A stretch of DNA of 25,931 nt from a virus, in IMG/VR virus record IMGVR_UViG_3300027608_000133, positions 1-25,931 of that record. The stretch is one strand, 5' to 3'. Every line of letters starts with the position of its first letter. The stretch's first letter is position 1. Under the pieces are notes generated by a model. It worked only from the letters and a program-made list of their open reading frames with translations. It was not told the origin of the DNA and made no database searches. Shown here in pieces: positions 1 through 25,931 of the stretch. Made by a program: the position numbers and the translations under genes.

Positions 1-1
1 T

Positions 2-949
2 ACCCCACAATATTATGGTGGTCAAACTTATGTTGGTCCATCACAACAAACACAATCAGCATTAGAGTATGCTCAAAATAGAGCATTAGGTGGAAATCCA
101 TTACTTCCTGCTGCACAACAACAACAATTAGGTTCTATTCAAGGTGACTATTTAAACGCTGGTAATCCATACTTTACACAAGCTCTTGCTGGACCTACTC
201 AACAAGCTACACAAGCATACAATGACGCTATCTCTAAAGCACAAGGTTCTTTATCTATGGCAGGTCGTTATGGTTCTAACGTAGGTGCTGATATTCAAAA
301 CAGAGCAGCTAATACTTTAGCATCAACACTTGCTAACAAGTATGGTGAGTTAGCTTACAGCAATTATGCTGGTGAACGTGCTATGCAAAACCAAGCAGCG
401 GCAAATGCACCTGCATTAGCACAAGCTGATTATGGTGATATTCAACAACTTATGAACGTAGGCAAGGCTCAAGAAGATTATTCTAAAACAGCCCTACAAG
501 CTGACATTGATAGATTTAACTTTGAACAAAACAAACCATATCAAAAACTTTCTGCTTATCTTGGTGCTGCTTATGGTGCTCCTACAGGCACAGTATCTAC
601 TACTACTCAATCTGGTGGTGGTAAGATAGTATGCACAGCTATGAATCAGGCTTATGGCTTTGGTTCATTCCGTCAAGCTATCTGGTTACAACATTCAGCT
701 ACAATGCCTAATGCCAAACAAATTGAGAAGGGTTATCACAGATTATGCCTTCCAATAGTAAACTTTGCGTTTAGTGCAAAACCAACATGGACTCGCAATA
801 TTGTACGCAAAATTGCAGAACATATTGCTAGACACAGAACAGCTGATTTATGGAAAGAAATGCGTGGTAAACGCAGAGATCCACTAGGTCGTATCTATCG
901 TGCAATCATTGAGCCATTATGCTATGTAGCAGGAAAGGTAGGTAAGTAA
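2..949 (+). CDS. Virion-associated protein, 5'-truncated by window edge
   Basis: The frame is open from base 2, so the gene begins before the window; the internal ATG at 257 is not its start. The N-terminal visible part is rich in Gln, Ala, Gly and Asn, with a pattern (YFTQALAGP, then QATQAYNDA) typical of helical phage structural or ejection proteins. After a Ser/Thr/Gly linker (TTTQSGGGK) comes a distinct C-terminal domain of about 105 residues beginning CTAMNQAYGFGSFRQAIWL, rich in Arg, His and Trp. I believe this domain recurs in phage virion proteins, but I know no biochemical function for it. The stop overlaps the next ATG (TAATG), so the two are probably translationally coupled. Function as a tail or internal virion protein is inferred from composition and neighbours. 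Confidence 0.7.
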   Translation, partial: TPQYYGGQTYVGPSQQTQSALEYAQNRALGGNPLLPAAQQQQLGSIQGDYLNAGNPYFTQALAGPTQQATQAYNDAISKAQGSLSMAGRYGSNVGADIQNRAANTLASTLANKYGELAYSNYAGERAMQNQAAANAPALAQADYGDIQQLMNVGKAQEDYSKTALQADIDRFNFEQNKPYQKLSAYLGAAYGAPTGTVSTTTQSGGGKIVCTAMNQAYGFGSFRQAIWLQHSATMPNAKQIEKGYHRLCLPIVNFAFSAKPTWTRNIVRKIAEHIARHRTADLWKEMRGKRRDPLGRIYRAIIEPLCYVAGKVGK

Positions 950-1722
950 TGGGACCTCCTATGTTAATTGGTGCAGGTTTAGGTGCTTTAAGCTCTGCAG
1001 CTATGGGTAAAAGCCCATTCACAGGTGCTCTTATGGGCGGTGCTTTAGGTGGACTAGGTGGTGCTGGCGGTCTATTTGGAGGTGCTGCTGGAGGTGGTGC
1101 AGGTGCTACTGCTGCTACTGCTGCAGAACAAAGTTTATTAGGAACTGCTGCTGCAACAGAAGGTGCAGCTAATATGGGTAATATTGGTATGGCTAATATG
1201 TTTAATACTGGAGCAGGAACTACATTAGGTTCAGCAGGTACTTATGCTCAAGGTTTAAACCCAGAATTATATACAGGTTCTCAAGGTATGTTTGATGTAG
1301 CTCAAGGTTCAACACTTGGCTATAACCCAACCTTTTTAGGTGGTCAAGGACCAGCAACATTTGCAGGTGGCGGTGGATATGACCCATCATTTTTTGGTCG
1401 TGTAAAAGAAGCTGGTGGCAATGCTGTTAGCGGTGTAAAAGATATGTTTGGCGGATTATCTACATCTGATAAATTAGGTTTAGGACTTAAAGGTGTTGAA
1501 TTAGCAATGCAACCTACTCCTCCTATTCAACCTGCTAGTGGTGTTCAACCAATTCAACAAAAACCATTTGACCCATCATCAGCTATTGCAGCAGCTCCAT
1601 CTTATGGTATAACTAGAGAAGAAGTTGCAGCTGGAAAAGTTGGGCAAATAGCTTCAAAAGCAAGATTAAATGACGAAGATGAACGTAAAATACGTCAATT
1701 TTATACATCATTGATAGGATAA
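949..1722 (+). CDS. Gly/Ala-rich putative virion protein
   Basis: This 257-residue protein is extremely rich in Gly and Ala in its first 100 residues (for example GALMGGALGGLGGAGGLFGG), giving a weakly hydrophobic, glycine-zipper-like N terminus. The middle is Gly/Thr/Phe-rich and the C terminus is a charged helix (LNDEDERKIRQFYTSLIG). Such proteins often lie beside phage ejection proteins and may touch or cross membranes during DNA delivery. It starts within the stop of the upstream gene and ends 4 nt before the next ATG. No catalytic motif is visible. The structural role is inferred from composition and position. Confidence 0.6.
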   Translation: MGPPMLIGAGLGALSSAAMGKSPFTGALMGGALGGLGGAGGLFGGAAGGGAGATAATAAEQSLLGTAAATEGAANMGNIGMANMFNTGAGTTLGSAGTYAQGLNPELYTGSQGMFDVAQGSTLGYNPTFLGGQGPATFAGGGGYDPSFFGRVKEAGGNAVSGVKDMFGGLSTSDKLGLGLKGVELAMQPTPPIQPASGVQPIQQKPFDPSSAIAAAPSYGITREEVAAGKVGQIASKARLNDEDERKIRQFYTSLIG

Positions 1723-1726
1723 TAAT

Positions 1727-3169
1727 ATGGCATGGTATGACGATATATTAGGAAGCGGTGTAAACATTTTTGGTGCTGCTCCTCCATCTTATTTAGGTGG
1801 CGAAGGTGGCTTATTGAATACAGCAGAGATGGATAAACTTAAACAAAAATCTTTAATTTCTGGTTTATTAAATACAGGGCTAACTTATCTTGCACAACCT
1901 AAAAATCAAAGATATGGTTCTGCATTACCTTATTTAGCAAAAGCTGGTATAGCTGGAGTAGGTGCTGCACAAAATGTATATGACCAAGCCTCTCAAGAGT
2001 ACATAACTAAAGCTAAAATTGAAGAGCTACAAGCTGGAAAAACTTATACAACTCAATTATTAAATGATCCAAGAGTTAAAGGTAAGCCAGAACTTGAAAT
2101 GCTTGCTAGAAAAGACCCTGCAAAATTATTTGATTTTCTTAATCCTAAAGCAGACATTAGAGAAGTTAATGGAGAGCTTATATCTTATAATCCATCTGAT
2201 AAAACAGCTACTTCTGTATTTGGTAAACCTAAAGTAGAAACCATAGAAGTTGACAGAGGCGATAGAATTGATTTAGTAAATAAGTCAACAGGTATGTTAA
2301 TTAATTCATATCCAAAAAGTGCTGCCCCTCAAGCTAAAGAAATGTATGACAACAAGCCTACTATAGACGCAAATGGTCAAACAGTTTTTTTACCAACTGT
2401 ATATGGTGCAAAGCAAAATCTTCCAATACTTGATATGCAAGGCAAGCCAGTTACTAACTATGCACCTGCTCGTACAAAACCATTACTACCTCCAGCTGTG
2501 CAAAAAGCAGAGGATGAAGATTATGAAAAAATTACTTCTGCTAATACTATAGTTAGAAGTACAAGTGAAATGATTAATTCTTTTGCTTCAGGTCAAATTC
2601 CAACAAGTGTGTTTAATAAAATAGGTGCTTCTTTATCTTCTGTTACAGGTATTAATGCCAATGATCCTAGTGTTATTGCTTATAAAGATTTTGATAGATT
2701 TAAAACTAAATTAGTAAATGAATCATTAAGGCTTAACAAAGGAACACAAACAGAAGGTGATGCTGCTCGTGCCGTAAAAGAACTTAATTCAGCAGCTTCC
2801 CCTCAAGATGCTATATCTGCATTATCACAATTGCAATGGTATAATTCACAGGCTATTGAGAATGCAAGTAAAAATGTTTTAAGAAGAAGAACTAATAGCG
2901 GATTACCTGCTCCAGAAGTTATGCCAGAAAAACCAGATATACAAGCCTTACAAATTCCTGCTGGCGTAGATGGTCTGGCTATTGTAAAAAGATTACCTCC
3001 TAAATTTTTAGAAAAAGCTCCTGTACAGTTACCATCAACATCTATTCAAGATGCTAAATTAATTTATGATGCTTTACCAAAAAATGCTAGATATGTAGAT
3101 ATAGATCAAACAACTGGTCAGCCTATAAAAAATGCTGATGGTACTTTTAGAATAGCTGTTAAACAATAA
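1727..3169 (+). CDS. Putative internal virion / ejection protein, 480 aa
   Basis: A 480-residue, mostly helical protein. A short N-terminal region (MAWYDDILGSGVNIFG) is followed by a Gly/Ala-rich stretch with mild hydrophobicity (LPYLAKAGIAGVGAAQNVYDQ, about residues 67-87), then Lys/Glu/Gln-rich helices and a C-terminal segment (QIPAGVDGLAIVKRLPP). The order small Gly-rich protein, mid-size helical protein, large helical protein resembles the ejection-protein sets of P22- and T7-like phages. The sequence gives no enzymatic motif. It begins 4 nt after the preceding stop and is followed by a clear ribosome site (AAAGGAATAAAA) for the next gene. The name is an inference from context. Confidence 0.55.
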   Translation: MAWYDDILGSGVNIFGAAPPSYLGGEGGLLNTAEMDKLKQKSLISGLLNTGLTYLAQPKNQRYGSALPYLAKAGIAGVGAAQNVYDQASQEYITKAKIEELQAGKTYTTQLLNDPRVKGKPELEMLARKDPAKLFDFLNPKADIREVNGELISYNPSDKTATSVFGKPKVETIEVDRGDRIDLVNKSTGMLINSYPKSAAPQAKEMYDNKPTIDANGQTVFLPTVYGAKQNLPILDMQGKPVTNYAPARTKPLLPPAVQKAEDEDYEKITSANTIVRSTSEMINSFASGQIPTSVFNKIGASLSSVTGINANDPSVIAYKDFDRFKTKLVNESLRLNKGTQTEGDAARAVKELNSAASPQDAISALSQLQWYNSQAIENASKNVLRRRTNSGLPAPEVMPEKPDIQALQIPAGVDGLAIVKRLPPKFLEKAPVQLPSTSIQDAKLIYDALPKNARYVDIDQTTGQPIKNADGTFRIAVKQ

Positions 3170-3179
3170 AGGAATAAAA

Positions 3180-5204
3180 ATGGCTTTTGGTAACGACCCA
3201 ATATTGATGGGTGGGAATAAAGTTCCACGAGATAAATATACTCAAGATAAAGAAGGTAAAATTACTCTTTCTTTGCCAGAGATTACAGTATCTAATAAAG
3301 AACAAGCCCAACCTGTAGAAGCACAACCAACATCAACAGACTTTGCTGCAATGCCAACACAAACTGTAGAGCAAGCAACTGGATACAATCCTTATGCAGA
3401 AACAGCTAGAAGTGGCATTGGGCAAGGACTTATGATGGGATTTGGTGATGAATTAGAAGCTGCATTAAGAACAGGCTCTATTAGTGGTGATGAATATAAA
3501 CAACTACGAGATGAACTTCGTAAAAAACAAGAATTATTTGCTACAGAAAATCCTGCAGTTAATTTTGGGGCCCAATTAACTGGTGGCATTTTGTTTCCGT
3601 ATGGCAAAGCAGTACAAGGTGTTGGTATGCTGGGTAAAACTGGTGCTAACATTGCACAAAGCATACAAACTGGATTACAAAGTCCACAGGCTTTTGAAAG
3701 AATTAAGGCTGGATCAAAATTAGCTACTCCTTTTGGCGGTATTGTTGGTGCTGGAACTGCTGAAGAAATGGGCGATGTTCCTTCTAGTGCTTTTGCTGGC
3801 GGACTAACTGCTGGGATTATAGGTGGAGCAGGAGTAGAAACAATTAGAGCTGGATTTAAAATTGGAAGTAGTATATTTAAAAACATTACTGAAAGATTAG
3901 GTTTTGGCAATGTAAACAGAACTGCCAATAAAATTATATCTAACAAACTTGCACAAGATGAATTAACAGCAGCAGATGTAGAAGAATACTTTAAAGAAGC
4001 TCGTAGACTTGGTGTATCAGATGCCATTTTAGCGGATTTAGGCACTAATTTAAGAAGTTTTGGTCAAACAGTTCAAAGCCAAGCAGGTAAGGGTAGAACT
4101 CAAGTTGAAGATTTTTTAACACAAAGAACTCAAAATGTTCCTAATGAAATTATAACTGGTTTAGTAAAAAAAGCTAAAGTAAAGCAAACAGAGTTTGGTT
4201 ATGATTATGTAACCATGCTTGCTAATAGACAAAGAAACCTAGCAAATAAAGCATATCCTAATGCTTATGCTATTGATGTACCAGCAGAACCATTTAGAAC
4301 TTATGCAAAGAGAAAAGATTTTATTGCTGCTTATCAAGAGGCTGTAGATTCTGCTGAAAGAAAAGGTGAGTCATTATTACCTCCATTATCACAATTAGAA
4401 AATGCAGATTTTGTCCCAACAGAATTATTACATAAAATTAAAATTGGTCTTGATAAAGTTATTGCAGCAGAAAAAGATGCGTTTGGTAGATTAAGTAAAA
4501 AAGGTGCTGAATTAAATCAAGTTAAAAAAGAGTTTAATAATAAATTAAAAGAACTTAACCCAGAGTATGCTGCATCTAATGCAAAATTTGCAGATGAGGC
4601 TCGTATTCAAGAAGCGTTTGATTTAGGCAGTACTTATAATAAATTTGATGCAGATGAGTTAGCATTTAAGATTAAAAATCTTAACAAAGATGAAAAAGAA
4701 GCATTCAGAGTAGGTTTGTTATCAAACGCTAAAAAACAGTTATCAGAGTTTAAAGGCGGTAATTTTGTTAATAAAATATTTTCTAGTGATAAACAAAAAG
4801 CTGCAATGAGAACTGTATTTGATACACCAAAAGATTATCAAGATTTTGTAAAACAATTACAATACTCTGCTGATAAACTTAAAACTACTCAAAAGGTATT
4901 AGGTGGTTCTCAAACACAAGAAAGAATGGGACTTGCTCAAGAAGATGTTATGGCTATGGAAATTGCACAAAATCCAACTCTTACTGGAATATTAGCTACT
5001 CTTGTAAAATCTATTAAAACTGGTGCTCAAATGTCACCAAGAACACTAGAGGCTGTTAAACAAAAATTATTTACATCTGACCCAAAAGAGCAACAAATTA
5101 TTATTAATGAAATTAACAAACTTAATGATCCAAATTTACAAAGGTCATTACTTAACGCACCATTTAAAATTCCAGCAGTAGCAGGAACTTTTGGTTTATT
5201 ATAA
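3180..5204 (+). CDS. Large helical ejection-like virion protein, 674 aa
   Basis: The largest protein of the left arm. Residues 70-100 contain GIGQGLMMGFGDELEAALRTG, followed by a charged helix (YKQLRDELRKKQELFATENP). Two or three Gly/Ala-rich, weakly hydrophobic segments follow (GGILFPYGKAVQGVGMLGK; FAGGLTAGIIGGAGVE), which could insert into a membrane. The remaining 400 residues are Lys/Glu/Asn-rich helix, with a hydrophobic end (PFKIPAVAGTFGLL). This architecture fits proteins packed inside the capsid and ejected to carry DNA across the envelope. I see no lytic transglycosylase motif. The ribosome site AAAGGAATAAAA precedes the ATG. Function is inferred; the open frame itself is certain. 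Confidence 0.6.
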   Translation: MAFGNDPILMGGNKVPRDKYTQDKEGKITLSLPEITVSNKEQAQPVEAQPTSTDFAAMPTQTVEQATGYNPYAETARSGIGQGLMMGFGDELEAALRTGSISGDEYKQLRDELRKKQELFATENPAVNFGAQLTGGILFPYGKAVQGVGMLGKTGANIAQSIQTGLQSPQAFERIKAGSKLATPFGGIVGAGTAEEMGDVPSSAFAGGLTAGIIGGAGVETIRAGFKIGSSIFKNITERLGFGNVNRTANKIISNKLAQDELTAADVEEYFKEARRLGVSDAILADLGTNLRSFGQTVQSQAGKGRTQVEDFLTQRTQNVPNEIITGLVKKAKVKQTEFGYDYVTMLANRQRNLANKAYPNAYAIDVPAEPFRTYAKRKDFIAAYQEAVDSAERKGESLLPPLSQLENADFVPTELLHKIKIGLDKVIAAEKDAFGRLSKKGAELNQVKKEFNNKLKELNPEYAASNAKFADEARIQEAFDLGSTYNKFDADELAFKIKNLNKDEKEAFRVGLLSNAKKQLSEFKGGNFVNKIFSSDKQKAAMRTVFDTPKDYQDFVKQLQYSADKLKTTQKVLGGSQTQERMGLAQEDVMAMEIAQNPTLTGILATLVKSIKTGAQMSPRTLEAVKQKLFTSDPKEQQIIINEINKLNDPNLQRSLLNAPFKIPAVAGTFGLL

Positions 5205-5212
5205 GGACAATA

Positions 5213-5434
5213 ATGAGCACAGAACGAGAACTTGCCGAACATGGCATTGAAATTAAACACATTCAAACAGATGTGGATACCCTTATGGAAGATATGAGCG
5301 AGTTAAAGAAAAGGCTTGATGCTATTGAGTCTGCCCTTAACGAAATCAAAGGTGGATGGAAAGTATTTATATTTATTGCAGGACTAGCTTCAGCCGTTGT
5401 TAGTTGGGCTGTAAATCATTGGCTAGGAAAGTAA
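5213..5434 (+). CDS. XhlA/holin-like protein: coiled coil plus one membrane helix
   Basis: A 73-residue protein with an N-terminal acidic amphipathic coiled coil (about residues 5-45; heptads around LMEDMSELKKRLDAIESAL) and one C-terminal transmembrane segment (WKVFIFIAGLASAVVSWAV, about residues 49-67) ending in a short basic tail (NHWLGK). This is the layout of the hemolysin XhlA family of phage membrane proteins, which accompany holins. The site AAGGACAATA precedes the ATG, 8 nt after the preceding stop. It opens a run of membrane and cell-wall genes, so a role in lysis or membrane attachment is likely but not proven. Confidence 0.6.
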   Translation: MSTERELAEHGIEIKHIQTDVDTLMEDMSELKKRLDAIESALNEIKGGWKVFIFIAGLASAVVSWAVNHWLGK

Positions 5435-5435
5435 C

Positions 5436-5765
5436 ATGAAACAATTACTCATGGCAATAACTTTATTATTGCTTTGGGTGTTTCTTTATGATTACGCAGA
5501 AGGTAAAGCACTGGTAAAAGAAATGAGCATGGCTACAGAAGCAGGTGAAATAGTATTAACCACAGAAGAATGTATCTTTAAAAAACAAGGTTTACAAGGT
5601 TATGAGTACGCTGCTTATGCAACTGACAGAGGTCATCCTAACCATGAAGGATGTTGGAAGTCTGACAGCTATGAAGGTAAACACGCAGTCTATATCTATT
5701 TCCCAGAGATAAACCAAACAGCAGTATTTGACGCTAAACTATTTAAGCCTAAAGCCACAATATGA
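5436..5765 (+). CDS. Exported hypothetical protein with signal peptide
   Basis: 109 residues. The N terminus is a signal peptide or anchor (MKQLLMAITLLLLWVFLYDYAEG). The mature part has two Cys residues (in EECIF and EGCW) that could form a disulfide in the periplasm, and beta-rich segments (HAVYIYFPEINQTAVFDAKLF). The pattern 'GEIVLTTEEC ... Y..YATDRG ... GCW' resembles small secreted hypothetical proteins found in other proteobacterial phages. No enzymatic motif is visible. A spanin-like or exclusion role is possible only by position. The ribosome site AGGAAAG lies just upstream, and the stop overlaps the next start by 4 nt (ATGA). Confidence 0.55.
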   Translation: MKQLLMAITLLLLWVFLYDYAEGKALVKEMSMATEAGEIVLTTEECIFKKQGLQGYEYAAYATDRGHPNHEGCWKSDSYEGKHAVYIYFPEINQTAVFDAKLFKPKATI

Positions 5766-6121
5766 CATTTATCACAGAGAACAACATAGCCAATCTTTAT
5801 TCGGCTTTAATTGAGTTTCCTGTATTTGAAGAATATCGCCTCCCGCCATCATCTAAAGTTGAATTTGTAATAGTGCATGACGATACTATATGTGGGCAAT
5901 ATGAACCACCAGAACAAGGTGAGCCTCATATTATTACTATATCTACTGCACGTCATACTCATTTATATCCTGTTTTAATGACCCTTGCACATGAGATCAT
6001 TCATATGTGTGTATATTTAGAATCACCTAAAACTGATAAATACACCAGCCATAAAGGTTTATTCTTAAAACTACAAAAGCGTGTAGCCAATCATCTTGGC
6101 TTTGACCCAAAGGAATTATAA
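5762..6121 (+). CDS. SprT-like zinc metalloprotease-fold protein
   Basis: 119 residues with a zinc-metalloprotease helix AHEIIHMC: HExxH at residues 77-81. A possible third ligand, His97 (in TSHKGLF), is followed by a helix ending HLGFD. The order HExxH, then H-x(2)-LF, then GFD resembles SprT-like and related phage zinc proteins. The rest is a small alpha/beta N-terminal region (VEFVIVHDDTICGQYEP). Target is unknown; in this cluster it might cleave a virion or envelope protein, or be structural. It is coupled at both ends: ATGA overlap upstream and TAATG overlap downstream. Confidence 0.6.
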   Translation: MTFITENNIANLYSALIEFPVFEEYRLPPSSKVEFVIVHDDTICGQYEPPEQGEPHIITISTARHTHLYPVLMTLAHEIIHMCVYLESPKTDKYTSHKGLFLKLQKRVANHLGFDPKEL

Positions 6122-6624
6122 TGACTGTAGACGAATTTTTAAAACAATATAATTTAATACCACAACAGGCTACTATAGGCAACGAAAACTTAAACTTAAA
6201 TGCTTATACATCACCTACATTAGGCGGCAATGTTAATGCTGCAACAGAAACTCCGTTAGGCCTATTAAGTGGTACTGTTGGCAAAGAAGGTTCAAACCCA
6301 ATATATAAAGACATTGCTTTAACAAACCAAAACTTACGAGGTGGCTTATTAAATACCGAAGGCAATACTTCACCTTATGCAGAATATATAACTGATAATA
6401 TTAAAGCTCAAATTACAGGCGGTAAAAGCCCTAATGTTAGCGGAGAATATTCAACTAATTTTGCAGGCGGTAGAGGAACTATTGGAGGTCAATATGATGC
6501 TACTGGATTGGCTGCAAATGCAGCTTATGAAAAACAATTACAAGATAATTTTTTATTAAAATTATTTGGCAATATTAATCCTTATGATAGGTCAATGGGG
6601 TTGCAAATAGGTAAACAATTTTAA
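6121..6624 (+). CDS. Hypothetical Asn/Gly-rich protein
   Basis: 167 residues, rich in Asn, Gly and Thr, with no hydrophobic helix. The second half has alternating short strands (SGEYSTNFAGGRGTIGGQY) and ends in an aromatic residue (GLQIGKQF), a pattern reminiscent of outer-membrane beta strands, but the protein is too short to be sure. No family recognised. It starts inside the stop of the SprT-like gene and lies directly before the holin, so it is in the same transcript as the lysis-type genes. Confidence 0.5.
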   Translation: MTVDEFLKQYNLIPQQATIGNENLNLNAYTSPTLGGNVNAATETPLGLLSGTVGKEGSNPIYKDIALTNQNLRGGLLNTEGNTSPYAEYITDNIKAQITGGKSPNVSGEYSTNFAGGRGTIGGQYDATGLAANAAYEKQLQDNFLLKLFGNINPYDRSMGLQIGKQF

Positions 6625-6633
6625 GGAGCTTTA

Positions 6634-7020
6634 ATGTTTAATTTAATTAGTTTAATCTTACCAGCTTTAGTCCCAGCGTTTGCTGACGGTGCTAGAGGTC
6701 TTATTGCAAAGTTTACAGGTGGTGCAGGTGGCCAGCCACAAAACATTACAGAACGTATAGAGCTTATGAAAGCAGAAGCTGAAAAGTTACAGGCTTTAGC
6801 TGCATTAGATAATCCTACTGGTGAGCCATCAAGGTGGATAGTAGACCTTCGTGCTTCATTTAGATACATCATCATTAGTGCCATTATGATCTTTACCGCT
6901 ATAGTGGTATTCAACCCTGATGTTGTAGGTGCTGCTGTAGTCGCAGTATTCCTAGATATGACAGGTGCTTGTATGTCTTTTGTGATTGGCGAAAGAATGT
7001 ACCTGACACTTAAAAAATGA
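6634..7020 (+). CDS. 3TM holin-type membrane protein
   Basis: 128 residues. The N terminus is a hydrophobic helix (MFNLISLILPALVPAFADG), followed by a polar helix (ITERIELMKAEAEKLQALAAL) and the phrase PSRWIVDLRASFRYIIISAIMIFTAIVVF, then a last hydrophobic segment (VVGAAVVAVFLDMTGACMSFVIG) and a short basic tail. This matches the holin family of gene transfer agents and many phages (holin of 3TMs), which opens the inner membrane at the end of infection. The strong site AAGGAG precedes the ATG. The next small gene starts within its stop (ATGA). Confidence 0.7.
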   Translation: MFNLISLILPALVPAFADGARGLIAKFTGGAGGQPQNITERIELMKAEAEKLQALAALDNPTGEPSRWIVDLRASFRYIIISAIMIFTAIVVFNPDVVGAAVVAVFLDMTGACMSFVIGERMYLTLKK

Positions 7021-7175
7021 TAGTTTTAAACATACTTAACTGGATAGGCTTAACTATTCTTAAATTATTAATAGTAGCTTTGTTATTTAGTGCTATGGGC
7101 TTTTCTATTATCTTTATGTATGCCATGCAATATTTAACACAAGCCTTACACTATGTGGACAAAAATGTTAATTGA
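7017..7175 (+). CDS. Small membrane protein (52 aa) coupled to holin
   Basis: This short frame begins with the ATGA overlap at the holin stop and encodes about 52 residues. A long hydrophobic stretch (residues 9-38, including LTILKLLIVALLFSAMGFSI) is followed by a polar tail (MQYLTQALHYVDKNVN). The overlap and composition support a real gene despite no separate ribosome site. It may be an accessory holin, antiholin or spanin component. It overlaps the start of the DUF5675 gene. Confidence 0.55.
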   Translation: MIVLNILNWIGLTILKLLIVALLFSAMGFSIIFMYAMQYLTQALHYVDKNVN

Positions 7176-7554
7176 AGTAAAAAGGTTTGAATTCAATGAT
7201 ACTTATTGTGCGGGTAGGATGTATATTAACAATGTTTATTTTTGTTATACTTTGGAAGATGTAGTCAGAAAAGGCAAAAAGGTAAATGGCAAAACAGCTA
7301 TTCCTGCTGGAACTTACGATGTTGTTATTGATGATTCTGTTCGTTTTGGCAAACCAATGCCACATATTCTTAATGTGCCTAATTTTACAGGCGTAAGAAT
7401 ACACGCTGGTAATACATCTCAAAATACAGATGGATGCATTCTTGTAGGCCATACATATGCTGGCAAAGATTTCATAGGAAATTCTAAACTAGCATACGAT
7501 GTATTCTTTAATAAACTTAAAGAAGATAAAACAGCAATTATAACAATCACCTAG
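7165..7554 (+). CDS. DUF5675-family protein, possible cell-wall enzyme
   Basis: About 129 residues from the ATG at 7165; an in-frame ATG at 7153 would add four. I prefer 7165 because related proteins begin near LIEVKRFEF. Visible signatures are CYTLEDVVRKGKK (residues 27-39), GKTAIPAGTYDV (42-53) and RIHAGNTSQNTDGCILVG (78-95), typical of DUF5675. The last motif, a His followed after ten residues by GC, resembles the HG...GC active site of L,D-transpeptidases, so His80 and Cys91 might be catalytic; that is inference. Directly after the holin, it is a candidate lysis or cell-wall gene. Confidence 0.65.
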   Translation: MLIEVKRFEFNDTYCAGRMYINNVYFCYTLEDVVRKGKKVNGKTAIPAGTYDVVIDDSVRFGKPMPHILNVPNFTGVRIHAGNTSQNTDGCILVGHTYAGKDFIGNSKLAYDVFFNKLKEDKTAIITIT

Positions 7555-7556
7555 TG

Positions 7557-7562
7557 TATAAT
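7557..7562 (+). promoter_or_regulatory. Possible -10 element upstream of exonuclease gene
   Basis: A perfect TATAAT within the string GTGTATAAT lies 26 nt upstream of the exonuclease ATG. No good -35 hexamer is found 16-18 nt upstream. The same nine bases occur upstream of the pqqA-like gene at 14923-14931. It may be a weak or activator-dependent promoter for the last three + strand genes. Confidence 0.3.
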
Positions 7563-7588
7563 TAATTGTCAAAATACTAGGACACTAT

Positions 7589-8326
7589 ATGAAAATATTA
7601 CTTATTGATATAGAAGTAGCACCAAATACTGCTCATGTTTGGGGTATCTTTGACCAGAACATCTCTATCAATCAGTTACTAGAATCATCTTACACTCTTT
7701 GCTATGCGGCCAAGTGGTACGGTGAATCTAAAATTATGTTTGACTCTATTCAAAAATCTGGCAAGCAAAAGATGCTAGACTCTGTGCATAAACTTCTTGA
7801 TGAAGCCGATGCCATAGTCCACTACAATGGTTCTAGGTTTGACATACCCATCCTACACAAAGAGTTTTTACTCTCTGGTATGCCGCCTCCAGCACCCTCC
7901 AAACAGATAGATTTATTACAGGTATCAAGAAGGCAGTTTAGATTTGTTTCTAACAAATTAGATTACGTTGCACAGGCTTTAGGATTAGGTGGTAAGACAG
8001 CACATGAAGGCCACACCTTATGGGTTAAGTGTATGAATGATGATCGCAAGGCTTGGAAAACAATGGAAGAGTACAATAAAAATGATGTTATCTTACTTGA
8101 GAAAGTCTACGATAAATTCAAGGGTTGGATTAAACAACATCCAAATCATAACGCATACTCTGCTGACGTTTGTTGTCCTAATTGTGCTTCACGCAAACTA
8201 CAAGCTCGTGGTACACAAAGAAGTAGGACTGCTATTTATCAACGCTATCAATGTCAAAATTGTGGGTCGTGGGCAAGATCTGTTAAATCAGAAAAAATTG
8301 CCAAAGACTCTCTAGTAACTATTTAA
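7589..8326 (+). CDS. RNase H-fold 3'-5' exonuclease with C-terminal zinc ribbon
   Basis: 245 residues. The DnaQ/RNase H-like exonuclease core shows LLIDIEV (Asp7, Glu9), HYNGSRFDIPIL (Asp85) and YNKNDVILLEKVY (Tyr162, Asp166), the four acidic residues of a DEDDy-type two-metal exonuclease. A C-terminal zinc ribbon follows (CPNC at 196-199 and CQNC at 222-225), probably for nucleic-acid binding. Such stand-alone proteins are frequent in phages and may serve in nucleotide scavenging, repair or replication. It is unusual to see it after the lysis genes. AGGA precedes the ATG by a normal distance. Confidence 0.75.
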   Translation: MKILLIDIEVAPNTAHVWGIFDQNISINQLLESSYTLCYAAKWYGESKIMFDSIQKSGKQKMLDSVHKLLDEADAIVHYNGSRFDIPILHKEFLLSGMPPPAPSKQIDLLQVSRRQFRFVSNKLDYVAQALGLGGKTAHEGHTLWVKCMNDDRKAWKTMEEYNKNDVILLEKVYDKFKGWIKQHPNHNAYSADVCCPNCASRKLQARGTQRSRTAIYQRYQCQNCGSWARSVKSEKIAKDSLVTI

Positions 8327-8333
8327 GGATTAT

Positions 8334-8507
8334 ATGTCTGGCGATATTCAACAACTATGTAAAAAAATAGTAGGTAAAACAATTGTCAGTTGCGAGGTTG
8401 ATTTTGACGGCCAAGTTATTTACCTTGAATTTGACGATAGCTCTCTAGTGGAAATATCTGGTGAAGATTTAGATATTTACATGGAGTTTCAAGACCTAGA
8501 CGATTAA
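8334..8507 (+). CDS. Small acidic hypothetical protein (57 aa)
   Basis: An open frame 8 nt after the exonuclease stop, with ribosome site AAGGATTAT before the ATG. It is strongly acidic (many Asp and Glu, ending FQDLDD) and has two beta-like strands (KTIVSCEVDFD; QVIYLEFDDSSLVEIS). The spacing and codon use match its neighbours, so it is probably real. Small acidic phage proteins often mimic DNA or bind host proteins, but nothing specific can be read here. Confidence 0.6.
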   Translation: MSGDIQQLCKKIVGKTIVSCEVDFDGQVIYLEFDDSSLVEISGEDLDIYMEFQDLDD

Positions 8508-8515
8508 GGATTAAT

Positions 8516-10192
8516 ATGGCATTATCAGATTATAAAAATTTACAATGGCTTCGTGAAGGATCGGATGCTGATTGGAAAAGGGCATTAGAAGAACAGCGTT
8601 TAATTTCTATGGGTAAAGAAGCATTAAAAGCTGGTTACGCTACACCTACAGAGCGTATGATTACAAATCCATTAACTGGTGGCCTAGAATTTTTAAACGT
8701 AAGCCCTAGATATGCTAGACAAGTATCTAGAAATACTGCTAATGCGGCAGATCAATTAGGCCTGACTGTTGGAGGACAAGGCGGTGAAATGGCTGGTGCT
8801 GGTATATACAATAGAGATCCATTAGCTGTTTTAGGCGGTACTGGTATTGCTGCACTTGGGACCATTGGTGGTGGTGGAAAAAAAATTGCTGCTAATAAAA
8901 TTGAAGATATAGTTAAATCTATTGAAAGCAAAAAAGTTACCGAAGGTCTTGGTCAATTTAAATCTACAAAGCCATCTGAAATTTATAACCAAACAATGGG
9001 TGGCGGTTATTCTGTAAACGTGCCTACTGGAAATATACCAAATGAAGGCCTTATGATGGGTATATATAAAAATACAGACCCAAGAAATAAAGTATTAGAT
9101 AAATTAACTAAAAAAGATATTGAGCAACAATATTTAGCTAATAAATCTGCATTAGATAAACAAGAAAATTATTTTGGCACATGGTTAGATCCAGAAAGCA
9201 AAAAAACATATTTAGATGTATCACAAAAGTTTGCACCTAATGAATTACGCAAGGCAGTTAAATTTGGTGAACGCACAAATCAAATTGCTGGATACAATGT
9301 TGGCAAGGGTGAATCATTTCCAGTAGGTAACTGGTCTGATTTTATTAGAAGCCCAGAATATAATCAAAGATTATCAGAACTAAATCAATCTGGTGTTGAA
9401 TATTTAAAACAGCATCCAACTGTCAATTGGTGGGATCTTCGTGGTACTCCATTAGAAGATTTGTATGGCAAAGAAAATGTACCAAATTTAGCTGGATATT
9501 TAGCGGCTACTTCACCAGTATCAGATGTACCACGCAACGCAAGAATAGCTTCTGAATACATGAGAAGGCAAATTGCAGGTGAGCCAGTTATTCAGCCTAA
9601 TTTTAGAATGCCAGAAAATGCTGTATTTGAAACTGCTGGCAATATGATGCCTATGGAAACTGGTAGAACTAAAAATTTACTTGCTGCTAGTCAAGGACGT
9701 ATTGAAGATTTGCAAAAAGAAAAAGTTCGTAATATGGGTAAAGCATTAATGGGTGATCCTAATGCTATGGTATTTGATAGGCATTGGGCAAACCTTTCAG
9801 AAAAACCATCTGCCAATATTTTTACAGGTGCTGAAAAGGGTGTATTTCCATCTGGTAAACAATATGCAGATCTTGAAAAAATTGTTGCTAATCAATCAAA
9901 AGAAGCTAACATGACACCAAGAGATTTTAGTGCTAATGTTTGGACAGGTTATAGAAACAAAGCACAGCAAGAAGGTAACGTATTCGGCCAAAAAACAGCA
10001 GGTGCAGGAATTCAAGGCGAGTCAAAGTCTATTGCTGATACTTATTTATCACTCATTAAAACTAAAGCAGAAAAACTTAATATCCCATACAATGAAATGA
10101 TTAAAAAATTAAAATCTGGTGAAATTAGTTTACTATCAGTTATGCCTATTGGTGTTGGCGGTGGACTGCTAGGAACTGAAGAACAAAAATAA
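8516..10192 (+). CDS. 558-aa protein with polyvalent-protein-like C-terminal domain
   Basis: A long soluble protein at the end of the rightward block. Residues 1-120 include a Gly/Ala-rich, weakly hydrophobic stretch (LAVLGGTGIAALGTIGGGGK). The second half holds GYLAATSPVSDVPRNARIA, then MGDPNAMVFDRHWANL, then YADLEKIVANQSKEANMTPRDFSANVWTGYRN. This series (AATSP...N, D-R-hydrophobic, then a helix with a conserved ending W-x-GYRN) resembles domains found in large polyvalent phage proteins, some of which are injected with DNA. The enzymatic activity, if any, is unknown. RBS AAGGATTAAT is present. The gene ends one base before the bidirectional terminator stem. Confidence 0.55.
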   Translation: MALSDYKNLQWLREGSDADWKRALEEQRLISMGKEALKAGYATPTERMITNPLTGGLEFLNVSPRYARQVSRNTANAADQLGLTVGGQGGEMAGAGIYNRDPLAVLGGTGIAALGTIGGGGKKIAANKIEDIVKSIESKKVTEGLGQFKSTKPSEIYNQTMGGGYSVNVPTGNIPNEGLMMGIYKNTDPRNKVLDKLTKKDIEQQYLANKSALDKQENYFGTWLDPESKKTYLDVSQKFAPNELRKAVKFGERTNQIAGYNVGKGESFPVGNWSDFIRSPEYNQRLSELNQSGVEYLKQHPTVNWWDLRGTPLEDLYGKENVPNLAGYLAATSPVSDVPRNARIASEYMRRQIAGEPVIQPNFRMPENAVFETAGNMMPMETGRTKNLLAASQGRIEDLQKEKVRNMGKALMGDPNAMVFDRHWANLSEKPSANIFTGAEKGVFPSGKQYADLEKIVANQSKEANMTPRDFSANVWTGYRNKAQQEGNVFGQKTAGAGIQGESKSIADTYLSLIKTKAEKLNIPYNEMIKKLKSGEISLLSVMPIGVGGGLLGTEEQK

Positions 10193-10218
10193 AAAAGGGA
10201 TAATCACTTATCCCTTTT
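10193..10218. terminator. Bidirectional intrinsic terminator between convergent blocks
   Basis: A perfect 11-bp stem: AAAAGGGATAA at 10193-10203, loop TCAC, TTATCCCTTTT at 10208-10218. The stem ends supply a T tract on both strands, so it can stop transcription from either side. It separates the + strand virion/lysis block from the - strand accessory block, and the stop codon of the last - strand gene lies at its loop. Confidence 0.85.
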
Positions 10219-10371
10219 GTCCATCTCTCTTTTATGCCAGAACTTGAATTGAGAAAACTTATTCCATTTCTGGTATTTACCTTTAACATAAGGTATTTTT
10301 AAAAATTTGCACATTTGTTGTATGTGCTCTTCACTTAATAGCGTAGGCTTGTATTTAAATTTAGCTGGCAA
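10204..10371 (-). CDS. Small basic hypothetical protein (55 aa), TTG start
   Basis: The open frame extends to 10464, but its upstream half overlaps the preceding gene in another frame. A TTG at 10371 preceded by AAAGGGGAATA is a much better start and leaves an 11-nt overlap. The product is basic and aromatic (FKYKPTLLSEEHIQQMCKFL; KWNKFSQFKFWHKREMDKR). No family recognised. It is the last gene of the leftward block and stops in the loop of the terminator. Confidence 0.5.
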   Translation of the reverse strand: MPAKFKYKPTLLSEEHIQQMCKFLKIPYVKGKYQKWNKFSQFKFWHKREMDKRDK

Positions 10372-10690
10372 TATTCCCCTTTCCAAAAAGTGTTGCTGCC
10401 TGTTCAGATATATCAGTATAATTTTCTGTATCTGAAATAAACCCAGCGTCACCTTCCTCCGCATAATCGCCTTGCACTACAATATGATCACCAGCCCACT
10501 TACCAACAAGCTCATGATCGCTAAAATCACCACCTCCACGACCATTACTGTTAGCAAGTAATAAAAACAATATATCTGCTACTGACCCTTCAAATCCTAT
10601 CTGCTCAACAAGTTTAAGGCCCTGACCTAGCTTGTGTGCGTGTAGGCACTCTTTTTTAGTTACGTTATATACTTGATGGTATTGACCCAT
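10361..10690 (-). CDS. Conserved phage hypothetical protein (MGQYHQVYN type)
   Basis: 109 residues. The N terminus MGQYHQVYNVTKKECLHAHKLGQGLKL and the later RGGGDFSDHELVGKWAGDHIVVQGDYAEEG match a recurring pattern that I recognise from phage and plasmid hypothetical proteins. The conserved Gly-rich GRGGGD and WAGD segments suggest a small folded enzyme or binding protein, but no function is known to me. The start overlaps the stop of the upstream gene (TAATG) with a strong GGGAGGGG ribosome site. Confidence 0.65.
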   Translation of the reverse strand: MGQYHQVYNVTKKECLHAHKLGQGLKLVEQIGFEGSVADILFLLLANSNGRGGGDFSDHELVGKWAGDHIVVQGDYAEEGDAGFISDTENYTDISEQAATLFGKGNIAS

Positions 10691-11121
10691 TATGCACCCC
10701 TCCCTACAACAATAAACTCAATTTTACCAAGCTCTTTTAAAGCCTGTACTACATGAGATGGTGCGTTATAAACATAAGGTTTACCATGTTTACCTATATT
10801 AATTGAAATATAGAAGGCGGTATTAAAGTAATCAATTTGTGCATTTGATTCGTCATACCATTCACCAGCAATTTTTATATTTGCTACTACTTCATTTAAA
10901 AACTGTTTGGCAATACCATCGTAATATTTATCAATATGGTAAACATTAACCTGCGTACGATCATAGTCATTACTAAAATCAATACTGCCAGATACAAGGT
11001 TTACAACTAATGTTGAGTGATAAGAATTTCTAGCAACTGTGGCCTTAATACCATACTTCTTAAATACAGGCTTTAAAGCTGTTAGAATTTTTGATTTTGT
11101 TTCGTTGTTGACATAAGCCAT
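10690..11121 (-). CDS. Conserved phage hypothetical protein (LPD29-like?)
   Basis: 143 residues, alpha/beta. Recognisable parts are LKPVFKKYGIKATVARNSYHSTLVVNL, SGSIDF, QVNVYHIDKYYDGIAKQFLNEV and an aromatic C-terminal half (INIGKHGKPYVYN). The helix followed by ATVARN..STLVV strand order recalls small domains associated with large polyvalent proteins, but the link is tentative. RBS AGGGGAATATAAC fits the ATG. It lies 11 nt after its upstream neighbour in the leftward operon. Confidence 0.6.
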   Translation of the reverse strand: MAYVNNETKSKILTALKPVFKKYGIKATVARNSYHSTLVVNLVSGSIDFSNDYDRTQVNVYHIDKYYDGIAKQFLNEVVANIKIAGEWYDESNAQIDYFNTAFYISINIGKHGKPYVYNAPSHVVQALKELGKIEFIVVGRGA

Positions 11122-11132
11122 GTTATATTCCC

Positions 11133-11324
11133 CTAGTGTAATTGTGGTTGATTAATAATTCCAGCATCAATAAGATCAGACGCTGTTCTTCCAAACCAGC
11201 CTTGCAACTGCCATGCTAGGCCTGTGTTCACTAGGTACTGCCATGCCTCTATTACTTCTTCTTCTGTGCCTTCTACAAAACCTTCAGCGAGGCCTACTGC
11301 ATCATAACTTGATAAGATAGTCAT
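11133..11324 (-). CDS. Small conserved phage protein (DUF7417-like)
   Basis: 63 residues from the ATG at 11324, chosen because AAAGGAG lies 6 nt upstream; the longer frame start at 11342 has no site. The sequence EEVIEAWQYLVNTGLAWQLQGWFGRTASDLIDAGII is a compact helical domain that I recognise from many phage genomes. Function is unknown. It is the first gene after the promoter at 11390-11417. Confidence 0.65.
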   Translation of the reverse strand: MTILSSYDAVGLAEGFVEGTEEEVIEAWQYLVNTGLAWQLQGWFGRTASDLIDAGIINQPQLH

Positions 11325-11389
11325 GTAATTCTCCTTTAGCAAAATTTCTTGATCGCCTGCAAGTGGATTGATAAATCAGCGATATAGTT

Positions 11390-11417
11390 ATTTTATATAA
11401 TTACAATATAATGTCAA
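11390..11417 (-). promoter_or_regulatory. Sigma70-type promoter, leftward
   Basis: On the - strand, TTGACA (11417-11412), 16-bp spacer, TAAAAT (11395-11390). Perfect -35 and five of six at -10, in very AT-rich DNA. Transcription would begin near 11383 and run into the four small genes down to the terminator at 10193-10218. Confidence 0.6.
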
Positions 11418-11425
11418 CACTTTTT

Positions 11426-11956
11426 TTAAATATTTTTTAATTCTTGTAAGTTATTGATTTGATTAAGTTTTGAGTTTTCAAGCTCATATAGATCGGCCTT
11501 TGTATTAAAAAAAGTACCGTCAGATCTAGTTCTTTTTGTGCCTTCTGGATAAAAACTAGCATTATCAAAGAAGTCTTTTTTGTCAATCCAGCCGCATATT
11601 GTAAGCATTAAATCATTGCGATTTAAACTTAAAAACATATACCTGTCTACCTTATAATCTTTTTGGTGGCCTATTAAATTGTTGACAAAATATGGTTTTG
11701 GTGCACAATTTCTTCCCATAGATTTAATATCATAACTTTTTTTATTATGAATAAGATCTATTCCACCATCAAATCCACAAGGTTCTAATTTTGGCATATC
11801 CAATAAATTTAAAATTATAGACTGGCCAATAATACCTCTTAACTGTTCCAGATAATTTCCATCAGAAACACCACGCTGTCCAAAATTAATAGTCTTTAGT
11901 AATTCCTTGCAATACGTTATTATGTTTTGCTTTATAGGAACGCTATACACAAACAA
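11426..11956 (-). CDS. Putative PD-(D/E)xK-fold nuclease
   Basis: 176 residues from a TTG start at 11956, with AGGG five bases before it. The core shows NYLEQLRGIIGQ (Glu37), GFDGGIDLIHNKKSYDIKSMGR (Asp67, then Asp76-x-Lys78): an E...D...DxK order typical of restriction-endonuclease-fold nucleases. Later strands (YMFLSLNRNDLMLTICGWI) complete an alpha/beta fold. It may act in host DNA breakdown or branched-DNA processing; the exact family is unknown. It overlaps the small membrane gene upstream by 14 nt, so translation is probably coupled. Confidence 0.55.
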   Translation of the reverse strand: MFVYSVPIKQNIITYCKELLKTINFGQRGVSDGNYLEQLRGIIGQSIILNLLDMPKLEPCGFDGGIDLIHNKKSYDIKSMGRNCAPKPYFVNNLIGHQKDYKVDRYMFLSLNRNDLMLTICGWIDKKDFFDNASFYPEGTKRTRSDGTFFNTKADLYELENSKLNQINNLQELKNI

Positions 11957-12095
11957 CTACACCCTGATATATTTGACACACAGTTACGGTGCCACTAGGT
12001 GCAAATATAGTAGTTGTGTGGCTAAAACATTTTTCTGTATAAAAAATAGCCAATGCAGCTATTGCAACAACAAATATCCAATAAATTTTATTCAT
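11943..12095 (-). CDS. Small membrane protein (50 aa)
   Basis: A short frame with GAGG seven bases before the last of three consecutive ATGs. The N-terminal half is one hydrophobic helix (NKIYWIFVVAIAALAIFY, residues 2-19). The rest is Thr/Val-rich with Cys at 23, 40 and 49, so it may be a periplasmic beta-hairpin with a disulfide. It overlaps DUF3310 upstream by 8 nt and the nuclease downstream by 14 nt, which supports a real, coupled gene. Confidence 0.55.
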   Translation of the reverse strand: MNKIYWIFVVAIAALAIFYTEKCFSHTTTIFAPSGTVTVCQIYQGVVVCV

Positions 12096-12363
12096 CATCA
12101 TTCCTCACTAATTGAGCTTCAATTTCAGGTGGATTAACAACTTCTACTTCTCTTAATACTAAAATAAGTTTATTTTTAAACCATTCTGATTTAGCAAGAT
12201 CCTCTTCTACGTTTCCTTTAAATGGGTAACGCAAATCATACTTCATCTTGCTACCCTTTAAATAACCAACAAACTCTTCTTTAGTAAGTCTAGATTCAAT
12301 AATATCTATTGTTTCTAATCCGCCTATATTATAGTGTTTTGGGTGATTAATATTATCTGACAT
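12088..12363 (-). CDS. DUF3310-type phage protein
   Basis: 91 residues. The N-terminal signature NHPKHYN (residues 6-12) followed by LETIDIIE and a central FVGYLKGSKMKYDLRYPFKG and EDLAKSEWF is the pattern of DUF3310, a small domain common in phages and related to part of the T7 gp1.7 nucleotide kinase. A role in nucleotide metabolism is therefore possible but not shown. RBS AAAGGA precedes the ATG and lies in the end of the upstream small gene. Confidence 0.75.
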   Translation of the reverse strand: MSDNINHPKHYNIGGLETIDIIESRLTKEEFVGYLKGSKMKYDLRYPFKGNVEEDLAKSEWFKNKLILVLREVEVVNPPEIEAQLVRNDDE

Positions 12364-12365
12364 AA

Positions 12366-12482
12366 CTATCCTTTCATAAAAAATAAATTAATTAACTGAT
12401 AACAACCATAAAAAAACCATCCTATACTACCAACAATTAAACCCCAAACAATCCAATCAATTACTTTTAATATCCTATCCAT
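12366..12482 (-). CDS. Tiny single-pass membrane protein (38 aa)
   Basis: Starts within the end of the upstream gene (17-nt overlap), with AGAGAG as a possible ribosome site. The product is almost all hydrophobic and aromatic (VIDWIVWGLIVGSIGWFFYG) with a short polar N terminus and a basic end (FFMKG). Composition, tight overlap and spacing argue that it is translated. Function unknown. Confidence 0.5.
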   Translation of the reverse strand: MDRILKVIDWIVWGLIVGSIGWFFYGCYQLINLFFMKG

Positions 12483-12721
12483 TTGCCATGCTCTCTTCCA
12501 ACTGTAACAGATACATAAGATCTATTCTTAAACCTTCTATTTAAAATATCATGTCTAGTTAGTTTAGGCAAACTAAAATACCCATGTAACTCTAAAGACT
12601 TTAATCGTGTCCTAGTAGTGGAACATTGTTTCATAATGTCTTTAATGCTGCAATCAGTATTTAATGCCATATACTCATTAACGGTTTTGGCCATATTGCG
12701 ATCATCTAAAACTGTATACAT
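12467..12721 (-). CDS. Small basic protein, possible winged helix
   Basis: 84 residues. The region NEYMALNTDCSIKDIMKQ then CSTTRTRLKSLELHGYFSLP looks like a helix-turn-helix with recognition helix and wing (pattern S-x-KDI..Q...TRTRLKSLE..GY). The C terminus is basic (DILNRRFKNRSYVSVTVGREHG). It may bind DNA, for instance as a small regulator, but no family is recognised. The start shares one base with the FkbM stop (TAATG). Confidence 0.5.
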   Translation of the reverse strand: MYTVLDDRNMAKTVNEYMALNTDCSIKDIMKQCSTTRTRLKSLELHGYFSLPKLTRHDILNRRFKNRSYVSVTVGREHGKWIGY

Positions 12722-13302
12722 TAAAATTTACCTCTGATATATTTAAGTATTCCGTAATTATAACCACGCATTGTACACTCAATTAAAGTATAGTCAAGTA
12801 ACAGTTCATCTATACGTCTACGATTGTATGCACTATGAAACTCTATTAAAAATACTACAGGGAAATTAACTAGGTTTTCTAGTATCTCAATCTCTGCACC
12901 CTCTGTATCTATCTTTATAATATCGCATGGTGGCAAGTTCTTTGCACTCATAACCTTAACAAGCTCACCTTCTTTAGCCTGCTCTTCACCTTCAAACATA
13001 CTAGCTTCACCACAATTATGTAATCCGTAATACATCTGACGTTCACCATCATCCTTGCCTATAGCAAAGTTTCTAATGGCTATATCTGTGCCTGCTGTAT
13101 TTTGTCTTAACAGGTTAAAGTTTTCTTTTATAGGCTCATAGCAATCTATCTTTGGTTTATCAAAGTACTCATGTGCCCATACTGCAAACCCACCTACGTT
13201 AGCACCAATGTCTATAATATATGGACTTGGCATAGCACCTATTGCATACTCACCTTGAAATATTTTCCCTACATGACTAATCATGTTGTTAGGAATGATC
13301 AT
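12721..13302 (-). CDS. FkbM-family SAM-dependent methyltransferase
   Basis: 193 residues. The SAM-binding motif is DIGANVGGFA (residues 31-40), the ribose-binding acidic residue is in CYEPIKENF (54-62), and the later strand IKIDTEGAEIEIL (129-141) is the FkbM hallmark. FkbM enzymes O-methylate sugars and small molecules. Coupled (ATGA) to the glycosyltransferase upstream, it probably methylates a glycan made or attached by that enzyme, on virion protein, DNA or host surface. Substrate is inferred only from the pairing. Confidence 0.85.
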   Translation of the reverse strand: MIIPNNMISHVGKIFQGEYAIGAMPSPYIIDIGANVGGFAVWAHEYFDKPKIDCYEPIKENFNLLRQNTAGTDIAIRNFAIGKDDGERQMYYGLHNCGEASMFEGEEQAKEGELVKVMSAKNLPPCDIIKIDTEGAEIEILENLVNFPVVFLIEFHSAYNRRRIDELLLDYTLIECTMRGYNYGILKYIRGKF

Positions 13303-14036
13303 ACAAGCCTGCCGCTAAATTGATAAGTACCTGTGTGGCCTAGTTGGGCCCATGCTGCACCCCAAACCTTAATACCATTGTCCCTAGCTAGTTTACAGAA
13401 ATGATAATCCTCACTTAATAAATGATTTTGTTCATCAATACTAGTGGTAAAATATTCTACAACTTGGTCACCCACATTTGAATTGTCATTTACATCATTC
13501 ATGTTATGTTTATAAGACGGACACTTGTCTTTTAGCTTTTCAAATACCTCACGCTTAATTAACATAAAGCCTGTACCGCCATGCTTAATTTCAAATGGTT
13601 TATCCAGAGGCACTAACTGTGACTTGACATCACCTACCATGTTTACTACATACTCACCTGTAAAATATTTTAACTGATCCTGTGGCACTTTCTTTTCAAT
13701 AGCATAAGCCACACCACCCCAGTTAATTTCTTTTTTAGGGTACAGGCCACATATAATCTCTACGTCAGAGTCAATCATCTTTAATAAATCCTTTGCCTCA
13801 AACTGTATGTCAGCATCAATAAACATTAAGTGCGTAGCATCACCCTTTAAGAAATCATTCACTAAAGTATTGCGACCTCTAGTGATAAGACTCTCATTAT
13901 ATAAAAATGAAAAGTATGCCTCTATGTCTTTAGCATTAAGCCATGCTTGCAGCTTTAGCATAGACTCTAAATAAGTGCCATAACATAGTCCGCCATACAT
14001 AGGTGTTGCTATAAATAAATTTGGTTTAATTGCCAC
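13299..14036 (-). CDS. GT-A fold glycosyltransferase
   Basis: 245 residues from a GTG start with an excellent GGAGG site six bases upstream. Key parts: LFIATPMYGG (7-16), ITRGRNTLVNDFL (51-63), and THLMFIDADIQFE (68-80), where Asp74-Ala-Asp76 is the metal and nucleotide-sugar binding DxD; then EIICGLYPKKEINW and a C-terminal EDYHFCKLARDNGIKVW. This is the pattern of phage GT-A enzymes with a short N-terminal strand. It likely transfers a sugar to a phage or host target, with FkbM following in the same operon. It overlaps its upstream gene by 11 nt. Confidence 0.8.
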   Translation of the reverse strand: MAIKPNLFIATPMYGGLCYGTYLESMLKLQAWLNAKDIEAYFSFLYNESLITRGRNTLVNDFLKGDATHLMFIDADIQFEAKDLLKMIDSDVEIICGLYPKKEINWGGVAYAIEKKVPQDQLKYFTGEYVVNMVGDVKSQLVPLDKPFEIKHGGTGFMLIKREVFEKLKDKCPSYKHNMNDVNDNSNVGDQVVEYFTTSIDEQNHLLSEDYHFCKLARDNGIKVWGAAWAQLGHTGTYQFSGRLV

Positions 14037-14256
14037 CGTAAGCCTCCGTTAATAATTTGCTGTTGTATTTTTTAATGTTATTTACTTTAATAATATTTTT
14101 TGTATCTGGGATCAATGGTGTGATAGTCCAATTATGTAATTTGTTTTTTATATCTTTAGAAATTTCTAAAGCTGTTGGTTGAGATGTCATAAGGGCAGAC
14201 CACACAAGTTGGCCTGTAGTGTCAAACTCTTCTACTAAAAATGCAATTGGCTTCAT
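14026..14256 (-). CDS. Small hypothetical protein (76 aa)
   Basis: The sequence MKPIAFLVEEFDTTGQLVWSALMTSQPTA... then a Lys/Asn-rich second half. The beta-helix order (AFLVEE; VWSALMTS; KDIKNKLHNWTITPLIP) looks like a small folded domain of a type common in phages. No family named. Its start overlaps the hydrolase stop by one base (TAATG) and its end overlaps the glycosyltransferase. Confidence 0.55.
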   Translation of the reverse strand: MKPIAFLVEEFDTTGQLVWSALMTSQPTALEISKDIKNKLHNWTITPLIPDTKNIIKVNNIKKYNSKLLTEAYGGN

Positions 14257-14639
14257 TAATAAAAATTCATACGTCCTATTTTAATTTTTTTATTGTGGCC
14301 AAACCAGCTATTTTTTTCCTTTATTGAATCGTCATGAAAATACAGGCTGTCAGCAACTGGATTAGGATACTTCTTAAAAACTACGGTGTCAAGCACTAAT
14401 AGCTTAATTTTAAGATACGCCTTTTCATTTACAGGCTCATGCCTTTCATCCAAAACAGCGAATTGCTTATGCGAGTACACAACATCGCACACAGTACGAC
14501 CCCACTTACCAGACTTAACTCTATTCCTGATTACGTTGATTACGCCAAGTTTTTCTTCAAGCGTCCTCGTGTTCACCTCATGGTAAACCGCACTACTGTA
14601 GCAGTTTAAATCCTGTTCTAAATTATGAATGTAGTCCAT
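14256..14639 (-). CDS. SleB-type cell wall hydrolase (endolysin candidate)
   Basis: 127 residues without signal peptide. AVYHEVNTRTLEEKLGVINVIRNRVKSG (17-44) has the family's catalytic-type Glu21 after the YHE motif; TVCDVVYSHKQFAV (49-62) and ADSLYFHDDS...WFGHNKKIKIGRMNFY (97-127) complete the SleB/Hydrolase_2 pattern. The family cleaves peptidoglycan glycan strands. It is on the strand opposite to the holin and about 7 kb away, in an accessory operon, so it may be the endolysin or a protein acting earlier. Start and stop are both coupled to neighbours by TAATG overlaps. Confidence 0.8.
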   Translation of the reverse strand: MDYIHNLEQDLNCYSSAVYHEVNTRTLEEKLGVINVIRNRVKSGKWGRTVCDVVYSHKQFAVLDERHEPVNEKAYLKIKLLVLDTVVFKKYPNPVADSLYFHDDSIKEKNSWFGHNKKIKIGRMNFY

Positions 14640-14878
14640 TATCTTTTCTCTTTTATAATCCTCTGAATGTACTGCTGATCATATCCAGATAAAATTAAAC
14701 ATATATCTTTAACCACGTTGTCATGTTCATTAAGCCACCGAATAGAAGATTCACGTTCTTTGCTATGTCCTTGTAATGCATCCTTCATAGCAAGCAATAA
14801 TATTGCATGAAACAGTCTGGCGTGTGGTGTTGTTGCTAATTCAGCCCTTATGGACTCCTTAAACTCAAACTTAAACAT
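14639..14878 (-). CDS. Small helical hypothetical protein (79 aa)
   Basis: A helical protein: LATTPHARLFHAILLLAMKDALQGHSKERESSIRWLNEHDNVVKDICLILSG. The pattern 'FHAILLLAMKDA...SIRWL' recurs, to my recollection, in small phage proteins of unknown role. AGAGG lies just before the ATG. It is the first gene after the pqqA-containing gap on this strand and is coupled to the SleB gene. Confidence 0.55.
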   Translation of the reverse strand: MFKFEFKESIRAELATTPHARLFHAILLLAMKDALQGHSKERESSIRWLNEHDNVVKDICLILSGYDQQYIQRIIKEKR

Positions 14879-14925
14879 AGACCTCTTTCATGGTTTTACT
14901 GATATTCCAGATAGCCTGCTGGGTG

Positions 14926-14931
14926 TATAAT
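14926..14931 (+). promoter_or_regulatory. Candidate -10 element for the pqqA-like gene
   Basis: A perfect TATAAT in the string GGTGTATAATCACAC, 43 nt upstream of the pqqA-like ATG. GTGT and ACAC flank it as a short inverted repeat, which could be an operator. The -35 region is poor (TATTCC at 17 bp), so activation or extended contacts would be needed. A small TGGC-ATAA-GCCA hairpin follows in the leader. Confidence 0.4.
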
Positions 14932-14974
14932 CACACTTAATGGCATAAGCCAGAAACCTTTAAGGATTAATACC

Positions 14975-15046
14975 ATGTGGACAACTCCAGCAGCTACTGA
15001 AATGCGTTTTGGTTTTGAAGTAACAATGTACGTTATGAACAAGTAA
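14975..15046 (+). CDS. pqqA: PqqA-like precursor peptide of PQQ (23 aa)
   Basis: A 23-residue frame starting MWTTPAATEMR and ending FGFEVTMYVMNK. Glu15 and Tyr19, separated by three residues, are the pair joined by the radical-SAM enzyme PqqE (with PqqD) to begin pyrroloquinoline quinone synthesis; the surrounding 'GFEVTMY' and the MW-x-x-PA start are hallmark PqqA features and the length is normal. AAGGA lies 8 nt before the ATG. It stands alone on the + strand between two - strand genes, with its own -10 and a hairpin after it. No other pqq gene is in the window, so it would depend on host PqqB-E. It is probably a host-derived auxiliary metabolic gene. Confidence 0.9.
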   Translation: MWTTPAATEMRFGFEVTMYVMNK

Positions 15047-15055
15047 CTCCAACTG

Positions 15056-15080
15056 GGGGTGTCCTAAAAAGGGACATCCT
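15056..15080. terminator. Hairpin 3' of pqqA-like gene, possible terminator
   Basis: GGGTGTCCT (15057-15065), loop AAAAA, GGGACATCC (15071-15079) pair over nine positions with two G-U pairs. The following ATTGTTTTC is only moderately T-rich. It would fold in the pqqA transcript 10 nt after the stop. It also covers the last codons of the - strand SSB-like gene. Confidence 0.45.
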
Positions 15081-15285
15081 CATTGTTTTCTACAGACTTT
15101 ACAGCCTCTTTCATTTGCACAGATCCGCTAATAAATTTACCACTAGCACCCTCACGAATCCAGCCACTAATTCTAAATTCAATTCCATCTACATTAGCAT
15201 TGCCTGTGTAGTCTGGACGTTTAGGATTGTCACCTTTATCGTTCTTAAACAATACAAAAGTATTGGTATTATCATAATCCGCCAT
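15064..15285 (-). CDS. SSB-like small protein with acidic tail
   Basis: 73 residues: NTFVLFKNDKGDNPKRPDYTGNANVDGIEFRISGWIREG..GKFISGSV, a short beta-barrel-like pattern seen in phage DUF736-like or single-stranded DNA-binding proteins. It ends in an acidic tail with a terminal Phe (NNEDVPF), as in SSB proteins that recruit partners. AAGGAG precedes the ATG by six bases. It directly follows the exonuclease and annealing protein genes, which supports a role in recombination or replication. SSB identity is inferred. Confidence 0.6.
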   Translation of the reverse strand: MADYDNTNTFVLFKNDKGDNPKRPDYTGNANVDGIEFRISGWIREGASGKFISGSVQMKEAVKSVENNEDVPF

Positions 15286-15288
15286 ACA

Positions 15289-15837
15289 TTACTCCTTAAT
15301 AAAAATTGGCTTACGTTTCCATCTTACTGGCTCAACATCATCATCAAGAGATTTTAAAAACTCTAATGCTAACGGAGTGTACCATTCAATGAAATCTTTG
15401 TTGCGTTCTACTTTAGTTACTTGTGTTGCATTTGGTGTCCAAACATAAAACCATGCGTATGGTTGGTCACATACTTCAAGCTGTAACTGGACTTGAAAAT
15501 AATATCGTTCTGGTATCTCTGGGTATACTACTTGAGTGAAGGGACACTTCAGCTCAACTGGGATTGAATCAATGAACGCATCTGGGCTGGCTGCAAATGG
15601 CAACTCTGGATGGAGTATTAATTTATTACCAGACTCACAGATAACATCCATTTCTTTTTCAAATTGACTTAATGCTACAGGCTCGTTAGTAACTCCCCAT
15701 TCTGTGGCCTCGTTACCTTCAAATGGAGGGCTACGAAACGTCATGTCCCTCCAAAGTTTTTGCCTCTCGTAAACCGCTGCCCATGCATTACTAGCGGTAA
15801 TACGGTTATGTCTAGCATTGTTTTTTAAATGACTCAT
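15289..15837 (-). CDS. YqaJ-like viral recombination exonuclease
   Basis: 182 residues. The nuclease core has NRITASNAW (11-19), WGVTNEPVAL with Glu52, AASPDAFID with Asp86 and IPVELKCPF with Glu95-x-Lys97, then YFQVQLQLEVC: the usual order of lambda-exonuclease/YqaJ PD-(D/E)xK enzymes. These resect double-stranded DNA 5'-3' for single-strand annealing recombination. The start overlaps the annealing protein stop (ATGA), so the pair is a two-component recombinase. Confidence 0.85.
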   Translation of the reverse strand: MSHLKNNARHNRITASNAWAAVYERQKLWRDMTFRSPPFEGNEATEWGVTNEPVALSQFEKEMDVICESGNKLILHPELPFAASPDAFIDSIPVELKCPFTQVVYPEIPERYYFQVQLQLEVCDQPYAWFYVWTPNATQVTKVERNKDFIEWYTPLALEFLKSLDDDVEPVRWKRKPIFIKE

Positions 15838-16349
15838 GCAGCTTTTCTTAAATCATTAGCAAAGTCACGCAATTTTTCTTGTGCGTATGGACTTAACTTA
15901 TGGAAGGCCTGCTTTAACTCACCAGCCTCATGAGATAAAATTAATTGGCCTTTAATAACTTCAAGATCATCATCTGAAACCTTTTCAATAACTGGGTTAT
16001 TTTGTTGGTGAATAGCATTGAGTACTTCATTAGCACTAGCAAATTCAGTACCACCAATACCAAGACAAGCCAAAGCCCTACCGATAGCAGAAGTTTCACA
16101 ATTTTCCACATAAGATGTGCCATTGATTTGAGATGCCTTTCTAAATTCTTGTGCAAGGCCTGTGGCCACCACACGATTAAGTTCATTTAATACAGTTGCC
16201 TTAATAACACATTGATCTTGATCTAACTGGATCACGTCTGTTGTTAATGCATAATCTTTAAACTGCTCACGAAACTCTTGCACACGAAGTGCAACCGTTT
16301 TGTAATCCTTACCTTTAATATTTACTATACCTTGTTTAGCTGTTGACAT
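15834..16349 (-). CDS. Putative single-strand annealing protein (ERF/Sak-like)
   Basis: 171 residues from the ATG at 16349, six bases after AGGAGG; the GTG one codon upstream is less likely. The N-terminal half has VALRVQEFREQFKDYALTTDVIQ and a strand pair (CVIKATVLNELNRVVATGLAQE). The block YVENCETSAIGRALACLG, then EFASANEV, is typical of phage annealing proteins of the ERF or Sak type. The C terminus is helical and charged. Partnered with the YqaJ exonuclease, it would anneal resected strands. The subfamily is uncertain. Confidence 0.65.
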   Translation of the reverse strand: MSTAKQGIVNIKGKDYKTVALRVQEFREQFKDYALTTDVIQLDQDQCVIKATVLNELNRVVATGLAQEFRKASQINGTSYVENCETSAIGRALACLGIGGTEFASANEVLNAIHQQNNPVIEKVSDDDLEVIKGQLILSHEAGELKQAFHKLSPYAQEKLRDFANDLRKAA

Positions 16350-16431
16350 CACTTTCCTCCTTTTGTTTTTGTTGTTCTAATTGTTCCTGCTCTTGTTGCT
16401 GGTACTGCTGGTAAAACTGTATATCGTCCAT
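16336..16431 (-). CDS. Alternative Gln-rich small frame (31 aa)
   Basis: In another frame than the 56-aa candidate, starting at an ATG with GGAG ten bases upstream: MDDIQFYQQYQQQEQEQ followed by Gln, Lys and Glu. Composition looks natural (Gln-rich coiled coil), more so than the C-terminal half of the overlapping frame. It overlaps the annealing protein start by 14 nt. The two frames together may reflect a frameshift or two overlapping genes. Confidence 0.3.
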   Translation of the reverse strand: MDDIQFYQQYQQQEQEQLEQQKQKEESDVNS

Positions 16432-16519
16432 TTTCTTTTTGCTCCGCTTTATCGTTATCGGCCTTTAACTCATTTGCAGCGGCCTTTAATTCTGCAATAA
16501 TTTTATCTAATGAATTCAT
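16349..16519 (-). CDS. Small coiled-coil hypothetical protein (56 aa)
   Basis: The first half is a regular coiled-coil (SLDKIIAELKAAANELKADN); the second half is Thr/Pro/Lys-rich with a different character. GGAG lies 11 nt upstream of the ATG, which is a bit far. The stop shares one base with the annealing protein ATG (TGATG). An alternative frame at 16336-16431 may be the translated one over the second half. Confidence 0.4.
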   Translation of the reverse strand: MNSLDKIIAELKAAANELKADNDKAEQKENGRYTVLPAVPATRAGTIRTTKTKGGK

Positions 16520-16541
16520 AAATGAAGTAGCTCCAAAATAC

Positions 16542-16597
16542 GACTACAAACCATTTTATACTAGTATGAAACTTTTGTGTAAACTTTTTTTGTAGTC
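16542..16597. repeat. 9-bp inverted repeat flanking the recombination promoter
   Basis: GACTACAAA at 16542-16550 and its exact complement TTTGTAGTC at 16589-16597, separated by 38 nt. One arm lies over the predicted transcription start, the other just upstream of the -35. The layout suggests paired operator half-sites or a looped repressor complex. Confidence 0.6.
16555..16583 (-). promoter_or_regulatory. Sigma70-type promoter for the recombination operon
   Basis: On the - strand, TTTACA (16583-16578), 17-bp spacer, TATAAA (16560-16555): five of six at both hexamers with ideal spacing. It would start near 16548 and read the small coiled-coil gene, annealing protein, exonuclease and SSB-like gene. 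The spacer and -10 contain the palindrome ATACTAGTAT (16558-16567). Confidence 0.65.
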
Positions 16598-16623
16598 TTG
16601 TGTTAGTAATAATTCTGTAAAAC

Positions 16624-16830
16624 CTATCCATTTTTGCCATCCTTAAACTGGTCTGGTGCTATTGTATTCCAAACCTGAAACTCTGGGTCAATAGATTTTG
16701 CAGCTTCCAGTAACTTACTTTGTGTGGCCGATCCAAGCATCCATGCTTTATGATCATCTGAAAAATTATAGTACCAGTCATGGTGTTGAAGATCGTCTAT
16801 GTAACTTTTTAAAATTGTTAATGCGTCCAT
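16624..16830 (-). CDS. Small hypothetical protein (68 aa)
   Basis: Started at the ATG at 16830 because GGAG lies six bases upstream; the longer frame to 16896 runs over the upstream small gene. The sequence LTILKSYIDDLQHHDWYYNFSDDHKAW then SKLLEAAKSIDPEFQVWNTIAP resembles short phage proteins with the pattern 'DWYYxxSDDHxxW', whose function is unknown to me. It is in the leftward early block just below the divergent region. Confidence 0.6.
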   Translation of the reverse strand: MDALTILKSYIDDLQHHDWYYNFSDDHKAWMLGSATQSKLLEAAKSIDPEFQVWNTIAPDQFKDGKNG

Positions 16831-16831
16831 G

Positions 16832-16936
16832 TTATGCTCCAAAGTATTTACTAAATGTTGGAAGAAGATAATAAAGCCATAAAGCCAAATAAGCATAAAA
16901 AGCTATTACTGTTATAATTATTCCTTTTGTTTTCAT
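16832..16936 (-). CDS. Tiny membrane protein (34 aa)
   Basis: A short frame with a near-ideal site (GGAGCTTGAA then ATG). It is almost wholly hydrophobic and aromatic (GIIITVIAFYAYLALWLYYL) with a basic start (MKTK), so the N terminus is probably cytoplasmic. The stop is separated by one base from the next ATG. It would be the first protein made from the leftward promoter at the divergent region. Confidence 0.55.
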   Translation of the reverse strand: MKTKGIIITVIAFYAYLALWLYYLLPTFSKYFGA

Positions 16937-16969
16937 TTCAAGCTCCTTAATAAACGTTGATATGGTTAT

Positions 16970-16995
16970 ATTATATATTTGGTAAAAGATGTCAA
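16970..16995 (-). promoter_or_regulatory. Leftward promoter in divergent region
   Basis: On the - strand a perfect TTGACA (16995-16990) is followed by overlapping -10-like hexamers: TAATAT at a 16-bp spacing and TATAAT at 14 bp. The sequence is plausible as an early promoter for the two small genes below, though the best hexamer and best spacing do not coincide. Confidence 0.5.
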
Positions 16996-17000
16996 GCATT

Positions 17001-17033
17001 ATTTATATAATATTTATATAATATTTATATTAA
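17001..17033. repeat. Tandem 11-bp AT repeats in the divergent region
   Basis: ATTTATATAAT occurs at 17001-17011 and 17012-17022, with a third degenerate copy ATTTATATTAA at 17023-17033. The period is about one helical turn. It may be a DNA-unwinding element, a curved operator array or overlapping -10 sites between the leftward and rightward operons. Confidence 0.6.
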
Positions 17034-17057
17034 ATTCTCTTGCTTTTCTTAAAAAAG

Positions 17058-17087
17058 CGTGATAGTGTCCATTTTCTCACTATTACG
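17058..17087 (+). promoter_or_regulatory. Hairpin/operator at the replication operon ribosome site
   Basis: CGTGATAGTG (17058-17067) and CACTATTACG (17078-17087) form a 10-bp stem with one G-U pair and a 10-nt loop. Its 3' edge touches the GGAGG ribosome site at 17087-17091. It could be a repressor operator or an RNA switch controlling the first replication gene. Confidence 0.5.
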
Positions 17088-17095
17088 GAGGATTT

Positions 17096-17488
17096 ATGAG
17101 GATACGCAACTGGGGTAAATTTCAGCATTTCAAGAACAAAACATCTATGGTCTGGTTCAAGGTTTACGGTAGGGACATCATTAATGACCCAGATTGGCAC
17201 GAGTTAAGTTCAGACCAAAAGGCCACACTTTTTGAACTTTGGTGTTTGGCTTCAGAAAAGAACGGTGAGCTCCCAGATCTTAAAAAATTATGCTTTAGGC
17301 TGCACAAGGATAAAGAGTATGTGCAGGATATGTTAATCTCTCTATACACTTGGTTTGAGGGCGATCCAGTCAATTCTATATGCAAAGAGTATACGGAGTA
17401 TGCTAGAGAGAAGAGAATAGAAGAAGAGAAGATAGGATATGAGAAGAGAGAAGATGAGAAGATAACCTTTATAAAGGATATAGCATGA
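17096..17488 (+). CDS. Replication-initiation-type protein (phage replisome N-terminal domain)
   Basis: 130 residues. MRIRNWGKFQHFKNKTSMVWFKVY and then DPDWHELSSDQKATLFELWCLASEKNGELPD form the winged-helix pattern of phage replication-organiser N-terminal domains (WxKFQHxKxK, then L..DQ...LF.LW..AS...G.LP). The C terminus is a highly charged Glu/Lys/Arg helix. It may bind the origin and recruit the helicase. The frame begins the rightward early operon after a GGAGG site, and its stop overlaps the primase ATG by 4 nt. Confidence 0.65.
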   Translation: MRIRNWGKFQHFKNKTSMVWFKVYGRDIINDPDWHELSSDQKATLFELWCLASEKNGELPDLKKLCFRLHKDKEYVQDMLISLYTWFEGDPVNSICKEYTEYAREKRIEEEKIGYEKREDEKITFIKDIA

Positions 17489-17895
17489 ACATTTATGAGT
17501 TTATTGGCCACTTTGAAAAGTCTTATAAGTCTGGTAAGGACGAGTACCAATGTATATGCCCAGCCCATGACGATAGAACAGCATCGCTAGGGGTTAAGGA
17601 ACTGCCAGATGGTAGAATTCTTATTAACTGCTTTGCAGGATGTGCAGCCAATGATATACTTGGTGCTGTTGGATTAACTTTTGATGATATTGTGCCTCAA
17701 CGTATTGGTGACTTTAAGCCAGTATCAAAACCATTTAATCCTTATTCTGTTTTAAAATCTATCTCTAATGAAACATTACTTGTAGCTCTGGCCGCTATAG
17801 ATATTGCTAATGGGAAAAAGCTACCGCTAGAAGATCACGATAGACTAATGGTGGCATCACAAAGATTGAGAAAGGCCTACGACTTATGTCATTAG
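17485..17895 (+). CDS. Stand-alone primase-type zinc-binding domain (CHC2)
   Basis: 136 residues. YQCICPAHDDRTASLGV (Cys25, His28) and ILINCFAGCAANDILGAVGL (Cys49, Cys53) make the zinc-binding domain seen at the N terminus of DnaG, T7 gp4 and phage primases, which reads the template for primer start. The rest is helical (SVLKSISNETLLVALAAIDIA; LMVASQRLRKAY) without a TOPRIM motif. It overlaps the helicase gene by 10 nt, so it is probably a split primase-helicase. Confidence 0.75.
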   Translation: MNIYEFIGHFEKSYKSGKDEYQCICPAHDDRTASLGVKELPDGRILINCFAGCAANDILGAVGLTFDDIVPQRIGDFKPVSKPFNPYSVLKSISNETLLVALAAIDIANGKKLPLEDHDRLMVASQRLRKAYDLCH

Positions 17896-18797
17896 AAGAA
17901 AAAGTACAGAACCTCATTGTTGATGAGGATAAAATTAAAAATTATTTTTTTAGAAGGGATAGCGATGAATACCGTAAAATTAAGAGTCCAGATACTTTTA
18001 TTGAATCTACTATTGGATACTTCTCTGGCGAGATACAAAGCGGTGCGTATCTTCCGTTTGATAAAGCAGAAAATTTCAGACTTCGTTTAGGGGAGAGTAC
18101 AGCGTGGTACGGCTACAGCGGTCATGGCAAAAGTGCATTATTGAGCTATATAACATTAAAATTACTTGAGAACTACAAAGTAATGATATGTTCTTTTGAG
18201 ATGTCATGCAGAAGTACATTGGCCAGATACATTCGTCAATCAGTAGGTACTAGCGAACCAACAGAGGCTGCGATAACAAAATTCTGCACAGATGCAACTG
18301 GTAAATTATTTTTGTACGATCAGTTAGGTAGCACAAATCCAACAGCAGTATTATCAGTTATTTATTACGGAGCCGAACAGCATGGTATAAAGCATTTTGT
18401 GGTAGATAGTTTAATGAAGTGCTCTATTAATGAAGATGATTACAATGGCCAGAAGAAGTTTGTTGATCAGCTTTGTATTGCTGCACGAGATTTAAATATT
18501 CACATTCACTTAATCTGTCATTCCAGAAAAACAGTAGACGAAAGCACTCATATTCCAAGTAAGTTTGACGTGGCAGGTTCTGCAACGATTACTAATTTAG
18601 TGGATAATTGTGTCAGTATTTACAGAAACCGAAAAAAAGAAAAAGACATAATGGAAGGTAAACTTTCTGAAGAGGATGCAAAGATTATTCCAGATGGATT
18701 CATGGCTGTGAATAAGCAGAGGCATTTTGAGTGGGAAGGATCTGTACCGTTATGGTTTCAACCAAAATCATTACGTTATAGGGACAGGCCACTATGA
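17886..18797 (+). CDS. RecA-fold replicative helicase (DnaB/T7 gp4 type)
   Basis: 303 residues. Walker A is GYSGHGKS (76-83), followed by CSFEMS (102-107; Glu105), Walker B FVVDSL (171-176) and HLICHSRK (208-215), the usual order of motifs H1, H1a, H2 and H3 in DnaB/T7 gp4 helicases. It would unwind DNA 5'-3' at the fork. No primase domain is fused; the zinc part is encoded by the gene before. The C terminus RYRDRPL overlaps the next ATG by 4 nt. Confidence 0.8.
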   Translation: MSLEEKVQNLIVDEDKIKNYFFRRDSDEYRKIKSPDTFIESTIGYFSGEIQSGAYLPFDKAENFRLRLGESTAWYGYSGHGKSALLSYITLKLLENYKVMICSFEMSCRSTLARYIRQSVGTSEPTEAAITKFCTDATGKLFLYDQLGSTNPTAVLSVIYYGAEQHGIKHFVVDSLMKCSINEDDYNGQKKFVDQLCIAARDLNIHIHLICHSRKTVDESTHIPSKFDVAGSATITNLVDNCVSIYRNRKKEKDIMEGKLSEEDAKIIPDGFMAVNKQRHFEWEGSVPLWFQPKSLRYRDRPL

Positions 18798-18973
18798 ACT
18801 ATAAAACAACTGAATGGTTTAAATTCTTTGACATTGATGAAGAAGGAAAACATTTATCAACTACTGAATGGAAGGTAACATTAAAAAATGGAATGGTTTA
18901 TAAATCTACTAACTGGAGCAAAAAGTATGAGGATAACAAAACACAACAAGGAAATGGCCATAGCAAAAATTAG
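18794..18973 (+). CDS. Small hypothetical protein (59 aa)
   Basis: Begins with the ATGA overlap at the helicase stop. EWFKFFDIDEEGKHLSTTEW followed by KVTLKNGMVYKST looks like a small beta-rich domain. The last 15 residues overlap the next gene in another frame, so the true end may be shared. No family recognised. Confidence 0.45.
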   Translation: MNYKTTEWFKFFDIDEEGKHLSTTEWKVTLKNGMVYKSTNWSKKYEDNKTQQGNGHSKN

Positions 18974-19292
18974 TGGACATGACTTTGAAGTAAACGGTGA
19001 TCTTGAATTAGATAAATTTAAAAGTAAACGCAGCAACTCTCAAAATGATTTGTACTGGGCAATGCTTAAAGAGATTGGTGATTACTGTGGGTACTCATCT
19101 GAAGAGTTGCATGATATGTTTAGATTTAAATATCTTTCAGAAAAAAAGACAGTTGCAGGATCTGAAATATATGCTATAAAGAGTACTACGTCTTTAAATG
19201 TTGATGACTTTAAAAAATACATTACTGACATTCAACGATTTGCTATAGAACTAGGATTCCATTTTGACCAAAGCAGAGAGGCAGCACTATGA
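18927..19292 (+). CDS. NinB-like / phage recombination protein
   Basis: 121 residues from the ATG at 18927 (GGAG eight bases upstream); a longer frame from 18888 has no site. The phrase KSKRSNSQNDLYWAMLKEIG then GYSSEELHDMFRFKYLS then STTSLNVDDFKKYITDIQRFA is the pattern 'RS..QN.LYW.....' of NinB-like proteins in phage recombination regions. It might act in annealing or Holliday-junction steps, together with the HNH protein downstream; that pairing recalls lambda NinB-NinG/Ref. Confidence 0.6.
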   Translation: MRITKHNKEMAIAKISGHDFEVNGDLELDKFKSKRSNSQNDLYWAMLKEIGDYCGYSSEELHDMFRFKYLSEKKTVAGSEIYAIKSTTSLNVDDFKKYITDIQRFAIELGFHFDQSREAAL

Positions 19293-19545
19293 TAAGTTAT
19301 CTCAATTGGGTTGCATTGTTTGTTTAAGAGAAGGTCATGGTTATTCACCGCCACACATACATCACTTACGTCACAACATGGGAATGGGTATGCGTAATAA
19401 TTTCATGAACGCAATTCCATTGTGCCCTCTACATCACCAGCATGGTGGGCATGGTGTAGCACTTCATGCAGGACAAGAAACATTTGAAAGTAAATTTGGT
19501 ACAGAAGAAGAGTTACTTGCTGATACACTAGGTAGAATTAAATGA
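19264..19545 (+). CDS. Ref-like HNH-type nuclease
   Basis: 93 residues, TTG start with AGGA eight bases upstream. Cys17-x-x-Cys20, PPHIHHLR (His31, His33, His34), NAIPLCPLHHQHGGHG (Cys54, His57, His58) and the end FESKFGTEEELL match the Ref family of RecA-dependent HNH nucleases in phages. It would make single-stranded or DNA-bound cuts in recombination. It overlaps its upstream gene by 29 nt and the next one by 4 nt (ATGA). Confidence 0.75.
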   Translation: MTKAERQHYDKLSQLGCIVCLREGHGYSPPHIHHLRHNMGMGMRNNFMNAIPLCPLHHQHGGHGVALHAGQETFESKFGTEEELLADTLGRIK

Positions 19546-20097
19546 TAGCTGTTTTATTTGCAAGAGATGATAGTCGTTATAAAGATTTTAATATGTATGA
19601 TGTATATGACATTGATCGCGATGCTAGAACATTTTGTAAAAAAATGCCTGTCATAGCTCATCCACCATGTAGAGCTTGGGGTATGTTATCTCACATGGCC
19701 AATCCAAGAGAAGGTGAAAAGCAATTAGCTTATTTAGCATTAGCTCAAGTAAGACTTAATGGTGGCATATTAGAACATCCTGCTGGCAGTCGTTTATGGA
19801 AAGAAGCACCATTACCTTTGGCGGGGGGGGGGGGAAGATGAATTTGGTGGATTCACAATTGAGATTGACCAATTTGACTTCGGCCATGTTGCACACAAAA
19901 ATACTAAACTTTATGTTTGTGGAATAGCTAAAGATAATTTACCAGCAATGCCACCTAAAAATTTATCATCTACAGACAGATCAATATGTGGTAATGTTAA
20001 AGGAACAAAACGCTGCACACAGTACCAACGTGAATATACACCAGACAATTTAATTATATGGATGACTACAGTATGCGAAAGGATAAATAATGGGTAA
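19542..20097 (+). pseudogene. Conserved phage gene broken at a run of 12 G (possible phase-variable gene)
   Basis: The first frame encodes AVLFARDDSRYKDFNMYDVYD, then VIAHPPCRAWGMLSHMANP, EGEKQLAYLALAQVRLNGGILEHPA, and ends at a TGA at 19839-19841 just after the G run. The homologous continuation lies one frame over: EDEFGGFTIEIDQFDFGHVAHK, then LYVCGIAKDNLPAMPP, ending at the TAA at 20095-20097. With 11 or 14 G the two halves would fuse into one protein of about 184 residues. The family (HPPCRxW...GGxLEHPA) is common in phages but its function is unknown to me. Slippage of the tract would switch the gene on or off, unless this is a sequencing error. Confidence 0.65.
19823..19834 (+). repeat. 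Homopolymer of 12 G
   Basis: Twelve consecutive G in an AT-rich genome, inside a coding sequence and exactly where the reading frame breaks. Such tracts are classic slipped-strand mispairing sites; a homopolymer sequencing or assembly error is the main alternative. Confidence 0.9.
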
Positions 20098-20341
20098 GGG
20101 TTCTACAAGAAGGCCATTGTTAATACCTGAACAAGAGGTAGCAGACAATTGGAATAAAATTTTTAAAAAAGATTACGAGTACCAATGCAATAAAAGTAAT
20201 GGTGAAATTGAAAAAAGATTTTTAGATGGAATAAGTAAACCTAACGAGGAACAATTTAATGGCAATGTCACCAACACAAGTAGCACTTGCAAGGATGAAG
20301 AAGCAAAACTACCCACTAGTACAGGTAGTGGAAACATTTAA
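20090..20341 (+). CDS. Conserved small phage protein (GKGSTRRP type)
   Basis: 83 residues. The start MGKGSTRRPLLIPEQEVADNW is a pattern found in many phages: a basic N terminus and 'ADNWDxIF'-like helix, with unknown function. The end (VTNTSSTCKDEEAKLPTSTGSGNI) is low-complexity and overlaps the next gene by 83 nt, so the last third may be a read-through of a lost stop. It overlaps the preceding broken gene by 8 nt. Confidence 0.55.
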   Translation: MGKGSTRRPLLIPEQEVADNWNKIFKKDYEYQCNKSNGEIEKRFLDGISKPNEEQFNGNVTNTSSTCKDEEAKLPTSTGSGNI

Positions 20342-20579
20342 CTTCCACGCAGGAGTTCGCAAAGACCTCTTTACGTTTATTGATATCCTTGCTATAACAG
20401 AAGAAGGCCAAGTAGTAGCGGTACAGGTCACATCAAAGAGCAACATGGGTGCACGCATAAAAAAGATAGCTGATAGTGAATCAGTTAAGTATGTACGCAA
20501 GGCAGGATGGAAGATACTTGTATGGGGTACATACAAACAAAACAACCGTTGGCAAATAAAAGAAGTGGATGTTTCTTAA
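20259..20579 (+). CDS. Conserved phage nuclease-like protein (PD-(D/E)xK/VRR-type)
   Basis: 106 residues. MSPTQVALARMKKQNYPLVQVVETFN, then RKDLFTFIDILAIT (Asp36, Asp42), then VVAVQVTSKSNMGARIKKI and YVRKAGWKILVWGTY match a small phage nuclease-fold family with a D...QxTS core (Q in place of the usual E). It may be an endonuclease or a catalytically altered version. GAGGAAC nine bases before the ATG supports this start. Coupled to the next gene (TAATG). Confidence 0.65.
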   Translation: MAMSPTQVALARMKKQNYPLVQVVETFNFHAGVRKDLFTFIDILAITEEGQVVAVQVTSKSNMGARIKKIADSESVKYVRKAGWKILVWGTYKQNNRWQIKEVDVS

Positions 20580-20971
20580 TGTCAAACAGAATAAGAAAAT
20601 TATATTTAGTTGACGGTAAAGAAGTAAACGTTACTCAATTAAGAGAATTAATTGTTAATGCTGTAGGTGATGATAAAGTAACATCTGCTGAAATATGTAA
20701 AAGAATTAATGCAGAATATAGTCATATCAAAAGTGCAATTGCTACTATGGTTACATATAAATTTTTAAGTTCATCTGGAAATAAAGGTAATACAATTTAC
20801 TTTATTAAGAGTTTATGTTTTCTTCAAAACATATTTCATCCAATGCCAAATTTTGAAGGTAAAATTATTGGAGTGTATAAACACACAGAAGATAAACAAA
20901 AACATAATGATCAAAGGCTGTTGCATACAGAAAGTTTTAACGCAAGTGTATTATATTATTTAGAGGATTAG
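20579..20971 (+). CDS. Winged-helix putative DNA-binding protein
   Basis: 130 residues from the ATG at 20579 that overlaps the upstream stop by one base. VTQLRELIVNAVGDDKVTSAEICKRIN then HIKSAIATMVTYKFLSSSGNKGNTIYF reads as a winged helix: a helix-turn-helix followed by a wing. The C-terminal half is less conserved in character. It may regulate transcription; it precedes the Q-like gene by a small frame. Confidence 0.55.
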   Translation: MSNRIRKLYLVDGKEVNVTQLRELIVNAVGDDKVTSAEICKRINAEYSHIKSAIATMVTYKFLSSSGNKGNTIYFIKSLCFLQNIFHPMPNFEGKIIGVYKHTEDKQKHNDQRLLHTESFNASVLYYLED

Positions 20972-20972
20972 C

Positions 20973-21101
20973 ATGGGCCCATTAACAGACGAACAAATAT
21001 TAAAAGCATTTAGGGATAGCATTGGAAATTTGGGTGGCCTGTCAACTATTGAGAAGGTATTGTTATTTGCAAGATTAATTGAAAAGGAAGTGTCTAAATG
21101 A
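20973..21101 (+). CDS. Small helical hypothetical protein (42 aa)
   Basis: AGAGG lies just upstream of the ATG and the stop overlaps the next ATG by 4 nt (ATGA). The product is a helix-loop-helix (TDEQILKAFRDSIGNLGGL; EKVLLFARLIEKEV). No family recognised; overlap and site support translation. Confidence 0.55.
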   Translation: MGPLTDEQILKAFRDSIGNLGGLSTIEKVLLFARLIEKEVSK

Positions 21102-21421
21102 CAATGGAACACTTGCTTGATTTGTTAAAGGCATGGTCAGTTTATATGAGGCAGAGTACATCAAAGCAATTGGGTTATCCAACTAAATCTTCTGGTATGT
21201 ATGGAGGCGGTACAAGTACTTCTTTTGATGAGCTTTATGAATCTATGACATCTGATCACGTTAGGACTATTGATGCTATCATCCATTCGTTACCAGAGAG
21301 GCAGCAGAATGCGATATACCATAGGTATCTAGGATCAAAGGCAGAGGTGTTGCAAGACTATCACATGAACATAGCACTAGATAATCTTTTAAGTATAGCA
21401 ACTAGAAGAATACCTAACTAG
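21098..21421 (+). CDS. Antiterminator-Q-like / late regulator
   Basis: 107 residues. A Trp-rich N terminus (LDLLKAWSVYMRQSTSKQLGYPTKSSGM), then a helix with DHVRTIDAIIHSLPERQQNAIYHRYLGSK, and a final helix (LDNLLSIATRRIPN). The 'W..Y.R....GYP..S' opening and 'I..LP..Q..AI...YL' recognition helix recall phage late regulators of the Q/RinA type and sigma region 4. It ends four bases before a perfect promoter that leads to an early terminator, which is the position of Q in lambda. The exact family is uncertain, but a late regulator is the best reading. Confidence 0.55.
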   Translation: MTMEHLLDLLKAWSVYMRQSTSKQLGYPTKSSGMYGGGTSTSFDELYESMTSDHVRTIDAIIHSLPERQQNAIYHRYLGSKAEVLQDYHMNIALDNLLSIATRRIPN

Positions 21422-21424
21422 AAC

Positions 21425-21453
21425 TTGACAGCAGTAACATTTGGTGGTATAAT
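21425..21453 (+). promoter_or_regulatory. Perfect sigma70 promoter (late-promoter candidate)
   Basis: TTGACA (21425-21430), exactly 17 bp, TATAAT (21448-21453). Both hexamers are full consensus, which is rare in a phage genome. The start is expected near 21460, and a second -10-like element GATAAT lies at about +6 to +11, which could hold RNA polymerase paused as in lambda pR'. Confidence 0.85.
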
Positions 21454-21459
21454 CTGGGG

Positions 21460-21538
21460 GTTGGGATAATTGTATCTATTACTTTTATGTTCAACAACCT
21501 CCGTTGTTTATTGGCCCACGTTCTGTGGGCATTTTTTT
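21460..21538 (+). ncRNA. Candidate late leader RNA (lambda 6S-like), about 79 nt
   Basis: Transcript inferred from the predicted start to the T tract. It contains AACAAC-CTCC-GTTGTT (a 6-bp hairpin), and GTTG near the 5' end can alternatively pair with CAAC before the hairpin, so two foldings are possible. No open frame of note is inside. It ends in the strong terminator. Without antitermination only this short RNA would be made. Confidence 0.6.
21514..21538 (+). terminator. Strong intrinsic terminator (tR'-like)
   Basis: GCCCAC (21514-21519), loop GTTCT, GTGGGC (21525-21530), A, then seven T (21532-21538). A textbook rho-independent terminator, lying upstream of all packaging genes, so read-through is needed for late expression. 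Confidence 0.85.
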
Positions 21539-21549
21539 AAGTAAAGTGT

Positions 21550-21702
21550 ATGCAAGTATCTCTATGTTCTGATTGTGGCCAACCGTTTGACACTACAGGT
21601 TATGATATTTGTCCAGACTGTACTAACCTAACGCATTTTAAATTAAGGATACCTAATGAAGAAGCCAACATCAAAAGCAGCCAAGATGAAGAAAGTATTT
21701 AA
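21550..21702 (+). CDS. Small zinc-ribbon protein (50 aa)
   Basis: The start MQVSLCSDCGQPFDTTGYDICPDC has two CxxC pairs (Cys6, Cys9, Cys21, Cys24), so it should bind one zinc. The tail is charged. AAGTAAAG precedes the ATG. The last 47 nt overlap the DUF6496-like gene in another frame, which casts slight doubt on the real end. It is the first frame after the late terminator. Confidence 0.55.
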   Translation: MQVSLCSDCGQPFDTTGYDICPDCTNLTHFKLRIPNEEANIKSSQDEESI

Positions 21703-21814
21703 AGAATTTGGTGCAGGAACTTTGAACGTAGGTAAGTCATCAAAGAAAGTAACAAATCCTAAACAAGCAATTGCAATTGGTCTTGCAATGGCAAATAAAA
21801 AGAAGGGTAAATAA
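21656..21814 (+). CDS. DUF6496-like small basic protein (52 aa)
   Basis: Lys-rich: AKMKKVFKEFGAGTLNVGKSS, then KVTNPKQAIAIGLAMANKK. The phrase 'KVxxEFxxGTLxxGSxxx-VTxxKQAIAIAL' is the DUF6496 signature, common in phages and bacteria, with unknown role. AAGGAT is upstream. Its high positive charge suggests nucleic-acid binding. Confidence 0.65.
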   Translation: MKKPTSKAAKMKKVFKEFGAGTLNVGKSSKKVTNPKQAIAIGLAMANKKKGK

Positions 21815-21816
21815 TC

Positions 21817-21966
21817 ATGCCAATGGTCGGAAAAAAGAAATTCCCCTATACGGAAAAAGGTAAACACGCAGCAGAAACTTATGCTAGTGCAAAAGGTATG
21901 AAGATGCACGAGAAAAAAGAAACAAAGAAAAAAGAAATGAAAGAAACAGGTAAAAAAAAGAAATAA
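21817..21966 (+). CDS. Lys-rich small phage protein (49 aa)
   Basis: Starts 3 nt after the preceding stop. VGKKKFPYTEKGKHAAETYA is the 'GKKxPYTxKGxxAA' opening that occurs in small phage proteins near the terminase; the rest is Lys/Glu repeats. It may bind DNA or be packaged. Function unknown. Confidence 0.6.
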   Translation: MPMVGKKKFPYTEKGKHAAETYASAKGMKMHEKKETKKKEMKETGKKKK

Positions 21967-22005
21967 ACTTAACTAAAGGTAATGACCCAGCAATGGAGTT
22001 ACAAT

Positions 22006-22287
22006 ATGGAAGAAACAAACAATAAAGTCGGTGCACCATTTGGAAACAAAAATTCTATTAAATCCAATAGGTTGTGGGCGGAAACAATCCGCAGAGCTGT
22101 TGTACAAGATGATGCTCAACGATTAAGACAAATAGCCGAAGCATTGCTTGTAAAAGCATCTGAAGGCGATATGGCTGCTATCAAAGAGCTAGGTGATAGA
22201 TTAGATGGTAAAGCCTTACAAGAAAACAAACTTACTGGCGATTCAGACGAACCAGTAATTATTAAGATTGTAACAGGCATTGAATAA
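22006..22287 (+). CDS. terS: Putative small terminase subunit
   Basis: 93 residues from the ATG at 22006, chosen because GGAG lies seven bases upstream; the longer frame from 21982 has no suitable site. KVGAPFGNKNSIKSNRLWAETIRRAV is a GNKN-type DNA-binding opening (DUF5681-like), then RQIAEALLVKASEGDMAAIKELGDRLDGKA, a helical pair. It sits directly before the large subunit and overlaps its start, as small terminases do; they recognise packaging-site DNA. The name rests on position and this pattern. Confidence 0.65.
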   Translation: MEETNNKVGAPFGNKNSIKSNRLWAETIRRAVVQDDAQRLRQIAEALLVKASEGDMAAIKELGDRLDGKALQENKLTGDSDEPVIIKIVTGIE

Positions 22288-23542
22288 TGTTCTAAATACT
22301 GGGTATCAGCCTAGAGAGCCACAGAAGTTGATTCACCAAATGGTGAAGGACAACAGGTTCACAGTAGTGGTAGCTCATAGACGTATGGGTAAGACAGTAT
22401 CAGCCATAAATCAACTGGTACATTCAGCACTACTGTGTGATAAACCTAGTCCAAGATTAGCTTATATAGCACCAACCTACGCACAATGTAAACGTATTGC
22501 ATGGGATTACTTATTGCAATATACAAGGCCACTAGGTGCAATAGCTAACATAGCAGAGTTAAGAGTAGACTTCATGGGTAGACGCATCTCATTATATGGT
22601 GCAGATAACCCAGACTCATTACGAGGCATCTATTTAGATGGCGTAGTGATTGACGAGATTGGTGATATTAACCCTTTAATATTTAGTGAGGTAGTAAGGC
22701 CAGCATTAGCAGATAGATTAGGCTGGGCCATGTTTATTGGTACGCCTAAAGGCAATAACCATTTTAAAGACTTACGAGATAGAGCAGATAAGGGTGACGA
22801 TCAATGGTCGCTACTAGAATTTAAAGCTAGTGAAACAAACTTACTAAACGCTACAGAACTTGCATCAGCTAAAAATGAAATGGGTGATGATAAGTATCAA
22901 CAAGAATTTGAATGTAGTTTCAACGCAGCAGTAGAAGGTTCTTATTACGGACAAATCATAAACGATTTAGAAGTAAAGAATCAGATTACGACTATCCCTA
23001 AAGAAACATTAAGCAAGACCTATTGTGCATGGGACTTGGGTATATCTGACTCAACAGCTATTTGGGTTGCACAAGTTGTAGGTAAGGAAATAAGACTTGT
23101 AGACTTCTATGAGAATCATTCTCAAGGACTAGATACTTATGTTACTTGGCTTCGTGATAATGGATGGAGTGATGCAACTCAATTGTTACCTCATGATGTG
23201 GTAGTAAGAGAATTGGGTACAGGTAAGTCAAGACAGGAAATGCTTGAAGAAGCAGGGCTAGAGATCACAGTGGTCAAGAAATTGCCAGTTGCAGATGGAA
23301 TTCAAGCAGTACGCAGATTACTTCCTAGATGCTGGTTTGATAAGAATGTAAAGCAAGGGCTAGATGCACTACGCAATTACAGACGTAACTATGACGAGAA
23401 GCGTAATGTATTCTTTGACACGCCATTGCATGATTGGTGTTCACACGCTAGTGACGCATTCAGATATTTAGCAGTAGGTTTAGACGAAAATGATTCTACT
23501 TGGGGACAACCCTTAAAAATTAATAACTCTTGGATAGTTTAA
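22280..23542 (+). CDS. terL: Terminase large subunit
   Basis: 420 residues, TTG start overlapping the preceding stop by 8 nt. The ATPase has Walker A AHRRMGKT (32-39), Walker B VVIDE (122-126) and motif III FIGTPKGNN (152-160). The nuclease has YCAWDLGISDSTAIW (Asp252), LPHD (Asp305) and HASDAFRY (Asp392), the three acidic residues of the RNase H-like domain. It packages DNA into the prohead and cuts it. Length is normal. TerL is followed immediately by the portal (TAATG). Confidence 0.95.
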   Translation: MNNVLNTGYQPREPQKLIHQMVKDNRFTVVVAHRRMGKTVSAINQLVHSALLCDKPSPRLAYIAPTYAQCKRIAWDYLLQYTRPLGAIANIAELRVDFMGRRISLYGADNPDSLRGIYLDGVVIDEIGDINPLIFSEVVRPALADRLGWAMFIGTPKGNNHFKDLRDRADKGDDQWSLLEFKASETNLLNATELASAKNEMGDDKYQQEFECSFNAAVEGSYYGQIINDLEVKNQITTIPKETLSKTYCAWDLGISDSTAIWVAQVVGKEIRLVDFYENHSQGLDTYVTWLRDNGWSDATQLLPHDVVVRELGTGKSRQEMLEEAGLEITVVKKLPVADGIQAVRRLLPRCWFDKNVKQGLDALRNYRRNYDEKRNVFFDTPLHDWCSHASDAFRYLAVGLDENDSTWGQPLKINNSWIV

Positions 23543-25638
23543 TGATTGATTCAAACAAATTAAAAAGCATCATTGAAGCAGAAATTGATGATTCGCTAGG
23601 TTTCTTGGAAACAGACACCACAGATGAAAGAACTACAGCACTTGAGTACTACCTTCGTGAGCCTTATGGTAATGAAGTAGAAGGCAAGAGCCAGATAGTT
23701 ACAGGTGAAGTTGCAGAAGTAGTAGATGGTGCATTACCGCAACTCATTCGTGTATTTACTTCTAGTGATGCAGTCGTAGAGTTTCAGCCTGTTAATGAAG
23801 GCGATGAGAAACTTGCAGAGCAGGCCACAGAATATTGTAACTGGGTATTCTATAAAGATAATGATGGCTTTCTTATCTTACATAATTGGTTTAAAGACGC
23901 ACTCTTACAAAAGACAGGTGTAGTTAAAGCCTACTGGGATGACAAGAAAGATGTTACTAAAGAAAAGTATGAGAACTTATCAGATGATGAGTTACTTATG
24001 CTTATGCAAGATGAAGAATTAGAAGTTGTTAGTCAAGAAACTATAGAAAACTCTACAGCAGTTATAGACCCAATGACAGGAATGCCAGCAGTAGATCCTA
24101 TGACTGGTATGCCAATGATGCAAACTAATAGAACGCATAACGTTAAAGTTAAAAAGACTATTAACAACGGCAAGGTCTTAATAGAAAATGTACCACCAGA
24201 AGAATTCTTAATATCCAAACGTGCAAAGACCATACAAGATTCACCATTTGTAGCTCATAGACGTTTAATGACTCGTTCAGAGTTAATAGCTATGGGTTTT
24301 GATAAAGACATAGTAGACACTCTAGACACAGGTGATACTTTAAACTTTACTCCAGATAAAATTGCTCGTTTTAGTCGTGGTGAACAACCCATTAGTAATG
24401 CTACACAAGATGAATCAATGGAAGTTGTAGAAGTCTTTGAGTGTTACATTAAAGTAGATTACAACGAAGATGGCATAGCTGAATTAAGACGTATTGTGTA
24501 TGCTTCTAATCAAATACTAGAAGATATGGAATGTGATTATGTTCCTTTCCACAGCATATGTCCTATTCCTATTCCACATAAATTCTATGGCCAATCACTA
24601 GCGGATAGAACTTTAGACTTACAACTTATTAAGTCTACCGTTGTTAGACAAATGCTAGATAATATGTATTTAACTAACAACTATCGTATTGGTGCAGTAG
24701 AAGGACAAGTAAACCTAGATGATTTACTTACATCTACAGCAGGCGGAGTGGTTCGTATTAAGAATCCTAATGCTATCGTGCCTATGACAGTTCAATCTAA
24801 CGCAGCACAATCATTCCCTATGCTTGAATACCTAGATCAAGTGCAAGCTAAACGCACAGGTGTTAGTGATGCTCAACAAGGGTTAAGTGCAGATATATTA
24901 CAGAATGTAACTGCTACAGCAGTTGCTACTATGAGTGCAGCCAGTAATGGTAAGCTAGAATTAATAGCTCGTATCTTTGCAGAAACAGGCGTTAAGAGCC
25001 TTTTCAAAGGTGTCTTACAGTTACTATGTAAGTATCAAGATAAAGCTCGTATGCTTAAAATTAACAACGAATACACACCTTTTGACCCTAGAGAATGGGA
25101 TACAAATTATAATGTAACTATCAATGTAGGTTTAGGTACTGGCTCACGTCAAGAACAACTTGCTACCATGCAAATGATTCTAGCTAAACAAGAACAAATT
25201 ATTCAAGGTTATGGCTTATCTAATCCACTTGTATCTATAAAACAATACAGAGATACATTAGCCAAGTTTGTCCATATGGCAGGATTTAAAGATGCTACTG
25301 CATTTATGAATGACATTACACCAGAACAAGCACAACAATTAGCACAGGCAGATCAGCCTAAAACTGATCCAACAGTAGAGGCCACACAAATCTTGGCCCA
25401 AGTAGAACGTGAGAAAGCTGATTTAAGAGCTAGAACAGAAATGGCTAAACTAGAATTAGAAAAAGAACAAATGCAATTAGACAATGCTCGTAAGCAATTA
25501 GAGTTACAAATGCAAGAAATGAAGATGCAAGCAGATGCACAAAACAATGCAGAAAAAACTCGTGGTGATCAAACTAAACTTATTATAGAAACATTATCTA
25601 AAGTCAATAGTATGCAAAAAGGCGATATGAATGTCTAA
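23542..25638 (+). CDS. P22-type portal protein
   Basis: 698 residues from the ATG at 23542, overlapping the terminase stop by one base (the TTG at 23530 is less likely). ALEYYLREPYGNEVEGKSQIV, then VVDGALPQLIRVFTSSDAVVEF, and FYGQSLADRTLDLQLIKSTVVRQ are the pattern of P22-like portals. Residues 177-191 hold two copies of PMTGMP in tandem. The last 120 residues form a long charged coiled coil (AKLELEKEQMQLDNARKQL), like the barrel of P22 gp1. The 12-subunit ring is the DNA entry pore and connects head to tail. Confidence 0.85.
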   Translation: MIDSNKLKSIIEAEIDDSLGFLETDTTDERTTALEYYLREPYGNEVEGKSQIVTGEVAEVVDGALPQLIRVFTSSDAVVEFQPVNEGDEKLAEQATEYCNWVFYKDNDGFLILHNWFKDALLQKTGVVKAYWDDKKDVTKEKYENLSDDELLMLMQDEELEVVSQETIENSTAVIDPMTGMPAVDPMTGMPMMQTNRTHNVKVKKTINNGKVLIENVPPEEFLISKRAKTIQDSPFVAHRRLMTRSELIAMGFDKDIVDTLDTGDTLNFTPDKIARFSRGEQPISNATQDESMEVVEVFECYIKVDYNEDGIAELRRIVYASNQILEDMECDYVPFHSICPIPIPHKFYGQSLADRTLDLQLIKSTVVRQMLDNMYLTNNYRIGAVEGQVNLDDLLTSTAGGVVRIKNPNAIVPMTVQSNAAQSFPMLEYLDQVQAKRTGVSDAQQGLSADILQNVTATAVATMSAASNGKLELIARIFAETGVKSLFKGVLQLLCKYQDKARMLKINNEYTPFDPREWDTNYNVTINVGLGTGSRQEQLATMQMILAKQEQIIQGYGLSNPLVSIKQYRDTLAKFVHMAGFKDATAFMNDITPEQAQQLAQADQPKTDPTVEATQILAQVEREKADLRARTEMAKLELEKEQMQLDNARKQLELQMQEMKMQADAQNNAEKTRGDQTKLIIETLSKVNSMQKGDMNV

Positions 25639-25864
25639 TAAAGTAGCGTCTATTATCAGTATACTTAATGACGAAAATTTCCAAGCTGTTATAAAAGAAA
25701 TAACAGATAACCATTTACAAACTATTATTAACTCTAACCAAACAGATTACGAAGTTAGAGAGCAAGCATACAACCGTATAGCTTGTATAAACGAACTCAT
25801 CAACACTCTTGAAGGCATTGCTAAAACTAGCGATATTAAGAGTAAACGATGGAACATATTTTAG
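25631..25864 (+). CDS. Small helical protein after portal (77 aa)
   Basis: Overlaps the portal stop by 8 nt. ISILNDENFQAVIKEITDNHLQTIIN, then REQAYNRIACINELINTLEGIA, reads as a helical hairpin. Small proteins with this shape often lie between portal and scaffold in podoviruses. Function not known; a head accessory role is inferred. Confidence 0.6.
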   Translation: MSNKVASIISILNDENFQAVIKEITDNHLQTIINSNQTDYEVREQAYNRIACINELINTLEGIAKTSDIKSKRWNIF

Positions 25865-25913
25865 ACAATTCTAAAGTGGGTACCCTCCCCTAGAGGAAAC
25901 ATAGGAAATAAAA

Positions 25914-25931
25914 ATGAGTGAAACAACCATG
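25914..25931 (+). CDS. Start of a head gene (scaffold or coat), cut by window edge
   Basis: An ATG preceded by AGGAAATAAAA opens a frame (MSETTM) that runs off the window. By position after the portal it is probably a scaffold or coat protein. GGGTACCC lies in the 49-nt gap before it. Confidence 0.5.

Follow-up and report, generated by a model that had tools for sequence, protein, structure and literature searches.

A phage-borne pqqA gene preceded by an operator common to pqqA genes of Methylophilaceae

The viral DNA analysed here, a record of 25,931 bases that we refer to as the window, carries a 23-residue gene that is a real phage-borne pqqA. It is likely to be a small moron and an auxiliary metabolic gene, which would supply a consumable precursor under the control of a host PQQ regulon. 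The identity of the gene, its breadth among phages, the selection on its peptide, an empty site in a close relative and an operator common to phages and hosts are demonstrated below, while its expression, its maturation and its effects on PQQ are inferred.

The pqqA gene and its surroundings

The plus-strand open reading frame at 14975-15046 encodes the 23-residue peptide MWTTPAATEMRFGFEVTMYVMNK, which exceeds both curated PqqA cut-offs by wide margins (Pfam PF08042, E 3e-10, 40.3 bits against a cut-off of 21.1; NCBIfam equivalog TIGR02107, E 5.6e-10, 38.8 bits against a cut-off of 20). The peptide meets the PqqA family criterion E-x-x-x-Y, a glutamate and a tyrosine three residues apart, with Glu15 (codon 15017-15019, plus strand) and Tyr19 (codon 15029-15031, plus strand), and is identical at 23/23 residues to PqqA of many Methylophilaceae. 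The codon pattern for GFEVTMY occurs once in the window and in none of 100 window shuffles. On the same strand, the gene is preceded by a ribosome-binding site, AAGGA, at 14962-14966 and by an exact TATAAT -10 hexamer at 14926-14931, 39 nt after the start of the operator described below; no standard -35 was found upstream of it. The initial annotation, made from the sequence alone, had proposed a PqqA-like frame with all hallmarks of the family and a -10 of its own, and both claims held.

The gene lies alone on the plus strand, opposite a minus-strand recombination operon and with minus-strand genes on both sides. Toward lower coordinates lie a 79-residue ORF of unknown function (14639-14878, no family found) and an endolysin-like cell wall hydrolase (14256-14639; PF07486, E 8e-16; PHROG endolysin). 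Toward higher coordinates lie an SSB-like single-strand DNA-binding protein with the C-terminal tail DVPF (15064-15285; PHROG 18154, E 4e-14), a YqaJ/RecE-like exonuclease (15289-15837; PF09588, E 3e-16; PHROG 434) and, adjoining the exonuclease, a conserved protein that is ERF-like by position only (15834-16352; PHROG 11717, E 7e-31, unknown function; no Pfam family). Since phage genes surround it, pqqA is a host metabolic gene in a genuine phage genome and not host contamination. Elsewhere in the window, an FkbM-type methyltransferase adjoins a conserved phage protein (12721-14036; PHROG 1574, unknown function), possibly for surface or glycan modification. No tRNA was found in the window, and a near-identity search of the window against the phage collection returned no match.

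A plus-strand hairpin with a T-rich tail at 15054-15082 is a possible terminator, and the folding energy of 15047-15096 (-20.1 kcal/mol, z -3.5) supports a real hairpin. The evidence does not favor a terminator private to pqqA: the hairpin runs into the 3' end of the SSB gene on the minus strand, and the relative without pqqA has it too, so that it looks shared. Thus, the terminator candidate of the initial annotation held only in part. The hairpin coincides with the SSB tail codons (DVPF and stop), and it is possible that it terminates both strands.

The window record contains no second pqqA, and none of its ORFs was recognised as another pqq gene; as the record may be a fragment, this is weak evidence alone. 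Of 50 pqqA-bearing records tested for pqq and methanol genes, 44 are viral contigs and 6 are phage genomes. All of them have a single pqqA above cut-off, none has PqqE above cut-off (one weak partial match) and just one record has methanol dehydrogenase. The earlier claim that no other pqq gene is near, so that host PqqB-E would be used, held on this sequence evidence, with maturation itself remaining an inference.

The nearest isolate terminase to that of the window belongs to the OM43 phage Venkman (72.5%). This Venkman-type terminase and the Methylophilaceae PqqA peptide support the proposed methylotroph host, which is inferred and was not observed.

Distribution, gain or loss, and selection

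Searching 50,697 phage records at the protein level identified pqqA in nine methylophage isolate genomes (P19250A, Venkman, MEP301, MEP401, MEP402 and four Melnitz phages) and in the metagenomic podovirus ctXG6705. The PqqA peptide of P19250A is identical to that of the window, and the TIGR02107 cut-off was met in five of the nine isolate genomes, that is, in all five tested. A pqqA label was absent from all phage records with the gene that were inspected. Hypothetical ORFs are annotated antisense to pqqA in Melnitz (L127:7961-8056) and ctXG6705 (L125:2067-2195); they are probably spurious calls that hide the real gene. The remaining two hits, under the single organism name Acinetobacter phage MD-2021a, were rejected because the contig inspected (L128) looks bacterial, with pqqA beside pqqB, pqqC, pqqD, a radical SAM gene, and molybdate, siderophore and chromosomal genes.

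The terminases of MEP402, MEP301, P19250A and the Venkman/window type are mutually dissimilar beyond short weak matches, while some other genes are common to these phages. Melnitz is a T4-type myophage (PMC9004378). Given these unrelated terminases and the T4-type Melnitz, pqqA is present in about five packaging lineages. A degenerate GFEVTMY scan of IMG/VR returned at least 120 loci, and 120/120 encode PqqA in frame. Many viral copies lie on the same strand as their neighbours. As had been suggested, PqqA families and phage genomes were thus searched, which confirmed PqqA and found many phages carrying it.

Conservation in related phages, another check proposed at the outset, showed that close relatives keep the gene. 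Among relatives identified by the window exonuclease at 64% identity or more, pqqA is present in 20/20 whose contig extends past the site; two further relatives in this range end just after the exonuclease gene and were left out. At about 35% identity or less it is present in 0/10. By terminase, pqqA is present in 9/10 relatives at 83% identity or more (contigs of at least 20 kb) and in 0/9 at 68-73% (contigs of at least 17.8 kb), the hosts of the latter being unknown.

A near-complete close relative (G046, TerL 94%) lacks pqqA and displays an empty site, and the gene is therefore dispensable. The gap between the SSB and hydrolase genes is 17 nt in this genome, compared with 199 nt in a pqqA-bearing relative (G045) whose terminase is as close to that of the window. 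This contrast indicates that pqqA is a gain-or-loss cassette. The criteria for a moron are met by insertion between phage genes, absence in a close relative, and an operator and -10 of its own, with promoter activity inferred. The moron-like position on the plus strand between minus-strand genes, noted in the initial annotation, is thereby upheld.

The peptide is under strong purifying selection and is maintained: pN/pS is 0.063 among 11 distinct pqqA copies in relatives whose retrieval did not depend on pqqA. Exactly the window peptide is encoded by 64 distinct DNA sequences in phages and hosts. A second viral scan fixed only the N-terminal half of the pattern and left Glu15 and Tyr19 free; residues 14, 15, 17, 19 and 22, which include E15, T17 and Y19, and the stop are invariant in 120/120 of its copies.

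An operator common to phage and host genes

Upstream of the window pqqA, at 14887-14904 on the plus strand, lies an operator common to host pqqA and pqqU-like genes (TTCATGGTTTTACTGATA), which the initial annotation missed. It scores 15.1 with a host-trained matrix and is the sole site of 11 or more on either strand of the window. K-mers common to viral pqqA upstreams prompted two separate de novo motif searches, one on 128 host upstreams and one on 106 viral upstreams. They converged on a single imperfect palindrome, which reads CTCATGATTTTCMTTAG in the host set and TTMATGATTTTMnnTAK in the phage set.

With the host-trained matrix, sites scoring 10 or more precede 60/106 viral pqqA copies, compared with 0.4 expected from shuffles. 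Hits occur in 54/99 phage pqqA upstreams against 4/488 for other genes in the same contigs, and are present in every common strand arrangement of the pqqA neighbours in the phage contigs tested. About 45% of phage pqqA copies have no site scoring 10 or more. TATAAT is found in 43/106 viral upstreams (21 expected), mostly 30-50 nt before the ATG, and an SD-like site in 106/106 (7.5 expected). Standard -35/-10 promoters are not enriched in phage pqqA upstreams; the distance from operator to -10 clusters at 38-39 nt.

Chromosomal pqqA genes of Methylophilaceae, which occur as dispersed copies (PMC4109929), match the phage gene in an identical peptide and the same operator. The two differ in layout: the operator lies mostly 80-95 nt before the ATG in phages, with the -10 at the above distance from the operator start, whereas in hosts it lies mostly 120-135 nt before the ATG, and a second conserved element, TTCAT, is found about 23 nt from the operator start.

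In three host genomes, all but two of the operator sites with 0-1 mismatch are found upstream of pqqA copies. One of the two others (L417:2351-2367) lies before a gene resembling that of the E. coli PQQ transporter PqqU/YncD; the best PDB match of this gene has E 2.6e-133, and its best NCBIfam model is NF041535, but with a score below the cut-off of that model. Across Methylophilaceae, the operator lies 62-106 nt ahead of the aligned start in 25/30 host pqqU-like genes, compared with 4.3% of random stretches. Together, these results point to a candidate PQQ regulon in the hosts, in which the operator precedes pqqA copies and genes of PqqU-like TonB receptors; the regulator is unidentified. To our knowledge, a pqqA/pqqU operator has not been described, and none was found in the literature searched, which was limited to open-access papers.

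A 1-mismatch site upstream of a glycine-zipper protein gene (host genome G079, L416:2208-2224) is of uncertain meaning. Sites with two mismatches away from pqqA in host genomes were treated as chance, as a reversed control pattern gives similar numbers.

Because the window gene combines a host-type operator with its own -10, it probably responds to host PQQ or methanol regulation, although its transcription is inferred.

Precursor supply and alternative explanations

All 120 Methylophilaceae genomes sampled carry pqqA, with 1-12 copies each, whereas the other pqq genes are typically single-copy (PMC4109929); this imbalance suggests that precursor dosage matters in these hosts. One PqqA is consumed per PQQ made, and multicopy pqqA fits this stoichiometry. 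Since the pathway enzymes are reused and PqqA is not, pqqA would be the pathway gene most profitable for a phage.

We then propose a model in which the phage makes authentic PqqA, host PqqE with PqqD would cross-link Glu15 and Tyr19, and PqqB and PqqC would finish PQQ for methanol dehydrogenase. The phage copy would replace host PqqA lost during infection and may keep methanol metabolism running in infected cells. Cross-linking of the window peptide and its consumption to PQQ are likely, being inferred from its identity to host PqqA; higher PQQ and a benefit to the phage are likewise inferences. Precursor supply fits an authentic substrate, the absence of enzymes, host-type control and hosts dependent on precursor dosage.

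One alternative is a decoy that lowers host PQQ, with PqqD/PqqE titrated by the phage peptide or a regulator titrated by the operator copy. Excess precursor could indeed occupy the chaperone and the enzyme, and the phage also brings an operator copy. However, the reacting residues would be dispensable in a decoy, whereas E15 and Y19 are invariant across all copies of the N-terminal-pattern scan; the whole peptide is identical to that of the host, so the enzymes would simply use it; and hosts themselves hold up to 12 pqqA copies. We consider a decoy unlikely. The initial annotation had left open whether PQQ is boosted or the machinery titrated; the invariant cross-link residues and the host pqqA/pqqU operator fit a boost better, with the function still inferred.

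It is also unlikely that pqqA is a passive passenger, a multicopy host gene captured at random with its promoter and without benefit. The many dispersed host copies would make capture easy, and the empty site shows that the gene is dispensable. Arguing against this are the strong purifying selection, the presence of pqqA in all 20 of the closer exonuclease relatives with sequence at the site and in isolates with unrelated terminases, and the preservation of the SD and often of the operator.

Superinfection exclusion, in which extra PQQ locks the outer-membrane transporter PqqU closed and shuts out phages for which it is the receptor, appears very unlikely. In its favor, an E. coli phage that targets PqqU is blocked by PQQ (PMC12124388), and the operator is common to pqqU-like genes. 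Against it, a search for PqqU at E 1e-100 gave no match in the streamlined genomes G074 (LSUCC0665) and G075 (Ca. Methylopumilus), although pqqA is present in phages of this group of hosts. A non-coding reading, under which the region merely resembles pqqA and serves the minus-strand operon as an antisense RNA or a terminator, draws on the antisense position and the hairpin. It is all but excluded by the selection on the peptide at the codon level, by the SD that each copy has and by the many copies on the same strand as their neighbours.

Phage pqqA as such is already known. In 2020, pqqA and methanol dehydrogenase were reported in the T4-like phage VP_266 from Lake Baikal, with a predicted Methylophilaceae host and a proposed role in raising PQQ for methanol oxidation (PMC7678222), and pqqA, pqqD and pqqE have been listed among viral genes in reservoir sediments (PMC13188868). 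The publications describing MEP301, MEP401/402, Venkman and Melnitz do not, as judged by term searches, mention a phage pqqA. VP_266 and the window phage both encode the precursor peptide and are predicted to infect Methylophilaceae. VP_266 is one T4-like case that also encodes methanol dehydrogenase, whereas in the phages described here pqqA is solitary, occurs with unrelated terminases, including those of published isolates, and often has a host-type operator. What appears to be new is the breadth of occurrence, the solitary form and the operator. The one record with methanol dehydrogenase noted above is a 72-kb viral contig (G014; locus L043; L248, L249) in which pqqA is accompanied by a gene for a PQQ-dependent alcohol/methanol dehydrogenase, the combination reported from Lake Baikal.

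Phage supply of a host component that is turned over or consumed during infection is also seen with auxiliary metabolic genes such as cyanophage psbA. Phage pqqA resembles psbA in this respect; unlike psbA, its product is not an enzyme or a subunit but a 23-residue substrate of a cofactor pathway.

Methanol users of the Methylophilaceae, among them OM43, LD28/Methylopumilus and Methylotenera, abound in lakes and coastal seas. Annotation pipelines skip this 23-residue gene, which occurs in at least 120 viral contigs and in the genomes of nine methylophage isolates; published genomes therefore understate how widely viruses may touch methanol oxidation. Phage pqqA suggests that PQQ production in infected cells is most vulnerable at the step of precursor supply, an idea that the isolates Venkman, MEP301 and P19250A make directly testable, and the common operator reveals a candidate PQQ regulon in the hosts.

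It is tempting to go further and to suggest, with only a slight balance of evidence in favor, that phages of Methylophilaceae, widely and in several lineages, plug a solitary precursor gene into an undescribed host PQQ regulon defined by the operator CTMATGATTTTCMTKAG before pqqA copies and pqqU. The PQQ supply of the infected cell would then be run by the host's demand sensor and drawn from phage copies. If this bolder reading is true, substrate supply, and not enzyme supply, would be the limiting step that these viruses repair.
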